Below are positions 1 to 64,000 of a stretch of DNA of 64,000 bases, in pieces. The notes below the pieces were generated by a model. It was not told the origin of the DNA. It saw only the letters and a program-made list of their open reading frames with translations, and ran no database searches. The stretch lies in assembly GCF_011059185.1 (NCBI RefSeq), contig NZ_JAALFE010000001.1, positions 62,001 through 126,000 on the forward strand. The letters are read 5' to 3'. The stretch's first letter is position 1. Each line of letters opens with the position of its first letter. The stretch comes from Paragemmobacter kunshanensis. GTDB taxonomy: Bacteria; Pseudomonadota; Alphaproteobacteria; Rhodobacterales; Rhodobacteraceae. The position numbers and the translations under genes are program-made.

Positions 1-2
1 CA

Positions 3-818
3 TTCCAGGGGGAACTCGGGGCCTATTCGCACCAGGCCTGCACGCAGGCCCGCCCCGAAATGGAGGCCGTGCCCTGCCAGACATTCGAGGATGTCGTCGA
101 ACTTACCCGCTCGGGCGCTGTCGATCTGGGGATGCTTGCGGTCGAGAATTCCACCTATGGCCGCGTGGCGGATGTGCATTCCCTTCTGCCCCGGGCCGGG
201 CTGCATATCGTGGACGAGGCCTTCGTGCGTGTCCATGTCAACCTGCTGGGCGTGCCCGGCGCGACGCTGGACCAGATCACCGAGGCGCATGGCCATGTGG
301 TGATCCTGCCGCAATGCGCGGGCTTCCTGCGCAAGCACGGCATCAAGGGCAAGGTCAGCAGCGACAATGCCCGCGCCGCCCGCGAAGTGGCCGAAGCCGG
401 CAATCCCGCCCGCGCGGCACTGGCATCAGAGCTGGCGGCCCGGATCTACGGGCTTGATGTCGTTGCCCGCCATATCGAGGATCACGCCAACAACACCACG
501 CGCTTTCTGGTGATGTCGCGTGACCCCGATCTTTCCCGCCGCGGCGCGGGCCGGATGATGACGACCTTCACCTTCCGCGTCCGCAACATCCCTGCCGCAC
601 TTTACAAGGCGATGGGCGGCTTCGCGACGAACGGGGTCAACATGACCAAGCTGGAAAGCTACATGGTCGGCGGCAGCTTCACCGCCACCGAATTCTACGC
701 CGATATCGAAGGCCACCCGGAAGATCCGAATGTGAAACTGGCCTTCGACGAATTGCGCTATTTCACCTCGGCCTTCAACATCCTTGGCGTCTATCCGGCC
801 GATCGCGAACGCGGCTAA
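3..818 (+). CDS. pheA: Prephenate dehydratase (5' end cut by window edge)
   Basis: Converts prephenate to phenylpyruvate in phenylalanine synthesis, in the cytoplasm. The reading frame is open from base 3, and the residues before the first in-window ATG at 60 (FQGELGAYSHQAC) are the conserved N-terminus of the family, so the true start lies just outside the window. The type II periplasmic-binding-like catalytic fold includes LAVENSTYG and the conserved NNTTRFLV segment. A C-terminal ACT domain follows (from about TTFTFRVRNIPAAL), which in this family gives phenylalanine feedback inhibition. There is no chorismate mutase domain, so this is the monofunctional type. Its last bases overlap the stop of the convergent gene at 815-1288. 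Confidence 0.95.
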   Translation, partial: FQGELGAYSHQACTQARPEMEAVPCQTFEDVVELTRSGAVDLGMLAVENSTYGRVADVHSLLPRAGLHIVDEAFVRVHVNLLGVPGATLDQITEAHGHVVILPQCAGFLRKHGIKGKVSSDNARAAREVAEAGNPARAALASELAARIYGLDVVARHIEDHANNTTRFLVMSRDPDLSRRGAGRMMTTFTFRVRNIPAALYKAMGGFATNGVNMTKLESYMVGGSFTATEFYADIEGHPEDPNVKLAFDELRYFTSAFNILGVYPADRERG

Positions 819-1288
819 AGCGTCGGCTGACCGGCATAGCGCTGTTCGATGTCCCGGGCGATGGCCTGAAGGCGGGCGTCATACTTGCGCTGGACACGCC
901 CCTTGGCCAGTTTCATCGACTGGATGAACAGCCGCGCCGCAAGGGTGCGGGGCCTGGTCTCGACCTGCATCAGCATCCGCGTCCGCCGCGCTGCCAGTTC
1001 CACAAGTTCGATGTTCAGCACCCCCTCGACCGAGGGGCCGTCGAAATCGACGGCAAGGAACTGGTCCGCCTCCAGCCGCGACAGCCGAACCTGCAACTGC
1101 CGCTCGCGCCCGCGCCAGGCAAAGCGCGCCTGCCATGTCATTCCCGGCCCGGGCAGCCGCAGCTTGTCGGTGCGGTGAACATCCGCGCCGCGGCGCATGG
1201 CGGAACGTTCCCACGCATCGAAATCCGACAGCGCCGCGAAAACGACGCCGAGAGGCGCCCCGATATCTGTCCGACCGCTAAGCTTCAT
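815..1288 (-). CDS. SRPBCC (START/polyketide-cyclase fold) protein
   Basis: 157 residues. The N-terminus (MKLSGRTDIGAPLGVVFAAL, then DFDAWERSAMRRG) is the beta-strand plus helix opening of the SRPBCC fold. The fold encloses a hydrophobic cavity for lipids or aromatic ligands. A basic C-terminal helix carries the segment RLFIQSMKLAKGRVQRKYDA. No catalytic residues can be assigned and there is no signal peptide, so it is probably cytoplasmic. It is convergent with pheA, with a four-base overlap of the two 3' ends. Family assignment is fairly firm; ligand and role are unknown. Confidence 0.75.
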   Translation of the reverse strand: MKLSGRTDIGAPLGVVFAALSDFDAWERSAMRRGADVHRTDKLRLPGPGMTWQARFAWRGRERQLQVRLSRLEADQFLAVDFDGPSVEGVLNIELVELAARRTRMLMQVETRPRTLAARLFIQSMKLAKGRVQRKYDARLQAIARDIEQRYAGQPTL

Positions 1289-1365
1289 TCCCGTCCCGAC
1301 CCGTCATGCCACCACCTACTCGACCAAATCCGGGGCAATGTTATGCCGCCCCGGCGATATGCCGA

Positions 1366-2319
1366 CTAATCAAGCCTGTCGGCAAGCCAGTTCGCAATCA
1401 GGAAATGCGCAATCGCGCCGGGTCTTGCGGGCCTGATGCGCGGATGCCGCCCTGCCATGACCGTGACCATCTCTTCGCGGCTCAGCCAGCAGGCATCTTC
1501 CAGTTCGGCCGGATCAAGCGTGATCTTTGCGCTCAGCGCCTCGGCCGCGCAGCCCAGCATCAGGCTTGCGGGAAAGGGCCAGGGCTGGCTGGCCAGATAG
1601 CGGACGGCCCCGATCCGCACGCCCGCCTCCTCCTGCACCTCGCGGCGGACGGCTGCCTCGATCGTCTCGCCGGGTTCGACGAAACCGGCCAGAAGCGAGA
1701 ACATCCCCTCGGGCCAGACGGCATTCCGCCCCAAAAGCACGCTGTTGCCACGCGTGACCAGCATGATCACCACCGGATCCGTGCGCGGGAAATGCGACGC
1801 AGCACAGGCTGGGCAGCGGCGCTGCCAGCCGCCTTCGGCCATGTCGGACGCCGCGCCGCAGGCCGAACAGAAGCCGTGGCTGCGGTGCCAGTGCAGCACG
1901 GCCTTGGCCGTGGCCGCCAGTTCCGCCTCACGCGGGGAAAGCCCGGTCATCACGGCCCGCAATTCGGCAAAGCAGAATTCGGGATCAAGCGCCGGATGGC
2001 GTTGCTGCGTGGTGTCGAGAAACCCCTGCTCCACCCCTTCGGCCCCGGCTTCGGGGGGCCAGTCGGAAATGTCCGCGGCAAAGACCGCACGGCCCTCGTC
2101 CAGCCCGAGGAACACAAGCGGCCCCGCCTTTGCCAGAACCGGCGACCCTGCGGCAACCCAGCCCAGCCCCTCGTCCGGCAGGCAAAGCGGCTTGCCCCGC
2201 CAGACAGGCAGGATGCGCCCCGTCCGCGCCAATTCGGCCAGCCTGTCCGCATCGCCGCGCAGATGCGCCGCCCGGTCCAGACCGGAGCCGCCAAAAGTCA
2301 CCGTTTCAGCCAGCCGCAT
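1366..2319 (-). CDS. nudC: NAD+ diphosphatase / decapping NUDIX hydrolase
   Basis: Hydrolyses NAD(H) to NMN(H) and AMP; in characterised bacterial members it also removes NAD caps from RNA 5' ends. 317 residues from the ATG at 2319, chosen because the residues before it do not resemble the family. The N-terminal NUDIX-like domain is followed by a four-cysteine zinc ribbon (CSAC...CPAC). The NUDIX box is complete, with GFVEPGE, then RREVQEEAGV. The family-specific SQPWPFP motif lies downstream and separates NudC from general NUDIX enzymes. It is divergent from the phosphoesterase at 2489, with about 170 bases between the starts that must hold both promoters. Confidence 0.93.
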   Translation of the reverse strand: MRLAETVTFGGSGLDRAAHLRGDADRLAELARTGRILPVWRGKPLCLPDEGLGWVAAGSPVLAKAGPLVFLGLDEGRAVFAADISDWPPEAGAEGVEQGFLDTTQQRHPALDPEFCFAELRAVMTGLSPREAELAATAKAVLHWHRSHGFCSACGAASDMAEGGWQRRCPACAASHFPRTDPVVIMLVTRGNSVLLGRNAVWPEGMFSLLAGFVEPGETIEAAVRREVQEEAGVRIGAVRYLASQPWPFPASLMLGCAAEALSAKITLDPAELEDACWLSREEMVTVMAGRHPRIRPARPGAIAHFLIANWLADRLD

Positions 2320-2488
2320 CAGACCTGCCCCACCCCTGTCCTGCGCCGCTGTCTTGCCATGCCGCCCCCCGCAAGGCAAACCCCCTGCCGGTGTAAACTT
2401 CTCTTGCCAAAAGACACGCAATAGTTGTAAACTATGCATTACAGACGCGGCGCTGCGGATCTGCCCCGTAGCTCTCGCCCTTCAAGGG

Positions 2489-4324
2489 ATGACGAATGTG
2501 CCCGCCTTCGAGGCAGTCCTGAGGCTGCTTGCCACGACGGATCTGCACGCCCATGCCTTTGGCTGGGACTATCACGCAGACCGCCATCAGGAAGGCCTCG
2601 GCCTGTCTGATCTGGCGCATCTGATTGATGACGCCCGGTCCGAATGCCCCAATACCCTGCTGCTGGACAATGGGGATTTCCTGCAGGGCAGCCCCCTGGG
2701 CGACTGGGCGGCCGAGCAGGGCACGGATCAGCCGCATCCGATGATCTCGGCCATGAACGCACTGGGATATGACGCGGCGACGCTGGGAAATCACGAATTC
2801 AGCCATGGCCTGCCGCTGCTGCGACGGGCCATCGCGGAAGCCAGCTTTCCCATGATCTCGGCCAATATCCGGTCTCTGGACGATGTCCCGCTGGTGAACC
2901 GCTCCATCCTGATCGAACGCAGCATGGCCGCCTCCGATGGCGCGCGCCGCCCGATCCGGATCGGCATCACCGGGATCGCCCCGCCGCAGACGATCCAGTG
3001 GGAGGCCGGCTCGATCAACGGGAACCTGTCGGCCGAAGACGCCGTTCTTGCCGCCGCGCAAGAGGTGCGGACGCTGCGCAATGCGGGGGCGGATGTCGTC
3101 ATCCTTCTGGCCCATACCGGCATCGGCCCCTCCGGGCCCGAAACCGGGGCCGAGGGCGGGACCGAGAATGTCGGGCTGCCCCTCGCGGCCCTGTCGGGGG
3201 CGGATGCGATGGTGCTTGGCCATACCCATATGGTCTTTCCCGATCCACAGGACGCCCGGCAGGACAGCGGTCAGGCGCTTCTGAACGGAACGCCCGCCGT
3301 GATGCCGGGCTATTTCGGCTCGCATCTCGGGCAGATCGACATGGCGCTGCGCCATGATGGCAGGGCCTGGTCGCTGTCCGGGGCGCGGGCCGAACTTCTG
3401 CCCGCACAGGCCAGGGCAGCGATCCATCCGGGGCTGCAGACGGTCTGCGGCGAGGCGCATCAGGCGGCAAGGGGCTGGCTCGGCACCCAGATCGGGCAGA
3501 CGTCGGTGCCGCTCTGCAGCTATTTCGCCCGGGTCGCCCCGACCGACATCCTGCGCCTTGTCGCCGCCGCCCAGGCCCATCACCTGCGCGAAAGGCTGTC
3601 GCAGACGGCCTTCGCCGATCTGCCGCTTCTGTCGGCAGCGGCCCCCTTTCGCGTCGGCGGGCGCGGCGGGCCCGACTATTTCACCGAGATAGGGCCCGGG
3701 CCCCTGGAACTGCGCCATGCCAATGACATCTACCCCTTTCCCAATACCGTGGTGGGCCTTCTGATCTCTGGCGCGGAACTGGAGGATTGGCTGGAACGGG
3801 CCGTCATCCAGTTCGCCACGCTGCGCCCGGGGGACAGGGACATTCCCCTGATCAATCCCGATCATCCCGGTTTCGACTTCGATCTGATCGACGGGCTGTC
3901 CTTCGCGATCGACCTGTCGCAGCCCCCGCGCTTCGATGCCATGGGCCGCCTGGCCGCGCCGGGCGCCCATCGCATCCGCGACCTTTCCCATGGCGGCAGG
4001 GCGCTTCACCCCGAAGACCGCTTCATCCTGGCCACCAACAGCTATCGCGCCGCGGGCAGCGGCGGCTTTCCCGCCTGCCGGCGCGACCGCATCGTTCTGG
4101 ATGACAAGACCCCCACCCGCGCGGCCCTTGTCCGCTATCTGTCCGAAGGCCCGCCCTTCACGCCCGGCACCGGGTTCGACTGGCACCTGCGCCCGCTGGG
4201 GGCCACGGCGCTGTTCGAAACCTCAGCCCGCGCCATCACCTGCACGGATCACATCGCCACCCTGGGCCCCGAAGCCCTGCCCGGCGCGCAGCCGGGCTTC
4301 ATGCGCTTCCGTTTGCGGCTCTGA
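2489..4324 (+). CDS. CpdB-like metallophosphoesterase (2',3'-cyclic nucleotide phosphodiesterase / nucleotidase)
   Basis: 611 residues. The N-terminal calcineurin-like metallophosphatase domain shows the metal-binding blocks DLHAH (about residue 18), GDFLQGSPLGDW, GNHEFSHG and GHTHM. It is followed by a 5'-nucleotidase C-terminal domain with NDIYPFPNTV. Such enzymes hydrolyse 2',3'-cyclic nucleotides and 3'-nucleotides. Family members normally carry a Sec signal peptide and act in the periplasm. Here the ATG at 2489 leads straight into the metallophosphatase strand without a hydrophobic leader, and the codons upstream do not encode one either. The protein may therefore be cytoplasmic. Substrate is inferred only from family resemblance. 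Confidence 0.85.
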   Translation: MTNVPAFEAVLRLLATTDLHAHAFGWDYHADRHQEGLGLSDLAHLIDDARSECPNTLLLDNGDFLQGSPLGDWAAEQGTDQPHPMISAMNALGYDAATLGNHEFSHGLPLLRRAIAEASFPMISANIRSLDDVPLVNRSILIERSMAASDGARRPIRIGITGIAPPQTIQWEAGSINGNLSAEDAVLAAAQEVRTLRNAGADVVILLAHTGIGPSGPETGAEGGTENVGLPLAALSGADAMVLGHTHMVFPDPQDARQDSGQALLNGTPAVMPGYFGSHLGQIDMALRHDGRAWSLSGARAELLPAQARAAIHPGLQTVCGEAHQAARGWLGTQIGQTSVPLCSYFARVAPTDILRLVAAAQAHHLRERLSQTAFADLPLLSAAAPFRVGGRGGPDYFTEIGPGPLELRHANDIYPFPNTVVGLLISGAELEDWLERAVIQFATLRPGDRDIPLINPDHPGFDFDLIDGLSFAIDLSQPPRFDAMGRLAAPGAHRIRDLSHGGRALHPEDRFILATNSYRAAGSGGFPACRRDRIVLDDKTPTRAALVRYLSEGPPFTPGTGFDWHLRPLGATALFETSARAITCTDHIATLGPEALPGAQPGFMRFRLRL

Positions 4325-4359
4325 TCGGATAGGACGGCCCCGAACCGACGGAGCAGGGC

Positions 4360-4986
4360 ATGTTCGACGCGATCTTCTTCGACCTGGACGGGACGCTGGT
4401 GGATACCGAAAGCCTTGCGCTTGTCACGGGTCTGCGCGCCTTTGCCGATCTGGGCCATTCCGTCGAGGAAAGCTTCATGCACGGCCTTGTCGGCAAGGCC
4501 GAACCCCAGGCGGAACAGATCATCCGGGCCTCCCTTCCCGCGCTTGACATTCCGGCCTTCCGCGATGCCTGGCGGGCGCATTTCGAGGCCGGGCTGAACG
4601 CAGGCCTGCCGCTGAAATCCGGGGCTGCGGAACTGCTGGAGATGCTGGATCATCCGCTGGGCCTTGTCACCTCGACCGGGCGGCAGGGCGCGCATCACAA
4701 GCTGGGCCTTGCGGGCATCGCGCATCACTTCCGGATCGTCGTGACCTTTGATGACGTGCGCGAACCCAAACCCGCGGCAGAGCCCTATCTCCTGGCCGCG
4801 CGGCAGCTTGGCGTCGACCCGGCGCGCTGCCTCGTCTTCGAGGACAGCGATATCGGTGCCGAAGCCGCGCATCGCGCGGGCTGCACCGTTGTCCAGGTGC
4901 CCGACGTCGCCCCGACCGAGGGCCGCTTTGCCCGCCATCTGGCACAGGACCTGCTTTCTGGCGCGCGGGCGGCGGGGGTCATCTGA
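4360..4986 (+). CDS. HAD-superfamily phosphatase (beta-phosphoglucomutase-like)
   Basis: 208 residues with all HAD motifs. Motif I is FFDLDGTLVDTE with the nucleophile and acid/base aspartates. Motif II is in LVTSTGRQ, motif III is the lysine of EPKPAAEPY, and motif IV is VFEDSDIGAEAAHRAG. The helical cap between motifs I and II is of subclass C1, as in phosphoglycolate phosphatase and beta-phosphoglucomutase. The substrate cannot be read from sequence. It begins 35 bases after the phosphoesterase and probably shares its transcript. The SRP RNA gene follows about 55 bases downstream. Confidence 0.88.
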   Translation: MFDAIFFDLDGTLVDTESLALVTGLRAFADLGHSVEESFMHGLVGKAEPQAEQIIRASLPALDIPAFRDAWRAHFEAGLNAGLPLKSGAAELLEMLDHPLGLVTSTGRQGAHHKLGLAGIAHHFRIVVTFDDVREPKPAAEPYLLAARQLGVDPARCLVFEDSDIGAEAAHRAGCTVVQVPDVAPTEGRFARHLAQDLLSGARAAGVI

Positions 4987-5041
4987 ACGGGTCCGCCTGC
5001 GGCGCTTGCGAATCCGCGCCCGGGGGCCTATATCCCCGGTC

Positions 5042-5135
5042 GAGAGGTTGGCGCGGGCGAGCGCCTCGCCAACCCGGTCAGGACCGGAAGGTAGCAGCCG
5101 TAACGAGCCCCGCTTGGGTCGTTGTCCAGCCTCTC
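5042..5135 (+). ncRNA. ffs: Signal recognition particle RNA (4.5S-like, small bacterial type)
   Basis: The universally conserved SRP domain IV loop is present: GGTCAGGACCGGAAGGTAGC at about 5076-5095, followed by AGCCGTAACGAG. The ends close a long hairpin, with GAGAGGTTGG (5042-5051) pairing to CCAGCCTCTC (5126-5135). About 94 nucleotides fits the small bacterial SRP RNA that binds Ffh and targets nascent membrane proteins to FtsY. Position just upstream of dnaX and ybaB-recR is common in bacteria. No protein is needed in the 160 bases between the RNA and dnaX. The exact mature ends are uncertain by a few bases. Confidence 0.95.
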
Positions 5136-5294
5136 ACCCTTTCCCCTGCCTTCGCCTGAATGGGGCGCGCCCTCTCGCGCCGGGCATTCCCCTCCACCTG
5201 GCGCAGCACACCATCCGGATCGCCCTGCGGCCCACCATCGACCTTGCCCTGACTTCCCCAGTCGCACTAGGTTGGACCCGATCAAGGAGCGACC

Positions 5295-7058
5295 ATGTCC
5301 GACACGCCCGACAAGGCCTATCAGGTTCTTGCCCGCAAGTACCGCCCCGAAACCTTTGCCGATCTTGTCGGGCAAGAGGCGATGGTGCGCACGCTGAAGA
5401 ACGCCTTCGCCGCCGATCGCATCGCCCATGCCTTCGTGATGACGGGCATCCGCGGCACCGGCAAGACGACCACCGCGCGGATCATCGCCAAGGGGCTGAA
5501 CTGCGTCGGCCCCGATGGCACCGGGGGACCCACCACCGATCCCTGCGGCCTTTGCGATCCCTGCCGCGCGATTGCCGAAGGCCGGCATGTCGATGTGATG
5601 GAGATGGACGCCGCCTCGCGCACCGGGGTGGGCGACATCCGCGAGATCATCGATTCCGTCCACTACCGGGCGGCCAGCGCGCGCTACAAGATCTATATCA
5701 TCGACGAGGTTCACATGCTCTCGACCAGCGCCTTCAACGCGCTGCTCAAGACGCTGGAGGAACCGCCCGCCCATGTGAAGTTCATCTTCGCCACGACCGA
5801 GATCCGCAAGGTTCCCGTCACCGTCCTGTCACGCTGCCAGCGCTTCGATCTGAAGCGGATCGAGCCTGAGGTGATGATGGCCCTTTTGCGCCGCATCGCC
5901 ACGGCGGAAGGCGCGCAGATCACCGATGGCGCGCTGGCGCTGATCACCCGCGCGGCGGAAGGATCGGCGCGCGACGCCACATCGCTGCTGGATCAGGCCA
6001 TTTCCAATGGCGCGGGCGAGGTGACGGCAGATCAGCTGCGCGCGATGCTGGGGCTTGCCGACCGGGGCCGCGTGCTGGACCTGTTCGATCTGATCGTGAC
6101 GGGCGATGCCGCGGGGGCGCTTTCGGAACTGGCGGGCCAATATGCCGACGGGGCCGATCCGATGGCCGTGCTGCGCGATCTGGCGGAAATCACCCATTGG
6201 CTTTCCGTGGTCAAGATCACCCCCGCCGCCGCCGAAGACCCGACAACCCCGCCCGATGAACGCGCCCGCGGCATGGACATGGCCACGCGCCTGCCCATGC
6301 GCGTGCTGACGCGGATGTGGCAGATGCTGCTCAAGGCGCTGGAAGAGGTGGCGCTGGCCCCGAATGCCATGATGGCCGCCGAGATGGCGGTGATCCGGTT
6401 GACGCATGTGGCCGACCTGCCCGATCCCGAAACCCTGATCCGCAAGCTGCAATCCGCCCCGCAGCCCGGGCCCGCCCCCGGTGGCGGGGGCGGCGCGCCT
6501 GCGGGCGGCGGTGGGCGCATGGTCCATGCCCCCGCCATGCGCATGGCCCCCCCTTCCCCCGCGCGCGGCCCGGTCATGCAGGGCGGCGGGCAACAGGCCC
6601 TTGCCGTGGCCGAAGGCACGCTTCAGGTCTTTGTCAGCTTCGATCAGGTGGTCGACCTGATCCGCGAAAAGCGCGACATGAAGCTGCTTTACGAGGTGGA
6701 GACCGGCCTCCGCCTTGTCCGCTATGCGCCGGGCCGGATCGAATTCCAGCCCAGCCGCGAGGCCAGCCCGGACCTTGCCGCGCAACTCGGCCAGCGCCTG
6801 CAGATGTGGACAGGCGCGCGCTGGGGTGTCTCCGTCGTCAATGAAGGCGGCGCCCCCACCATCGCCGAACAGCGCGATCAGGCCCGCCGCGAGGCCGAGG
6901 CCGAGGCGCTGCGCAATCCCCTTGTCCAGGCCGTCCTGACGGCCTTCCCCGGCGCCAGGATCGCGGATATCCGCACGCCTGCCGCCCTTGCCGCGGCAGC
7001 CGAGGCCGAGGCCCTGCCGGAAGTCGAGGACGAATGGGACCCCTTCGAAGAGGGCTGA
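5295..7058 (+). CDS. dnaX: DNA polymerase III subunit gamma/tau (clamp loader)
   Basis: 587 residues. ATPase core of the clamp-loader complex that loads the beta sliding clamp. Walker A is GIRGTGKTTTARI (about residue 50). A four-cysteine zinc module follows, with CGLCDPC as its second half. Walker B is IIDEVHMLS and the SRC sensor is LSRCQRFDLKRI. The lid and collar domain follows, then a Gly/Pro-rich linker (about residues 390-430), and a C-terminal tau region that binds polymerase and helicase. I saw no obvious A-rich slippery heptamer, so a short gamma form by programmed frameshift is not supported. The 3' end overlaps the next gene by 25 bases. Confidence 0.96.
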   Translation: MSDTPDKAYQVLARKYRPETFADLVGQEAMVRTLKNAFAADRIAHAFVMTGIRGTGKTTTARIIAKGLNCVGPDGTGGPTTDPCGLCDPCRAIAEGRHVDVMEMDAASRTGVGDIREIIDSVHYRAASARYKIYIIDEVHMLSTSAFNALLKTLEEPPAHVKFIFATTEIRKVPVTVLSRCQRFDLKRIEPEVMMALLRRIATAEGAQITDGALALITRAAEGSARDATSLLDQAISNGAGEVTADQLRAMLGLADRGRVLDLFDLIVTGDAAGALSELAGQYADGADPMAVLRDLAEITHWLSVVKITPAAAEDPTTPPDERARGMDMATRLPMRVLTRMWQMLLKALEEVALAPNAMMAAEMAVIRLTHVADLPDPETLIRKLQSAPQPGPAPGGGGGAPAGGGGRMVHAPAMRMAPPSPARGPVMQGGGQQALAVAEGTLQVFVSFDQVVDLIREKRDMKLLYEVETGLRLVRYAPGRIEFQPSREASPDLAAQLGQRLQMWTGARWGVSVVNEGGAPTIAEQRDQARREAEAEALRNPLVQAVLTAFPGARIADIRTPAALAAAAEAEALPEVEDEWDPFEEG

Positions 7059-7447
7059 TCGCCGTCACGGCCACGCTTGCCCCGGGGGCGGCTCAGGCGG
7101 GCATCTGCGCCACGCAGCGCCCGGGCTGGCAGCCCGCCGACGGGCCGGTCGGCGCCTGGGGCGAGACGCTCTATATCCTCGGCTCGCCGCTGGGGCTGGG
7201 GATCATCCTGCTGCTGGGGATCGGCCTTGTCTTTCCGCGCCCCTGGCTTTCCGCGATCCTCGCCCTGCCCGCGCTTGGCCTGGCCTGGCTGCTGACCATC
7301 GGTCGCACGTCCGATGCGGCGGGGCTGGCCATGTCGGAAGGCTGCATCGGCACGGCAATGCCCGCATCCATCCTGCTCGTCCTGATGGCGGCGGTGGTGC
7401 TTGTCCGGGGCTTCCGCGCCCGGCCGCGCGGCAAACCCGCGGCATGA
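7034..7447 (+). CDS. Small conserved membrane protein with signal peptide
   Basis: 137 residues, not recognised by function. The first 22 residues look like a Sec signal peptide ending at AAQAG. A short periplasmic stretch with one cysteine (GICATQRPGW) follows, then three hydrophobic segments at about residues 50-66, 68-90 and 110-126. The ATG at 7034 lies 25 bases inside the end of dnaX in another frame. If used, it implies translational coupling. A start downstream of the dnaX stop would remove the signal peptide, so I keep the overlapping start. A second cysteine (SEGCIGTAM) could form a disulfide with the first. Confidence 0.65.
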   Translation: MGPLRRGLIAVTATLAPGAAQAGICATQRPGWQPADGPVGAWGETLYILGSPLGLGIILLLGIGLVFPRPWLSAILALPALGLAWLLTIGRTSDAAGLAMSEGCIGTAMPASILLVLMAAVVLVRGFRARPRGKPAA

Positions 7448-7517
7448 GCCAGCCTTGCCGCGCCCCGATGCAGGCCCTATCACTGTGTCCTGCGCGCCGG
7501 AACGAAGGAGTATCGCG

Positions 7518-7871
7518 ATGCTGAAGGGACTCGGTGGCCTTGGCGGCCTTGGCGACATGGCCAAGATGATGAAGGCCGCGCAGGACATGCAGACGAAGAT
7601 GGCCGAAATGCAGGCCGAGATGGCCAATACCGTGGTGATCGGCGAAGCCGGGGCCGGTCTCGTCAAGGCCCGCGCCACCGCCAAGGGCGAGGTGACCGGG
7701 CTGGATATCGACCCTTCGATCCTTGTCCCCTCGGAAAAGGAAGTGGTCGAGGATCTGATCCTCGCCGCGATCAAGGATGCGCAGTCCAAGGGCCAGATGC
7801 GCATGGCCGAGGAAATGCGCCGCATGACCGAAGCGCTGGGTCTGCCCGCCGACATGAAGCTGCCCTTCTGA
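7518..7871 (+). CDS. YbaB/EbfC family nucleoid-associated protein
   Basis: 117 residues. The start at 7518 is fixed by the ribosome binding site GAAGGAG at 7504-7510 and by the typical [18 protein letters not shown] opening. The family forms tweezer-like dimers that bind DNA and help compact the nucleoid. The conserved core [13 protein letters not shown] and the C-terminal helix are present. It sits between dnaX and recR, the order found in very many bacteria. Its stop is one base before the recR start, so the two are probably co-translated. Confidence 0.95.
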
Positions 7872-7872
7872 C

Positions 7873-8493
7873 ATGGCCGCAGGCGGCGCCCATGGCGGCG
7901 ACACCCCGCGCGAGATCGAGGCGCTGATCGACCTGATGGCGCGCCTGCCGGGGCTTGGCCCCCGCTCGGCCCGCCGCGCGGTGCTGGTGCTTCTGAAACG
8001 GCGCGGGGCGCTGATGGCGCCCCTGGCGCAGGCCATGGCGCAGGTGGCCGTCTCGGCCCGCGATTGCCGGATCTGCGGCAATATCGGCACCTCCGACATC
8101 TGCGCGATCTGCGCCGATGACCGCCGCGCCACGGGCGAGATCTGCGTGGTCGAGGATGTGGCCGATCTCTGGGCGCTGGAACGCGCGGGGGTGTTCCGCG
8201 GGCGCTATCACGTGCTGGGCGGCACGCTTTCGGCACTCGATGCCGTGGGACCCGAGGAGTTGCGCATCCCCGACCTGATCGAGAGGGTCGCGACGGAAGC
8301 TACGCGCGAGGTGATCCTTGCGCTGAATGCCACGGTGGATGGCCAGACCACCGCGCATTACATCGCCGATGCCCTGGCGGCCACGGGGGTTTCCGTCACT
8401 TCGCTGGCGCAGGGCGTGCCCATCGGGGGCGAGCTGGACTATCTCGACGATGGCACGCTGGGCGCGGCGCTGCGGGCGCGCAAGTCTTTCTGA
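7873..8493 (+). CDS. recR: Recombination mediator RecR
   Basis: 206 residues, slightly longer than the usual 200 because of an N-terminal extension ([11 protein letters not shown]). It works with RecF and RecO to load RecA at gaps. Domains in order: helix-hairpin-helix ([13 protein letters not shown]), a four-cysteine zinc finger ([16 protein letters not shown]), and a Toprim domain with [15 protein letters not shown]. The C-terminal end contains [17 protein letters not shown], the segment that is nearly invariant in RecR. It directly follows ybaB with one base between, in the dnaX-ybaB-recR operon. Confidence 0.97.
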
Positions 8494-8555
8494 TGCAAAG
8501 GAAAGGGCCGGTGGCATCTCTGCCCCGGCCCATACCGTTTCGTGCCAGCCGCGCC

Positions 8556-9314
8556 TTAGCGGCGGCGGTTGTCATCCTCATCCTCGTCCTCGTCGTCATC
8601 CGACTGCGGCAGGTTGAAGAAGCTTTCGGCATCCGAGAAATCGGCGGGCTTCTCTTCGCGCTCGGTCAGGCTGAACGCTTCCAGCCCGGCGATGGAGGAC
8701 GGCATCTTCGCCTCGGGCGACATGCCCAGCGACTGTTCGGTGGACACCAGTTTGCGCCGTTCGTCATCCGACATGACGGTCCCCTCGGCGGCCTTCTTGC
8801 GCGCGGCCTGCTGCACGGCGGTATCCAGTTCCGACTGGCGGCACAGGCCCAGCGCGACCGGGTCGATGGGGGTGATGTTGTTGATGTTCCAGTGGCTGCG
8901 TTCGCGGATCGACTGGATCGTGGGCTTGGTCGTCCCCACCAGCTTGCCGATGGCTCCATCCGACAGTTCCGGGTGGAACTTCACCAGCCACAGGATCGCG
9001 GCGGGGCGATCCTGCCGCTTGGACAGCGGGGTATAGCGCGGACCGCGGCGCTTTTCCTCGCCCACGGCGGCAAGGTTGTGCTTCAGCTTCAGCTTGTAAA
9101 GCGGGTCCGCCTGACCCTTCTCGATCTCTACCGCCTCAAGCTGGTTGTTGGCGATGGGATCGAAACCCTTCACCCCGGTGGCCACGTCGCCATCGGCAAT
9201 CCCCTGCACCTCAAGCTCGTGCATGCCGCAGAAATCGGCGATCTGCTTGAAGGACAGGGTGGTGTTGTCCACAAGCCAGACGGCGGTGGCCTTTGCCATG
9301 AGCGGTTTGTTCAT
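8556..9314 (-). CDS. trcR: Cell cycle transcriptional regulator TrcR (DUF1013)
   Basis: 252 residues from the ATG at 9314, which is preceded by AAGGAGCAATCCT as ribosome binding site. The whole protein follows the DUF1013 pattern: N-terminal MAKATAVWLVDNTTLSFKQI with a helix-turn-helix that reads the chromosome, and a second HTH-like part around GAIGKLVGTTKPTIQSIRER. In Rhodobacter the family member TrcR takes part in transcription control of cell-cycle and trafficking genes. The C-terminus ends in a very acidic run of D and E followed by NRRR. The family is confined to alphaproteobacteria. Confidence 0.88.
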   Translation of the reverse strand: MNKPLMAKATAVWLVDNTTLSFKQIADFCGMHELEVQGIADGDVATGVKGFDPIANNQLEAVEIEKGQADPLYKLKLKHNLAAVGEEKRRGPRYTPLSKRQDRPAAILWLVKFHPELSDGAIGKLVGTTKPTIQSIRERSHWNINNITPIDPVALGLCRQSELDTAVQQAARKKAAEGTVMSDDERRKLVSTEQSLGMSPEAKMPSSIAGLEAFSLTEREEKPADFSDAESFFNLPQSDDDEDEDEDDNRRR

Positions 9315-9438
9315 AGGATTGCTCCTTGCAATATCTCTCTCGGGCCGGGAAATCGGCTGCGACCGGGGCCGCCATTCCACGATTTCGGGGAAGTTCAGGG
9401 CGGGATATAGTCGGTTCCTGCGACAGAGGAAAGTAAAA

Positions 9439-10074
9439 ATGCGCGTGATCCATCTGCTGCTGCTGGCCCTTCTTGCCGCGGCCCCCGCCCGGGCCGAAGG
9501 CGAAAGGGCCGGGGATTTCGACTATTACGTCATGGCCCTGTCCTGGTCCTCCAGCTGGTGCGCGCTGGAGGGCGATGCGCGCGACGATCCGCAATGCGAC
9601 ACCGGGCGCGGGATCGGTTTCGTGCTGCACGGCCTCTGGCCGCAATACGAAGAGGGCTGGCCCTCCTTCTGCCGCACCCCCGAACGCGATCCGCCCCGCG
9701 CCTTGACGGCGGCGCAGGCGGATGTCTTCGGCGGGGCAGGCGCGGCCTTCTATCAGTGGAAGAAGCATGGCCGCTGTTCCGGCCTGTCGGCGGCGGATTT
9801 CTATGACACCGCGCGCGCGGCCTTTGGGCGCGTGTCGGTGCCTGCGCCCCTGCAGGGGCTGTCGCGCGATATCCGCGTCGAGGCGGATGTGATCGAGGAC
9901 GCCTTTCTTGAGGCAAACCCGGATCTTGCACCCGACGGCGTGGTGGTGACCTGCCGGTCCGGCATGGTGCAGGAGGTGCGGATCTGCCTGACGAAGGATC
10001 TGGAATTCCGCGATTGCGGCGGGGATGTCGGGCGCGTCTGCCGCGGCGTCGCCGCGATGGAGGCCGTGCGCTGA
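9439..10074 (+). CDS. Secreted ribonuclease T2 family protein
   Basis: 211 residues with a clear signal peptide (MRVIHLLLLALLAAAPARA). Both catalytic segments of RNase T2 are present: CAS I in GFVLHGLWPQY and CAS II in YQWKKHGRCSG. Both histidines and the lysine are in place, so it should be active. Six or more cysteines suggest disulfides in the periplasm. The family cleaves RNA to 3'-phosphates through 2',3'-cyclic intermediates. That product type would match the CpdB-like enzyme at 2489, though the two are 5 kb apart and any link is inference. Confidence 0.92.
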   Translation: MRVIHLLLLALLAAAPARAEGERAGDFDYYVMALSWSSSWCALEGDARDDPQCDTGRGIGFVLHGLWPQYEEGWPSFCRTPERDPPRALTAAQADVFGGAGAAFYQWKKHGRCSGLSAADFYDTARAAFGRVSVPAPLQGLSRDIRVEADVIEDAFLEANPDLAPDGVVVTCRSGMVQEVRICLTKDLEFRDCGGDVGRVCRGVAAMEAVR

Positions 10075-10209
10075 ACCCGCGGACCGCGCCTTCCGAATGC
10101 ACGGCCGCTTTTCCAGACCCGACATTCCGCAAGGATTTGCAGCCTTGCGGGGAACTGTCCCACGTCACCTGCCCGCGACTGCCCCTTGGCAGCCATCTGC
10201 TCATCCAAC

Positions 10210-11199
10210 CTATTCGACCTTGAGGACGATCTTGCCGACATGCCCGGAGCTTTCCATCCGGGCATGGGCGGCGGCGGCCTGTTCAAGCGGGAATTCGCTG
10301 TCCATCACCGGGCGGAACTTGCCTGCCGCGATCATCGGCCAGACATGCGCTTCCACCTCGGCCGCGATGCGGGCCTTGGCCAGGTCGCTTTGCGGGCGCA
10401 GGGTCGATCCGGTGATCGTCAGGCGGCGCATCATCACCTCGGCAAAGTTCAGCTCCACCTTCGCCCCTTGCAGGAAGGCGATCTGCACCAAGCGCCCCTC
10501 GGTCGCCAGCGCCTTCACGTTGCGCGGCAGATAGCTGCCCCCGACCATGTCGAGGATCAGCTGCGCGCCGCCTTCGTCATGCATCATGGCAACGAAATCG
10601 CCGCTGCGGTAGTTCAGCGCCTTTTCCGCGCCCAAGGCTTCGCAGGCCGCGCATTTCTCATCCGATCCTGCCGTGGTGAAGACCCGCGCACCCAGCGCCT
10701 TGGCGATCTGGATCGCTGTCGTCCCGATGCCCGACGATCCGCCATGGACGAGGAACCGCTCCCCCGCCTTCAGCCCACCGCGCATCACGACATTGGACCA
10801 GACGGTGAAGCAGGTCTCGGGCAGGCAGGCGGCCTCTTTCATCGACAGCCCATCGGGGATGGGCAGGGCATGGGCCTCGGGCGTGGTGACATATTCGGCA
10901 TAGCCGCCGCCGGGCAGCAGGGCGCAGACCTTGTCGCCGATGCTATAGCGGGTGACGCCGGGGCCGGTTTCCACGACGGTGCCGGATGCCTCCAGCCCCG
11001 GCAGGGGCGAGGCATTGGCAGGCGGCGCATAGCTGCCCGCGCGTTGCAGGGCGTCGGGGCGGTTCACCCCGGCATAGGCCACCCGGATGACGATCTGCCC
11101 ATGGCCCGGCACGGGCACCGCACGGGTGCAGGGTTTCAACACATCGGGACCGCCGGGTTCGGTGATCTCGACGGCGCGCATGTGATGCGAAAGTTCCAT
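10210..11199 (-). CDS. NADPH:quinone oxidoreductase family protein (QOR-like MDR)
   Basis: 329 residues of the medium-chain dehydrogenase superfamily, quinone-oxidoreductase branch. It lacks the cysteine and histidine zinc ligands of alcohol dehydrogenases. The N-terminal GroES-like domain contains AYAGVNRPDALQRAG. The Rossmann domain has HGGSSGIGTTAIQIAKALGA and the NADPH-preferring TAGSDEKCAACEALGAE. Such enzymes reduce quinones or alpha,beta-unsaturated carbonyls. The substrate is not predictable. Its neighbour upstream on the same strand is the ubiquinone-biosynthesis protein COQ9, 25 bases away, so a shared transcript is likely. Confidence 0.9.
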   Translation of the reverse strand: MELSHHMRAVEITEPGGPDVLKPCTRAVPVPGHGQIVIRVAYAGVNRPDALQRAGSYAPPANASPLPGLEASGTVVETGPGVTRYSIGDKVCALLPGGGYAEYVTTPEAHALPIPDGLSMKEAACLPETCFTVWSNVVMRGGLKAGERFLVHGGSSGIGTTAIQIAKALGARVFTTAGSDEKCAACEALGAEKALNYRSGDFVAMMHDEGGAQLILDMVGGSYLPRNVKALATEGRLVQIAFLQGAKVELNFAEVMMRRLTITGSTLRPQSDLAKARIAAEVEAHVWPMIAAGKFRPVMDSEFPLEQAAAAHARMESSGHVGKIVLKVE

Positions 11200-11224
11200 T
11201 CTGCGGTCTTCCTGTCGGCGGGCT

Positions 11225-11923
11225 TCAGCGGAAGCGGTTCATGATCCGGCCGGGCAGGTCATCGGGGACTGTCGGCGCACGCCATTTCTCCATCACCCGG
11301 CCCGGACCCGCAAGCAGCGCCTTGCCCAGGGGATTTTCCCGCAGCTTCGCCTTCAGGCTTTCGATCTGCATCACATCGTCGATGCGCCGATCCAGGAAAT
11401 CCCAGGTCGCCTGATGGCCCGGGCTGTCATCGCCCAGCCAGTAAAGCACGACCGATCCGTAGACCGCGGAAAGCGTGGCGCGCTTGGAATACCAGTTCAG
11501 ATCGCGCGACGTATCGCCCAGCGCCAGCCAGATCGCATCCGCCGTGCCCCAGATCAGTTTCGCCCCTTCGGCGGCGTGCTGCGGCAGGGCAAAAAGGGTG
11601 GTGCCGCGGCGGACCAGTTCGCGATCCGCGACCAGATCAAGGCGGGTGCGGATGGCAAAGGCCACCCGGTCGCGAAAGCGCATCTGGGAAAGGTCAGCCT
11701 TTGCAAGGGTTTCCGCCATCTGGCGGTCGCCGTCCTTGTGAAAGGCCACGGCAAGGTCGATGCCGCCACGGGGAAAAAGCGCGCGGGCCAGACCTTCGGC
11801 CACGCCCGAATCGGTAATGGCGGCGCGCAGGGTGGTTTCGGACCAGCCATCGAAGGGAACATGGGACAGCGCGGCATCCAGCACCGCTTCGCGGGCGTTT
11901 TCAGGGCTTTGCGGGCTTTCCAT
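11225..11923 (-). CDS. coq9: COQ9 family ubiquinone biosynthesis protein
   Basis: 232 residues. COQ9 is a TetR-fold lipid-binding protein that assists the COQ7 hydroxylase in ubiquinone synthesis and is found in mitochondria and alphaproteobacteria. The N-terminal part (DAALSHVPFDGWSETTLRAA) has the shape of a TetR DNA-binding domain. The C-terminal part has the conserved DLNWYSKRATLSAVYGS. It starts upstream of the oxidoreductase gene on the same strand and diverges from rpsU. Confidence 0.92.
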   Translation of the reverse strand: MESPQSPENAREAVLDAALSHVPFDGWSETTLRAAITDSGVAEGLARALFPRGGIDLAVAFHKDGDRQMAETLAKADLSQMRFRDRVAFAIRTRLDLVADRELVRRGTTLFALPQHAAEGAKLIWGTADAIWLALGDTSRDLNWYSKRATLSAVYGSVVLYWLGDDSPGHQATWDFLDRRIDDVMQIESLKAKLRENPLGKALLAGPGRVMEKWRAPTVPDDLPGRIMNRFR

Positions 11924-12030
11924 GGCAGACTCCTTCGGGGCTTTGGTGGACAGGGGCGATTTCCTTTGTTATAGGGCGCGCGCCTGCACACTGTAGTGCA
12001 ACTCTAACTTAGGAAGGTGGTGACAACCAC

Positions 12031-12237
12031 ATGCAGGTCAGCGTCCGCGACAATAACGTCGAACAGGCACTCCGTGCCCTGAAGAAAAAGCTCCAGCGCG
12101 AAGGCGTTTTCCGTGAAATGAAGCTCAAGCAGCATTTCGAGAAACCGTCCGTCAAGAAAGCGCGCGAGCAAGCCGAAGCGGTCCGCCGTGCGCGCAAACT
12201 CGCGCGCAAGAAGGCGCAGCGCGAAGGCGCTCTCTGA
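12031..12237 (+). CDS. rpsU: 30S ribosomal protein S21
   Basis: 68 residues, starting [20 protein letters not shown] and ending in a very basic helix ([17 protein letters not shown]). S21 binds the 30S subunit near the anti-Shine-Dalgarno region and helps initiation. Length and sequence are typical of alphaproteobacteria. The ATG is preceded by GGAAGGTGGTGAC. It is a single-gene unit closed by a strong hairpin terminator 40 bases downstream. Confidence 0.97.
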
Positions 12238-12276
12238 GGCGTTTGCGACACTGGGGGAGCGATCCCCAACCGATCA

Positions 12277-12304
12277 ACCCCCGTCCGCAAGGCCGGGGGT
12301 TTTT
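12277..12304 (+). terminator. Rho-independent terminator of rpsU
   Basis: The hairpin ACCCCCG (12277-12283) / CGGGGGT (12294-12300) is followed directly by T residues (12301-12304). It lies 40 bases after the rpsU stop and fits intrinsic termination. Confidence 0.85.
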
Positions 12305-12475
12305 CATTGCGCCGGGGATTAACCTTGGGGTTTTCCCGGGAATTTCAGCGGGATGTCCCGATCCGACCGTGCCACAGCCGGTGCAGACGCGCGGTGCAGC
12401 AGGGCGTGCATACAAATTCCGGCAGGTTGACCCGGGAAATCATGGTTAACCGTGCGCGATTGCGCGAGTGCGGAA
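12305..12475. other. Non-coding stretch between rpsU terminator and repeat cluster
   Basis: Part of a gap of about 400 bases between the convergent genes rpsU and lrp. I see no convincing gene, RNA or promoter in these 170 bases. The rest of the gap is the hairpin cluster that follows. Confidence 0.6.
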
Positions 12476-12596
12476 CCGATTTCTGACGCAGAAATCGGGG
12501 CGAAATCTGACGCAGATTTCGCTTGGCGGCGGTGCGCTACGGAAGGGGCCCGAAATCTGCGTCAGATTTCGGGACGGAATTTGCGTCAAATTCCGT
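12476..12596. repeat. Cluster of four TGACGCA-core hairpins, 2+2 mirrored
   Basis: Four near-perfect palindromes with three-base loops. H1 12476-12498 has arm CCGATTTCTG and loop ACG. H2 12500-12522 has arm GCGAAATCTG and loop ACG. H3 12549-12573 has arm CCCGAAATCTG and loop CGT. H4 12574-12596 has arm ACGGAATTTG and loop CGT. The centre TGACGCA is invariant, while the arms differ between copies but always pair with themselves. H3 and H4 are in reverse orientation to H1 and H2, with a 26-base spacer between the pairs. The same layout recurs at 34207-34352. Function is unknown; it resembles bacterial interspersed palindromic elements. Confidence 0.85.
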
Positions 12597-12642
12597 TTTG
12601 CGCGGAAGTGGGGGCGTCGGGAATGGCGGGGTGAACCCCGCC

Positions 12643-13104
12643 CTACACGGCCAGCGCGGTGGTCTGGACCACAGTCCGCAGCGCGAAGGAGGAATGCATC
12701 TGCCGCACGCCGGGCAGGCGCGACAGATACTGGCGGTGGATGCGGGCGAAATCCTCGGTATCCTGCGCCATGATCTTGAGCAGGTAATCCGCCTGCCCCG
12801 CCATCAGATGACATTCCAGGATGTCGGGGATGCGCGCCACCTCGCGTTCGAAGGCATCGAGCAACTCGTCGGCCTGGCCCTGCAGGGTGATTTCCACATA
12901 GACCGTCGTCGGGCGGCCAAGGCGGCGCGGATCGAGCAGGGCCACGTAACGGGCGATGAAGCCCTCTTCCTCTAGCCGCTGGGTGCGGCGGTGGCAGGCC
13001 GAGGGCGACAGGTTCACCCGTTCCGACAAATCGGCATTGGTGATGCGGCCTTCCTTCTGCAGGACGGTCAGGATGCGGCGGTCGGTTGCGTCGAGTTCGG
13101 ACAT
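12643..13104 (-). CDS. Lrp/AsnC family regulator, probably of alanine dehydrogenase
   Basis: 153 residues. N-terminal winged helix-turn-helix (LDATDRRILTVLQKEGRITN, then LSERVNLSPSACHRRTQRLE) and a C-terminal RAM ligand-binding domain (about residue 65 on, with ECHLMAGQADYLLKI). Lrp/AsnC regulators sense amino acids and often control a divergent neighbour. Here that neighbour is ald, 157 bases away, so the AldR role (alanine-responsive activator) is likely. The intergenic space has AT-rich patches suitable for Lrp binding, but I cannot define an operator. Confidence 0.9.
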   Translation of the reverse strand: MSELDATDRRILTVLQKEGRITNADLSERVNLSPSACHRRTQRLEEEGFIARYVALLDPRRLGRPTTVYVEITLQGQADELLDAFEREVARIPDILECHLMAGQADYLLKIMAQDTEDFARIHRQYLSRLPGVRQMHSSFALRTVVQTTALAV

Positions 13105-13261
13105 TCGCGGAAGAAACTTTCACCATCTGGGCCGATTGCGAAGAAATCTACCGCAAGGCCGCCCCCGCGTCATGCAGAAATCAAAGAAACGGCGGGGAAG
13201 CTGACGGAAGCTTTTCCCACAGCGGGCCGTATCCGTGCCCGGAACGGGAGGAAGCAACCAG

Positions 13262-14380
13262 ATGAAGATCGGATGTCCGAAAGAGATCAAGCCGCAGGAA
13301 TTCCGCGTCGGCATGACGCCCAATGCCGCGCGCGAGGCGGTGGCCCATGGGCATGAGGTTCTGGTGGAGACCGGCGCCGGTATCGGCGCGGGCTTTTCGG
13401 ATGCGGATTACCAGGCCGCAGGCGCGCGGATCGCGGGGACGGCGGAAGAGGTTTTCGACAGTTCCGGGATGATCGTGAAGGTGAAGGAGCCGCAGGCGGT
13501 GGAACGTGCCCGCCTGCGCGAGGGGCAGCTTCTGTTCACCTACCTGCATCTGGCCCCGGATCCGGCGCAGACGAAGGATCTGCTGGCATCGGGCGTCACG
13601 GCCATCGCCTATGAGACGGTGACGGATGATCGCGGCGGGCTGCCGCTGCTGGCGCCCATGTCCGAGGTGGCGGGGCGGCTTGCGCCGCAGGTCGGGGCAT
13701 GGACGCTGCAGAAGGCCAATGGCGGGCGCGGCGTGCTGATGGGGGGCGTGCCCGGCGTGCTGCCCGCGAAGGTGCTGGTCATCGGCGGCGGGGTGGTGGG
13801 CACCCATGCCGCCAAGATCAGCGCGGGGATGGGGGCGGATGTCACCGTGCTGGACCGTTCGGTGAACCGGCTGCGCTATCTGGATGACGTCTTCGGCGGG
13901 CAGTTCAAATGCGGCTATGCCGATGCGGCCACCACGATCGAACTGGCGCGGCAGGCCGACATGATCATCGGCGCGGTCCTGATCCCCGGCGCGGCGGCGC
14001 CCAAGCTGATTTCACGCGCGCAGTTGAAAGAACTGAAACCCGGCGCGGCGCTGGTGGATGTGGCGATCGACCAGGGCGGCTGCTTCGAGACCTCCCGCGC
14101 GACCACGCATCAGGACCCGATCTATGAGGTGGACGGGATCATGCATTACTGCGTGGCCAACATGCCCGGGGCGGTGGCGCGGACATCGACCCAGGCGCTT
14201 GGCAATGCGACGCTGCCCTTCCTGCTGGCCCTGGCCGACAAGGGCTGGAAGCGCGCCTGCGCCGAGGACCGGCATCTTCTGGCCGGGCTGAACACCCATG
14301 CCGGCAAGCTGACCTATGCGGCGGTCGGCACGGCGCTGGGCCTGCCCACGATCAGCGCGGCGGAGGCGCTGGCGATCTGA
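13262..14380 (+). CDS. ald: Alanine dehydrogenase
   Basis: 372 residues from the ATG at 13262, giving the family opening MKIGCPKEIKPQEFRVGMTP. Catalyses reversible NAD-dependent deamination of L-alanine to pyruvate and ammonium. The Rossmann motif VIGGGVVGTHAAKISAGMGA is at about residues 170-190. The conserved VDVAIDQGGCFETSRATTH segment lies in the C-terminal half. It is divergent from an Lrp-type regulator and is followed by a hairpin shared with mscL. Confidence 0.97.
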   Translation: MKIGCPKEIKPQEFRVGMTPNAAREAVAHGHEVLVETGAGIGAGFSDADYQAAGARIAGTAEEVFDSSGMIVKVKEPQAVERARLREGQLLFTYLHLAPDPAQTKDLLASGVTAIAYETVTDDRGGLPLLAPMSEVAGRLAPQVGAWTLQKANGGRGVLMGGVPGVLPAKVLVIGGGVVGTHAAKISAGMGADVTVLDRSVNRLRYLDDVFGGQFKCGYADAATTIELARQADMIIGAVLIPGAAAPKLISRAQLKELKPGAALVDVAIDQGGCFETSRATTHQDPIYEVDGIMHYCVANMPGAVARTSTQALGNATLPFLLALADKGWKRACAEDRHLLAGLNTHAGKLTYAAVGTALGLPTISAAEALAI

Positions 14381-14397
14381 CGGCTGTCCGGAAACAC

Positions 14398-14427
14398 AAG
14401 GGCCGCAGGGTTCATCCCGCGGCCCTT
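14398..14427. terminator. Bidirectional hairpin between ald and mscL
   Basis: The perfect stem AAGGGCCGC (14398-14406) / GCGGCCCTT (14419-14427) lies between the convergent 3' ends of ald and mscL. The A and T bases at its ends make it usable from both sides. Confidence 0.7.
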
Positions 14428-14444
14428 GCCCGATCCGTGGCGGC

Positions 14445-14864
14445 TTATTTCTTCAGCGAGTCGCGGATTTCCATCAGGATATCCAGTTCCGTCGGCCCGG
14501 CGGGGGCGGCCTCGGCGGCCTCTTTCTTCGCCGTGGCATCCTTGAGCTTGTTCACCGCCTTCACCAGCAGGAACACCACCCAGGCGATGATCAGGAAGTT
14601 GATCACGGCGGTGATGAAGGCCCCATAGGCAAAGACCGGCGCCCCCGCATCGCGCGCCGCGGCGAGCGAGACGGGATCCGTTCCCGACAGGTCGATGAAC
14701 AGGTTCGAAAAGTCTACGCCGCCGGTGATCAGCCCGATGATGGGGTTGATCAGATCCCCCACGAGCGAGTTCACGATGGCCGTGAAGGCCGCACCGATGA
14801 TGATACCCACCGCAAGGTCGACGACATTCCCCCGCGCGATAAACGTCTTGAATTCATTCAGCAT
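14445..14864 (-). CDS. mscL: Large-conductance mechanosensitive channel
   Basis: 139 residues. Opens on membrane tension to release solutes during hypo-osmotic shock. The opening [20 protein letters not shown] and the pore-lining TM1 ([20 protein letters not shown]) are typical. TM2 is at about residues 83-104 ([20 protein letters not shown]). The C-terminal cytoplasmic helix has the conserved [12 protein letters not shown] end. Inner-membrane homopentamer. Confidence 0.97.
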
Positions 14865-15041
14865 TTCACGGTTCCCACGTTTTTTCCTTGTTACTTTCCG
14901 CCATGTGCGAAACAGGCACTGTCCCTTTGCCCCGGCGGCAGGGACAGCCTAAGCGCATTTTCGCGAAATTTTCATCGGAAAAGTGCAAGTCGGGCGCAGC
15001 CGGCCCGGGGTGTTGCACGGGAAATCGCCTTCTGGCGGGCG

Positions 15042-15623
15042 TCAGATCGGGCGCACCATGCTGTGGGCGGCGTTGAAGCGGAAGATCAGCCGAAGCGGAC
15101 CGATGGCCGAGGTGCGGTCGACGACGAAGCCCTGCCGTTCGTAAAGCGCGCGCGCGCGCCAGTTCGTATCGACGACATCCAGCCGCACCGCGCCGAAGCC
15201 GCGCGCGCGGCCTTCGGCCATGAAGGCCTGCAAGAGCGCGCTGCCCACGCCCTGGCCGCGGCAATCGGGGCGGACGCAAAGCCCATCCAGCAGGAAGCGG
15301 GCCTGATCGGATTCGCTGCCCAGCAGGCGCAGGACCATGGCCCGCCAGCGCCCGCCAAAGGTGCCGTAGACGGCGCGCAGATCCTCTTCCGTGCCGCCCG
15401 CGAAGGTGCCCCTCTCGGTCTTGAAACCGGCAAGGCCCACAAGGCGGCCTTCGCGATCATAGGCTGTCAGGCAATGATCGGCGCGCATCACCCGGGCGAA
15501 AAAGACCAGCGCAAGCCGCTCTGGCCCCAGCACGCGGCCCAGCTTTTCGCCGAAGGCCGCCCAGTACAGCACCGCCGCCTCGTCGCGCAGATGATCGGGC
15601 AGGCCCCCTTCGATGCGGATCAT
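15042..15623 (-). CDS. GNAT family N-acetyltransferase
   Basis: 193 residues. The acetyl-CoA binding motif A reads LCVRPDCRGQGVGSALLQAF (R/Q-x-x-G-x-G/A), followed by VDTNWRARALYERQGFV, the standard motif B. The acceptor is unknown. Its start overlaps the stop of the mobB-fusion gene by four bases, so it is the last gene of a mobA-mobB-GNAT operon. A molybdenum-related role is only suggested by this position. Confidence 0.85.
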   Translation of the reverse strand: MIRIEGGLPDHLRDEAAVLYWAAFGEKLGRVLGPERLALVFFARVMRADHCLTAYDREGRLVGLAGFKTERGTFAGGTEEDLRAVYGTFGGRWRAMVLRLLGSESDQARFLLDGLCVRPDCRGQGVGSALLQAFMAEGRARGFGAVRLDVVDTNWRARALYERQGFVVDRTSAIGPLRLIFRFNAAHSMVRPI

Positions 15624-16990
15624 GCCAGCTCTCCTTCCGCTGCCGCCTGCAGGGGTCCTTCATGCCCTGCGCCCAGAATCCAGCCCTCTTCGGTGCCGAT
15701 ATCATTGATATCCTGCATGATCCGCGCCAGTTCGCCCAGATGCGACAGCCGCCACAGCGCACGGGCCAGCAGCACCACCTGCGCGCGGTCGCGGATGCCC
15801 GGGGCGCGGGCCACCAGCGGGGCGAGGAGCGAGGGATAGACCTCGGCCAGAACGGCGCTGCGGCCCGGTTGCGGATCGAAGGGCCAGACCGAGACATCGG
15901 GGCGCTGCGACAGGCGGTGGATCATCGGCAGGCCCATCAGCGCCTGCGATCCGACGGAGCCTGTGGTGTAAAGCTTCCAGACGGGCTGGGCGCGGGGAAC
16001 GCGGGCCTCGACCGCGCGGCGTTCGGCAAGGCCCAACGCGGGGTAATCGGCCAGCTTGCGGGGCGGCAGATGCGGCAGGGCAAGGCCCGCGGGGCGGCCC
16101 CAGAAGGGGCCGGGCGCGGGGTGGCCCCTGGCGATGATGGCGTTGATATCATCGGCCACGGCAAAGCGGTTGTTGCGGTTGCCCTCATCGGTGATCCGCC
16201 CGGCCAGCCAGCGCCAGACGGCGCGGGGATCGGGCTGGCCCGTCAGGCGGGCGGCAAAGCCCGCGGGATAGGCCATCGGGAAATCGAAGCCGATCAGCAG
16301 GCGGCGGCCTTCGGCGGCGGCGCGGTCGATGCTGGCGCGGATATGCGTCTCGGCCTCGGCCCGGCTGCGGAAGTAGAGGGCGCTTTCCCCTGTCGCATCG
16401 GCCTGCCCGATCCAGATCGCATCGGCCGAGGGGCGGGCCGGAGACGGGCCATGCGTGGCCGACCAGTCGACCACCATCACCCCGTCAAAGGCTGGCGCGG
16501 CAAGGCCGGTTTCGGCAAGGATGAAATCGGCAACAGCGGCGGTGTCGTTCAGATCCAGCACCGGCACGGGCAGCGCCAGCCCCGCCGCATCGCTGGCCAC
16601 GGCGCGCACCAGCGGATCGCCCGGCTGGATCAGGTCATGCCCCGTCTCGCGGCGCCAGACTTCCACCTTGCGATGCGCGTCACGCTTGTAGCCTTCGACC
16701 AGCACCAGATCGACAGGGGCCAGACGCGCCAGCACCTCGGACAGGGCGGGCTCGGGGCCGCGATGTTCCACCATCAGGGCGAAACGGTCCTTGGCGGCCA
16801 GAACCACCTCGCGCGCGCCGGCCTGACGGTGGCGGAAGGTGTCCTTGCCGGGCTGATCGAGATCCACCTCGTGATGCACATGCTTCACGGTGGAAACGGA
16901 GAAACCCCGGCCCGTGATTTCGGCCACCAGCCGTTCCATCAGGCCGGTCTTGCCCGAATTCTTCCAGCCGATGACGCCGTAAACCTTCAT
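15620..16990 (-). CDS. mobB: MobB fused to an uncharacterised C-terminal domain
   Basis: 456 residues, against about 170 for stand-alone MobB. Residues 1 to about 165 are MobB: P-loop VIGWKNSGKTGLMERLV, conserved STVKHVHHEVDLDQPGKDTF and VEGYKRD. MobB is a GTP-binding helper of MobA in molybdopterin guanine dinucleotide formation. Residues from about 170 to the end start with VMVVDWSATHGP and contain LIGFDFPMAYPAGF. This is a second domain of about 285 residues with no family I can name securely; the VxDWS and GFDFP strands recall a RNase H-like or DUF429-type fold. It overlaps mobA and the GNAT gene by four bases each. Confidence 0.85.
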   Translation of the reverse strand: MKVYGVIGWKNSGKTGLMERLVAEITGRGFSVSTVKHVHHEVDLDQPGKDTFRHRQAGAREVVLAAKDRFALMVEHRGPEPALSEVLARLAPVDLVLVEGYKRDAHRKVEVWRRETGHDLIQPGDPLVRAVASDAAGLALPVPVLDLNDTAAVADFILAETGLAAPAFDGVMVVDWSATHGPSPARPSADAIWIGQADATGESALYFRSRAEAETHIRASIDRAAAEGRRLLIGFDFPMAYPAGFAARLTGQPDPRAVWRWLAGRITDEGNRNNRFAVADDINAIIARGHPAPGPFWGRPAGLALPHLPPRKLADYPALGLAERRAVEARVPRAQPVWKLYTTGSVGSQALMGLPMIHRLSQRPDVSVWPFDPQPGRSAVLAEVYPSLLAPLVARAPGIRDRAQVVLLARALWRLSHLGELARIMQDINDIGTEEGWILGAGHEGPLQAAAEGELA

Positions 16991-17577
16991 GCCGCGCCCC
17001 GGATGCGGGCCTCGGCCGTGGCAAGGTCTTCGGGGGTGTTGAGGTTGGCAAAGGCCCCGTCATCGGGGAAATCGGCACGGGCGGCGTGGAGGCTGTCGGC
17101 AAAACTCCGGACGCGGGCCTTTTCGCCGCTGGCGAGAAAGGCCCGCAGCGCGGGGGCGGCCCCGGCGGGCCAGAGGCCGAAGGTCGGATGGTCATTGCCC
17201 CCGGATCTGGCAAGTGCGGCCCCCACCCCTTCGCCTGCCAGCAGCAGGCGGGGCACAAGGTCGGGCGGGAAGAAGGGCGCATCGACCGGCACGGAAACAA
17301 GATGCGTCGCGCCATGGCGCGCGGCCCAGTCCAGCCCCGCCAGAAGGCCCGAAAGCGGGCCTTGCGAGGCGTCGGTATCGGGCAGGACGGGCAGGCCCAG
17401 CCCGGCAAGCCGCGCGGGATCGCCATTGGCGCTGATCGCGAGGCGATCCACCTGCGGCTCCAGCCGTTCCACGGCATGGGCGATCAGGCTGCGCCCGGCG
17501 AGCGGCAGCATGGCCTTGTCGGCCCCGCCCATGCGGCGGCCCTGCCCGCCGGCCAGAATCACCCCGAATATCCGCAC
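16987..17577 (-). CDS. mobA: Molybdenum cofactor guanylyltransferase
   Basis: 196 residues. Transfers GMP from GTP to molybdopterin to form the MGD cofactor of DMSO-reductase-family enzymes. The nucleotidyltransferase signature LAGGQGRRMGGADKAMLPL is at residues 8-26, and SVPVDAPFFPPDLV carries the metal-binding aspartate. The conserved NLNTPEDL lies near the C-terminus. It is the first gene of a three-gene operon with the mobB fusion and a GNAT enzyme. Confidence 0.95.
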   Translation of the reverse strand: MRIFGVILAGGQGRRMGGADKAMLPLAGRSLIAHAVERLEPQVDRLAISANGDPARLAGLGLPVLPDTDASQGPLSGLLAGLDWAARHGATHLVSVPVDAPFFPPDLVPRLLLAGEGVGAALARSGGNDHPTFGLWPAGAAPALRAFLASGEKARVRSFADSLHAARADFPDDGAFANLNTPEDLATAEARIRGAA

Positions 17578-17645
17578 GCGCGCCCTTTCCCTTCTTCCTG
17601 CAATGGCCTAAGCCCTTCGCTGCGCAAGGTAAAGCGCGAGGCGCG

Positions 17646-18350
17646 ATGACATCTGCCCGACATGCCTTTCTGCGCGGCCTGCTGGCCGCCCTGCCGATGA
17701 CCGTGGTCGTCGGGCCCTTCGCGCTGCTCTTCGGGGTGGTGGCGACAGAGGCCGGGCTGAACGTGATCGAGGCGATGCTGTTTTCCGTTTCGGTCTTTGC
17801 CGGCGCGTCGCAATTCGCGGCGCTGCAGACGATGCAGGAAAACGCGCCGGTTCTGGTGGTGCTGGCCACGGCGCTGGCCGTCAATCTGCGGATGGTGATG
17901 TATTCGGTGACGCTGGCCCCGCATTTCGGGGAATTGCCGCTGCGGTCACGCGCGCTGATGGCCTATTTCCTTGTCGATCAGAGCTTTGCCACCACCGTGG
18001 CCGAGATCGACCGCAATCCCGCGATGACGGCGCAGGAAAAGCGCGCGGTCTTCTTCGGGGCGGTGGTGGCGGTCGCGCCGCTGTGGTTTCTCGCCTCGCT
18101 GGCCGGGGCGCTGATCGGGCGGGCGATCCCGCCCGAATATGCGCTGGATTTCGCGCTGCCCATCACCTTTCTGGCCATGGTCGCGCCGATGCTGCGCAGC
18201 CTGCCGCATCTGGCGGCGGCGGGGGTGTCGATCCTTCTGTCGCTGGTTCTGGCGGGGCTGCCCTATGGCACGGGCCTGCTGATCGCGGCGGCGGGGGCCA
18301 TGACGGTGGGCGCGCTGATCGACCGCTGGTTGGAGGTTCGGCGCGCATGA
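17646..18350 (+). CDS. azlC: AzlC family branched-chain amino acid exporter, large subunit
   Basis: 234 residues with about six to seven hydrophobic segments. The opening (RHAFLRGLLAALPMTVVVGP) and the motif VFAGASQFAALQ are characteristic of AzlC. With AzlD it forms an inner-membrane exporter of branched-chain amino acids or their analogues. The stop overlaps the azlD start (ATGA). It is divergent from mobA, with about 70 bases between the starts. Confidence 0.93.
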   Translation: MTSARHAFLRGLLAALPMTVVVGPFALLFGVVATEAGLNVIEAMLFSVSVFAGASQFAALQTMQENAPVLVVLATALAVNLRMVMYSVTLAPHFGELPLRSRALMAYFLVDQSFATTVAEIDRNPAMTAQEKRAVFFGAVVAVAPLWFLASLAGALIGRAIPPEYALDFALPITFLAMVAPMLRSLPHLAAAGVSILLSLVLAGLPYGTGLLIAAAGAMTVGALIDRWLEVRRA

Positions 18351-18673
18351 TCGACAAGGCCACCTTCTGGATCGTGCTGCCGGTGCTGGCGCTTGGCACC
18401 TATGCGATCCGCTTTTCCTTTCTGGGAACCTTGGGCACGCGGCCCCTGCCGGGCTGGCTGACCCGCGCGCTGCGCTATACGGCGGTGGCGGTGCTGCCCG
18501 CGCTGGTGGCGCCGGGCGTGCTGTGGCCTGCGGCCACGGGCGGCGAGACGGATCCCGCGCGCCTTGCCGCCGCGCTGGTCACGCTGGCCGTGGGCCTTGC
18601 CACGCGCAGCACCATGGCCGCCATCCTTGCCGGGGCGGGCACGCTGTTTGCGCTGTTGGCAACTGTCGGCTGA
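18347..18673 (+). CDS. azlD: AzlD family branched-chain amino acid exporter, small subunit
   Basis: 108 residues, three to four hydrophobic segments. The motif LGTYAIRFSFLGTLG and the central ALRYTAVAVLPALVAP are conserved in AzlD. The ATG at 18347 overlaps the azlC stop as ATGA, the usual arrangement for this two-subunit transporter. Confidence 0.93.
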   Translation: MIDKATFWIVLPVLALGTYAIRFSFLGTLGTRPLPGWLTRALRYTAVAVLPALVAPGVLWPAATGGETDPARLAAALVTLAVGLATRSTMAAILAGAGTLFALLATVG

Positions 18674-18682
18674 TCCCTGCCG

Positions 18683-19291
18683 TCAGAGCGGGGATTCGCC
18701 CGCCTGGATCAGCAGGACGCCGTGGTTCTTGTCGGCATCCTCATCCCGGATCACGCGGGTGGTGACGCCGGGGATGCGGGCGAAATCTTCCATCAGCTTG
18801 TTCGGATACCAGGTGTTGCGGATGCCTTCGAAGCCCGGCACGCCGCGCAGGATGGACGAGATGGAATTGGCGCATTGCGCCTTGGGCACCGCGCCGTATT
18901 CCTTGACCCGCCGCGCCACGAGATCGGCCACGCCGGGCGAGACGACAACCGTCTGTTCCACCACGCGGAACGTCTCGCGCGCGTGATAGTCGATGTAGAA
19001 ATTCACGATGCGCGGGGTGATCCCATAGTGAACGTCGTTGCGTTCCGGGATGCGCGGATGGTTCCAGGTGCCCGCCGGATCGAACATGATCCGTTCGGAA
19101 TCATTGATCATCAGCCCGCTATGCGCCCCCGCGCCCGAACGGTTGTTGATCACCGTGAACAGCGTGATGGCATTCGGGCCGTCATGCACATAGCGCGCCG
19201 CCTGAACCTGTTCATCCGGAGCCCAGACCGAATCCGCGCCACAGGCGGCAAGGTTCAGCAGGGCCAGCAGGGCAAGAACGGCGCGCAGCAT
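18683..19291 (-). CDS. Conserved lipoprotein of unknown function
   Basis: 202 residues with a lipoprotein signal (LLALLNLAAC, lipidated cysteine at residue 17). The mature part contains ITLFTVINNRSGAGAHSGLM, IMFDPAGTWNHP and, further on, CANSISSILRGVPGFEGI. The His/Asp-rich pattern and spacing recall NlpC/P60- or DUF830-like papain folds, where an N-terminal cysteine is catalytic, but I cannot confirm a catalytic set. Probably attached to the inner or outer membrane facing the periplasm. It is convergent with azlD. Confidence 0.7.
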   Translation of the reverse strand: MLRAVLALLALLNLAACGADSVWAPDEQVQAARYVHDGPNAITLFTVINNRSGAGAHSGLMINDSERIMFDPAGTWNHPRIPERNDVHYGITPRIVNFYIDYHARETFRVVEQTVVVSPGVADLVARRVKEYGAVPKAQCANSISSILRGVPGFEGIRNTWYPNKLMEDFARIPGVTTRVIRDEDADKNHGVLLIQAGESPL

Positions 19292-19367
19292 GTATCAATC
19301 CAATTCGGCGGGTCTGAAATCGGGCAGGAAGGGCAAGGGAGGGGGGCCGCCGGGCGGCCCCGCCGCC

Positions 19368-19514
19368 TCAGGCGTTCACAAGCGCCATGAAGATCAGGAT
19401 GGCGAAGATGATGACGACGCCGTATTGCACGAACTTCACGAAGCCCGCGAAGGTTTTCTCCTGCGCGCGGATGTCCATGCTGCCGGGTTTGAAGTCGCTG
19501 TGGTGATCGGCCAT
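19368..19514 (-). CDS. aa3-type cytochrome c oxidase subunit IV
   Basis: 48 residues from the ATG at 19514: a hydrophilic N-terminus (MADHHSDFKPGSMDIRAQEK) and a single transmembrane helix (VQYGVVIIFAILIFMALVNA). This is the small fourth subunit known from Paracoccus and Rhodobacter aa3 oxidases. The RBS-like GGGAAC lies ten bases upstream. The main cytochrome oxidase genes are not in the window, which is normal for this subunit. Confidence 0.9.
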   Translation of the reverse strand: MADHHSDFKPGSMDIRAQEKTFAGFVKFVQYGVVIIFAILIFMALVNA

Positions 19515-19590
19515 TTCAGGTTCCCTTTCCTGTTCTTGAAGGCCGAATAGCCGATTCATCGCCGACTGTCACGCCTTCAGGCAGCGTCCC

Positions 19591-20091
19591 TCAGGCCGAG
19601 GCATCGCCGGAATCGCCGCCTGCCCATTGCTGCATCATCTGAAAGCCGATGCGGCGCGGCGGCTCGGCCGGGGTTTCGCGCGGCACGGCGCGCAGGATGA
19701 CGTTGAGCTGCGTCACATGCTGGATCAGCTGGGTGCGCAGCCCGTCTTCGTCGCGGCCATAGAATGTCACCAGATCGGGATCGAAGAAGCCCACCCCTTC
19801 GATCGACAGAACGCCCGCCTGCCCGCCGGTAAAGCCCATCGCCACCTCTTCGCTTGCGTCAAGCTGCGCCTCGAAGTTCTGGATATAGAGGATCAGCCGT
19901 TCATAGGCCCATTCGGCGGGGCTTTTCTCCTCGACGCTGCGCCGGGTGGCGGCCTTGGGCAGGGGTGCGCTTTCCAGCGTGCCGCATTGGGCGGGATCGG
20001 CATGCACCGCCTTTGCCCGGGGTTCGGCGGCCGCCGTCAGCGCCGCCGCCTCGGCGAATTCCGCCGTGGTGGAGATTTCGTCCTTCTTCAT
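19591..20091 (-). CDS. Conserved hypothetical protein (DUF6173-like)
   Basis: 166 residues. An Ala-rich, probably disordered N-terminus (about 50 residues) precedes a compact domain starting SPAEWAYERLILYIQNFEAQ and containing GFFDPDLVTFYGRDEDG. The pattern matches a Rhodobacteraceae-conserved domain I know as DUF6173. No function is established, and there is no signal peptide or membrane segment. It lies 12 bases after the MBL hydrolase gene on the same strand and probably shares its transcript with the acyl-CoA dehydrogenase. Confidence 0.7.
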   Translation of the reverse strand: MKKDEISTTAEFAEAAALTAAAEPRAKAVHADPAQCGTLESAPLPKAATRRSVEEKSPAEWAYERLILYIQNFEAQLDASEEVAMGFTGGQAGVLSIEGVGFFDPDLVTFYGRDEDGLRTQLIQHVTQLNVILRAVPRETPAEPPRRIGFQMMQQWAGGDSGDASA

Positions 20092-20103
20092 CGCCCTGCC
20101 CTG

Positions 20104-21198
20104 TCATGCCTCCCCGGCGCGCCGCCACAGCCACGCGCCCTGATCCGACAGCGAACGGCAAACCAGCCCCCGCCGCAAGAGGCAGTTGAGATGGGCCACC
20201 GATTCGACCAGCGCCATGCCGTATTCCGGCCCGTCGATCTGGCGCTTGAACAGCGGCAGGAAGCAATCGGCGGCGGTCTGCGGCTGGCGCAGGTGATCCA
20301 GAAGGCGGGCAAGGGCGGAGTCGTGATTCTCTTCCATCTGGCGCAGGCGCAGGGGCAGGCCGGTAAAGGGCAGCTTGTGGCCCGGCAGGACAAGGTGGCG
20401 ATCCTCGGCATGGGCGGCTAGGCGGCGGCAACTGTCCAGCCATTCGCTCAGCGGATCGGCGGCGGGTTCCGTGGGATAGACGCCGATATTGGCCGAGATG
20501 CCGGGAAGAAGCTGATCCCCGCCCAGCACCAGATCATCCTCCATGCTCCAGAGCGTGGCATGTTCCGGCGCATGGCCATCGCCGCAGCGCACCAGCCAGC
20601 GGCGCCCCCCGGCGGAAAGGCTGTCGCCTTCGCGGATGCGGGTAAAGCCGGGCGGCAGCGGGGCCACCACATCGGCAAAGTTGAAGGGCCTTGTGGCGGC
20701 GATCCGGGCAAGCCGGTCAGGCGGCACGCCTGCCAGGCGCTGGAAGGCCAGCATCTCGGGCGCGGGCAGGGCTTGCACGTCCAGCACCAGCATCCGGGCA
20801 TAAAGCCAGCTTGTCCGCGTGGTGACGAGTTCGGCCCCCTGCGTCTGGAACCAGCCGGCAAGGCCGATGTGATCGGGGTGGTAATGGGTGACGATGACGC
20901 GCCGCACCGGGCGGCCCCGCAGCGGGCCATCCAGCAGGCGCTGCCAGATCGCGCGCCCCCGGTTCGAGGCAAAGCCCGTATCGACCACCGTCCAGCCATC
21001 GCCATCGTCCAGCGCATAGACATTGACATGATCCAGCGCCATCGGCAGCGGCAGGCGCAGCCAGAGAACGCCTTCGGCGATCTCGACCGCGCCGCCTTCC
21101 TCGGGTGGGGTGGGAAAGGGGTGATGCAGGCCCGGAAGGGGGGTATCCGGCGCGGTGTCGGCGGGGTCCGGGGCCATGTGCCGGGCCTTGGCCGTCAC
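20104..21198 (-). CDS. MBL-fold metallohydrolase with C-terminal winged helix
   Basis: 364 residues. The metallo-beta-lactamase metal ligands are visible: THYHPDH (HxHxDH), GDGHAPEH, GGDQLLPG and LPGHKLPF. After about residue 270 a helical/winged C-terminal domain follows, as in LACTB2-type hydrolases. Substrates in this group include thioesters and RNA. It overlaps the upstream acyl-CoA dehydrogenase gene by four bases, which favours a CoA-thioester-related role, but that is inference. Confidence 0.85.
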   Translation of the reverse strand: MTAKARHMAPDPADTAPDTPLPGLHHPFPTPPEEGGAVEIAEGVLWLRLPLPMALDHVNVYALDDGDGWTVVDTGFASNRGRAIWQRLLDGPLRGRPVRRVIVTHYHPDHIGLAGWFQTQGAELVTTRTSWLYARMLVLDVQALPAPEMLAFQRLAGVPPDRLARIAATRPFNFADVVAPLPPGFTRIREGDSLSAGGRRWLVRCGDGHAPEHATLWSMEDDLVLGGDQLLPGISANIGVYPTEPAADPLSEWLDSCRRLAAHAEDRHLVLPGHKLPFTGLPLRLRQMEENHDSALARLLDHLRQPQTAADCFLPLFKRQIDGPEYGMALVESVAHLNCLLRRGLVCRSLSDQGAWLWRRAGEA

Positions 21199-22919
21199 GC
21201 CGCCAGATCCCCGGGCGACAGCGCATAAAGCCCTGCCGCGCCTTCGCGCATTTCCACCAGAAGCCCGGCCTGTTCCGGCAGCAGGCGGCGGATCGCGACC
21301 CGCGCCAGCGCCGCCCGCGCGGGGGCCTGTGCCAGGCCCGCCCCGGCCGCGGCATGGGCCGCGCGCAGATGCGCATCGGCCCCAAGGACCAGCGCAAAGG
21401 CGCGCAGATAGGCCGCGGCCCCGGCAAAGCGATCGTTCATCTCCTGACGCAGCAACACCTCTGTCGCTTCGCGCAGGGATTCGGCGGCCTGCCAGACATC
21501 GCCCGCCAGATCGGGCAGGCCCGCCCGGGCGGTTTCGGCCCCGGCCTGCACCTCGTCGATCAGGGCAAAGGCGGCGCTGCCGCCATCGGCCATCTTGCGC
21601 GCGACCAGATCCATCGCCTGAATGCCGTTGGTGCCTTCATAGATCGTCGTCACCCGCACATCGCGGGCGAATTGCGCGGCCCCCGTCTCTTCGACAAAGC
21701 CCATGCCGCCATGCACCTGCAGGCCCATCTGCGCCACCTCGACGCCGGTATCGGTGCCATAGGCCTTGGCGATGGGGGTCAGAAAGGCGGCGCGGGCCTG
21801 CCATTCGGGCGATCCGGTGGCATGGGCCATGTCGATGGCCACGGCGCAGGACAGCGCGATGGCGCGGGCCGAAAAGACCTGCGCCCGCATCCGCGCCAGC
21901 ATCCGGCGCACATCGGCATGATCGGTGATCGGCCCGCGCCCCGTGGGGGTGCGACCCTGCACCCGGCCTTCGGCATGGGAAAGCGCCTGCTGCAGCGCGG
22001 CCTCGGCGATGCCCACGCCCTGCACCGCCACGCCCAGCCGGGCGTTGTTCATCATGGTGAACATCGCCGCCATGCCGCGATGCGGCTCTCCCACCAGCCA
22101 GCCCTGCGCGCCGTCATATTGCATCACGCAGGTCGGGCTGCCATGCAGGCCCAGCTTGTGTTCCAGGCTGACCACCGACAGGCTGTTGCGCGGCCCCGGA
22201 TTGCCCGCCGCATCGGGGATGAATTTCGGCACGAGGAACAGGCTGATCCCCGCCGTTCCCGGCGCGGCATCGGGCAGGCGGGCCAGCACCAGATGGCAGA
22301 TGTTCGGCATGAAATCCGCATCCCCCCAGCTGATATAGATCTTCTGCCCCGTCACCGAATAGCTGCCATCGCCGCGCGGTTCGGCCCGGCTGCGCAGCGC
22401 GCCGACATCGGATCCGGCCTGCGGTTCGGTCAGGTTCATCGTGCCGCCCCATTCCCCCGACACAAGGCGCGGCAGATAGGTCGCGCGGATCGCCTCCGGG
22501 GCGTGGTGTTCCAGCGCCTCGATCTGGCCCTGGGTCAGCAGGGGGTTGATCTGCAGCGCAAGGCAGGCGCCCGACATCATCTCGTTCACGGCGGTGGCCA
22601 GCGTCATGGGCAGGCCCATGCCGCCGTTTTCCGGCCGGGCGGCCATGCCGACCCAGCCGCCTTCGGCAATGGCGCGATAGCCTTCGGCAAAGCCGGGCGG
22701 GGTGCGGACGATGCCGTTTTCCAGCCGCGCGCCCTGCCTGTCGCCCGCGCGGTTCAGGGGGGCCAGCGTCTGTTCGGCCAGACGCCCGGCCTCGGCCAGG
22801 ATGGCGCGGGCGGTATCGGGGCCTGCCTCGGCGAAGCGGTCGGTCGCGGTGACGCGGTCAAAGCCCAGAACATGCGCCAGCAGGAATTCAAGATCGGCGA
22901 GGGGCGCGCGATAGGGCAT
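21195..22919 (-). CDS. Acyl-CoA dehydrogenase (DmdC-like, long form)
   Basis: 574 residues from the ATG at 22919, preceded by GGAAGGAAAG. This longer subfamily carries an N-terminal extra domain and a C-terminal extension and includes 3-methylmercaptopropionyl-CoA dehydrogenase (DmdC). FAD-binding and active-site blocks are visible: MNLTEPQAGSDVGALRSRA, KIYISWGDAD and LQVHGGMGFVEETGAAQFAR, with YEGTNGIQAMDL near the catalytic base region. Electrons would go through ETF to the ETF-QO encoded at 25834. The acyl substrate is not certain; the DmdC assignment rests on architecture only. Confidence 0.88.
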   Translation of the reverse strand: MPYRAPLADLEFLLAHVLGFDRVTATDRFAEAGPDTARAILAEAGRLAEQTLAPLNRAGDRQGARLENGIVRTPPGFAEGYRAIAEGGWVGMAARPENGGMGLPMTLATAVNEMMSGACLALQINPLLTQGQIEALEHHAPEAIRATYLPRLVSGEWGGTMNLTEPQAGSDVGALRSRAEPRGDGSYSVTGQKIYISWGDADFMPNICHLVLARLPDAAPGTAGISLFLVPKFIPDAAGNPGPRNSLSVVSLEHKLGLHGSPTCVMQYDGAQGWLVGEPHRGMAAMFTMMNNARLGVAVQGVGIAEAALQQALSHAEGRVQGRTPTGRGPITDHADVRRMLARMRAQVFSARAIALSCAVAIDMAHATGSPEWQARAAFLTPIAKAYGTDTGVEVAQMGLQVHGGMGFVEETGAAQFARDVRVTTIYEGTNGIQAMDLVARKMADGGSAAFALIDEVQAGAETARAGLPDLAGDVWQAAESLREATEVLLRQEMNDRFAGAAAYLRAFALVLGADAHLRAAHAAAGAGLAQAPARAALARVAIRRLLPEQAGLLVEMREGAAGLYALSPGDLAA

Positions 22920-23052
22920 CGGTCTTTCCTTCCACTGTCCCCCTGCACCGCCAGAGCCTTGGCAAGACGCGGCATGGCGGGTAAGGGCACCTGATGGGAA
23001 AAGGTTTACAGCCCTGCCCCGACACCTCAAGCCCAACGCTGCGTCACAGGCC

Positions 23053-24006
23053 ATGATTGCCACCGAAGATCTGCAGGACAGCGAAACCGGCCTTCGCCGC
23101 GCGGCGGAAATCCTGCGCGCGGGCGGGCTTGTCGCCTTTCCGACGGAAACCGTCTATGGCCTTGGCGGCGATGCGCGCGACGACCGCGCCGTGGCCCGCA
23201 TCTTCGCGGCGAAGGGAAGGCCGCGCTTCAACCCCTTGATCGTGCATCTGCCCGATGTGGAAAGCGCGCGGGAACTGGCCGTCTTCGATGACCGGGCCGA
23301 GGCGCTGGCGCGGGCCTTCTGGCCGGGGCCGCTGACGCTGGTGCTGCCGATCCGGCCGGGATCGGGGCTGTCGCCGCTGGTCACGGCGGGGCTGGACAGC
23401 GTGGCGCTGCGCCTGCCCGCGCATCCGCTGGCGCGGGCCTTGCTGCGCGCCTTCGGCGGGCCGCTGGCCGCGCCTTCGGCCAATCCTTCGGGCAAGGTGT
23501 CACCCACGCGGGGGGAACATGTGCGGGCCGGGCTGGCGGGGCGGATCGAGGCGATCCTCGATGGCGGGCCCTGCGCGGTGGGGGTGGAATCCACCATTCT
23601 GGGGCTGCTGGGCCAGCCGGAACTGCTGCGCCCCGGCGGGCTGGCGGTCGAGGTGCTGGAAGAGGTTCTGGGAGAGAGGCTGGCCACGGGCGGATCGGCG
23701 GAACGTCCCAACGCGCCGGGGCAACTGGCCAGCCATTACGCGCCCGGGGCGGCGGTGCGGCTGGAGGCCGTGGCGCCACAGCCGGGCGAGGTCTGGGTGG
23801 GCTTCGGCCCCTGCCCGGGGGCGGATCTGTCGCTGTCCGAGCGGGGCGATCCGGTCGAGGCGGCGGCGCGGCTGTTCCATATCCTGCGCGAGGCGGATGA
23901 CAGGGCCGGCCCCGAGGGCCGCATCGCCTTTGCCCCGGTGCCGGAAGCGGGCCTTGGCCGCGCGATCAACGATCGCCTGCGCCGCGCGGCGGCGCCGCGC
24001 GGGTAA
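23053..24006 (+). CDS. L-threonylcarbamoyladenylate synthase (Sua5 type)
   Basis: 317 residues. Makes threonylcarbamoyl-AMP for the t6A37 modification of ANN-decoding tRNAs. The YrdC-like catalytic domain fills about residues 10-200, with GLVAFPTETVYGLGGDA, KGRPRFNPLIVH and APSANPSGKVSPT. A Sua5-specific C-terminal domain follows after the linker with PGQLASHYAPGAAVRL. That makes it the Sua5 rather than the short TsaC form. It is divergent from the acyl-CoA dehydrogenase, with 133 bases between starts. Confidence 0.95.
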   Translation: MIATEDLQDSETGLRRAAEILRAGGLVAFPTETVYGLGGDARDDRAVARIFAAKGRPRFNPLIVHLPDVESARELAVFDDRAEALARAFWPGPLTLVLPIRPGSGLSPLVTAGLDSVALRLPAHPLARALLRAFGGPLAAPSANPSGKVSPTRGEHVRAGLAGRIEAILDGGPCAVGVESTILGLLGQPELLRPGGLAVEVLEEVLGERLATGGSAERPNAPGQLASHYAPGAAVRLEAVAPQPGEVWVGFGPCPGADLSLSERGDPVEAAARLFHILREADDRAGPEGRIAFAPVPEAGLGRAINDRLRRAAAPRG

Positions 24007-24041
24007 GACCCTTCTGCACAGGTTTCCGACAGGCGACGCTG

Positions 24042-25052
24042 TCAGTCGAAGACGCCCGTCACCCGGCCGAACAGCATGAAGGCCCGCGCCGTGCGCGTAT
24101 CGGCCAGTTCCGCCAGATCGGCGTCAGAGGCGACCTTCTCGAATTCCTGGAAGGTGCGGTCGAAGGTGCGCAGGAAGTGATGCGCCGCATCGCGGAAGAT
24201 CGGATCCTCGCGCATGCGGGCGCCGGTCAGCGCCAGCGAAGACCGGTCACGGATCCCCCCCAGCACGGAAATCGCCCGGCCCCGTTCCCCTTGGGCGAAC
24301 TTGCGCCAGAATTCCGGCCGCGCCCGTTCGGGGCGCAGGTCATCCATGTAGATGCCTTCCTGCGACAGAAGCGTCAGCACATCCTGCGCCGCACGGATCA
24401 GCTTGGCGGTGGTGCGATCCTCCAGCGCCATGCGCAGTGCGCGAAAGCCTTCGCGATCATCGGGGTTTTCGGGAAAGTTCAGCGCGCGGATGAAATCGGC
24501 GACGGAAATCGGCGGGCGCAGCGCCTCGGCCGGGGTGCCAAGCGCCAGCGCGGGCTGTTCGTCGGGGGCGACGGGGCGGGGCGGCGGCGGGGCGACAAGC
24601 GCCGCCTTGCGATCGGCCGAGGGCTGGCTGGCACCCGGATCACGGCGCGTCTGGAAGGTGGCGGGCAGGCCCGGCGGGCTGTCTTCGGGGCGGGGATCGG
24701 GCAGCGGCTTGATCGCGGCGGCGGTCTGCTGCGACATCAGATAGGCGTTGCGCATCGCATCCACCGTCGCCTGCAGGCGCGCGGCCTCGGCCCGCAGCAC
24801 GCGGACGGAACGCAGCGTCGTCACCGCCGCCCAGATCAGCGCCAGCGGCAGGAAGACCACCAGCAGCGTCATCACCAGCCCCAGAAGCCCGCCGCCATCC
24901 GTGGCGGGCGAGATGATGGCATAGGCGATCACTGCCACCACCCAGACCAGCGCCAGCAGCGCGGCGACCATCTCGGTCGGGCCGAAGGGCGGCGCCTCTT
25001 CGGCCCTGAGGAACAGGCCCAAGGGTTCCGGCTTGTCTGGCTCTTCCGGCAT
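24042..25052 (-). CDS. Conserved membrane protein of unknown function
   Basis: 336 residues. Two transmembrane segments close to the N-terminus (about residues 27-47 and 55-77) are followed by a short coiled-coil-like stretch (VLRAEAARLQATVDAMRNAY), a Pro-rich disordered linker (about residues 115-180), and a globular helical domain (from RPPISVADFIRALNFPEN). I do not recognise a family with known function. It lies between greA (30 bases upstream, same strand) and the convergent threonylcarbamoyl-AMP synthase. Confidence 0.7.
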   Translation of the reverse strand: MPEEPDKPEPLGLFLRAEEAPPFGPTEMVAALLALVWVVAVIAYAIISPATDGGGLLGLVMTLLVVFLPLALIWAAVTTLRSVRVLRAEAARLQATVDAMRNAYLMSQQTAAAIKPLPDPRPEDSPPGLPATFQTRRDPGASQPSADRKAALVAPPPPRPVAPDEQPALALGTPAEALRPPISVADFIRALNFPENPDDREGFRALRMALEDRTTAKLIRAAQDVLTLLSQEGIYMDDLRPERARPEFWRKFAQGERGRAISVLGGIRDRSSLALTGARMREDPIFRDAAHHFLRTFDRTFQEFEKVASDADLAELADTRTARAFMLFGRVTGVFD

Positions 25053-25082
25053 TCCGTTCCCCGAAATTCCCCGCTCTGGCGA

Positions 25083-25553
25083 TCAGATGTAGCGGATTGT
25101 CAGGATCTCATAGCTTTTCTGGCCGCCGGGGGTTTTCACCTCGACGCTGTCGCCTTCGTCCTTGCCGATCAGGGCGCGGGCCAGGGGCGAGCGCATGTTC
25201 AGCAGGCCGCGTTCGATATCGGCCTCGGCCTCGCCCACGATCTGATAGGTCTTCTCCTCATCCGTGTCCTCGTCGACGACGGTCACCGTCGCGCCGAACT
25301 TCACCGCGCCGGAAAGCTTGGCCGGGTCGATGACCTCGGCCAGCGAGAGCATCGCCTCAAGCTCCTTGATGCGGCCCTCGATGAAGGACTGCTTTTCGCG
25401 CGCGGCGTGGTATTCGGCGTTTTCCGACAGGTCGCCATGTTCGCGGGCTTCGGCAATCGCGCGGATCACGGCGGGGCGTTCGACGGATTTCAGCGTCTTC
25501 AGCTCTTCATCCAGCGCGGTGAAGCCCGCGCGCGTCATCGGTATCTTTTCCAT
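25083..25553 (-). CDS. greA: Transcription elongation factor GreA
   Basis: 156 residues from the ATG at 25553 ([11 protein letters not shown]). GreA rescues backtracked RNA polymerase by stimulating transcript cleavage. The N-terminal coiled coil carries the acidic tip [20 protein letters not shown] and the C-terminal FKBP-like domain has [18 protein letters not shown]. Length and motifs are typical. It diverges from the ETF-QO gene, with 280 bases between starts, which must hold both promoters. Confidence 0.97.
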
Positions 25554-25833
25554 CGGCCCCAACATGACAAAAGGAATGCCACGGCCCTTTTCCAAGGCTG
25601 TGGCGCATTGCAACCTGCGAAGTGTCCCTCACCTGATCCGACCCATGACGCAAATGCAAGGCCCTGCCGCGCGGCAGGCGCGGAAATCCGCGCCGGGGCG
25701 GGCCGGATGCCGCAATGCGACATCGTGATGCCGCGTTATGATTGACCCCTTGGCGCGGCTTGGGCTAGGGGAGACGGCAGCCCGCAACAATCTTGCGCGG
25801 GCGGCAGGGAAACGCGGGGAAGGAGCAGGCAGG

Positions 25834-27480
25834 ATGGCCGACATCGTCCGTGAGTCGATGGAATATGACGTGGTGATCGTGGGCGCGGGCCCGGCCGGCC
25901 TGTCGGCGGCGATCCGGCTGAAGCAGCTTGATCCCGACATGACGGTGGTGGTGCTGGAAAAGGGATCCGAGGTCGGCGCGCATATCCTGTCTGGCGCGGT
26001 GCTTGACCCGTCGGGTCTGGATGCCCTGCTGCCCGACTGGCGCAACATGGGCGCGCCGATCAAGACCGAGGTGAAGGAGGACAACTTCTATATCCTCGGC
26101 CCCGCCGGTCAGGTGCGTATCCCCAATTTCCCCATGCCGCCCTTGATGAACAACCACGGCAATTACATCGTTTCCATGGCGAATGTCTGCCGCTGGATGG
26201 CCGGTGTGGCCGAGGGGCTGGGCGTGGAGATCTTCCCCGGCATGAGCGCCTCTGCGCTGGTCTATGAAGGCGACCGGGTGAAGGGTGTCGTGGCGGGCGA
26301 ATTCGGGCGCGATCCGGAAACGGGCGAGCCGGGGCCGAGCTATGAGCCGGGGATGGAACTGCACGGCAAATACGTCTTCCTGTCGGAAGGCGTGCGCGGA
26401 TCGCTGTCGAAAGAGGTGATCGCCAAGTATGACCTGTCCAAGGGCCACTGCCCGCAGAAATTCGGGCTTGGCATGAAGGAGATCTGGGAGATCGACCCCG
26501 CCAAGCACCGCGAGGGGACGGTCACGCATACGATGGGCTGGCCGCTGGGCAGCAATGCGGGCGGCGGGTCTTTCATCTATCATCTGGAAAACAATCAGGT
26601 TTACGTGGGCTTCGTCGTCCACCTGAACTATGAAAACCCGCATCTTTACCCCTATATGGAATTCCAGCGCTTCAAGCATCACCCGATGGTGGCGGAACTC
26701 CTGAAGGGCGGGAAGCGCGTGGCCTATGGCGCGCGGGCGATTTCCGAAGGCGGCTGGCAGTCGATCCCCAAGATGGTGGCGCCGGGCGTGGCGCTGCTGG
26801 GCTGTTCGGCGGGGCTGGTGAACGTGCCGCGCATCAAGGGCAACCATAATGCCATGCTGTCGGGCAAGGCGGCGGCCGAGGCCGCCCATGACGCCATCAA
26901 GGCAGGCCGAGCGGGGGATGAGCTTTCGGCCTATGAGACGGCCGTCAGGACCGGCCCCATCGGGAAAGACCTGAAGAAGGTGCGGAACGTCAAGCCGCTC
27001 TGGTCCAAATACGGGCTGGTGGCCAGCCTGATGGGTGGCGGGATCGACATGTGGGCCAATACCATCGGGCTGACGGTCCTTGGCACGCTGCGCCATGGCA
27101 AATCGGACGCGGCGGCGACGGGGTTGGCGAAGAACCACAAGCCCATCGACTATCCCAAGCCCGATGGCGTTCTGTCCTTCGACCGGCTGACGAATGTGGC
27201 CTACAGCTTCACCAACCATGACGAGGCGCAGCCCGCGCATCTGAAGCTGAAGGATCCGTCGATCCCGATCTCGGTCAACCTGCCGAAATATGCCGAACCG
27301 GCGCAGCGCTATTGCCCGGCCGGGGTTTATGAAGTGCTGGGCGAGGGGAATGACGCGACCTTCCGGATCAACTTCCAGAACTGCGTGCATTGCAAGACCT
27401 GCGACATCAAGGATCCCAGCCAGAACATCAACTGGACCACGCCGCAGGGCGGCGGCGGGCCGAACTATCCCAACATGTGA
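25834..27480 (+). CDS. etfD: Electron transfer flavoprotein-ubiquinone oxidoreductase
   Basis: 548 residues from the ATG at 25834, after the ribosome binding site AGGAG at 25821. Passes electrons from ETF, reduced by acyl-CoA dehydrogenases, to ubiquinone at the inner membrane. The N-terminal FAD motif is VVIVGAGPAGLSAAIRL. The C-terminal 4Fe-4S ligands are in RYCPAGVYE and NCVHCKTCDIKDPSQN, and the protein ends in the typical GGGGPNYPNM. A GC-rich hairpin follows. Confidence 0.97.
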   Translation: MADIVRESMEYDVVIVGAGPAGLSAAIRLKQLDPDMTVVVLEKGSEVGAHILSGAVLDPSGLDALLPDWRNMGAPIKTEVKEDNFYILGPAGQVRIPNFPMPPLMNNHGNYIVSMANVCRWMAGVAEGLGVEIFPGMSASALVYEGDRVKGVVAGEFGRDPETGEPGPSYEPGMELHGKYVFLSEGVRGSLSKEVIAKYDLSKGHCPQKFGLGMKEIWEIDPAKHREGTVTHTMGWPLGSNAGGGSFIYHLENNQVYVGFVVHLNYENPHLYPYMEFQRFKHHPMVAELLKGGKRVAYGARAISEGGWQSIPKMVAPGVALLGCSAGLVNVPRIKGNHNAMLSGKAAAEAAHDAIKAGRAGDELSAYETAVRTGPIGKDLKKVRNVKPLWSKYGLVASLMGGGIDMWANTIGLTVLGTLRHGKSDAAATGLAKNHKPIDYPKPDGVLSFDRLTNVAYSFTNHDEAQPAHLKLKDPSIPISVNLPKYAEPAQRYCPAGVYEVLGEGNDATFRINFQNCVHCKTCDIKDPSQNINWTTPQGGGGPNYPNM

Positions 27481-27523
27481 TGCGGCATTTCTGACAATTT
27501 CGTGTGAATCGGCGGGAAACGGC

Positions 27524-27552
27524 GGGCCGGGGGCAGGAATGACCCCCGGCCC
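27524..27552 (+). terminator. GC-rich hairpin after the ETF-QO gene
   Basis: The perfect ten-base stem GGGCCGGGGG (27524-27533) / CCCCCGGCCC (27543-27552) lies 44 bases after the stop. There is no T tract, so it may slow or protect the transcript rather than terminate by itself. Confidence 0.5.
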
Positions 27553-27611
27553 GATTGCCAGTGAACCGCCCCGACGCTAGCTTTTGCGAAACCCGCCGGA
27601 GTTGCCCGCCG

Positions 27612-29336
27612 ATGCCCGCCCAGACCCGCCAGCCCCTCAAGGCCCTTGCCCTTGCCGCCTGCCTTGCCCTGCCGCTTGCCGGGCCGGGCACCGCGCAAGA
27701 GGGCGACGGCAGCGCGGGGGCCTATCTGGCCGCGCGCGTCGCCGCGTCGGAATTCGATTTCCGCGAGGCCGCGCGCTGGTATGACCGGCTGCTGGACAGC
27801 GGCGCCGATGACGCGGCAACGCTGGAAGGCAGCCTGATTTCGCATATGAGCCTGGGCGACATCGACCGCGCGGCAGACCTGTCGCGGCTGCTGGTGCAGA
27901 AGGGCGGGCGCAGCCAGACCGCCTATATCGCCCTGCTGACGGATCAGGTCGCGCGTGAGGACTATGCCGCGCTGATCGCAGATATCGAGGCGGGCCGCTC
28001 TGTCGGGCGGCTGCTGGATGATCTGGTGATGGCCTGGGCGGCCCTTGGCGACGGGCGCATGTCCGATGCCGTCGCAGGCTTTGACGAACTGGCCAGCGCG
28101 CCGGGGCTCGAGGCCTTCGGTCTTTATCACAAGGCGCTGGCGCTTGCCTCTGTCGGGGATTTCGAAAGCGCCGACAACATCCTGTCGGGCCGCGAGGCGG
28201 GGCAGATCGCGCTGATGCGGCGCGGGGCCATCGCCCATGTCCAGATCCTGAGCCAGCTTGAACGCCCCGCCGATGCGATCGCGCTTCTTGATCGCGCTTT
28301 CGGCCCCGAGGCCGACCCGCAGGTGGATGGCCTGCGCGCCCGGCTGCAGGCGGGCGAGACGCTGCCCTTCGATCTGGTGCGCAACCCGAAGGACGGCATC
28401 GCCGAGGTGTTCTTCTCGCTGGCGACCGCGCTGCGGGGCGAGGCCGAGGATGGCTATACCCTGCTTTACGCCCGCGCGGCGACGCATCTGCGCCCCGATC
28501 ACTCCGAGGCGCGGCTTCTGGCGGCGGGCTTGCTGGAAAACCTGGATCAGCACGCGCTGGCCGGGGAAACCTATGCCCTGATCCCCGCCACTGACCCGGC
28601 CTATCACGTGGCCGAAATCGGCCGCGCCGACACGCTGATCGCCGAAGGCAAGACCGAGGCCGCGCTCGAGGTGCTGCAGGCCCTGACCCGCAGCCATGGC
28701 CAACTGGTCGAGGTGCATTCCGCCCTGGCCGATGCCCTGCGCCGCGAGGAACGCTTCGCCGATGCGATCCCGGTCTATACCCGCGCCATCGACCTGATCC
28801 CCGAGGCCGAGCAGCGCCACTGGACGCTGTTCTATTCGCGCGGCATCAGCAATGAACGCGCCGGGAACTGGACCGAGGCCGAGGCCGATTTCCGCCGCGC
28901 GCTGGAATTGAACCCGGAACAGCCGCAGGTCCTGAACTATCTGGGCTACAGCTTTGTCGACCGGGGCGAAAACCTGGACGAGGCGCTGGAGATGATCAAG
29001 CGCGCCGTCGCGGCCCAGCCCGAGGCGGGCTATATCATCGACAGCCTGGCCTGGGCGCTGTTCCGGCTGGGCCGCTATGACGAGGCGGTAGAGCCGATGG
29101 AGCGGGCCTCGATCCTCGAACCCGTGGATCCGGTGGTGACGGACCATCTGGGCGATGTCTACTGGGCCGTGGGCCGCAAGCTCGAGGCGCGGTTCCAGTG
29201 GCACCGCGCGCTGTCCTTCGACCCCGAGGAGAAAGAGGCCAAGCGCATCCGGCGCAAGCTGGAGGTGGGGCTGGATAGCGTGCTGGCCGAAGAGGGCGCG
29301 AAACCCCTGACCGAAGTGGCGAATGGCGGAAACTGA
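27612..29336 (+). CDS. Exported tetratricopeptide repeat protein
   Basis: 574 residues from the ATG at 27612, which gives a signal peptide ([20 protein letters not shown], cleavage near AQ). The rest is a long array of TPR-like helical pairs. The best-preserved repeats are near the C-terminus, for example [39 protein letters not shown] and [18 protein letters not shown]. It probably acts as a periplasmic or outer-membrane-associated scaffold. The partner is unknown. Its 3' end overlaps ispE by 14 bases, so the two are cotranscribed. Confidence 0.85.
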
Positions 29337-30156
29337 ATTCGCGCCGGCCAAGATCAACCTCTGCCTGCATGTCACGGGGCGGCGGGCGGACGGGTATCAC
29401 CTGCTCGATTCGCTGGTTGTCTTTGCCGGGGTGGGGGATCAGGTCAGCGGAACGCTGGCTGATCCCCCATCGCTGAGCGTTGAAGGCCCGAAGGCTGAGG
29501 GGCTGACGGGTGAGGGGGATAACCTTGTCCTGCGCGCCGCGCGGGCGATGGGCGTTTCCGCGCGGATCGTGCTGGAAAAGCACCTGCCGGTATCGTCAGG
29601 GATCGGCGGCGGGTCGGCGGATGCCGCGGCCACGCTGCGCCTGCTGGCGCGGCTGTCAGGGCGGGCCCTGCCCGAGGCGGCCGCCGTGCTGGCGCTGGGG
29701 GCGGATGTGCCGGTCTGTCTGGCGGGGCGGCCCGCCCGCATGACGGGGATCGGCGAGGGGCTGGCCCCCCTGCCCCCCTTGCCCGAGGTCTGGCTGGTGC
29801 TGGCCAATCCGGGCGTTGCCCTGTCCACCCCCGCGATCTTCCGCGCGCTGGCGCGGGCGGACAATGCCCCCCTGCCCCGCGACCTGCCGCGCCTGCGCAG
29901 CGCGGCGGACCTGGCGGCCTTCGTGATGATGCAGCGAAACGATCTGGAACCGCCCGCCCTGGCCCTTGAACCCGTCATCGGGCGGGTGAAGGCAGCGCTG
30001 TCGGCGCAGGCAGGCTGCCTGATGGCGCGGATGTCGGGTTCGGGGGCGACATGCTTTGGCCTGTTCGCGGACCCTTTGGCCGCCCATGCCGCAGCACGGG
30101 CGATCCGCGCGGCAGAGCCGGGCTGGTGGGTGGCGGACGCGCCGCTGCTGCCCTAG
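29323..30156 (+). CDS. ispE: 4-diphosphocytidyl-2-C-methyl-D-erythritol kinase
   Basis: 277 residues. ATP-dependent kinase of the MEP isoprenoid pathway, which ultimately feeds the polyprenyl synthase encoded at 30988. The GHMP-kinase ATP motif is [18 protein letters not shown]. The N-terminal [20 protein letters not shown] is diagnostic, and [12 protein letters not shown] is motif 3. The start overlaps the TPR gene by 14 bases. The 3' end overlaps the convergent OB-fold gene by four bases. Confidence 0.96.
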
Positions 30157-30485
30157 GCCCAGTCGTGGCGGAAGGCCACCTCGCTGCCATCGGCGCGGCG
30201 CAGGGCGCGGGCCACGAATTCCGGCGGAAACCCCTCTTCCAGCGCGCCCATGACCGTGACCTCTTCGCCCACCTCGACCGGCAGGCCATGCGGCCCGACA
30301 TAGACGGTGACGACGCCCGACGCATCCTTCAGGCGGAAGGCATCGGAATCGGTGATGCGCATCACCTTGCCGCTGACGGTGACAGGCTGGCCGCGCGGGG
30401 CCTTGGCGATGGGAACGGGGGCGGCGAAGGCGGCCGAGGCCGAAAGCAGCACGGCGGCCATCGCGGCGGAACGGATCATCGTCAT
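30153..30485 (-). CDS. Exported OB-fold (BOF / YgiW-like) small protein
   Basis: 110 residues with a signal peptide ([19 protein letters not shown]). The mature part is one OB-fold of the bacterial BOF type: [39 protein letters not shown], then VMGAL. YgiW/YdeI-type members are periplasmic proteins linked to stress tolerance; the ligand is unknown. A closely related copy lies just upstream on the same strand (30561-30886), so this is a tandem duplication. Confidence 0.75.
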
Positions 30486-30523
30486 CTCCCTGTTTGTCTT
30501 TCGTTACCATGGGAGGTGGGAAA

Positions 30524-30551
30524 GCCGCCCCCCCTTGGCAAGGGGGGCGGC
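30524..30551 (-). terminator. Strong GC hairpin between the tandem OB-fold genes
   Basis: The stem GCCGCCCCCC (30524-30533) / GGGGGGCGGC (30542-30551) is followed on the minus strand by TTTCCC. It lies 10 bases after the stop of the upstream copy and probably ends its transcript. Confidence 0.5.
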
Positions 30552-30560
30552 CTGCCCGGA

Positions 30561-30886
30561 TCAATCGTATCGGTGATCGAAGGTCACTTCCGTGCCATCG
30601 GCGCGGGTGGCCTGCCGGGCATAAAGCTCCAACCGGCCGAAGTCCCGATCGACGATCCCGCTGACGGTGATCGCCTCGCCCATGTCGAAGGGCACGATGC
30701 CGGGGCCGATGTAGACAAGGACCGATCCGCTGTCGTCGCGCAGGCGGAATTCATCCTCATCCGTGATGCGGTCCACCACGCCGCTGATGGTGGCGGTGCT
30801 GCCATATTGCAGATCGCCGATGGCGACCGTGTTTGCCAAGGCGGGCCCGCCAGAAAAAGACCTGTCAGAAAAAGAAAGCCGCGCAT
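30561..30886 (-). pseudogene. Second BOF OB-fold gene, frameshifted in the signal peptide
   Basis: The mature OB-fold is intact: NTVAIGDLQYGSTATISGVV, DEDEFRLRDDSGSVLVYIGP and VPFDMGEAITVSGIVD. It is clearly related to the protein at 30153-30485. The ATG at 30886 encodes a good signal peptide start (MRGFLFLTGLFLAG), but that frame leaves the OB-fold frame at the C/G run around 30841-30850. One extra base there would give ...LAGPALANTV, a normal signal peptide and cleavage site. So it is a one-base frameshift: a real mutation, or a sequencing error. A TTG start after the shift is possible but would give a leaderless protein. Confidence 0.7.
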
Positions 30887-30987
30887 CGAACCCTCCATCA
30901 TTTGCACCTGAGGGACAGGTCGGGATGGATGAAGGCCGGAACAATCGCGCTGACGCCGATTTTATCGGGCTTGAGCGGCGGGGCGGA

Positions 30988-31989
30988 TCAGTTGATCCGC
31001 GCCACCACGTAATCGGCAAGGTCGGACAGCATGTCGCGCAATTCATGCGCGGGCAGGATGTCGAGCGAGCGCCGCGCGGTTTCGGCCCAATGCAGCGCCT
31101 CGTCCCGGGCTGCGGCCATCGCGCCGTGGCGGGCCATGATCGCCATGGCCTGCGCCAGATCGCCGTCGCGCTGATCCCCCTTTTCGATGGTGCGCTGCCA
31201 GAAGGCGCGTTCCTCGGCATCGGCCCGGGCCACGGCCTTGATGACAGGGAGCGTCAGTTTGCGTTCGCGGAAATCGTCGCCCGTGTTCTTGCCGATGGCG
31301 GCATCGGTGCCGCCGTAATCCAGCAGGTCATCGACGATCTGGAAGGCAATGCCCAGCGCATCGCCATAGGCGCGCAGGGCTTGCACCTGCGCCTCGGGGA
31401 CAGTGGCGATGACGCCGCCCACTTCCATGGCGGCCGCGAAAAGCGCCGCCGTCTTGCCTCGGATCACCTGAAGGTAGATGCCTTCCGTCGTGCCAAGATC
31501 CTGCGCGGCGGTGAGTTGCAGCACCTCGCCCTCGGCGATCACGGCAGAGGCATTGGCAAGGATGTCCATCACCCGCAGCGACTGTGTTTCCACCATCAAC
31601 TGGAAGGAGCGCGCGAAAAGGTAATCGCCGACAAGGACCGAGGATTTGTTGTCCCATAGCAGGTTCGCCGTGGGCCGCCCCCGGCGGCGTTCGCTTTCAT
31701 CCACCACATCGTCATGCAGCAGCGTGGCGGTGTGGATGAATTCCACCGTGGCGGCCAGCTTGACGTGATTCTCGCCCTGATAGCCGCACATCCGCGCGGC
31801 GGCGAGTGTCAGCATGGGCCGCAGGCGTTTCCCCCCGGCCTCGACCAGATGCGCCGTGACTTCGGGGATGCGGGGGGCGTGTTCGCTGGCCATGCGGGTG
31901 CGGATCAGCGCATTCACCGCCGCCATGTCATCGGCCAGCCATGCGGCCAGGCGGTCATGCGGTTTCTGCGCGGCCTCGTCCAAACCCAT
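30988..31989 (-). CDS. ispB: Long-chain polyprenyl diphosphate synthase (ubiquinone side chain)
   Basis: 333 residues from the ATG at 31989. Both aspartate-rich motifs of trans-prenyltransferases are present: LLHDDVVDESERRRG (FARM) and IVDDLLDYGG (SARM), plus GGKRLRP for isopentenyl diphosphate binding. The residues before the FARM (AATVEFIHTATLL) lack bulky blocks, consistent with a long product such as the deca- or octaprenyl chain of ubiquinone. Chain length is inferred. It diverges from the DUF2007 gene with only 47 bases between. Confidence 0.93.
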   Translation of the reverse strand: MGLDEAAQKPHDRLAAWLADDMAAVNALIRTRMASEHAPRIPEVTAHLVEAGGKRLRPMLTLAAARMCGYQGENHVKLAATVEFIHTATLLHDDVVDESERRRGRPTANLLWDNKSSVLVGDYLFARSFQLMVETQSLRVMDILANASAVIAEGEVLQLTAAQDLGTTEGIYLQVIRGKTAALFAAAMEVGGVIATVPEAQVQALRAYGDALGIAFQIVDDLLDYGGTDAAIGKNTGDDFRERKLTLPVIKAVARADAEERAFWQRTIEKGDQRDGDLAQAMAIMARHGAMAAARDEALHWAETARRSLDILPAHELRDMLSDLADYVVARIN

Positions 31990-32036
31990 TCCCCCGCCTC
32001 TCGACTTTTCGGGCCAATGCCCGGTAACCTTGGCCC

Positions 32037-32255
32037 ATGAAAGAGCTTTTGCGCAGCACGGATCCGACGGTGATCGCCTTTGCAACCGCCCTGCTTGAAG
32101 GCGAGGATATAGACGTATTCGACATGGACGTCCACATGAGCATCCTTGACGGCAGCCTTGGCATATTGCCGCGCCGGTTGATGGTGCGGGATGCGGACCT
32201 GTTCATCGCCCGCGCGGTGCTGCGGGACAATGGCATCCCGACGGGGCTGGAGTGA
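32037..32255 (+). CDS. DUF2007 domain protein
   Basis: 72 residues: MKELLRSTDPTVIAFATALL, then GEDIDVFDMDVHMS, ending RAVLRDNGIP. This is the DUF2007 (putative signal-transducing, ferredoxin-like) fold, which covers the whole protein. Function is unknown. Its stop overlaps the GTG start of the methyltransferase gene, so the two are coupled. This pair is conserved next to polyprenyl synthase genes in relatives, from memory. Confidence 0.85.
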   Translation: MKELLRSTDPTVIAFATALLEGEDIDVFDMDVHMSILDGSLGILPRRLMVRDADLFIARAVLRDNGIPTGLE

Positions 32256-33025
32256 GCCTGTTTCCCGATGACGCCCTGACGGATGACAAGTTCCTGATGG
32301 GAAGGTTGCGCCTGCTGCAACCCGCACGCGGCTATCGCGCGGCGACGGATCCCGTGCTGCTGGCCGCCGCCTGCCCGGCCCGGGCGGGGGAAAGCGTGCT
32401 GGATCTGGGTTGCGGGGCGGGGGCGGCGGCGCTGTGCCTTGGCGCGCGGGTGCCGGGGGTGGTTCTGGCGGGGCTGGAGGTGCAGCCCGAATATGCCGAT
32501 CTGGCGCGGCGCAATTCGGAACGGAACGGGATGGCGATGGAGGTGGTGGAAGGCGACCTGACGGCCATGCCGCGCGCACTGCGGCGGGACTTCGACCATG
32601 TCATCGCCAACCCGCCCTATTACGACGCGGGGGGGTCGCCCTCGCCCGTCGCGGCGCGGGACCGGGCGCTGCGGGTGGCCACGCCGATCGCCGCCTGGGT
32701 CGCCGCCGCGGGGGCGCGGCTGCGGCCAGGCGGCTGGCTGACCATGATCTTCGCCACGCCCTGCCTGCCCGAGGCGCTGGCGGCTTTGCCGCCCAAGCTC
32801 GGCTCGGCCATGGTCCTGCCGCTGGAGCCGCGCAGCGGCCGCGCCCCGCCCCGCGTGATCCTGCAGGCGCGGAAGGGCGGGCGGGCGGCCTTCCGGCTGC
32901 TCGCGCCCTTCACCCTGCATGAGGGCCCGTCACATGACGGTGATCGCGAAAGCTATACCCAAGCCGCGAACGATGTTCTGCGCAACGGGGCCGATCTTTC
33001 GGCGGCCTTTGGCCGGGATCGTTAG
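32252..33025 (+). CDS. TrmN6-like SAM-dependent N6-adenine methyltransferase
   Basis: 257 residues, starting at GTG 32252, which overlaps the previous stop. The SAM motif I is VLDLGCGAGAAALCLGARVP, and the catalytic NPPYY (in HVIANPPYYDAGG) marks N-methylation of an amino group on adenine. The N-terminal block (LLQPARGYRAATDPVLLAAA) is typical of the YfiC/TrmN6 group that methylates tRNA1Val at A37. The exact nucleic acid target is not provable from sequence. Confidence 0.88.
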   Translation: MSLFPDDALTDDKFLMGRLRLLQPARGYRAATDPVLLAAACPARAGESVLDLGCGAGAAALCLGARVPGVVLAGLEVQPEYADLARRNSERNGMAMEVVEGDLTAMPRALRRDFDHVIANPPYYDAGGSPSPVAARDRALRVATPIAAWVAAAGARLRPGGWLTMIFATPCLPEALAALPPKLGSAMVLPLEPRSGRAPPRVILQARKGGRAAFRLLAPFTLHEGPSHDGDRESYTQAANDVLRNGADLSAAFGRDR

Positions 33026-33117
33026 ACCTATCCGTAAGTCGGCACCGATTGTCCGTGACACGACTCAAGGGTTGTGTTGCACTCAACCTGTCGGAACCAA
33101 TCATGAGGAGGACGGAT

Positions 33118-33285
33118 ATGACGATTGCTTCGCATCTGCAGGAACTGCGCCGCAAGCATGAGCACCTCTCTGACATGGTCGAGCGTGAGCAGCGAAGCCC
33201 CGGCGCGGATGCCCTGAGGATTGCCGAGCTGAAGAAGCAGAAACTCAAGCTCAAGGAAGAGATGACCCGCCTGCAACAGGCCTGA
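33118..33285 (+). CDS. DUF465 (YdcH) family small protein
   Basis: 55 residues from the ATG at 33118, after the strong ribosome binding site GAGGAGGAC. Almost all alpha-helical and highly charged (HLQELRRKHEHLSDMVEREQ; LKKQKLKLKEEMTRLQQA), so a helical hairpin or coiled coil. The DUF465/YdcH family is widespread in proteobacteria and has no assigned function. Confidence 0.9.
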   Translation: MTIASHLQELRRKHEHLSDMVEREQRSPGADALRIAELKKQKLKLKEEMTRLQQA

Positions 33286-33290
33286 GGGGT

Positions 33291-34154
33291 TTACCCTTCG
33301 GCGCTGGTGCCCGCCCGGGCGGCCAGCGCCGCCCCCCCGGTGATGAGGATGGCCGCGCCAAGGATCGTCCATGACGCCGGGCTGATGCCTGCTGTGACGA
33401 GGGCAAGCGTGGACAGCAGGGGTGCTGCATAGGAGGCGACGCCGAGAAGCTGGATGTCGCCCTTCTTCATGCCGATATCCCATGTGAAGAAGGCCGCGCC
33501 GACCGGCCCGATGCCCAGTGCAAGAATGGACAGCCAGCCGATGGCGCCCGTCGGCCAGACCGTTTGTTCCACCAGCGGATGCACGAGCGCCGAGAGAAGC
33601 GCCGTGCCAAGGCAGAAGACGGTGACGCTTTCGGTGGGGACGTCGCCAAGGCGACGGGAGAGGGTGGAATAACCCGCCCAGGTGAGGGCGCAGAGAAAGC
33701 CGAGGAACAGGCCAAGCGGGGTGGCGGCCCCGCCGCTGTCACGCCCCAGAACGATCAGCGCCGCGCCGGCAAAGGCGATCAGCGCGCCGATCAGGACCAG
33801 GGGGCGCAGACGTTCGCCCGGCAGGAGGCTGGCGAAAAGCACGATGAAGAGCGGCCAGAGATAGGCCATCAGCCCCGTCTCTGCCGAGGGCGCGATGCGG
33901 AAGGCCGTGAAGTAAAGCGCGTGATAGCCGAAGAGGCCGAGGATGCCGAAGGCATAGACCCGCCATGAAATGCCGCGCAGCCGGTCCAGCCCGTTCCTGA
34001 GCGTCCAGATCAGGCCCAGCGTGCCGCCGATGCCGAAGGTGAGCGCGTTCAGCAGGAAGGGCGGCACCGGGGCCGAGCCGATGGTGAAAAGCGCAAGCAG
34101 CGCCCACATCAGGACGGCGGTAAAGCCGATGGCGGTTGCGTTTCTCTGCGTCAT
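33291..34154 (-). CDS. EamA/DMT-family exporter (YddG-like)
   Basis: 287 residues from the ATG at 34154, with ten hydrophobic segments in two EamA repeats (the second begins near GLFLGFLCALTWAGYSTLSR). It opens with ATAIGFTAVLMWALLALFTI and includes FRIAPSAETGLMAYLWPLFI, typical of the aromatic amino acid exporter branch (YddG). Substrate not proven. Its promoter region would lie in or beside the hairpin cluster at 34207-34352. Confidence 0.87.
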   Translation of the reverse strand: MTQRNATAIGFTAVLMWALLALFTIGSAPVPPFLLNALTFGIGGTLGLIWTLRNGLDRLRGISWRVYAFGILGLFGYHALYFTAFRIAPSAETGLMAYLWPLFIVLFASLLPGERLRPLVLIGALIAFAGAALIVLGRDSGGAATPLGLFLGFLCALTWAGYSTLSRRLGDVPTESVTVFCLGTALLSALVHPLVEQTVWPTGAIGWLSILALGIGPVGAAFFTWDIGMKKGDIQLLGVASYAAPLLSTLALVTAGISPASWTILGAAILITGGAALAARAGTSAEG

Positions 34155-34206
34155 GCCTGCCTCGCGTTCCGCGCGCAACTTAGGCGGGGTGTGGGGCAAG
34201 GGGAAG

Positions 34207-34352
34207 GCGGTTTCTGACGCAGAAACCGCGACGGAATTTGACGCAAATTCCGGGCCCCTGTCGTCGCGCTTCCCGTCCTGCCACCCCTTGGGCGGCAGGA
34301 CGGTCCGATTTCTGCGTCAGAAATCGACGCGGAATTTGCGTCAAATTCCGCG
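34207..34352. repeat. Second TGACGCA hairpin cluster, 2+2 mirrored with central GC hairpin
   Basis: H1 34207-34229 has arm GCGGTTTCTG and loop ACG. H2 34232-34252 has arm CGGAATTTG and loop ACG. A different hairpin (arm CCGTCCTGCC, 34273-34303) occupies the middle. H3 34306-34326 has arm CGATTTCTG and loop CGT. H4 34328-34352 has arm CGCGGAATTTG and loop CGT. Order and orientation repeat the cluster at 12476-12596, and arm types are shared between the clusters. It lies between the 5' end of the exporter gene and the 3' end of phaB. Confidence 0.85.
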
Positions 34353-34362
34353 CCTTCGGTGG

Positions 34363-35088
34363 TCAGACGAAGAACTGCCCGCCATTGGCCGAGATCGTGG
34401 AGCCGGTGATGAAACCCGCATCGTCCGAGGCCAGGAAGACCACCGTCCGCGCGATTTCCTCCGGCTCGCCCAGACGGCCCACCGGAATCTGCGGGATGAT
34501 GCGTTCGGCCAGCACCTTTTCGTCGATCGCCTTCACCATCTCGGTCGCGATATAGCCGGGGCAGATCGCATTGACGGTGATCCCCGCCCGCGCGCCCTCT
34601 TGCGCCAGGGCCTTGGTGAAGCCCAGATCGCCCGACTTGGCGGCGGAATAGTTGGCCTGCCCCGCCTGACCCTTCTGCCCGTTGATGGACGAGATGTTGA
34701 TCACCCGCCCGAACTTGCGGTCGCGCATGCCCGACCACAGCGGATGGGTCATGTTGAACAGGCCGGTCAGGTTGGTGTCGATCACCTCTTTCCACTGCTG
34801 CGGCGTCATCTTGTGGAACATGGCATCGCGGGTGATGCCCGCATTGTTGACCAGCACATCCACCGGGCCGACCTCGGCCTCGACCTTGGCGATGCCCGCC
34901 ACGCAGGCATCGTAATCGGCGACAGACCATTTGAAGGTGGGGATGCCCGTCTCCTTGGTGAAGGCCGCCGCCGCCTCATCGTTGCCGGCATAGTTCGCGG
35001 CCACCTTGTAGCCCGCCGCCTTCAGCGCCACCGAAATCGCGGCGCCGATCCCGCGCGAACCACCTGTTACCAAAGCCACTCGAGCCAT
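34363..35088 (-). CDS. phaB: Acetoacetyl-CoA reductase (PHB and ethylmalonyl-CoA pathway)
   Basis: 241 residues, short-chain dehydrogenase. Reduces acetoacetyl-CoA to (R)-3-hydroxybutyryl-CoA with NADPH. Cofactor motif VTGGSRGIGAAIS; catalytic serine, tyrosine and lysine in ISSINGQKGQAGQANYSAAK. The segment GDLGFTKALAQEGARAGITV and the FITGSTISANGGQFFV end are typical for PhaB. It lies downstream of phaA, separated by two hairpins. The product feeds polyhydroxybutyrate or crotonyl-CoA for the ethylmalonyl-CoA pathway, for which mcl1 is also in this window. Confidence 0.96.
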   Translation of the reverse strand: MARVALVTGGSRGIGAAISVALKAAGYKVAANYAGNDEAAAAFTKETGIPTFKWSVADYDACVAGIAKVEAEVGPVDVLVNNAGITRDAMFHKMTPQQWKEVIDTNLTGLFNMTHPLWSGMRDRKFGRVINISSINGQKGQAGQANYSAAKSGDLGFTKALAQEGARAGITVNAICPGYIATEMVKAIDEKVLAERIIPQIPVGRLGEPEEIARTVVFLASDDAGFITGSTISANGGQFFV

Positions 35089-35143
35089 AAGTCCCTCCTC
35101 CTGAATGCGGACATCGTTGAAATGGTGTTACCGAAATGAAGAG

Positions 35144-35197
35144 GGGCGCGCAACATTATTGCGCGCCCATTTTGCACCTGCGGCATTGTGGCCGCAG
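35144..35197 (-). terminator. Two hairpins between phaA and phaB
   Basis: GGGCGCGCAA (35144-35153) pairs with TTGCGCGCCC (35159-35168), and CTGCGGC (35178-35184) pairs with GCCGCAG (35191-35197). They sit just after the phaA stop and before the phaB start on the minus strand. They probably act as a partial terminator or mRNA stabiliser, giving phaA and phaB unequal expression. Confidence 0.55.
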
Positions 35198-35207
35198 CAA
35201 TCGCCGA

Positions 35208-36383
35208 TCAGGCGCGTTCCAGGCACATGGCCACGCCCATGCCGCCGCCTATGCACAGCGTGGCAAGGCCCCGCTTGGCATCGCGCCGCGCCATTTCGAA
35301 CAGGAGCGTGTTCAGGATGCGGCAGCCCGAGGCGCCGATCGGGTGGCCGATGGCGATGGCGCCGCCGTTCACGTTCACGATGGACGGATCCCATCCCATG
35401 TCCTTGTTCACCGCGCAGGCCTGGGCGGCGAAGGCTTCGTTCGCCTCGACCAGATCCAGATCACCGGCCTTCCAGCCCGCCTTTTCCAGCGCCTTGCGGC
35501 TGGCATGGATCGGCCCCACGCCCATGATCGCCGGATCCAGCCCCGCCGTGGCGTAAGAGGCGATGCGCGCCAGCGGCACCAGCCCGCGCCGCGCGGCCTC
35601 ATCCGCCGACATCAGCACGACCGCCGCCGCCCCGTCATTGATGCCCGAGGCATTGCCCGCCGTGACCGACCCGTCCTTGGTGAAGGCGGGCTTCAGCTTC
35701 TGCATCGATTCGAGCGTCGCCCCCGCGCGGATATACTCATCCGCATCGACCGTGATGTCGCCCTTGCGGGTGGAAATGGTGAAGGGGATGATCTCTTCCT
35801 TGAACTTGCCGGCCTTCTGCGCGGCCTCGGCCTTGTTCTGGCTGGCCAGCGCGAATTCATCCTGCATGTCGCGGGAAATCTGCCACTGATTGGCGACGTT
35901 CTCCGCCGTCTGGCCCATGTGATAGCCGTTGAAGGCATCCCAGAGCCCGTCCTTGATCATCGAGTCGATGAACTTCATGTCGCCCATCTTGGTGCCCGCG
36001 CGCAGATGCGCGACATGGGGCGACAGCGACATGTTTTCCTGCCCGCCCGCGACGACGATCCGCGCATCGCCCAGCTGCACATGCTGCGCGCCCAGCGCCA
36101 CCGCCCGCAGGCCCGATCCGCAAACCTGGTTCAGCGACCAGGCGCTGGCCTCCTTGGCGAGGCCCGCCTTGATATGCGCCTGCCGCGCCGGGTTCTGGCC
36201 CTGACCCGCCGTCAGCACCTGACCCAGGATCGTCTCTTCCACCTCGGCCTTGTCGATGCCCGCGCGGGCCACGACCGCCTCGATCACCGCCGCGCCCAGA
36301 TCATGGGCGGGGGTATTGGCGAAGGAACCGTTGAAACTGCCCACGGCCGTCCGGCCTGCGGAAACGATGACGACATTGGTCAT
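35208..36383 (-). CDS. phaA: Acetyl-CoA C-acetyltransferase (beta-ketothiolase)
   Basis: 391 residues from the ATG at 36383, the standard PhaA length. Condenses two acetyl-CoA to acetoacetyl-CoA. The acyl-accepting cysteine lies in [16 protein letters not shown] (about residue 88). The catalytic histidine is in [16 protein letters not shown] and the second cysteine in [11 protein letters not shown]. First gene of the phaA-phaB pair; preceded by GAGGATCAG as ribosome binding site. Confidence 0.97.
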
Positions 36384-36500
36384 GGCTGATCCTCTCTCTC
36401 CCATCCGGGCGCGGTCCGCGCGACCTCGCCGCCTTGCAGCATGGCCTAGACGCCGGGGGAAACAAAAGCAACAATCTTGCGTCTGCAGATTGCCGCAGCG

Positions 36501-37361
36501 TCACCTTGCCGCTTGCCGGCGCTGCGTCGCCGCCGCTGACGCCGCCTCTCCCTCTGCCTCCAACCCTTCGGGAATCAGCTTGGGCGCGGCGAAATGATAG
36601 CCCTGCAGACAGTCCATCCCCAGTTGCGCCAGCCACTCTGCCTCGGCCGCCTGCTCCACCCCCTGCGCCACGGCCAGCATGTCGAACTGCCGCGCGATGG
36701 CCAGGAAGGCCGCCATCAGAACCTGGTTGTCCGGATGGGTCTGGATGTTGCGGCTGAACTGGGCATCCACCTTCATCATGTCGAAGCTCAGCTCCCGGAA
36801 ATGGCGCAGCGCAAAGGCCCCGGCGCCGAACCCGTCCAGCGCAAAGGAAATGCCGCTGGGCCGAAGTTCCGCAATCAGCCCCGCCAGCAGTTCCGGCACC
36901 GTCATCGCGCTGGCCTCGGATATCTCCAGGATCAGGCGCTGGCCGATGCCGGGATTGCGCGCCACACCCGCCCGCAGCAGCCTTGTCCAGCGCGGCCAGC
37001 CCAGCGACCGGGCCGACATGTTCACCGACAGCCGCAGGGTGGGATGGCGGGCCAGCGCATCCATGCCCATGGCAAGCGCCGCGCAGTCAATCTCGCGCCC
37101 CAGTTCCAGCGACTCCACCGCATGCACGAAATCCCGCGCCGGAATCACCCGCCCGCCGGGATCCAGCACGCGGATCAGGCCCTCGTGAAACCCGATCTGC
37201 CCCGGCCGCCCGGCCAGCACGACCGGATGATAGGCCAGCCGCAAGCGGCGCATCCGCACGGCTTCGGCCACCATGTCGATGGCGCGCGCCGCATCTTCGG
37301 CCATCGCCACCGAAAGCGGGCTGCCCCTTTCCGCCAGACCGCTGCCCTTGTCCATCTTCAT
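36501..37361 (-). CDS. Degenerate EAL-domain protein
   Basis: 286 residues from the ATG at 37361, preceded by a G run (GGGGG) 8 bases upstream. The EAL fold is complete from about residue 40 to 262, but the phosphodiesterase active site is damaged. EAL reads EGL (60-62). The Asn (SVN, 114) and Glu (LILE, 146) remain. The normal DD pair reads DG (176-177), the Lys is kept (MMKVD), and the AEGVE glutamate is Gln (AQGVE, 233). The product is probably inactive on c-di-GMP, acting as a binding or protein-interaction module. There is no sensor, GGDEF or membrane segment. Confidence 0.8.
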   Translation of the reverse strand: MKMDKGSGLAERGSPLSVAMAEDAARAIDMVAEAVRMRRLRLAYHPVVLAGRPGQIGFHEGLIRVLDPGGRVIPARDFVHAVESLELGREIDCAALAMGMDALARHPTLRLSVNMSARSLGWPRWTRLLRAGVARNPGIGQRLILEISEASAMTVPELLAGLIAELRPSGISFALDGFGAGAFALRHFRELSFDMMKVDAQFSRNIQTHPDNQVLMAAFLAIARQFDMLAVAQGVEQAAEAEWLAQLGMDCLQGYHFAAPKLIPEGLEAEGEAASAAATQRRQAAR

Positions 37362-37455
37362 GTCGAACCCCCACATGACCCGTCGACAACCCTGCCCCAG
37401 CCCCCGTAAAGATGGGGTAAAGGCGCGCGGGCGGGCCGCGACAGGGGATAGACAG

Positions 37456-38058
37456 ATGCAGGACAGCACCCCCGATCCCCAGGCCGGCCGCTGCCCCTGG
37501 TGCGGGACGGATCCGCTCTATGTGACCTATCACGATCACGAATGGGGCGTGCCGGAGCGTGACCCTCGCGCGCTGTGGGAAAAGCTGATCCTCGACGGGT
37601 TCCAGGCCGGGCTCAGCTGGATCACGATCCTGAAAAAGCGCGACAATTTCCGCGCGGCCTTCGCGGGTTTCGATCCCGCCATCATCGCAGGCTGGGGCGA
37701 GGGAGAGGTCACCCGCCTGCTGGCCGATCCCGGCATCATCCGCCACCGGGGCAAGATCGAGGGCACCATCCGCTCGGCCCGCGCCTATCTGGCAGTGGAA
37801 GAGCGCGAGGGTTTCGCCCCCTATCTGTGGAAACACCTTGACGGGCAGCCGCTGCAGAACCGCCCCGCCACGATGCGCGACATCCCCACCGAAACGCCCC
37901 TGTCACAGGCCATCTCGAAGCAGTTGAAGAAGGACGGCTTCACCTTCTGCGGGCCGACCATCGTCTATGCCTTCCTGCAGGCCACCGGGCTGGTGAATGA
38001 CCATCTGCTCGGCTGCCCCGCCCGGGCCCGCGTTGCAGCCATGGCCGCGGAAGGCTGA
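37456..38058 (+). CDS. tag: DNA-3-methyladenine glycosylase I
   Basis: 200 residues from the ATG at 37456. Excises 3-methyladenine from alkylated DNA. The zinc-site cysteine in [20 protein letters not shown] and the glycosylase helix-hairpin-helix region ([20 protein letters not shown]) are clear. The C-terminal histidine/cysteine motif [13 protein letters not shown] completes the zinc snap. Diverges from the EAL gene. Confidence 0.96.
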
Positions 38059-38059
38059 T

Positions 38060-38150
38060 CTTCATCTTGGCCCCAAATACCCCGGGGGGAGGGCGCGGCA
38101 CGCGCCCGGGGGGCTGGCCCCCCCTGCCGGCACGCCGCCGCAGGGCGGCG
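38060..38150. repeat. Dispersed intergenic element with GC hairpins
   Basis: Right after the tag stop comes CTTCATCTTGGCCCCAAATA (38060 on), which recurs at 55038-55059 after mtkB. It is followed by two strong hairpins, GGGGGG-CTGG-CCCCCC (38108-38123) and CGCCGCC-GCAG-GGCGGCG (38133-38150). The region up to 38200 has no gene. Similar motif-plus-hairpin tails after genes are common in Rhodobacteraceae, as I recall; they probably serve as 3' end or terminator elements. Confidence 0.6.
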
Positions 38151-38200
38151 GGACGGAAAAAGGGAATGCGCGGCGGGCGCTTGCGCCCGGCGCGCGCAAT

Positions 38201-38749
38201 TCAATTCCCGGCGATCATCGCGGAAAGCACGGTCTGCGCATGGGCGCTGTCCCATTCGGCATCGCCGATCAGGCGGGCCACTTCCTGCCCCTGCGGGTTC
38301 AGCACCACGGTCACCGGCAGGCCCATCACGCCCATGGGCCGCGCCAGTTCGCTTTTCGGATCGCGCAGGATGGGCAGGGCCTGCACCCCCGCCTCTTCGT
38401 AAAAGCGTTCGATCCCTTCCACGGCATTCCGCCCCGTCGCCACCGGCAGCACCGCCAGATCCGGCATCGCCTGCTGCAGCCGCAGAAGCGAGGGCATCTC
38501 CTTCCGGCAGGGCGCGCACCATGTCGCCCAGAAGTTCAGCACAACCCATTGCCCCCGCCATTGCGCCAGCGGCACCTCGCCATCGCGGGCATCCAGAAAC
38601 ACCGCCTCGGGCAGGTCAACCGGGGCGGAATGGATCGCCAGCTTGCGCATGTCGCCTTCGCGCAGATCGGCCACATCGCCCGCAAGGGCGGCATTTGCAC
38701 CGATGGCCAAGGCCGTATAAAGGACGGCCAACAATTTCCGCAGCATCAT
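38201..38749 (-). CDS. TlpA-family exported thiol:disulfide oxidoreductase
   Basis: 182 residues from the ATG at 38749. Signal peptide or anchor [20 protein letters not shown]. The thioredoxin-fold active site is in [20 protein letters not shown] (CxxC = CAPC) and the cis-proline is in [13 protein letters not shown]. TlpA/ResA-type proteins reduce disulfides of periplasmic cytochromes or copper chaperones. It diverges from argH with only 18 bases between starts, so the promoters must lie inside the coding regions. Confidence 0.9.
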
Positions 38750-38767
38750 CCCTCCGAAGGCCGCCCC

Positions 38768-40171
38768 ATGTCCGCTACCCCCGACACCAGAACCGCCAAC
38801 CAGATGTGGGGCGGGCGCTTTGCCGAAGGTCCGGATGCCATCATGACGGCGATCAACGCCTCCATCGGCTTCGACAAACGGCTTTACGCGCAGGATATCG
38901 CAGGCTCGCGCGCCCATGCGGCGATGCTCGCCGCCACAGGCATCCTGACGAATAAAGACGCCGAGGCGATCGGGGAAGGGCTGCTCACGGTCTTGTCAGA
39001 GATTGAAACGGGCGTCTTCCCCTTCCGCACCGAACTTGAAGACATCCACATGAACGTGGAAGCCCGCCTGAAAGAGATCATCGGCGAACCGGCAGGGCGC
39101 CTGCACACCGCCCGGTCGCGCAACGATCAGGTGGCGGTGGATTTCCGTCTCTGGGTGCGCGACCAGTGCGATGCCGCGATTGCGGGGCTCGAGTCGCTGA
39201 TCCGCGCCTTCCTTGCCCAGGCCGAGGCCGGGGCGGATTGGGTCATGCCGGGCTTCACCCATCTGCAGACGGCGCAGCCGGTGACATGGGGCCATCACAT
39301 GATGGCCTATGTGGAAATGCTGTCGCGCGACCGGGGCCGCTTCATGGATGCCCGCGCGCGGATGAACGAATGCCCCCTGGGTGCTGCGGCGCTGGCAGGC
39401 ACCTCCTTCCCCATCGACCGCCACATGACGGCCAGCGCGCTGGGCTTCGACAGGCCCACGGCCAATTCGCTCGACAGTGTCAGCGACCGCGACTTCGCGC
39501 TGGAATTCCTTGCCGCCAGCAGCATCTGCGCCATGCACCTGTCGCGCTTTGCGGAAGAGCTGGTGATCTGGTCCTCGGCCCAGTTCCGCTTCGTGCGGCT
39601 GTCGGATCGCTGGACCACGGGCAGCAGCATCATGCCGCAGAAGAAGAACCCCGACGCGGCAGAGTTGCTGCGGGCGAAGCTGGGGCGGATCATGGGGGCG
39701 ACGGTGGCGCTCTTCACCGTGATGAAGGGGCTGGCGCTGACCTATTCCAAGGACATGCAGGAAGACAAGGAACAGGTCTTCGACGCCGCCGATACGCTGA
39801 TGCTGGCGCTCGCCGCGATGACGGGGATGGTCTCGGACATGACCGCGAACCGCGCGGTCCTGGCGCAGGCCGCCGCCTCGGGCTTTTCCACCGCGACGGA
39901 CCTTGCCGATTGGCTGGTGCGGGAACTGGGCCTGCCCTTCCGCGAGGCGCATCATGTGACCGGCACCCTGGTCGCCATGGCCGAGAAACGGGGCTGCGAC
40001 CTGCCGGATCTGACGCTGGCCGACATGCAAGGCGTCCATGCGGGTATCAGGGCCGATGTCTTCGATGTGCTGGGGGTCGAGAATTCGGTCCGCTCGCGCC
40101 GGTCCTATGGCGGCACGGCCCCGGATCAGGTGCGCGCGCAGGTCGCGGCCTGGCGTGACAGGCTGGCCTGA
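38768..40171 (+). CDS. argH: Argininosuccinate lyase
   Basis: 467 residues from the ATG at 38768. Last step of arginine synthesis: argininosuccinate to arginine and fumarate. The fumarase/aspartase superfamily signature is [15 protein letters not shown]. Also present are [20 protein letters not shown] and [17 protein letters not shown]. It starts a row of closely spaced genes leading to lysA. Confidence 0.98.
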
Positions 40172-40229
40172 CCTTCCGCCGTGCGCCCCGCAGGTGACAG
40201 GGCCCGCGCCGGGGGCTAGGATCGCGGCC

Positions 40230-40415
40230 ATGATCCCGCTTCGGCCCCGCCTCCTGCTTCCCTGCCTGCTGACGCTTGCCGCCTGTGGCGAAACCCGCCT
40301 TCCCGTCCTGGCCATCCCGCTGTCGGATGACGCAAGCTTCGGCACCGATCTGAACCAGCGACATCCGGTCCTCGGGGTTACCATCACCGATCCGCTGCAC
40401 AGGATGAACCGATGA
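40230..40415 (+). CDS. Tiny lipoprotein 1 of the argH-lysA interval
   Basis: 61 residues from the ATG at 40230. Lipoprotein signal LLPCLLTLAACGE with the cysteine at about residue 22, leaving a mature part of about 40 residues with no recognised fold. The stop overlaps the ATGATG start of the next gene. Not recognised beyond the lipobox. Confidence 0.6.
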   Translation: MIPLRPRLLLPCLLTLAACGETRLPVLAIPLSDDASFGTDLNQRHPVLGVTITDPLHRMNR

Positions 40416-40585
40416 TGCCCTTCCCGCCGCCGCGCCTGCTTATGCTCGCCTGTCTCTGCGCCACGCTGTCGGCCTGCTCCTCGCCGCGGCTGAATGCCGG
40501 GCTAAGTCTCGGCCCGGACGGGTTGAGCGTCAGCCCCTCTGTCTCGGCCGGGCTCGGCGGTGGCCGGATCAGCTATGCCCCGTAG
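40412..40585 (+). CDS. Tiny lipoprotein 2 of the argH-lysA interval
   Basis: 57 residues: MMPFPPPRLLMLACLCATLS, then ACSSPRLNAG and a Gly/Ser-rich tail ending GGGRISYAP. The lipobox LSAC gives a mature peptide of about 36 residues. It starts inside the previous stop (ATGA) and is too short for usual gene-length cut-offs. The Gly-rich tail looks flexible. Function unknown. Confidence 0.55.
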   Translation: MMPFPPPRLLMLACLCATLSACSSPRLNAGLSLGPDGLSVSPSVSAGLGGGRISYAP

Positions 40586-40610
40586 ATTTCAGGAAAAAGG
40601 TCGCTGCTGC

Positions 40611-40754
40611 ATGAAACCCCTCTTCACCCTTGCCACCCTTGCCCTTCTGGCCGGCTGCGGCGCGGATGGCCCGCCCGTGGCCCCTTCGCAGGCCGCCGCC
40701 ACCGGGCTTGCCGCCACCGGGCAGGTTCAGGTTGGTGTCACGGGGGGCAACTGA
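40611..40754 (+). CDS. Tiny lipoprotein 3, LptM-like
   Basis: 47 residues from the ATG at 40611: MKPLFTLATLALLAGCGADG. The lipobox LAGC followed by CGxxGPxxxP (CGADGPPVAP) matches the short LptM/YifL lipoprotein pattern, which in gammaproteobacteria lies beside lysA/dapF and assists maturation of the LptD outer-membrane translocon. Position two genes before lysA agrees. Assignment is tentative given the length. The stop shares its A with the next start. Confidence 0.55.
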   Translation: MKPLFTLATLALLAGCGADGPPVAPSQAAATGLAATGQVQVGVTGGN

Positions 40755-41065
40755 TGGCCCCGCTCCGCATGCTCTGGCTGGCCCTGGCGATCTGGGGGGC
40801 GATCCATCCCATGTACTGGTTCGTCACCTACATGGCCGAAACCGGCACCGGCCTTTCGGGCCTGATCGACGCCTGGTATGTCAATGCCTCGACCACCGGG
40901 CTGACATGGGATCTGACCATCGCCGCCGTCACCCTGACAGCCTGGATCCTGGCGGAATGCCTTGGCCGCAGGCATTGGGCGGGCCTGATCGCCATTCCCG
41001 CCACCTTCTGCATCGGCGTCAGCTGCGGCCTTCCGCTCTACCTTTTCCTGCGCCGCGCGGGCTGA
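40754..41065 (+). CDS. DUF2834 family membrane protein
   Basis: 103 residues with three hydrophobic segments: LWLALAIWGAIHPMYWFVTY, a central LTIAAVTLTAWILAECL and a C-terminal GLIAIPATFCIGVSCGLPLY. The length and three-helix shape match DUF2834. The ATG overlaps the previous stop by one base. Function unknown; it belongs to the same transcript as the small lipoproteins. Confidence 0.75.
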   Translation: MAPLRMLWLALAIWGAIHPMYWFVTYMAETGTGLSGLIDAWYVNASTTGLTWDLTIAAVTLTAWILAECLGRRHWAGLIAIPATFCIGVSCGLPLYLFLRRAG

Positions 41066-41076
41066 GGCCCGCGCAA

Positions 41077-41154
41077 AAGATTTTTCACCGAAAAATCTTG
41101 CCCTGCTCTGCCTCGGCAGAGCATCACGAAAAATTTTCACTGAAAATTTTTCGT
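41077..41154. repeat. AT-rich hairpin pair around a GC hairpin before lysA
   Basis: Hairpin A 41077-41099 (arm AAGATTTTTC, loop ACC), hairpin B 41104-41123 (arm TGCTCTGC, loop CTCG) and hairpin C 41126-41154 (arm ACGAAAAATTTTC, loop ACT, 13 perfect pairs). A and C share the centre TTTTCAC(C/T)GAAAA but differ in the outer arms. The layout, similar hairpins flanking a GC hairpin, echoes the clusters at 12476 and 34207 with a different core. It fills most of the gap between the DUF2834 gene and lysA. Confidence 0.8.
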
Positions 41155-41229
41155 CCCCCTCGCGAATTGCGCGCCATGGAGGGTCTGCTATAGCAGCGGC
41201 TGGACAGCCATTTCCGCAGGGGCCACCGG

Positions 41230-42495
41230 ATGGACCATTTCCTTTACCGCAACGGCATCCTGCATGCCGAAGACGTGGCGCTCCCTGATATCGCGGCCTC
41301 GGTCGGCACGCCTTTCTATGTCTATTCCGCGGCCACCCTGACCCGGCATTACCACCTCTTCACCGAGGCGCTGTCGCCCCTGCCGCATATGGTCTGCTTT
41401 GCGATCAAGTCGCTGTCCAATGTGGCGGTGCTGAAACTGCTGGGCGACCTGGGCGCCGGGATGGATGTCGTCTCGGGCGGGGAATACCGCCGCGCCCGCG
41501 CGGCAGGCGTGCCGGGGGATAGGATCGTCTTCTCGGGCGTCGGCAAGACGCGCGAAGAGATGCGGCTGGCGCTGACCGGCGGCATCCGGCAGTTCAACGT
41601 GGAAAGCGAACCCGAACTGCGCGCCCTGTCCGAGGTGGCCGTGTCGCTGGGCGTGACCGCGCCCATCACCATCCGCGTCAACCCGGATGTGGACGCCCGC
41701 ACCCATGAGAAGATCGCCACCGGCAAGAAGGACAACAAGTTCGGCATCCCCATCGCCCGCGCGCCCGAGGTCTATGCCGAGGCCGCATCCCTGCCGGGGA
41801 TCGAAGTGGTGGGAATCGACGTCCATATCGGCAGCCAGCTGACCGAGCTGGAACCCTTCGAACAGGCCTATCTCAAGGTGGCCGACCTCACGCATCGCCT
41901 GCGCGCCGAGGGGCATGACATCCGCCGTCTCGATCTGGGCGGCGGGCTTGGCATTCCCTACACGCGTTCGAACGAGGCCCCGCCCCTGCCCACCGATTAC
42001 GGCGCGCTGATCAAGCGCACGGTGGGCGATCTGGGCTGCGAGGTGGAAATCGAACCGGGCCGCCTGATTTCCGGCAATGCCGGATTGCTGGTTGCCGGGG
42101 TGATCTATGTGAAAAGCGGCGAGGGGCGGGATTTCCTGATCCTCGACGCCGCGATGAACGATCTTGCGCGCCCGTCGATGTATGGCGCGCATCACGATAT
42201 CGTCCCCGTGATCGAGGCCCCGCCCGGCGCCCCGACCCGGCCCTTCGATGTGGTGGGCCCGGTCTGCGAGACGGGCGATACCTTCGCCAAGGGCCGCGAC
42301 CTGCCGCTGGTGGCCGAGGGCGACCTTGTCGCCTTCCGCTCGGCCGGAGCCTATGGTGCGGTGATGGCCTCGGAATACAATTCCCGCCCGCTGGTGCCCG
42401 AGGTGCTGGTGAAGGGGGATCACTTCGCCGTCATCCGGGAAAGACCGTCCTTTGACGAAATCCTGAACCGCGATACCATTCCGGCATGGTTGTAG
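41230..42495 (+). CDS. lysA: Diaminopimelate decarboxylase
   Basis: 421 residues. PLP-dependent last step of lysine synthesis. The PLP lysine is in MVCFAIKSLSN, the phosphate-binding segment is DLGGGLGIPYTRS, and the substrate-binding EPGRLISGNAG and GPVCETGDTFAKGRDLP are in place. It follows argH and the small lipoprotein genes, the synteny expected in Rhodobacteraceae. The hairpin group upstream may separate its transcript from them. Confidence 0.98.
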   Translation: MDHFLYRNGILHAEDVALPDIAASVGTPFYVYSAATLTRHYHLFTEALSPLPHMVCFAIKSLSNVAVLKLLGDLGAGMDVVSGGEYRRARAAGVPGDRIVFSGVGKTREEMRLALTGGIRQFNVESEPELRALSEVAVSLGVTAPITIRVNPDVDARTHEKIATGKKDNKFGIPIARAPEVYAEAASLPGIEVVGIDVHIGSQLTELEPFEQAYLKVADLTHRLRAEGHDIRRLDLGGGLGIPYTRSNEAPPLPTDYGALIKRTVGDLGCEVEIEPGRLISGNAGLLVAGVIYVKSGEGRDFLILDAAMNDLARPSMYGAHHDIVPVIEAPPGAPTRPFDVVGPVCETGDTFAKGRDLPLVAEGDLVAFRSAGAYGAVMASEYNSRPLVPEVLVKGDHFAVIRERPSFDEILNRDTIPAWL

Positions 42496-42538
42496 GGCGG
42501 CTTGGCCGCGATCAGCGGCAAAGGCGATTCCCGAACGG

Positions 42539-45034
42539 ATGGCAGTGAAGACCGACACCCCGCTTGCGGCCCTGTCCCGCCCCCTGCGCCTGACGCTGCT
42601 GGGGATGTGGGCGGAACGGCTGACGCGGGCCTTCTGGCCGCTCTGGACGGTGGTGCTGACGGGCCTGTCGGCGGCGGCCTTCGGGCTGCAAGATCATCTC
42701 CCGCTCGAGGCGGCCTGGGCCGCCCTTGTCGGCCTGGCACTGGCCCTGGTCTGGACGCTGTGGCGCGGCCTGCGCGGCTTTCGCGCCCCCAGCCGGGCTG
42801 AGGCGCTGATCCGGCTGGATTCCCGCCTGCCGGGCCAGCCCATCGCCGCGCTGACCGATAGCCAGGCCATCGGCGGCGACGATCCCGCCTCGCTGGCCGT
42901 CTGGCAGGCGCATCGCGCCCGCATGGCCGCCCGCGCCGCAAAGGCCCGCGCGGTGGAGCCGGATCTGAAACTTTCCCGGCGCGATCCCTATGCCCTGCGC
43001 TATGTCGCGCTGACGGCCTTCGTCATGGCGCTGCTCTTCGGGTCGATCTGGCGCGTCGCCTCGGTCCAGGCGCTGGCCCCCGGCGCGGGCAACGAACTGG
43101 CCGCCGGTCCCGCCTGGGAAGGCTGGGCGCAGCCCCCCGCCCATACCGGCAAGCCCTCGCTCTACATGAACGACATTGCCGAGGGGCGGCTGGAACTGCC
43201 CGCAGGCACCCGCCTGCAATTCCGCCTTTACGGCGAGGTGGGCGATATGACGCTGGCCGAAACCGTCTCGGGCCGCACCGATGTTCCGGCCGCATCGGAA
43301 ACCGTGCATGACTTCACCCTGAACCGCGCGGGCGAGGTGGCCATCGCGGGCCCCGGCGGGCGGACATGGACGCTGTCCGTCCTGCCCGACCTGGCCCCCA
43401 CCGTCACCCCGGGCGACAGCGCCGCGCGCGAAGGCGATGGCCGCTTCACCATGGATTTCTCGGCGCGCGACGATTACGGCATCGCCGCGGGGCAGGTCTC
43501 CATCGCGCTGGATCTGGATGCCGTCGAACGCAGCTACGGCCTGACGATGGATCCCGAACCGCGCGAGGCGGTGGTGCTGGATCTGCCCATGCCGATGACG
43601 GGCAACCGCGCCGACTTCACCGAAACCCTGATCGACGACCTGTCCGAACATCCCTTCGCCAACCTGCCCGTGACCATGCGCTTTTCCGTCACCGATGCAG
43701 CGGGCCAGCAGGGCGTGGCAGACCCCGTGCATCTGATCCTGCCCGGGCGGCGCTTCTTCGATCCGCTGGCCGCCGCCCTGATCGAGATGCGGCGCGATCT
43801 TCTGTGGAACCGCGCCAATGCCCCCCGGACGGCGCAGATCCTGAAGGCCGTCACCCATCGCCCCGAAGACCTGATCCGCAACGAACGCGCCTATCTGCGC
43901 CTGCGCGTGCTGATGCGCGATCTCGATGCGCAGAAGGCCAGCCTCTCGCCCGAGGCGCGCGATGCCACCGCCGCCGAATTGTGGGAAATCGCGCTTCTGG
44001 TGGAAGAGGGCGATCTGGCATCGGCCATGGAACGCCTGCGCCGCGCGCAGGACCGGCTGGATGAGGCGATCCGCAACGGCGCCGAACAGGGCGAGATCGA
44101 CGAATTGATGCAGGAGCTGCGTCAGGCCCTGAACGACTACATGCGCGAACTGGCCGAAGAGGCCGAGCGCAACCCCGACAGCCAGCTTTCCCAGAACATG
44201 GAAGGCATGCAGATGTCGGGCGACCAGCTTCAGCAGATGCTGGAGGAATTGCAGCGCCTGATGGAAGAGGGCCGCATGGCCGAGGCGCAGGAACTGATGG
44301 AAATGCTGCGCCAGCTGATGGAGAACATGCAGGTCGTCCAGGGCGAGGGGCAGGGTCAGGGCCAGGGTGGCCCCGGCCAGCAGGCGATGCGCGACTTGCA
44401 GGATACGCTGCGTGGCCAGCAGGGCCTGTCGGACGAGGCCTTCCGCGATCTGCAGGATGGCGAGGAAGGCAATGAAGGCCAGCGCCCCGGCCAGCAGCAG
44501 GGCGAAGGCGAGGGCGAGGGCGAAGGTCAGGGCCGCAGCCTTGCCGAACGCCAGCAGGAGCTGCGCGACAGGCTGGGCCAGTTGCAGGGCAACCCCCTGC
44601 CCGGCGATGGCACCGAACGCGGCGAGGAAGGCCGCCGCCAGCTGGATCGCGCGGGCCGCGCCATGGAAGAGGCCGAAGAGGCGCTGCGCAACGGCGATCT
44701 GCCCGGCGCGCTGGACCGCCAGGCCGAGGCGATGGAAGCCATGCGCGACGGGATGCAGCAATTCGGCGAGGCGCTGGCCGAAAACCAGCAGCAGCAGGGC
44801 AATGCCGAACAGGGGCAGGAATTCGGCCAGGCCGATCCCAATGGCCAGCGCGATCCGCTGGGCCGCGAACCCGGCAATTCCGCCCGCATCGGATCGGACA
44901 GGAACATGCTTCAGGGCGAGGATGTCTATCGCCGCGCGCAGGATCTGCTGGATGAAATCCGCCGCCGCTCGGGCGATCAGGCCCGCCCCGAAGGCGAACG
45001 CGATTACCTGCGCCGCCTGCTGGATATGTTCTGA
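42539..45034 (+). CDS. TIGR02302 / DUF4175 family membrane protein
   Basis: 831 residues. Three hydrophobic segments lie in the N-terminal 170 residues (for example AFWPLWTVVLTGLSAAAFGL and YVALTAFVMALLFGSIW), followed by a periplasmic beta-rich region. A long helical, Gln/Glu/Met-rich part runs from about residue 500, with low-complexity runs such as GEGEGEGEGQG. The C-terminus (GEDVYRRAQDLLDEIRRRSG) is conserved in TIGR02302. The family is alphaproteobacterial and uncharacterised. Strong Q/E/G repetition suggests an extended, flexible domain. It starts 43 bases after lysA. Confidence 0.88.
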   Translation: MAVKTDTPLAALSRPLRLTLLGMWAERLTRAFWPLWTVVLTGLSAAAFGLQDHLPLEAAWAALVGLALALVWTLWRGLRGFRAPSRAEALIRLDSRLPGQPIAALTDSQAIGGDDPASLAVWQAHRARMAARAAKARAVEPDLKLSRRDPYALRYVALTAFVMALLFGSIWRVASVQALAPGAGNELAAGPAWEGWAQPPAHTGKPSLYMNDIAEGRLELPAGTRLQFRLYGEVGDMTLAETVSGRTDVPAASETVHDFTLNRAGEVAIAGPGGRTWTLSVLPDLAPTVTPGDSAAREGDGRFTMDFSARDDYGIAAGQVSIALDLDAVERSYGLTMDPEPREAVVLDLPMPMTGNRADFTETLIDDLSEHPFANLPVTMRFSVTDAAGQQGVADPVHLILPGRRFFDPLAAALIEMRRDLLWNRANAPRTAQILKAVTHRPEDLIRNERAYLRLRVLMRDLDAQKASLSPEARDATAAELWEIALLVEEGDLASAMERLRRAQDRLDEAIRNGAEQGEIDELMQELRQALNDYMRELAEEAERNPDSQLSQNMEGMQMSGDQLQQMLEELQRLMEEGRMAEAQELMEMLRQLMENMQVVQGEGQGQGQGGPGQQAMRDLQDTLRGQQGLSDEAFRDLQDGEEGNEGQRPGQQQGEGEGEGEGQGRSLAERQQELRDRLGQLQGNPLPGDGTERGEEGRRQLDRAGRAMEEAEEALRNGDLPGALDRQAEAMEAMRDGMQQFGEALAENQQQQGNAEQGQEFGQADPNGQRDPLGREPGNSARIGSDRNMLQGEDVYRRAQDLLDEIRRRSGDQARPEGERDYLRRLLDMF

Positions 45035-45072
45035 ACGCAAAGGCCCGACGCCGGGCCGGGCCGGGGGCCGGA

Positions 45073-45918
45073 TCAGCTGCCGCTGGTCTCCTGGCTCGAC
45101 AGGCCACGCAGGGACTCTGTCGCCGCGCGCATCGTGGCATCCAGCCACAGCCGCGCCGCATCCACCGCCCCGACATAGGCCTGAACCGGCCCGTCCAGCG
45201 CAGGCACCATCGCCGCGATCCGGGGGGCGGAAACATAGGCGGCCAGCCCGATCACCGCGATCACCATCGCCACCGCAAAGCCCCGGCGAAAGCCGCGCGC
45301 ATTGTCGGTCGCGATCTGGTCATCGGATCTTTCCTCCCCGTCCTGCGGGCTTTCGGCCTTGAGCGAGGAATTGATCTCCTCGATGTCGGGCAGAAGATCG
45401 CGCCGCGCGGGCGGCTTGGGCGGCACGGCGGGCGGCGCATCGGGATCAATCCCCTTCAACTGCGCGATCCGCCGGGCGACCGCACCCATCCCCGCCCCGG
45501 CTGCCGCCGCTGTTGCCGCTGTTGCCGCCGTGGCGGCAGGGGCCGCCGATGCGGGCGGCAGGCCCAGATCCGGCTGCGTCTCGATCGGGGCCGCTTCGGC
45601 CTTGCGGGCGGCGGCCTCGCGTTCGGCCTCTTCGCGCAGGATTGCCAGAAGGTTCTCATCCACGCTGCGACGGGGGGCCTCGGCCGCGGGGGCAGGCGCA
45701 GGCAGCTCCGCGTCCTGCTCGTCCGGGATCACGGGATCGGCCATGGCCCCTTCGCCCCCGAACAGTTCATCCTCCTGCTCCAGGGCAAGCTCGATCTCGG
45801 GCGGCAGTTGGAACCAGGCATGTCCGCAATTGGAACATTGGACATCGCGCCCCATATCGGGGATCGCCGCGTCGTCCACCTCGTACTCGGCCTCGCAATT
45901 CGGACAGATCAGCCGCAT
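45073..45918 (-). CDS. Zinc-ribbon (MJ0042-type) membrane protein
   Basis: 281 residues. The N-terminal zinc ribbon has two CxxC knuckles (CPNCEAEYEVDDAAIPDMGR, then VQCSNCGHAWFQ). An acidic and Ala-rich linker of about 150 residues precedes one transmembrane helix (about residues 218-236, FAVAMVIAVIGLAAYVSAP), leaving a short C-terminal part. The ribbon is therefore cytoplasmic and the end periplasmic. Function unknown. It is convergent with the TIGR02302 gene and divergent from ftsE. Confidence 0.82.
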   Translation of the reverse strand: MRLICPNCEAEYEVDDAAIPDMGRDVQCSNCGHAWFQLPPEIELALEQEDELFGGEGAMADPVIPDEQDAELPAPAPAAEAPRRSVDENLLAILREEAEREAAARKAEAAPIETQPDLGLPPASAAPAATAATAATAAAAGAGMGAVARRIAQLKGIDPDAPPAVPPKPPARRDLLPDIEEINSSLKAESPQDGEERSDDQIATDNARGFRRGFAVAMVIAVIGLAAYVSAPRIAAMVPALDGPVQAYVGAVDAARLWLDATMRAATESLRGLSSQETSGS

Positions 45919-46084
45919 TCGCTACTTCCCCAATTCCCCTTCGGCCGCAGACACACCATCCCCCGCGACCGTCACCGCAGGATTACACCATCCTGCAAGG
46001 TCCACAACCGGCACCCGCCCCCGATTGCAACCGTCTCCACCTTGGGCAATGCTGCCCCTGCAAGCAAGGGGCTGTGAAACACAA

Positions 46085-46756
46085 GTGATCGCGTTCGACA
46101 ATGTCGCCTACAATTATGGCGGAGGAGAACTTCTTTCCGAAGTCAGCCTGCGCCTTGCGCCGGGCTCCTTCCACTTCCTCACCGGCCCCTCCGGCGCGGG
46201 CAAGACCACCTTCCTCAAGCTCGCCTATGCCGAGCTTCTGCCCACCGCAGGCCGCGTCACGATCTTCGACCGCGAGGTGCGCGGCCTGACGCGCGATGAT
46301 GTGGCCCTGACCCGCCGCCGCATCGGCGTGGTGCATCAGGATGTGCAATTCCTCGATCACCTGCCGCTGGCGGCCAATGTCGCCATGCCGCTGATGGTGT
46401 CGGGCCGGACAGGCGATCCGCGCGATCTGACGGATCTCCTGCAATGGGTGGGCCTGGGCCAGTTGGGCGATGCCCTGCCGCCGCAGCTTTCGGGCGGCGA
46501 AAGGCAGCGCGCCGCGCTGGCGCGGGCGGTGATCATGGGGCCGGATGTGATCCTCGCCGATGAACCCACCGGCAACCTCGACTGGGAGATGTCGCTGCGC
46601 CTTCTGACGCTGCTGGTGGAGTTGAACAAGATGGGCAAGACGATCCTTGTCGCCACCCATGACCTGAACCTGATCCGCACCGCCAAGAACCAGGTCGCCG
46701 CCCGCGTGCTGCGCATCCGCAACCGCCGTATCCAGCTTGCGGGGGCCGACCTGTGA
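46085..46756 (+). CDS. ftsE: Cell division ATP-binding protein FtsE
   Basis: 223 residues, starting at GTG 46085 (VIAFDNVAYNYGGG); no ATG fits without truncating the first strand. ABC ATPase that with FtsX regulates septal peptidoglycan hydrolysis. Walker A LTGPSGAGKTTFLKL, signature LSGGERQRAALARA, Walker B VILADEPTGNLD, and the switch histidine in VATHDLNL. The stop overlaps the ftsX start. Confidence 0.95.
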   Translation: MIAFDNVAYNYGGGELLSEVSLRLAPGSFHFLTGPSGAGKTTFLKLAYAELLPTAGRVTIFDREVRGLTRDDVALTRRRIGVVHQDVQFLDHLPLAANVAMPLMVSGRTGDPRDLTDLLQWVGLGQLGDALPPQLSGGERQRAALARAVIMGPDVILADEPTGNLDWEMSLRLLTLLVELNKMGKTILVATHDLNLIRTAKNQVAARVLRIRNRRIQLAGADL

Positions 46757-47649
46757 TCCGTCGCCTGCGCCTTCTCGTCACCCCCGACCGGCAGGCCGAC
46801 CGCGTGGTTCCGCCCTCGGGCCATTCCGCCTGGCTCACGGGCTTCACCGCCGGGGCGATGACCTTCCTCGCCGTCTTCGCGCTGGCGCTGTCGCTGGCCT
46901 CGGGGCGGCTGGCAGATCGCTGGGCCGATGCGCTGGCCCGCACGGCCACCGTGCGCATCTCGGCCCCGGCCGAACAGATGGAAATCCAGACCGCCGCCGT
47001 CCTCGCAGTGCTGTCCACCACCCCCGGCATCGCAAGCGCCCGCGCCCTGACGCCCGATGAACAGAAGGCCCTTCTCGCGCCCTGGTTCGGCCCCGACCTG
47101 CCGCTCGATGCCCTGCCGCTCCCGCAACTGATCGAGGTGACAGAGGCCCCCGAAGGCTATGATGGCGAAGGCCTGCGCCAGCGCCTGATGGCCGAGGCCC
47201 CGGGCGCCGTGCTGGACGATCACAGCCGCTGGCGCCGCCCGCTGGCCACGGCGGCGGCGCGGCTCAATCTGCTGGGGGGGCTGTCGCTCCTGCTGATCGG
47301 GGCGACGATGGCCGCGATGATCACGCTGGCCGCCAATGCCTCGCTTGCCGCCAATGCGCAGGTGATCCGCGTGCTGCGGATCGTGGGCGCGCAGGACGAT
47401 TACATCGCCGCCGCCTTCGTGCGCCGCTTCACCCTGCGCGCGCTGGCCGGATCGGGCATCGGGGCGCTGGCGGGGCTGATCGGCGTGGCCCTGCTGCCCC
47501 CGGTGGACGAGGCGGGCGGTTTCCTGACGGGGCTCGGCTTTCAGGGGGCTGGATGGCTGCTGCCGCTTCTGCTACCCCCGATCGCTGCGGCGGTGGCGCT
47601 GCTTGCCACACGCGCCGCCGCGTTCAGAAAGCTTCGGGAACTGCCATGA
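46753..47649 (+). CDS. ftsX: Cell division protein FtsX
   Basis: 298 residues, four transmembrane segments: FTAGAMTFLAVFALALSLAS, then LSLLLIGATMAAMITLAANA, LAGSGIGALAGLIGVALLPP and LLPLLLPPIAAAVALLATRA. The extracytoplasmic loop between TM1 and TM2 would contact hydrolase activators. Overlaps ftsE and plsC by four bases each, so the three are translationally coupled. Confidence 0.94.
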   Translation: MIRRLRLLVTPDRQADRVVPPSGHSAWLTGFTAGAMTFLAVFALALSLASGRLADRWADALARTATVRISAPAEQMEIQTAAVLAVLSTTPGIASARALTPDEQKALLAPWFGPDLPLDALPLPQLIEVTEAPEGYDGEGLRQRLMAEAPGAVLDDHSRWRRPLATAAARLNLLGGLSLLLIGATMAAMITLAANASLAANAQVIRVLRIVGAQDDYIAAAFVRRFTLRALAGSGIGALAGLIGVALLPPVDEAGGFLTGLGFQGAGWLLPLLLPPIAAAVALLATRAAAFRKLRELP

Positions 47650-48386
47650 CCTATGCATTGCGCTGGCTGATATCGCTTCTGTTCATCGGACAGATGTATC
47701 TTGCCATGCTTGTCTTCGCGCTGGCCTATGGCCCCTATGCCCTGATCAGCCGCAACGGGGCCTGGGCCGGGATCCATGCCTATTGCCGCTGGGTGCGGCT
47801 GACGGCGCGCTGGATGGTGGGCCTGCGCTCGGAAATCCGCGGGACAGTGCCGGTGGGCGAGGTGCTGATCGCCTCGAAACACCAAAGCTTCTTCGACATC
47901 ATCCTGATCTGCTCGGTCGTGCCGCGCCCGAAATTCATCATGAAAAAGGAACTGCGCTGGACGCCGCTTCTGGGCTTCTACGCCTGGCGGATCGGCTGCA
48001 TCCCGGTCGATCGCGGCAAGAAGGGCCGCGCGATTGCCGAGATGCGCAAGGCCGTCGCCGAAGGCGCGCGCATTCCGGGCCAGCTGATCATCTATCCGCA
48101 GGGCACCCGCGTGGCCCCCGGCGCGCCCCTGCCCTACAAGGTGGGAACCGGCCTGCTTTATCAGCAGATGCAGCAGCCCTGCATCCCGGCGGCCACCAAT
48201 GTGGGCGTGTTCTGGCCGCGCCACGGCATCTATCGCAAGCCGGGGCTGGCGGTGGTGGAATTCCTGCCCGCCATCCAGCCCGGCCGCTCTGTCGCCGATT
48301 TCATGGCCGAGGTGGAACGCGTGATCGAAACCGCCTCTGACGCGCTGATGGCCGAGGCGGGCTTTACCTATCCCAGGCCCGCCTGA
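47646..48386 (+). CDS. plsC: 1-acyl-sn-glycerol-3-phosphate acyltransferase
   Basis: 246 residues from the ATG at 47646. Makes phosphatidic acid from lysophosphatidic acid at the inner membrane. The HX4D catalytic motif is SKHQSFFDIILI and the glycerophosphate-binding motif is IIYPQGTRVAPG. The N-terminal hydrophobic segment (WLISLLFIGQMYLAMLVFAL) anchors it. Start overlaps the ftsX stop, linking phospholipid synthesis to the division genes. Confidence 0.95.
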   Translation: MTYALRWLISLLFIGQMYLAMLVFALAYGPYALISRNGAWAGIHAYCRWVRLTARWMVGLRSEIRGTVPVGEVLIASKHQSFFDIILICSVVPRPKFIMKKELRWTPLLGFYAWRIGCIPVDRGKKGRAIAEMRKAVAEGARIPGQLIIYPQGTRVAPGAPLPYKVGTGLLYQQMQQPCIPAATNVGVFWPRHGIYRKPGLAVVEFLPAIQPGRSVADFMAEVERVIETASDALMAEAGFTYPRPA

Positions 48387-48421
48387 CACCGCGCCCGACA
48401 GGCGCAAGCGGAGGAACCGGA

Positions 48422-49024
48422 ATGGACCGCATCACCACGCTCGAGGCGCTGCACGCCCTTTACGGCACCCCGGCCGATCCCGCCCTGCGCAAGGTCGTGG
48501 ATCGCCTGATCCCCAGCTATCGCGCAGTGCTGGAGCGCAGCCGGTTCTGCATCCTCACGACCGTCGGCCCCGAAGGCACCGATGGCAGCCCGCGCGGCGA
48601 TGACGGCCCAGTCGTCACCGTGCTGGATGACCGCACCCTCGCCCTGCCCGACTGGAAGGGCAATGAACGGATCGACAGCCTGCGCAACATCGTCCGCGAC
48701 GGGCGGGTCAGCCTGTGTTTCCTGATCCCGGGCTGGAAGAACCTGATGCGCGTCAACGGCACCGCCGCGCTGACCGCGGATCCCGCCCTGCGCGCAAGCT
48801 TCGACAGGAACGGGGTGCTGCCGCGCACGGTGATCGTCATTTCGGTGGCCGAGGTCTATTCCCAATGCGCCCGCGCCGTGGTGCGGGCGGGGCTCTGGAC
48901 GGCAGGGGACCAGTCGGCAGGCCTGCCGACAACGGGCCAGATGCTGGCGGATGCCACGGCGGGCGGGATCGACGCCACGGAATATGACACAGCCTCGGCG
49001 AAACGCGCCGGGTCGATCTGGTAG
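48422..49024 (+). CDS. Pyridoxamine-phosphate-oxidase-fold flavin protein
   Basis: 200 residues. The split-barrel FMN-binding fold shows in SRFCILTTVGPEGTDGSPRG, LALPDWKGNERIDSLRNIV and VSLCFLIPGWKNLMRVNG. It resembles the PPOX-class probable FMN-dependent family (DR_2398-like), not PdxH. The substrate is unknown; relatives act on small flavin-reduced compounds. A G/C-rich inverted repeat follows and probably ends this gene and the convergent regulator. Confidence 0.82.
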   Translation: MDRITTLEALHALYGTPADPALRKVVDRLIPSYRAVLERSRFCILTTVGPEGTDGSPRGDDGPVVTVLDDRTLALPDWKGNERIDSLRNIVRDGRVSLCFLIPGWKNLMRVNGTAALTADPALRASFDRNGVLPRTVIVISVAEVYSQCARAVVRAGLWTAGDQSAGLPTTGQMLADATAGGIDATEYDTASAKRAGSIW

Positions 49025-49051
49025 CCCCCACCGCTCCGCGCCGAACAAACC

Positions 49052-49132
49052 CACCCCTCCCCCAACCCCTCCCCGCCCTGCGGAGAGGGGAGCCACTCCC
49101 TCCCCCGGAACGGGGGGAGGGTCGGGGAGGGG
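49052..49132. repeat. C-rich/G-rich long inverted repeat between convergent genes
   Basis: A tract of CCCCTCCCCC blocks followed by GGGGAGGG blocks forms nested hairpins, for example CTCCCC...GGGGAG (about 49069-49092) and CCCTCCCCC-GGAAC-GGGGGGAGGG (from about 49097). It lies between the oxidase gene and the convergent regulator, and is probably a bidirectional terminator or dispersed palindrome. Confidence 0.6.
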
Positions 49133-49141
49133 GGGCTTGCG

Positions 49142-50539
49142 CTACACCTCGAACCGGGTCGCGCCCCGGCGCTTTTCATCCACCGGCTGCGACAGGACCA
49201 CCGCCTGATAGGCCCGCTGGTCGCAGCCCGATCGCGGGCAGATGCGGCAGTTGATGCCCACCGGCGTCATCCGCGCGCCGGTCACGGAAAACGCCTCGGC
49301 ATAGCCGATCTCGGCGGCATGTTCGATGGCGCAGCCCATCGCCACGGCCAGACGGTTGTCCTGCGCATGGCGCGCCCATGTCGGGCGGTCCACCGTGCGG
49401 GCAAAGACAAAGAACTGCGACCGATCCGGCATTTCCACGAATTGCGGCACGATCCGCCCCGGCGTGCGGAAGGATGTATGCACATCCAGCCGCGGGCAGG
49501 CCCCGCCATGTTCGGCCAGATGGAACCCCGTCGCGTTGAACCGCTTGGTCACGTTGCCGCCCTTGTCGATGCGCATGAAGAAGAAGGGCACCCCCTGCGC
49601 CCCTTCGCGCTGCAGCGTCGTCGCGCGATGGCAGGCCTGTTCGAATGACACGCCAAAGCGCGTGGCGATATGGTCCAGATCGTATTTCGTCGCCCGCGCC
49701 TCGGCCAGGAAGGCATCATAGGGCATCAGCACGGCCGCCGCGAAATAGTTGGCCAGTTCCACCCGCAGCCGCGCCACCCCGCGCGGATCGGTGATCCCCG
49801 ACCGCGCCGCCAGATTGTCCAGAAGCGCGCGCTGTTCCAGCAATCCGCACATATGCACCAGCTGGAAGATGCGGTTGGTGTGATCCAGCGCCTCGGACAG
49901 CAGGATCTCGCGCCGCGCCTCGTCATATTGCCGCAGCGTGCCGGGCAGATCCTCCACCCGCACGAGGCGCACCGTCACCCCCACCCCCTCGCGCAGGCGG
50001 CGCTTCAGGGCGACATAGGTCTCGTCCGGCTCCACCGTCGCGCCCGCCCAGAACCCCTCGGCCGCCTCTTCCAGATCGCGAAAGTGATTCCGGTGCTTGC
50101 GGAACTCGTTGTGAACCGCCGCCTCGGGCGTGGCCAGGATCTGCGGCGCCTCGCCCTCGGTCAGTGACAAAAGCTGATCCGTCGCCGCCTGATAGGCGCT
50201 GTGCAGCCGCAGAAAGGCCTGCACCAGCCCAGGCGCATGCACCATCGAGGCGCGCAATTGTGTAAGGTCGGGCTTCACCTCGGCGAAAAGCGGGTCCTGC
50301 ATCACCGCCCGCAGATCGGCCAGCTGGCTGGTGCCATCCTCTTCCGCGATCTCGCGCCAGTCGACGCCATAAACCTCGAACATCCGCAAAAGGACCGAGA
50401 CGGAGACCGATCTTTCGTTGTTTTCCAGCAGGTTGACATAGGAAGGGCTGATGCCCAGCGCCTTGGCCATCTGGCCCTGCGTCTCGCCCCGCTCCAGCCG
50501 CAACCGCCGCATATGCGGCCCGATGAACGTCTTCTGCAT
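49142..50539 (-). CDS. Short-chain acyl regulator of the ScfR/RamB/PccR family
   Basis: 465 residues from the ATG at 50539. N-terminal XRE-type helix-turn-helix (about residues 8-62: RLRLERGETQGQMAKALGIS, then PSYVNLLENNERSVS). The middle is an IrrE-like domain. The C-terminal domain has cysteines INCRICPRSGCDQRAY that may bind metal. Relatives (RamB, PccR, MccR) control acetate, glyoxylate and propionyl-CoA genes by sensing acyl-CoA. It is divergent from sgaA-mcl-mtkAB and is their likely regulator; this is inferred from position. Confidence 0.88.
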   Translation of the reverse strand: MQKTFIGPHMRRLRLERGETQGQMAKALGISPSYVNLLENNERSVSVSVLLRMFEVYGVDWREIAEEDGTSQLADLRAVMQDPLFAEVKPDLTQLRASMVHAPGLVQAFLRLHSAYQAATDQLLSLTEGEAPQILATPEAAVHNEFRKHRNHFRDLEEAAEGFWAGATVEPDETYVALKRRLREGVGVTVRLVRVEDLPGTLRQYDEARREILLSEALDHTNRIFQLVHMCGLLEQRALLDNLAARSGITDPRGVARLRVELANYFAAAVLMPYDAFLAEARATKYDLDHIATRFGVSFEQACHRATTLQREGAQGVPFFFMRIDKGGNVTKRFNATGFHLAEHGGACPRLDVHTSFRTPGRIVPQFVEMPDRSQFFVFARTVDRPTWARHAQDNRLAVAMGCAIEHAAEIGYAEAFSVTGARMTPVGINCRICPRSGCDQRAYQAVVLSQPVDEKRRGATRFEV

Positions 50540-50569
50540 ACCGCCGCACACAATTTGGGTTTCGTCATC

Positions 50570-50601
50570 TTTACAATATTACATTATTCACACTCTGTAA
50601 A
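50570..50601. promoter_or_regulatory. Candidate operator between regulator and serine-cycle operon
   Basis: The inverted repeat TTTACA (50570-50575) / TGTAAA (50596-50601) lies in a short AT-rich patch of the divergent promoter region. RamB/PccR-type regulators bind paired AT-rich half-sites, so this is a plausible but unproven site. Confidence 0.35.
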
Positions 50602-50685
50602 TTCTCGCATTCACAGCAGGACGCGCTTTCATTTTGCACAAGCCCGCCCCGGTGGCATGGAAGGATCAATGAACGGGAGGACGCC

Positions 50686-51906
50686 ATGAAAACCGGAACG
50701 CAGCACCTTTACATCCCCGGCCCCACCAATGTGCCCGAGGCCGTGCGCCAGGCCATGATCGTGCCGATGCAGGATCACCGCGCCCCGGATTTCGGCGACC
50801 TGACGTTGGGCCTCTTCGCCGATCTGAAAAAGGTTTTCAAAACCGAAACCGGCACCGTGATGATGTTCCCCGGTTCCGGCACCGGCTGCTGGGAAGCGGC
50901 GATCACCAACACGCTGAACCCCGGCGACAAGGTGCTGATGGCGCGGCACGGGCAGTTCTCGCTGCTCTGGGCCGACATGGCGGTGAAGCTGGGCCTCGAT
51001 GTGGAGATCGTCGATCTCGCCTGGGGGGCCGGCGCGCCCGCCAATGAATTCGCCCGCATCCTGGGCAATGATCGCCATGGCAAGATCAAGGCCGTCTTCG
51101 TGACGCATAACGAAACTGCGACCGGCGTCACCTCGGACGTGGCGCTTGTCCGCCGCGCGCTGGACGAGTCGTTCCACGATGCGCTGCTGTTCGTCGATGG
51201 CGTCTCCTCCATCGGCTCCATCGACTTCCGCATGGATGAATGGGGCGTCGATCTGGCCGTCACCGGCAGCCAGAAGGGCTTCATGCTGCCCGCGGGTCTG
51301 GGGATGCTGGGCGTCTCGGCCAAGGCGATGGCGGCGGCGGAAGGCGCGAAGATGCGCCGCGCCTATTTCGATTTCACCGACATGGCCCGCGCCAATGCCA
51401 CCGGCTATTTCCCCTATACCCCGCCCGTGCCGCTGTTCCACGGCCTGCGCCGCGCGCTGGACCGGATGCTGGACGAAGGGATGGAGAACATCTTCGCCCG
51501 CCACCGCCGCCTCGCCTCGGGTGTGCGCAATGCGGTTGCCGCCTGGGGGATGGACCTCGCCGCCGAACACCCCTCGCTCTACTCCGACACGGTCAGCGCG
51601 ATCCGCGTGCCGCAGGGCGTGGATGCCCGCGACGTGATCCGCATCGCCTATGATCGCTACAACTGTTCCTTCGGCGCCGGCCTCGGCCCGCTGAACGGCA
51701 AGGTCTTCCGCATCGGCCATCTGGGCGATCTGAACGAAGGCATGTGCCTTTCCGCCATCTCGCTGGCCGAGCTTTGCCTCGCCGCCGCGGGCGCGCAGAT
51801 CCGCTTCGGATCGGGCGTCGCCGCCGCGCAGGAAATCTATGCCGAACCCGCCGCCCGCGCCGTGCAGCGCAGCACCCGCGCCGCCGCCCGCATCGCCGCC
51901 GAATAA
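50686..51906 (+). CDS. sgaA: Serine-glyoxylate aminotransferase
   Basis: 406 residues, class V PLP aminotransferase. Transfers the amino group of serine to glyoxylate, giving hydroxypyruvate and glycine, a core serine-cycle reaction. The opening HLYIPGPTNVPEAVRQAM is typical, and the PLP lysine is in TGSQKGFMLPAG (about residue 193). The aspartate that holds the PLP nitrogen is in LFVDGVSSIG. First gene of a tight operon with mcl and mtkAB, 16 bases before mcl. Confidence 0.95.
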   Translation: MKTGTQHLYIPGPTNVPEAVRQAMIVPMQDHRAPDFGDLTLGLFADLKKVFKTETGTVMMFPGSGTGCWEAAITNTLNPGDKVLMARHGQFSLLWADMAVKLGLDVEIVDLAWGAGAPANEFARILGNDRHGKIKAVFVTHNETATGVTSDVALVRRALDESFHDALLFVDGVSSIGSIDFRMDEWGVDLAVTGSQKGFMLPAGLGMLGVSAKAMAAAEGAKMRRAYFDFTDMARANATGYFPYTPPVPLFHGLRRALDRMLDEGMENIFARHRRLASGVRNAVAAWGMDLAAEHPSLYSDTVSAIRVPQGVDARDVIRIAYDRYNCSFGAGLGPLNGKVFRIGHLGDLNEGMCLSAISLAELCLAAAGAQIRFGSGVAAAQEIYAEPAARAVQRSTRAAARIAAE

Positions 51907-51921
51907 CACCCAGAGGAAACC

Positions 51922-52860
51922 ATGTCCCACACGCTTTACCCGCTGCGGCGCCAACGCCTGCAGCGATCGGAACTCGCTGTCCCGGCGTCAAACCCCACGA
52001 TGATCGACAAGGCCGCCGAAGGCCCCGCCGATTACGTCTTCCTCGACCTCGAAGACGCGGTCGCCCCCCCGGAAAAGGAACAGGCCCGGAAGAACGCGAT
52101 CCAGGCGCTGAATGACATCGACTGGGCCGCCAAGGGCAAGACGGTTTCCGTCCGCATCAACGGCCTCGATACCCATTACATGTATCGCGACGTGGTCGAT
52201 GTGATGGAACAGGCAGGCAGCCGCGTGCATACGCTGCTGGTCCCCAAGGTGGGCGTCCGCGACGACCTCTATATGGTCGAGGCGATGGTGAACCAGATCG
52301 AACAGGGCAAGGGCTATACCACCCGCGTCGGCCTTGAAGCCCTGATCGAAACCGCGCTCGGCATGGCCAACGTCGAATCCATCGCGCAATTCGGCGGCCG
52401 GCTTGAGGCGCTGCATTTCGGCGTGGCCGACTACGCCGCCTCGATGCGCGCCCGCACCACCAATATCGGCGGGTTGAACCCGCATTACCCCGGCGACCAG
52501 TGGCACGCCGCCATCAGCCGCATGGTCATCGCCTGCCGCGCCTATGGCCTGCGCGCCATCGACGGCCCCTTCGGCGATTTCTCCGATCCCGAAGGCTACA
52601 AGGAAGGCGCCCGCCGCGCCGCCGCCCTGGGATGTGAAGGGAAATGGGCGATCCACCCCAGCCAGGTTTCCATGGCGAACGAAGTTTTCAGCCCCACAGA
52701 TGCCGAGGTGACAAAGGCCCGCCGCATCATCGAGGAACTGCGGATCGCAGAATCCCAGGGCAAGGGCGCGGCCAGCCTTGATGGCAAGATGATCGACGCC
52801 GCATCCGAAAAGATGGCGAACAACGTGCTGGTGATCGCCGAGGCGATTGCCGCCAAGTAA
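51922..52860 (+). CDS. mcl: L-malyl-CoA lyase (serine-cycle type)
   Basis: 312 residues of the HpcH/citrate lyase beta family. Cleaves malyl-CoA to acetyl-CoA and glyoxylate. Conserved segments include [39 protein letters not shown] and [16 protein letters not shown] with the metal-binding glutamate. [18 protein letters not shown] is near the C-terminus. Embedded between sgaA and mtkA, it belongs to the serine cycle. A second lyase, mcl1, lies 3.8 kb further on and is more like the ethylmalonyl-CoA pathway enzyme. Confidence 0.93.
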
Positions 52861-52891
52861 CGGCCCAGCGGACTCCAGGGAGGAATACCGA

Positions 52892-54064
52892 ATGGACATT
52901 CACGAATATCAGGCCAAGGAAATCCTCGCCCGCTTCGGCGTGCCCGTCCCGCGCGGCGGCCTTGCCTACAGCCCTGAACAGGCGGGCTACCGCGCCCGCG
53001 AACTGGGCGGCAATGCCTGGGTGGTCAAGGCCCAGATCCATTCCGGCGGCCGCGGTGCGGCGGGCGGCGTGAAACTCTGCCGCTCGGAATCCGAGGTGCA
53101 GGAATTCGCCGCCACCCTCTTCGGCCGCCAGCTTGTGACGAAGCAGACCGATGCCAATGGCAAGGGCGTCTACCGCCTCTGGGTCGAAGGCGCCTCCGAC
53201 ATCGCGCAGGAGCTGTATCTGGGCTTCGTCCTCGACCGGAAATCCGAACGGATCATGATCGTCGCCTCCGCCCATGGCGGGATGGAGATCGAGGATCTGG
53301 CCGAGAACGACCCCAACTCGCTCCGCCGCATGACGATTGATCCGGCGGCGGGCCTGTCGGAATTCCAGGCGCGGGAACTCGCCTTCCAGCTTGGCCTGAA
53401 GGGCGGCCAGATCGCCCAGATGGTGAACATCCTCAAGGCCTGCTACCGCGCCTATCGCGATCTCGACGCCATGATGGTCGAGATCAACCCGCTTGTCATT
53501 ACCGGCTCGGGCGATCTCGTCGCGCTCGATGCCAAGATGTCCTTCGACACCAATGCCCTCTTCCGCCGCCCGGAAATCGCGGAACTCCGCGACCGCAGCC
53601 AGGAAGACCCGCGCGAAAGCACGGCGGGCGACCACGGCCTCGCCTATGTCGGCCTCGATGGCGACATCGGCTGCATCATCAACGGTGCGGGTCTGGCGAT
53701 GGCGACGATGGACATGATCAAACTCGCCGGGGGGGAGCCTGCAAACTTCCTCGATATCGGCGGGGGGGCCAGCCCGGAGCGGGTCGTGCGGGCTTTCCGC
53801 ACCGTGCTGGCCGACCGTAACGTCAGCGTCATCCTCGTGAACATCTTCGCGGGCATCAACCGCTGTGACTGGGTGGCGCAGGGCGTCGTGCAGGCCTATC
53901 GCGAACTGGGCCTTTCCGTGCCCGTCGTCGTCCGCCTTGCCGGCACCAATGTCGAGGAAGGCCGCCGCATCATCCAGGATTCGGGCCTGCCGCTGATCAC
54001 CGCCGACACGCTGGCCGACGCCGCCGAAAAGGCCGTCGCCACGCGCCAGAAACTCGCAGCCTAA
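52892..54064 (+). CDS. mtkA: Malate-CoA ligase (malate thiokinase) beta subunit
   Basis: 390 residues from the ATG at 52892 (RBS AGGGAGGAA). ATP-grasp domain and CoA ligase domain, as in SucC. Activates malate to malyl-CoA with MtkB. Features include VHEYQAKE-like [46 protein letters not shown] and [15 protein letters not shown]. The wording in several blocks ([33 protein letters not shown]) and the neighbours sgaA and mcl favour malate thiokinase over succinyl-CoA synthetase. Confidence 0.92.
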
Positions 54065-54076
54065 GGGGAACGACAG

Positions 54077-54976
54077 ATGGCCATCCTCATCACCGAAAAG
54101 ACCCGCGTCATCGTGCAGGGCATGTCGGGCCGCATCGGCCAGTTCCATGCCGAAGACATGATCAAGCACGGAACCAATGTCGTGGGCGGCGTCACCCCCG
54201 GCAAGGGCGGCGAAAGCCTGCTTGGCCGCCCCCTCTTCAACACCGTGCGCGAAGCGGTGGAGGCGACGGGGGCCGAAGCAAGCCTCGTCTTCGTCCCCCC
54301 GCCCTTCGCGGCGGACGCGATCATGGAAGCCGCCGACGCAGGGATAAAGACCGCCGTCTGCGTCACCGACGGCATCCCCAGCCAGGACATGATGAAGGTG
54401 AAGCGCTTCCTGAAGCGCTATCCCGCCGAACGGAAGATGCGCCTGATCGGGCCGAACTGCGCGGGCATCATCTCGCCCGGCAAGGGCTTCATGGGCATCA
54501 TGCCGCCCCATATCTACATGCCCGGCCGCATCGGCATCGTCGGCCGCTCCGGCACGCTGGGCTATGAGGCCGCCTCCCAGATGAAGGCGCTGGGCATCGG
54601 CGTCTCCACCTCTGTCGGCATCGGCGGCGATCCGATCAATGGCAGCAGCTTCCGCGACATCCTCGAACTCTTCGAGGCGGACCCGGAAACCGATGCCGTG
54701 ATGATGATCGGCGAAATCGGCGGCCCGCAAGAGGCCGAAGCCGCGATCTATGCCCGCGACCACATGAAGAAACCGGTCGTGGCCTATATCGCCGGGCTGT
54801 CGGCGCCCAAGGGCCGCAAGATGGGCCATGCCGGGGCGATCATCTCGGCCTTCGGGGAAAGCGCGCAGGAAAAGGTGGAAATCCTCTCCGCCGCCGGCAT
54901 CACCATCGCGCCGAACCCGTCCTCGATGGGCGAAACCATGGCGCGCGTCCTCGCCACCCGCCGCGCCGCAGCCTGA
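54077..54976 (+). CDS. mtkB: Malate-CoA ligase (malate thiokinase) alpha subunit
   Basis: 299 residues. CoA-binding Rossmann domain ([20 protein letters not shown]) and the phosphohistidine loop in the C-terminal half ([20 protein letters not shown], histidine at about 253). [20 protein letters not shown] is the standard alpha-subunit block. It follows mtkA by 12 bases and closes the operon before a terminator-like hairpin. Confidence 0.93.
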
Positions 54977-54997
54977 CAGCCTTCATCGCGCCTTTGC

Positions 54998-55024
54998 GGG
55001 GCGGCTTCCGGGCTGCCCCCTTTT
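54998..55024 (+). terminator. Terminator of the sgaA-mcl-mtkAB operon
   Basis: GGGGCGG (54998-55004) pairs with CTGCCCC (55013-55019, one G-T pair) and is followed by CTTTT. It lies 22 bases after the mtkB stop. Confidence 0.55.
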
Positions 55025-55037
55025 CCCGGCCTCAGGG

Positions 55038-55059
55038 CTTCATCTTGGCCCAAATACCC
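55038..55059. repeat. Second copy of the dispersed CTTCATCTTGG element
   Basis: CTTCATCTTGGCCCAAATAC is nearly identical to the copy at 38060 (one C fewer). Both copies lie just after a gene end. This copy sits between mtkB and the convergent sugE gene. Confidence 0.6.
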
Positions 55060-55086
55060 AAATTCCACGGGGCCAACCCCGCGCTG

Positions 55087-55401
55087 TCAGGCGAATTTCA
55101 GCGCGATGATCCCGGCCAGGATCAGCCCGACCCCCAGCACCCGCCCAAGGTTCACCGGATCGCCGAACAGGAACACGGCCAGCACCGCCGTCCCCACCGC
55201 GCCGATCCCCACCCAGACGGCATAGGCCGTGCCCACGGGCAAGTCCTTCATCGCAATGGACAAAAGCCAGAATGAGGCCAGCGCCCCCACCACCGTCAGC
55301 ACCGAAGGCAAGGGCTTGGTGAACCCGTCGGAATATTTCAGACCCAGCGCCCAGCCGGTTTCCAGAAAACCCGCGAGGACAACGATCAGCCAGGGGCTCA
55401 C
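55087..55401 (-). CDS. sugE: SugE/Gdx-type small multidrug-resistance exporter (guanidinium)
   Basis: 104 residues, starting at GTG 55401, which overlaps the accA stop (GTGA). Four transmembrane helices. The essential glutamate is in [20 protein letters not shown], and [20 protein letters not shown] is near-diagnostic of the SugE/Gdx subgroup, whose characterised members export guanidinium. There is no guanidine riboswitch, since it has no leader of its own; it relies on read-through from accA. Confidence 0.9.
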
Positions 55402-56357
55402 GCCGCCAGCCCCTTCGATCCCATCTCGATGAACTTGGTCCGGCGGTCCTTGATCAGCGCCTCGGGCTTCTTGCCCGACAACTCCTTCAGCATCACCTCG
55501 ATGCCCTTGCCCACCGCCTCGATGGTTTCCTTGCGGCCCCGCTGCGCCCCGCCCAGCGGTTCCTTGATGATCCGGTCCACGACGCCCAGCTTCTGCAGAT
55601 CCTGCGCCGTCAGGCGCAGCGCCTCGGCGGCCTCGCGCATCTTCTCGGCATCCTTCCACAGGATCGAGGCGCAGCCCTCGGGGCTGATCACCGAATAGAC
55701 GGAATGTTCCAGCATCGCCACGCGGTTGGCCGTGGCAAAGGCCACCGCGCCGCCCGATCCACCCTCGCCGATCACCACCGAAATCAGCGGCACGCCGATC
55801 TGCAGGCATTTCTCGGTCGACCGGGCAATCGCCTCGGCCTGGCCGCGCTCTTCCGCGCCCTTGCCGGGATAGGCGCCGGGCGTGTCGACCAGCGTCACCA
55901 CGGGCAGGCGGAACCGGTCCGCCATGTCCATCAGGCGGATGGCCTTGCGGTATCCTTCGGGCCGGGCCATGCCGAAATTCCGCTCGATCCGGCTTTTCGT
56001 GTCATTGCCCTTCTCATGGCCGATCACCACGACCGGCTGGTCGTTGAACCGCGCGATCCCGCCCATCACCGCATGGTCATCGGCAAAGTTCCGATCCCCC
56101 GCCAGGGCGGTATATTCGGTGAACAGCGCGTCGATGTAATCCTTGCAATGCGGCCGGTCCGGGTGGCGGGCCACCTGGCATTTCCGCCAGGGTGTCAGAT
56201 CCTTGTACAGATCCTTCAGCAGCACCTCGGCCTTGCGATCCAGCGCCTCGGCCTCTTTCGTGACATCCATGCCGGAATTGCCCCGCGCCATCGCGCGCAG
56301 CTCTTCCGCCTTGCCCTCGATCTCGGCCAGCGGCTTTTCGAATTCCAGATAGTTCAT
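55398..56357 (-). CDS. accA: Acetyl-CoA carboxylase carboxyltransferase subunit alpha
   Basis: 319 residues, standard length. With AccD transfers CO2 from biotin to acetyl-CoA for fatty acid synthesis. The N-terminal [20 protein letters not shown] and the crotonase-type carboxyltransferase segments ([40 protein letters not shown]) are clear. It overlaps sugE by four bases. The 273 bases upstream, up to mcl1, hold no gene that I can support. Confidence 0.97.
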
Positions 56358-56541
56358 CGGGCACTCCCTGAAGGATCGCCCCTATATGCGCAGGGACGGG
56401 CCAAGATGCAACTCGCCCCTTGGCGCTGCGCGTCTGGCCGCCCCCGGAAACAGCAGCGCCCCGCGGCCGGGGCCACGGGGCGTGCATCCTCCCCTTTGCT
56501 GCGCGGGGCCTCCTCTCCCCGTGGGTCGCAGCGCGGGTAAT

Positions 56542-56551
56542 CTTTGCAAAG
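56542..56551. promoter_or_regulatory. TTTGCAAA palindrome upstream of accA
   Basis: CTTTGCAAAG at 56542-56551, about 185 bases before the accA start. TTTGCAAA is the half-site I recall for PccR-type regulators, but only one copy is seen, so binding is speculative. Confidence 0.25.
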
Positions 56552-56630
56552 CGCCTGTTTTTCACGCTTCGGTTGCGAAACCCTGCCCGCAGCAGCGGCG
56601 GCCTGTCAACGATTCATTGCTGACGCTACG

Positions 56631-57587
56631 TCAACCTGCGATCAGTTCCGCCTGCCGCACGATCACCTCGGCCTGCTTGATGGAGGCGATATCCACCAGA
56701 CGGCCCTTGTAGACGGTCGCCCCCTCGCCCCGCGCCTTGGCGGCCTCCATCGCCTCCAGGATCTCGCGCGCTTCGGCCACCGCCGCATCCGACGGGGTGA
56801 AGACCTCGTTCGCAAGCGTCACCTGTTTCGGATGGATCGCCCATTTCCCCACCATGCCCAGCGTGGCCGACCGCCGCGCCTGCGCGCGGAAGCCTTCGTC
56901 ATCGCTGAAATCGCCGAAGGGGCCGTCCACCGGCAGGATGCCATGCGTCCGGCAGGCCGCCACGATCGCCGCCTGCGCCCAATGCCAGGGGTCGGACCAA
57001 TGCTTCACACCCTCGCGCAGCATGTAGTAATTCTCCTGCGTGCCGCCGATGCCGGTGGTCTGCATCCCCATGCTGGCCGCGAAATCCGCCGCGCCCAAGG
57101 ACATGGCCTGCAGGCGCGGGCTGGCCTTGGCGATCTCCTCCACATGGGAAATCCCGGCCGCCGATTCGATGATCACCTCGAAGGCAATCGGCTTCGTCCG
57201 CCCCATCGCCCGTTCCACCGCCGTCACCAGCGCATCGACCGCATAGATATCCTCGGCGCAGCCGACCTTGGGGATCATGATCTGATCCAGCCGCTCCCCG
57301 CCCTTTTCCAGCAGGTCCACCACATCGCGATACCACCAGGGCGTGTCCAGCCCGTTGATCCGCACCGAAAGCGTCTTGCGCCCCCAATCCACGCCGGAAA
57401 TCGCCTCGATGATGTTCTCGCGCGCAACGGCCTTGTCCGACGGCGCGACCGAATCCTCCAGATCAAGGTTGATCACATCCGCCTCGCTCGCCGCCATCTT
57501 GGCAAAGATCGCGGGCCGCGATCCGGGGCCGAACAGCTGGCAACGGTTCGGGCGGGCGGGGGCGGGGGGTTGCAGGCGAAAGCTCAT
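56631..57587 (-). CDS. mcl1: L-malyl-CoA/beta-methylmalyl-CoA lyase (ethylmalonyl-CoA pathway)
   Basis: 318 residues from the ATG at 57587, the same length as the R. sphaeroides enzyme, and near-identical to it in wording as far as I remember: MSFRLQPPAPARPNRCQLFG, VINLDLEDSVAPSDKAVARE, EVIIESAAGISHVEEIAKAS and KWAIHPKQVTLANEVFTPSD. It cleaves beta-methylmalyl-CoA to glyoxylate and propionyl-CoA and interconverts malyl-CoA with acetyl-CoA and glyoxylate. The active-site Asp/Glu residues are in place. Distinct from the mcl at 51922, with which it shares the fold but only moderate identity. Confidence 0.96.
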   Translation of the reverse strand: MSFRLQPPAPARPNRCQLFGPGSRPAIFAKMAASEADVINLDLEDSVAPSDKAVARENIIEAISGVDWGRKTLSVRINGLDTPWWYRDVVDLLEKGGERLDQIMIPKVGCAEDIYAVDALVTAVERAMGRTKPIAFEVIIESAAGISHVEEIAKASPRLQAMSLGAADFAASMGMQTTGIGGTQENYYMLREGVKHWSDPWHWAQAAIVAACRTHGILPVDGPFGDFSDDEGFRAQARRSATLGMVGKWAIHPKQVTLANEVFTPSDAAVAEAREILEAMEAAKARGEGATVYKGRLVDIASIKQAEVIVRQAELIAG

Positions 57588-57636
57588 GGTCAGTCTCGCA
57601 ATGAAATTACGGTTGGCGCTGCGCCAGCGATATAAT

Positions 57637-57656
57637 CTTGCGCCGCACCGCGCAAG
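57637..57656 (-). promoter_or_regulatory. Candidate operator and promoter of mcl1
   Basis: The perfect inverted repeat CTTGCGC (57637-57643) / GCGCAAG (57650-57656) lies 50-70 bases before the mcl1 ATG. On the minus strand TTGCGC could be a -35 element, with AT-rich TATAT around 57630 as -10. A repeat over the promoter suggests a regulator site. Confidence 0.4.
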
Positions 57657-57741
57657 CGCCTTTTCGCACCCGCAGCATGGCCCTGTCCCGGCTTGACTTG
57701 CCCCCCGCCCTGCCGCCCCCTCGCCCCAGACAGGAGGCCCC

Positions 57742-58704
57742 ATGATCACCGCCACGCTGGAAACCTTCCCCCTTGCCCGCGCCTTCACCATCTCGCGCGG
57801 GTCAAAGACCGAGGCGCGCGTCGTCACCGTCACCCTCACGCGCCATGGCATCACCGGGCGGGGCGAATCCGTCCCCTATGCCCGCTATGGCGAAAGCCCC
57901 GAAACCGTGCTGGCCCAGATCGCCACCCTGCCCGAAGGCATCACCCGCGCCGCGCTGCAAGAGGCCCTCCCCCCCGGCGCCGCCCGCAACGCGGTGGATT
58001 GCGCGCTCTGGGACTGGGAGGCAAAGGCCAGCGGTCAACGCATCTGGCAAGGCGCGGGGCTCGCCGCCCCCCGCCCCCGCATCACCGCCTATACCCTCTC
58101 GCTCGACACGCCCGAAGCCATGCGCGCACAGGCCCGCGAAAACGCCCATCGCCCGCTTCTGAAGATCAAGCTCGGCACCGAGGGCGACATGCCGCGACTG
58201 GAGGCCGTCCGCGCCGGCGCCCCCGCCGCCACCATCATCATCGACGCCAACGAAGGCTGGACGCCCGAGATCTATACCACCCTCGCCCCCCATCTGCTGC
58301 GCCTTGGCGTGGCGCTGGTGGAACAGCCCCTGCCCGCAGGGGCCGACGACATGCTCGCCGAAATCCCCCACCCCATCCCCATCTGCGCCGACGAAAGCGC
58401 GCATGACCGCGCCAGCCTGCCCGCCCTGAAAGGCCGCTATGACATGGTCAACCTGAAACTCGACAAGACCGGCGGCCTGACCGAGGCGCTTCTGATGGCC
58501 GATGCCGCCCGCGCCATGGGCTTCGGGCTGATGGTCGGCTGCATGGTCGGCACCTCGCTGGCCATGGCGCCCGCGATCCTTCCTGCGCAGGGCGCGGCCT
58601 TCACCGATCTGGACGGCCCGCTCTTGCTGGCGCGGGACCGCGACCATCCCCTGCGCTATGATGCCGAAGGCGTGCATCCGCCAGAGGCGGCGCTGTGGGG
58701 GTGA
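57742..58704 (+). CDS. Dipeptide epimerase (enolase superfamily)
   Basis: 320 residues. Enolase-superfamily catalytic set of the L-Ala-D/L-Glu epimerase type: LLKIKLG (KxK), IIIDANEGW (metal Asp), VEQPLPAG (metal Glu), ICADES (metal Asp) and the second-base lysine in NLKLDKTGGL. Such enzymes recycle the murein dipeptide L-Ala-D-Glu or act on other dipeptides; specificity is unproven. The barrel ends with VGCMVGTSLAMAPA. The nearby D-amino-acid transaminase may use its products, by proximity only. Confidence 0.88.
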   Translation: MITATLETFPLARAFTISRGSKTEARVVTVTLTRHGITGRGESVPYARYGESPETVLAQIATLPEGITRAALQEALPPGAARNAVDCALWDWEAKASGQRIWQGAGLAAPRPRITAYTLSLDTPEAMRAQARENAHRPLLKIKLGTEGDMPRLEAVRAGAPAATIIIDANEGWTPEIYTTLAPHLLRLGVALVEQPLPAGADDMLAEIPHPIPICADESAHDRASLPALKGRYDMVNLKLDKTGGLTEALLMADAARAMGFGLMVGCMVGTSLAMAPAILPAQGAAFTDLDGPLLLARDRDHPLRYDAEGVHPPEAALWG

Positions 58705-58728
58705 CATATCCCGCGCCGACCCCGCGCG

Positions 58729-58788
58729 CCCCGGGCTTGACCCGGGGCCGCCAAGAGGTAGCCAGAGGTCCCGGGTCAAGCTCGGGAC
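58729..58788. repeat. Inverted pair of CCCGGGTCAAGCTCGGG-type palindromes
   Basis: CCCCGGG-CTTGA-CCCGGGG (58729-58747) and GTCCCGGGTCAAGCTCGGGA (58768 on) are copies of one motif in opposite orientation. The palindrome built on a TCAAG centre is a common alphaproteobacterial intergenic repeat. The second copy runs into the 3' end of the toxin gene at 58776, supplying its last codons and stop. Confidence 0.7.
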
Positions 58789-59198
58789 GGGAGTCCTGCA
58801 ACGGGATTGACCACCCGCAAAGCGCCTTCGATCACCAACCCATCCTGCATATCCTCTGACAGCACCCTGTCACAGCCTGCAACCAGGGCCGCGGCAACGA
58901 TCATGGAGTCATAAACAGACAGCCCATATCGCGCCGCCACTGCGCGCCCGACATCGTGCATCTCAACTGTCAGGTCCACGACACGACACAGACCCCTGAT
59001 CCCAGCCAGAAACTCGCCCGCCTCTGCCAGAGGCATCCCTGCCTTGCGGACACAGTTCACCAAGACCTCGTTCAGCACCTGAACGCTGATCGTTCCACCT
59101 GCCGACAGCACGGCCTCGGCCCGATCTGCCTTCGGCCCATCGTGCAGCAGATAGAGGATCACGTTGCTGTCGATGAAGTCACCGCCCGTTGGCATCAT
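58776..59198 (-). CDS. vapC: PIN-domain toxin (VapC type)
   Basis: 140 residues. The PIN-domain acidic residues are placed as in RNase toxins: DSNVILYLL near the start, VLNEVLVNCVRKAG in the middle and YDSMIVAAALVAGCDRVLSE in the C-terminal half. Its start overlaps the antitoxin 3' end by 20 bases. VapC toxins cleave tRNA or rRNA. The last residues (AGLPSRA) come from a dispersed palindrome, so the C-terminus differs from the family end. An alternative ATG two codons later is possible. Confidence 0.87.
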   Translation of the reverse strand: MMPTGGDFIDSNVILYLLHDGPKADRAEAVLSAGGTISVQVLNEVLVNCVRKAGMPLAEAGEFLAGIRGLCRVVDLTVEMHDVGRAVAARYGLSVYDSMIVAAALVAGCDRVLSEDMQDGLVIEGALRVVNPVAGLPSRA

Positions 59199-59406
59199 CG
59201 CGGCTCAGACGATCCCCGGCCGCCAGCCGCCCGCGAAACCGCCGCAGCCCTGCCAGCACTTCCTCGGGCCGCGCCTCGCGCCGCACGGCAAACCCACCCG
59301 CCGCAGCGTGCAACGAAACCTCATCCCCCTCGCGCAGGCCCAGTTCGCGCACCAGTTCCGCAGGCAGCCGCACTGCCAGCGAATTACCCCATTTCGCAAC
59401 CTGCAT
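59179..59406 (-). CDS. AbrB/MazE-type antitoxin
   Basis: 75 residues from the ATG at 59406. The swapped-hairpin AbrB DNA-binding fold is evident in MQVAKWGNSLAVRLPAELVR, then ELGLREGDEVSL. The C-terminal half (EEVLAGLRRFRGRLAAGD) would bind and neutralise the PIN toxin. It precedes the toxin gene with an overlap, the usual order, and probably represses its own promoter. A start four codons earlier (ATG 59418) is also possible. Confidence 0.87.
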   Translation of the reverse strand: MQVAKWGNSLAVRLPAELVRELGLREGDEVSLHAAAGGFAVRREARPEEVLAGLRRFRGRLAAGDRLSRDDANGR

Positions 59407-59569
59407 GATCGCCCTCATCCCTGCGGATATCCAACGATAAATGTATATCATTCCACACGGATCGGCAACATCTCCGCTTGACCGGCGCGGCCCTTGCCCA
59501 CTTCCCCCTTGACCCCGCGCCCCCCTTGCGCCCTAACCGCCTCAAGCCACACGCGCAGGAGGAAACCCG

Positions 59570-60430
59570 ATGTCCCGCACCGTCTTCGTCAACGGCACCT
59601 ACCTGCCCGAGGATCAGGCCACCGTCTCCATCTTCGACCGGGGCTTCCTGATGGCCGATGGCGTCTATGAGGTGACCTCCGTCCTTGATGGCAAGCTGGT
59701 CGATTTCGACGGCCACACCAAACGCCTGCACCGCAGCCTGGAAGAGCTTGACATGCAGGCCCCCTGTTCGGACGCAGACCTGCTGGAGATGCACCGCGAA
59801 CTCATCCGCCTGAACGGCATCGACCAGGGCATGATCTACCTGCAGGTCACGCGCGGCAATCCGGGCGACCGCTCCTTCCTCTTCCCCGATGGCGCGGTGA
59901 AGCCCACCATCGTGGCCTTCACGCAGGATATCCCCACCCTCGCCGATGCCCCTGCCGCCAAGACAGGCTTCAAGGTCATCTCGGTCCCCGATATCCGCTG
60001 GGGCCGCCGCGACATCAAGACGGTGCAACTCCTCTACCCCTCCATGGCCAAGATGATGGCCAAGAAGGCCGGCGTGGATGATTCATGGATGGTCGAGGAC
60101 GGCCATGTCACCGAAGGCACCTCGAACAACGCCTATATCATCAAGGGCAACCGCATCATCACGCGGCAACTGACGAACGACATCCTGCATGGCATCACCC
60201 GCGCCGCCGTCCTCCGCTTCGCCGCCGAAGCGCAGTTCGAGGTGGAGGAACGCCCCTTCACCGTGGATGAGGTGAAACAGGCGGATGAGGCCTTCGCCAC
60301 CGCCGCCACCATCTTCGTCATGCCCGTGGTGGAAATCGACGGCGCGCAGATCGGCGCGGGCAAGCCCGGCCCCGTCGCCACCCGCCTGCGCGAGCTTTAT
60401 ATCGACGAAATGCGCAAGGCGGCCATCTGA
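59570..60430 (+). CDS. dat: D-amino-acid transaminase (class IV)
   Basis: 286 residues. Fold type IV PLP enzyme. The N-terminal RTVFVNGTYLPEDQATVSIF and DRGFLMADGVYEV are typical of D-amino-acid aminotransferases. The PLP lysine is in RDIKTVQLLYPSM (about residue 146). The conserved VTEGTSNNAYII and the C-terminal GKPGPVATRLRELY are present. It transfers amino groups among D-alanine, D-glutamate and 2-oxo acids. Distinguishing Dat from branched-chain transaminase rests on these motifs. Confidence 0.9.
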   Translation: MSRTVFVNGTYLPEDQATVSIFDRGFLMADGVYEVTSVLDGKLVDFDGHTKRLHRSLEELDMQAPCSDADLLEMHRELIRLNGIDQGMIYLQVTRGNPGDRSFLFPDGAVKPTIVAFTQDIPTLADAPAAKTGFKVISVPDIRWGRRDIKTVQLLYPSMAKMMAKKAGVDDSWMVEDGHVTEGTSNNAYIIKGNRIITRQLTNDILHGITRAAVLRFAAEAQFEVEERPFTVDEVKQADEAFATAATIFVMPVVEIDGAQIGAGKPGPVATRLRELYIDEMRKAAI

Positions 60431-60516
60431 CCGCCTCCGCACGTGGCAAGTGGCGCAAGGCGGCGGTCTGACCGCCGCCCCGCCCGCCGAGAAACGCCCG
60501 ACAGGGCCGCCTGTCC

Positions 60517-62364
60517 TTAGGCGGCCGCGCTCAGGACGATGACGGTCACGTCAACCGCCGTGCCAAAGGGCACATTGGGCAGGCTGGCCACGACCCGATC
60601 CGCCACCAGCACATCCGTGCCGCCACCGGCACCTTCCTGCAGGCGCATGGGGTAATCCCCGGCGGCGGTGCTGCCGTTCACGAAGGGCTCCACCTCGATC
60701 CGCAATTCCTCTTGCGCGGGGTCGATATCCGCGATGGTCACGGCGGCACGCCCGGCGGTCACGATGCCAAAGCCATCCACGCCGCCCCCGCCGTACAACA
60801 TATCCCCGTCATCGCCCGCCACATCGTCATCCCCCGGCCCGCCGAACACCGTGTCGGGGCTGTCCGTCGCGCCCAGATCAATCGCTGCCAGCGTGTCGTT
60901 CCCCACCCCGCCATGCAGCACGTCAAAGCCAAGCTGGGCGGAAATATTGTCATCCCCGGCAAGGCCATAGATATCCTGGCTGGCCCCCACATAACGCTCG
61001 AAATCGTTCTCCCCTGTCAGCCGGATCCCGGTATCCTCCGGATCGCGCCGGATCACGATATCCGCAACCTCCAGCCCCGCCGCCCCGTCCAGCCGCGCCG
61101 CCACAGACCCGTTGACAGAGACAACCGCCGTGCTGCCCTCGCTCGTGATGGTCACGACCGGGGCCCGCGTGCCGGCATAAAGGATCTCCATCCGGTCCTG
61201 CGCCAGGTCGAAATCCGTCACCGTCACGCCCGCCGCGCCATCCAGCGTCAGGATATCCGCCCCCGCACCAAGCGAGACCCGATCCTGTCCATCGACAAGG
61301 ATGCTGTCATTGCCCGCACCCCCCGCAACCGTATCCGCGATGAAGCCTGCATCGCGGGCGTCGATGATGTCATCCCCATCGCCCCCGGTCAGGCTGTCCG
61401 CCCCGATGCCGCCATTCAGCACATCGTTCCCGGCCCCGCCATCCAGGCTGTCATTGCCCGCGCCGCCGGCCAGCACATCGGCCCCGTCATCGCCCGACAG
61501 CGAATCCGCGCCTTCGCCGCCCGCCATCCCGTCATCGCCAAGGCCACCGCTCAGCAGGTCGTCGCCCGCGCCGCCCGACAGGGTATCGGCATCGCTGTCC
61601 CCGTAGATCGAGTCATTGCCCGCCCCGCCGATCAGGGAATCGGCCCCCTCGGCCCCCCGCGCCAGGAAGCCGATCACCGCCCCGCCGCCCGCCAGCACGT
61701 CACGCCCCGCGCCCAGAAAGACCGAATCCGCCCCGCTGTCCGAGAACATGGTCACCGTATCCGCCCCGGCCCCGCCGAACAGCGTGTCGGCCCCCGCGCC
61801 GCCGGTCATGCGGTCATCCCCCGCGCCACCCAGCAGGGTATCGCTTCCCTCGCCGCCAAAGAGCCGGTCATTCCCGCCCTCGCCGAACAGCCGGTCCGCC
61901 GCATCGCCGCCAAAGATCGTGTCATCATCGGCCTGGCCATAGATCGTATCCACGCCCTCGCCACCATAGAGCTTGTCCGCCCCCGTCCAGCCGCGCAGCG
62001 CATCCGCGCCCGCCCCGCCGAACAGGCGATCCGCGCCATCGCCGCCGCCAAGGACATCGGCCCCGCCCCGGCCCAGCAGCGTATCATCCCCGCCAAGCCC
62101 CGAGATCGTGTCGGCGACATTCGTCCCGGCCAGCAGGTCATCGCCGGATGTCGCGCCGCCGCCCGCGATGCGGGCCGGGGCGGCCTGGGCCAGAAGCGTC
62201 TGATCCTGATCGGTATCGTCGCCTGCCGCCGGACCGGCGGTGTCGTCCCCCGTGCCGGCCGCCTCGGCGGCCTCTCCCTCGCTGTCATCATTCGTGGAAC
62301 TGTCGAGAAGGAAGTTGGACAGCGCCGCAAAGGGCAAGGCAAGCAACATCAGAAGGGCGCTCAT
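60517..62364 (-). CDS. RTX (calcium-binding nonapeptide) protein with N-terminal anchor
   Basis: 615 residues from the ATG at 62364. A hydrophobic N-terminus (SALLMLLALPFAALSNFLLD), an acidic linker to about residue 75, then about 25 nonapeptide repeats of the GGxGxDxLx type (GDDTLLGRGGADVLGGGDGA) that bind calcium as a beta-roll. C-terminal blocks of the pattern VTDFDLAQDRMEILYAGT follow, with another weaker repeat array after that. The end VDVTVIVLSAAA is hydrophobic, as in type I secretion signals. No enzymatic domain is seen. It is a relative of the protein at 62965. Confidence 0.85.
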   Translation of the reverse strand: MSALLMLLALPFAALSNFLLDSSTNDDSEGEAAEAAGTGDDTAGPAAGDDTDQDQTLLAQAAPARIAGGGATSGDDLLAGTNVADTISGLGGDDTLLGRGGADVLGGGDGADRLFGGAGADALRGWTGADKLYGGEGVDTIYGQADDDTIFGGDAADRLFGEGGNDRLFGGEGSDTLLGGAGDDRMTGGAGADTLFGGAGADTVTMFSDSGADSVFLGAGRDVLAGGGAVIGFLARGAEGADSLIGGAGNDSIYGDSDADTLSGGAGDDLLSGGLGDDGMAGGEGADSLSGDDGADVLAGGAGNDSLDGGAGNDVLNGGIGADSLTGGDGDDIIDARDAGFIADTVAGGAGNDSILVDGQDRVSLGAGADILTLDGAAGVTVTDFDLAQDRMEILYAGTRAPVVTITSEGSTAVVSVNGSVAARLDGAAGLEVADIVIRRDPEDTGIRLTGENDFERYVGASQDIYGLAGDDNISAQLGFDVLHGGVGNDTLAAIDLGATDSPDTVFGGPGDDDVAGDDGDMLYGGGGVDGFGIVTAGRAAVTIADIDPAQEELRIEVEPFVNGSTAAGDYPMRLQEGAGGGTDVLVADRVVASLPNVPFGTAVDVTVIVLSAAA

Positions 62365-62550
62365 CACACAAACTCCAGCACTCGTTACAATGCCGAAAAT
62401 TTGACGCAATTCATGCGCCCAAAGCAAGCGATTCCCGGGGCCGAGGGTCGCGCGTTAACGATGCGGAAACTATTTGCGCTGCACCCCGGAAACCGTTCCC
62501 GATTCGCGAACAATCACCCCTACGGTCCCGGTTCCGGCGGCAGGGCGGCC

Positions 62551-62859
62551 TCAGCCATGGGTCTTGAAGGCCTCGGTGAAGGCGGCCTTCTGGGCATCCG
62601 ATGCCTCGGCCTGATGCAGCGCCTTCCAGTCGTCATAGGGCATGCCATAGACCAGCGTCTTCGCCTCGTCCTTGCCCAGCGGCACGCCCGCCTCTGCCGC
62701 CGCCTCGGCCATCCAGCGGCTCAGGCAGTTGCGGCAGAAGCCGGCAAGGTTCATCAGGTCGATGTTCTGCACATCGGTCCGGTTCTGCAGATGGTCGCGC
62801 AGCCGCCGATAGGCGGCGGCCTCCAGGGCCTGCATCGTGGCATCGTCGATCTGGGTCAT
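62551..62859 (-). CDS. DUF1244 family protein
   Basis: 102 residues from the ATG at 62859. All helical; contains the conserved NLAGFCRNCLSRWMAEAAAE with a CxxC pair, and KTLVYGMPYDDWKALHQ. The DUF1244 family is small, widespread in proteobacteria and functionally uncharacterised. It lies between the two RTX genes but has the look of an independent core gene. Confidence 0.9.
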   Translation of the reverse strand: MTQIDDATMQALEAAAYRRLRDHLQNRTDVQNIDLMNLAGFCRNCLSRWMAEAAAEAGVPLGKDEAKTLVYGMPYDDWKALHQAEASDAQKAAFTEAFKTHG

Positions 62860-62964
62860 GCGGCGGTCCTCCTTCCGGCAAAGGTAGGCCCTGCGCCCCG
62901 CGCGCACCAGCCCCCCGGAAGGCCCCGCCCCGGCGCTGCGCGCAGAGCGCGCGCACCCTCCCCG

Positions 62965-63903
62965 CTAGACCCGCGTCCGCACGATATCCGCCGCGTTCAG
63001 CTGATCCGCCCGCAGCCCCGGCAGATAGACCACATCCGCCCCGTCCACGGTGACCATCACACCCTGATCCTGCTGCTCCACCACGATATCGACCCCGGCC
63101 TGCGACTCTACCAGCACCTCAAGCCGGTCCTCGGCCGGGTTGAAATCCTCCACCCGCACCACTTGCCCGAAATTCGGATCCGCCGGATCGTCCGGCACCG
63201 GCGGCACCAGCGCCGAGAAGATATCCGCCCCCGCCCCGCCGGTCATCACATCGCCCCGGTCGCCGACCAGCACATCATCCCCATCCCCGCCGATCAGGCG
63301 ATCCTCGCTCGCCTCGCCCCCCACATTGAACAGATTGTTCAGAACCCGGCTCTCGACCGGGCCGGAAATCGCGCCATAGCGGGCTTCCACCGCAGTGATG
63401 AAGGCATTGCGATCCAGATCATCCAGAACATCGCCGGGCGAGGCGCTGTCGGGCGTCAGCCCGATCAGCACGTCATTCCCTGCCCCGCCATCCAGCGTAT
63501 TGGCCCCGTCCATGCCCGCCAGCACATCCGCGCCCGCCCCGCCCGCCATGGAATCATCCCCGGCCCCGCCGACCAGCAGATCGTTCCCCGCATCGCCGGA
63601 CATCTGGTCATTGCCCGCACCGCCCAGCAGCACGTCATTGGCCGCCCCGCCCAGAAGCGTATCCGTGCCATTGTCGCCCACCAGAAGATCGACCCCGGCA
63701 TCGCCCTGCAACAGATCATCGCCGTTGAAGCCAAGGATCAGGTCATCCCCGGCATCGCCCGAGATGTCATTGTCGCCCGCATCCCCGCGCAGAAGATCCG
63801 CCTCATCCTCGCCGCCATCCACGGCAGGGGCGGGATCATCATCCCCGCCTGACAAAAGCCCGATCAGGCCAAGGGGGATAATCGTCAACAGAACCAGCAA
63901 CAT
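62965..63903 (-). CDS. Second anchored RTX calcium-binding protein
   Basis: 312 residues from the ATG at 63903. Hydrophobic N-terminus [20 protein letters not shown] with no typical cleavage site, acidic linker, then about ten nonapeptide repeats ([20 protein letters not shown]). A small insert ([19 protein letters not shown]) is followed by more repeats and a C-terminal block [20 protein letters not shown], matching that in the RTX protein at 60517. The anchor is unusual for RTX exoproteins. The 97 bases beyond it to the window end show no gene. Confidence 0.85.
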
Positions 63904-64000
63904 GGCAAAACTCGCACAGGGAAATCACACCAGCCGTCAGTTGCGGGGTCTCCGCCGATTCTGTCAAATGCCGCGCAGTTCGCGCCACATCACGGAAACA

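Follow-up and report, generated by a model that had tools for sequence, protein, structure and literature searches.

A REP-like palindromic repeat of unusual architecture in Paragemmobacter kunshanensis, under selection to form separate hairpins at the 3' ends of genes

Forty years after REP-like repeats became known, opinion is still divided between parasites and gene-end devices. REP, BIME and REPIN elements are described, in the available parts of two papers, as short, extragenic, multi-copy palindromes that occur as inverted pairs with unrelated spacers and may form hairpins in ssDNA or mRNA (PMC3116915, PMC2817692). CGTC-tagged REPs of Alphaproteobacteria have stems of 8-9 bp, loops of 4-5, an unpaired CGTC at one end and a CCA-like tail according to the available text of PMC3733652, in which Rhodobacter and Rhodobacterales are not named. 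These elements have no dedicated transposase and form inverted dimers with spacers of 20-100 bp, heterodimers often being preferred over homodimers (PMC3733652, same portion). The accessible part of PMC12306157 describes ribosome stalling in E. coli at REPs located no more than 15 nt from a stop codon, which by its count make up ~11% of REPs.

The DNA analysed here (the window) was a stretch of 64,000 nucleotides from P. kunshanensis; the 4.46 Mb genome containing it is denoted G000. A sequence-only reading of the window had reported four palindromes at 12476-12596, and these were confirmed as perfect, two on the plus strand followed by two on the minus strand, with core spacings of 24, 50 and 24. 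P1 occupies 12476-12498 (+; CCGATTTCTG-ACG-CAGAAATCGG, stem 10, loop 3) and P2 12500-12522 (+; GCGAAATCTG-ACG-CAGATTTCGC), its core 24 bp past that of P1. P3 lies at 12549-12573 (-; CCCGAAATCTG-CGT-CAGATTTCGGG, stem 11) and P4 at 12574-12596 (-; ACGGAATTTG-CGT-CAAATTCCGT). The halves are separated by a spacer at 12523-12548; the spacers of other arrays differ from it in sequence and length. Each of P1-P4 folded alone, both as RNA and as ssDNA, and each doublet gave two separate hairpins. The array region folded better than 200 of 200 shuffles (z -7.1). Because the arms of P2 and P3 are the same in this copy, it can also pair P2 with P3. The genes on either side were identified as the reading had named them and are convergent: rpsU, for ribosomal protein S21 (12031-12237, +; PF01165), lies 238 bp upstream of P1, and the 3' end of the Lrp/AsnC regulator gene (12643-13104, -; PF01037) is 46 bp from P4. 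A canonical terminator of rpsU's own is present in the same gap as the array.

Two other elements were recorded in the window. A GTAG-type REP, GTAGGGCGGGGTTCACCCCGCC, is present in exact form at 12625-12646 (-; 0 mismatches, 0 expected). Because it lies on the lrp stop codon, the TAG of its GTAG tag is the lrp stop. Related stretches recur in the genome, though no RAYT was detected above cut-off. A small SRP RNA gene is present at 5042-5138 (+; RF00169); it was the only Rfam match above the gathering score in the window, and no family was found for the palindromes. Rfam searches of five loci returned only tmRNA models and, again, no palindrome family.

A second array with the same 2+2 build lies at 34207-34352. 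Its first doublet (34207-34252, +) comprises palindromes at 34207-34229 and 34232-34252, and its inverted doublet (34306-34352, -) comprises palindromes at 34306-34326 and 34328-34352; a short-chain dehydrogenase gene has its stop codon 11 bp from this doublet. The window contains 20 copies of TGACGCA, compared with 7.8 ± 2.7 in 100 shuffles (largest 15), and 8 of the 20 copies are the centres of the two arrays. The core pattern WTYTGACGCARAW gave 87 matches in G000 and its reversed control 0. It was matched in all 19 genomes of the genus, 7 to 134 times each (two control matches in total); the five genomes with 7 to 12 matches are not distinct from the rest of the family. Two of 295 family genomes belong to this genus (G000 and G018), and the other 293 held 0 to 26 matches, the highest counts outside the genus being 26 (G294), 19 (G288) and 15 (G277). 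Named carriers among the matches listed were 'Rhodobacter' (now Paragemmobacter) amnigenus, R. ruber, Gemmobacter straminiformis and Tabrizicola sp. TH137, and similar units were listed for Aestuariivita boseongensis. Other species carry the palindromes and arm pairing is kept in relatives, so that neither outcome named by the reading as refuting it occurred. Searches of plasmid and phage collections with the palindromes gave no match. The TGACGCA palindrome family was unnamed in the literature searched (open-access only, mostly listings). In R. capsulatus, TGACGCAGA is part of FnrL sites (available text of PMC4634722), which were set aside as another motif.

The anatomy of the repeat was compiled from a set of 472 palindromes that came from G000, G010 and the named contigs. 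Two 9-10-bp hairpins at 24-bp pitch make up a doublet, and the unit consists of one doublet, a spacer and a second doublet in inverted orientation. The stem reads 5'-CG-NNNNN-TG, loop, CA-N'N'N'N'N'-CG, with most of the variation confined to pairs 3 to 7. TG...CA is fixed in this set because the palindrome caller requires it. Pair 8 is G in 448 of 472 palindromes and pair 9 is C in 452, so, contrary to what had been proposed, the heptamer is not the only common part; the outer pairs are nearly fixed too. Nor is the TGACGCA centre invariant: the loop is ACG in 348 palindromes, ACA in 44, GCG in 33 and CACG in 22. The variable 5-mers are 76% AT, against 35% in the intergenic DNA of the window, and A and T may come in any order within an arm (both AAATC and TTTTC are common). 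Doublet pitch (n=221) was 24 bp in 198 cases, 25 in 15 and 23 in 8. Where an array showed only three palindromes at first, a fourth with a four-base loop was often present. By eye, the spacers of 37 arrays of G000 (8 to ~110 bases) share no common sequence, and several hold a GC-rich hairpin of their own.

The arms are strongly selected for self-pairing, and it seems to be the folding that is kept and not the letters. Between the sister species G010 and G011, 10 of 1764 stem sites (0.57%; 98 palindromes) had changed, compared with 772 of 14574 third codon positions (5.3%), 275 of 7746 sites elsewhere in intergenic DNA and 56 of 671 spacer and linker sites between palindromes. The loop drifts at a near-neutral rate (15 of 301 sites changed, 13 of the 15 by transition). 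This comparison left out the array at L199 near 7716, which did not align. The stem changes were one-sided, and therefore unpaired intermediates occur but do not persist. When doublets were picked solely by the presence of two cores at 24-bp pitch, pairing was perfect at all 7 free pairs in 357 of 424 palindromes; dealing the 3' arms among the palindromes gave a mean of 47 and a maximum of 68 in 500 deals. An alignment of 55 doublets (990 cells) had 99.7% of its cells paired and 203 of them two-sidedly changed. The covariation score was 0.560, against 0.150 ± 0.011 for shuffled and at most 0.275 for slid alignments. Across relatives, orthologous doublets showed 92 distinct two-sided pair changes and 22 one-sided ones, counted with core-only detection and with 34 halves not comparable; a caller that favours perfect stems gave 82 and 9, with 41 unequal arrays excluded. 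The proposed selection on the folded form is borne out by these counts. The palindrome-binding protein offered beside it fares worse, as a reader of double-stranded DNA leaves the complementarity of the variable arms unexplained.

Mismatched cells in 124 distinct palindromes were G-T in 12 cases, A-C in 15 and other in 17. An apparent strand-specific bias (A-C 24, G-T 8) was discarded, as it was gone once repeated sequences had been removed (15 and 12). Two-sided changes were of transversion type in 52 cases and of transition type in 40. With no sign of G-U tolerance and an excess of transversions, this differs from the pattern of an RNA stem that evolves through G-U. It fits a DNA hairpin, a need for the RNA of both strands, or replacement of whole arms en bloc.

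Adjacent hairpins must carry unlike arms. Identical variable five bases in neighbouring palindromes were found in 0 of 221 doublets, where 24.0 ± 4.2 were expected and 2000 shuffles never gave fewer than 9. Doublets differing at a single pair were also too rare (14 versus 35.4 expected). Among 83 complete arrays, P1=P2 and P3=P4 were both absent (8.7 and 8.0 expected). Identity was rare for P2=P3 (3 versus 14.7) and P1=P4 (5 versus 10.4), about twofold in excess for P1=P3 (20 versus 10.6) and slightly so for P2=P4 (11 versus 6.7); such arm-identity counts overstate the number of events because orthologous copies across species are not independent. The 2+2 organisation that had been read as a mirrored unit is present in relatives, but mirrored arms are avoided. 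A nested cross-pairing structure between the two cores of a doublet was paired at 68.5% of cells, below 500 of 500 shuffles. The lack of like neighbours could instead arise if identical direct or inverted repeats are unstable and get lost.

The units sit at the 3' ends of genes, where many abut the stop codon or provide it, in agreement with the location first suggested. With genes called by codon usage, 120 of 128 arrays lay between called genes, 1 overlapped a gene and 7 were at contig edges. The 120 comprised 62 in tandem, 45 in convergent and 13 in divergent gaps; all gaps of at least 60 bases in the fetched DNA of G000 and G010 numbered 119, 49 and 60, respectively. In tandem pairs the 3' end of the upstream gene was the nearer to the array in 55 of 62 (p 2.4e-10), and the array was within 15 bases of that end in 41 of 62 (random in-gap placement 10.1, maximum 21 in 5000 draws). 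In convergent gaps the nearest stop was within 15 bases in 42 of 45, against 26.3 expected (maximum 35). The outer-core TGA was the gene's stop codon in 15 cases, and a TAG ending at the stem edge in 13. Canonical terminators were present near arrays in 21 of 46 convergent gaps and in 33 of 96 gaps without either element (no depletion, p 0.20); the latter set is not wholly clean, as L161 visibly holds a decayed TTCGAA-type doublet. That terminators are not depleted beside arrays speaks against the array being a terminator as such.

At these gene ends relatives carry unrelated hairpin pairs, and two sister species are set apart by an exchange of this kind. At the rsmB-type gene end, nine relatives carry a doublet such as CAAAATCCTTCGAAGGATTTTG-CAAATTTCTTCGAAGAAATTTG (TTCGAA type), G000 carries a TGACGCA array and G018 two TGACGCA palindromes. 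Of 31 arrays in G010, 29 aligned to an array in G011 and one more was matched (L340). The remaining one is the exchange (L199/L201), in which a TGACGCA 2+2 array in G010 and an unrelated TTCGAA doublet in G011 lie exactly between two stop codons, with flanks 98.4% and 96.4% identical. G006 and G003 have TTCGAA doublets in seemingly the same flanks (by eye). Two G011 loci were without a partner among the G010 loci compared. At the end of the FAD-oxidase gene facing tmRNA (15 rows compared), full TGACGCA arrays were found in G000 and G002 and partial ones in G001 and G015. Other palindromes were present there in G003, G006, G008, G010, G011 and G018 and a single one in G017; none was marked in G004, G005, G013 and G014. 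At L341, L344, L346 and L349, which represent this tmRNA-facing gene end, the place of the G000 array is taken by sets of two to four long, AT-rich palindromes whose cores are different. At the short-chain dehydrogenase gene end, G000, G018 and G002 have an array, and other relatives, judged by eye, a GC hairpin with a T run.

TTCGAA-type doublets also avoid identical neighbours (0 versus 7.8 expected, n=37). They were found in 20 of 295 family genomes with two mismatches allowed, and a looser single-palindrome pattern matched 19 of 19 genus genomes at 2 to 44 sites (control matches in one genome). Counts of the two types over the 19 genomes showed no significant anticorrelation (rho -0.20, p 0.41). 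In the window, AT-rich palindromes GATTTTTC-ACC-GAAAAATC and ACGAAAAATTTTCACTGAAAATTTTTCGT flank a GC-rich hairpin at 41077-41154 (+), 11 bp behind a gene, and are perhaps a third gene-end hairpin family. AT-rich palindromes with the core TTCTGCGAA or TTCGCAGAA, some of them paired, were seen in the convergent gaps L245 near 10321, L184 near 353 and L301 near 1098.

We infer that the molecular role of the array is that of a barrier at the 3' end of the message or at the end of translation, or else of a DNA hairpin. The reading we prefer, at a probability of about 0.45, is an intergenic REP-like family whose working unit is the doublet of independent hairpins at fixed pitch, serving as a message-end barrier. 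A transcript running off the gene would form a pair of separate, neighbouring hairpins immediately past the stop codon. The pair would then act as a barrier to 3' exonucleases after Rho-dependent termination, to the terminating ribosome, as reported for stop-proximal REPs of E. coli, or to both. The unlike arms would prevent neighbouring hairpins from pairing together. With the asymmetric TGACGCA loop, a doublet plus an inverted doublet would let transcripts from either side meet the same hairpin order, whereas with the symmetric TTCGAA core one doublet would be enough. Such a barrier, acting from either direction, is suggested by position, symmetry and separate folding. Dispersal of the copies must have happened at some time, and may have proceeded by some mobile or recombination process in the past. 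Several observations stand against a message-end barrier: mismatches give no indication that G-U is tolerated and two-sided changes lean to the transversion type, 13 of the 120 placed arrays are in divergent gaps with no annotated 3' end there, canonical terminators are as frequent beside arrays as elsewhere by the test above, the counts of the TGACGCA and TTCGAA types lack a significant anticorrelation, the 2+2 form is retained in tandem gaps where only one direction of transcription is known, P1=P3 identity is in excess, and the avoidance of like neighbours could also come from repeat loss. A broader form of the idea, a structure-only gene-end signal, is tentative and the less probable of the two. 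It would consist of two adjacent, mutually non-pairing hairpins with almost free letters, so that unrelated families (TGACGCA, TTCGAA and others such as that at 41077-41154) interchange, and it would depend on loop symmetry if a single doublet suffices or an inverted one has to be added.

The copies may instead be selfish or symbiotic mobile palindromes of REP/REPIN kind, whose ssDNA hairpins are recognised by a lost, different or rarely acting transposase and whose pairing is selected for copying. This account is possible, though we favour it distinctly less than the message-end barrier. It is consistent with multi-copy intergenic occurrence at 7-134 matches between species of the genus and patchily in the family, with reading frames that enter the element and take their stop from it, and with a recent gain of an array at one site (G010/G011). 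The lack of a G-U preference fits ssDNA hairpins, and complementary mutations have been reported in REPs elsewhere (available part of PMC2817692). It is opposed by the failure to find a Y1 transposase above the Pfam cut-off in any of 19 genus genomes, by the single array in 31 that differs in kind between sister species, by avoidance of the mirrored-arm pattern expected of REPINs and by the absence of plasmid or phage matches; an unsystematic look noticed no gene bounded by two half arrays. A hairpin or cruciform acting at the level of DNA, as a supercoil sink or a nucleoid, gyrase or recombination site and confined to gene ends because promoters cannot tolerate one, would account for strict Watson-Crick pairing with no wobble preference, for the AT-rich 5-mers, for the arrays in divergent gaps and for the loop transitions, which are expected of exposed single-stranded loops. 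It requires neither the doublet spacing nor unlike arms, however, and distances to the stop codon are far below random placement in the same gap; we consider it unlikely. Ordinary intrinsic termination agrees with the 3'-end location and with the GC hairpin and T run that replace the array at the relatives' short-chain dehydrogenase end, but arrays lack a T run, the A/T order in their arms is free, rpsU is followed by a canonical terminator of its own in the array's gap and terminators near arrays are not depleted, which makes this explanation very improbable.

Constraint can be measured at these loci, where pairing is kept, adjacent arms are unlike, the loop drifts and one hairpin family can stand in the place of another at the same stop codons. 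The question of parasite or gene-end device thus becomes testable at single sites.

The arrays resemble REP, BIME and REPIN elements, as these are described in the available texts, in being multi-copy and extragenic, with inverted pairs, unrelated spacers, complementary palindrome changes and possible hairpins in ssDNA or mRNA. They differ in that the palindromes are perfect whereas REPs are imperfect, and in that the unit is a direct doublet at 24-bp pitch plus an inverted doublet. The two halves avoid mutual pairing, whereas REPINs, according to the same sources, form one long hairpin; an inverted pair of REPIN type was rejected, as P2/P3 and P1/P4 share arms less often than expected. Among the features of REPs and REPINs, multi-copy extragenic palindromes were thus found, and tag, transposase and long hairpin were not. 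By eye, no GTAG-like tag was common in the flanks of the G000 arrays. The RAYT partner envisaged at the outset did not appear: PF01797 gave 0 of 19 genus genomes above cut-off and one sub-threshold match in G006 (21.3 bits), in a search in which positive controls were detected in 5 of 14 genomes. A MITE with terminal inverted repeats was rejected because spacers are unrelated (by eye) and mirrored arms avoided, and the intrinsic-terminator class because the variable arms are AT-rich and the listed flanks have no T run. The CGTC-tagged REPs, as far as the available text of PMC3733652 describes them, share with the arrays alphaproteobacterial occurrence, stem length, lack of a dedicated transposase, inverted dimers, unlike partners and spacers. 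In our arrays, by contrast, CGTC is apical (TGCGTCA), loops have 3 or sometimes 4 bases and direct doublets are the rule (compare PMC3733652, same portion). Assignment to that class was rejected on the apical CGTC and on the alternative structure between cores, which scored below all shuffles. As with the stop-proximal REPs of E. coli described in the accessible part of PMC12306157, a hairpin lies directly behind the stop codon; there this holds for ~11% of REPs, and here for most arrays at gene ends. Since the tag, transposase and long hairpin of RAYT-associated REPs and REPINs and the tag of CGTC-REPs were all missing, the arrays are best placed as a REP-like family of new architecture that is a member of neither group.
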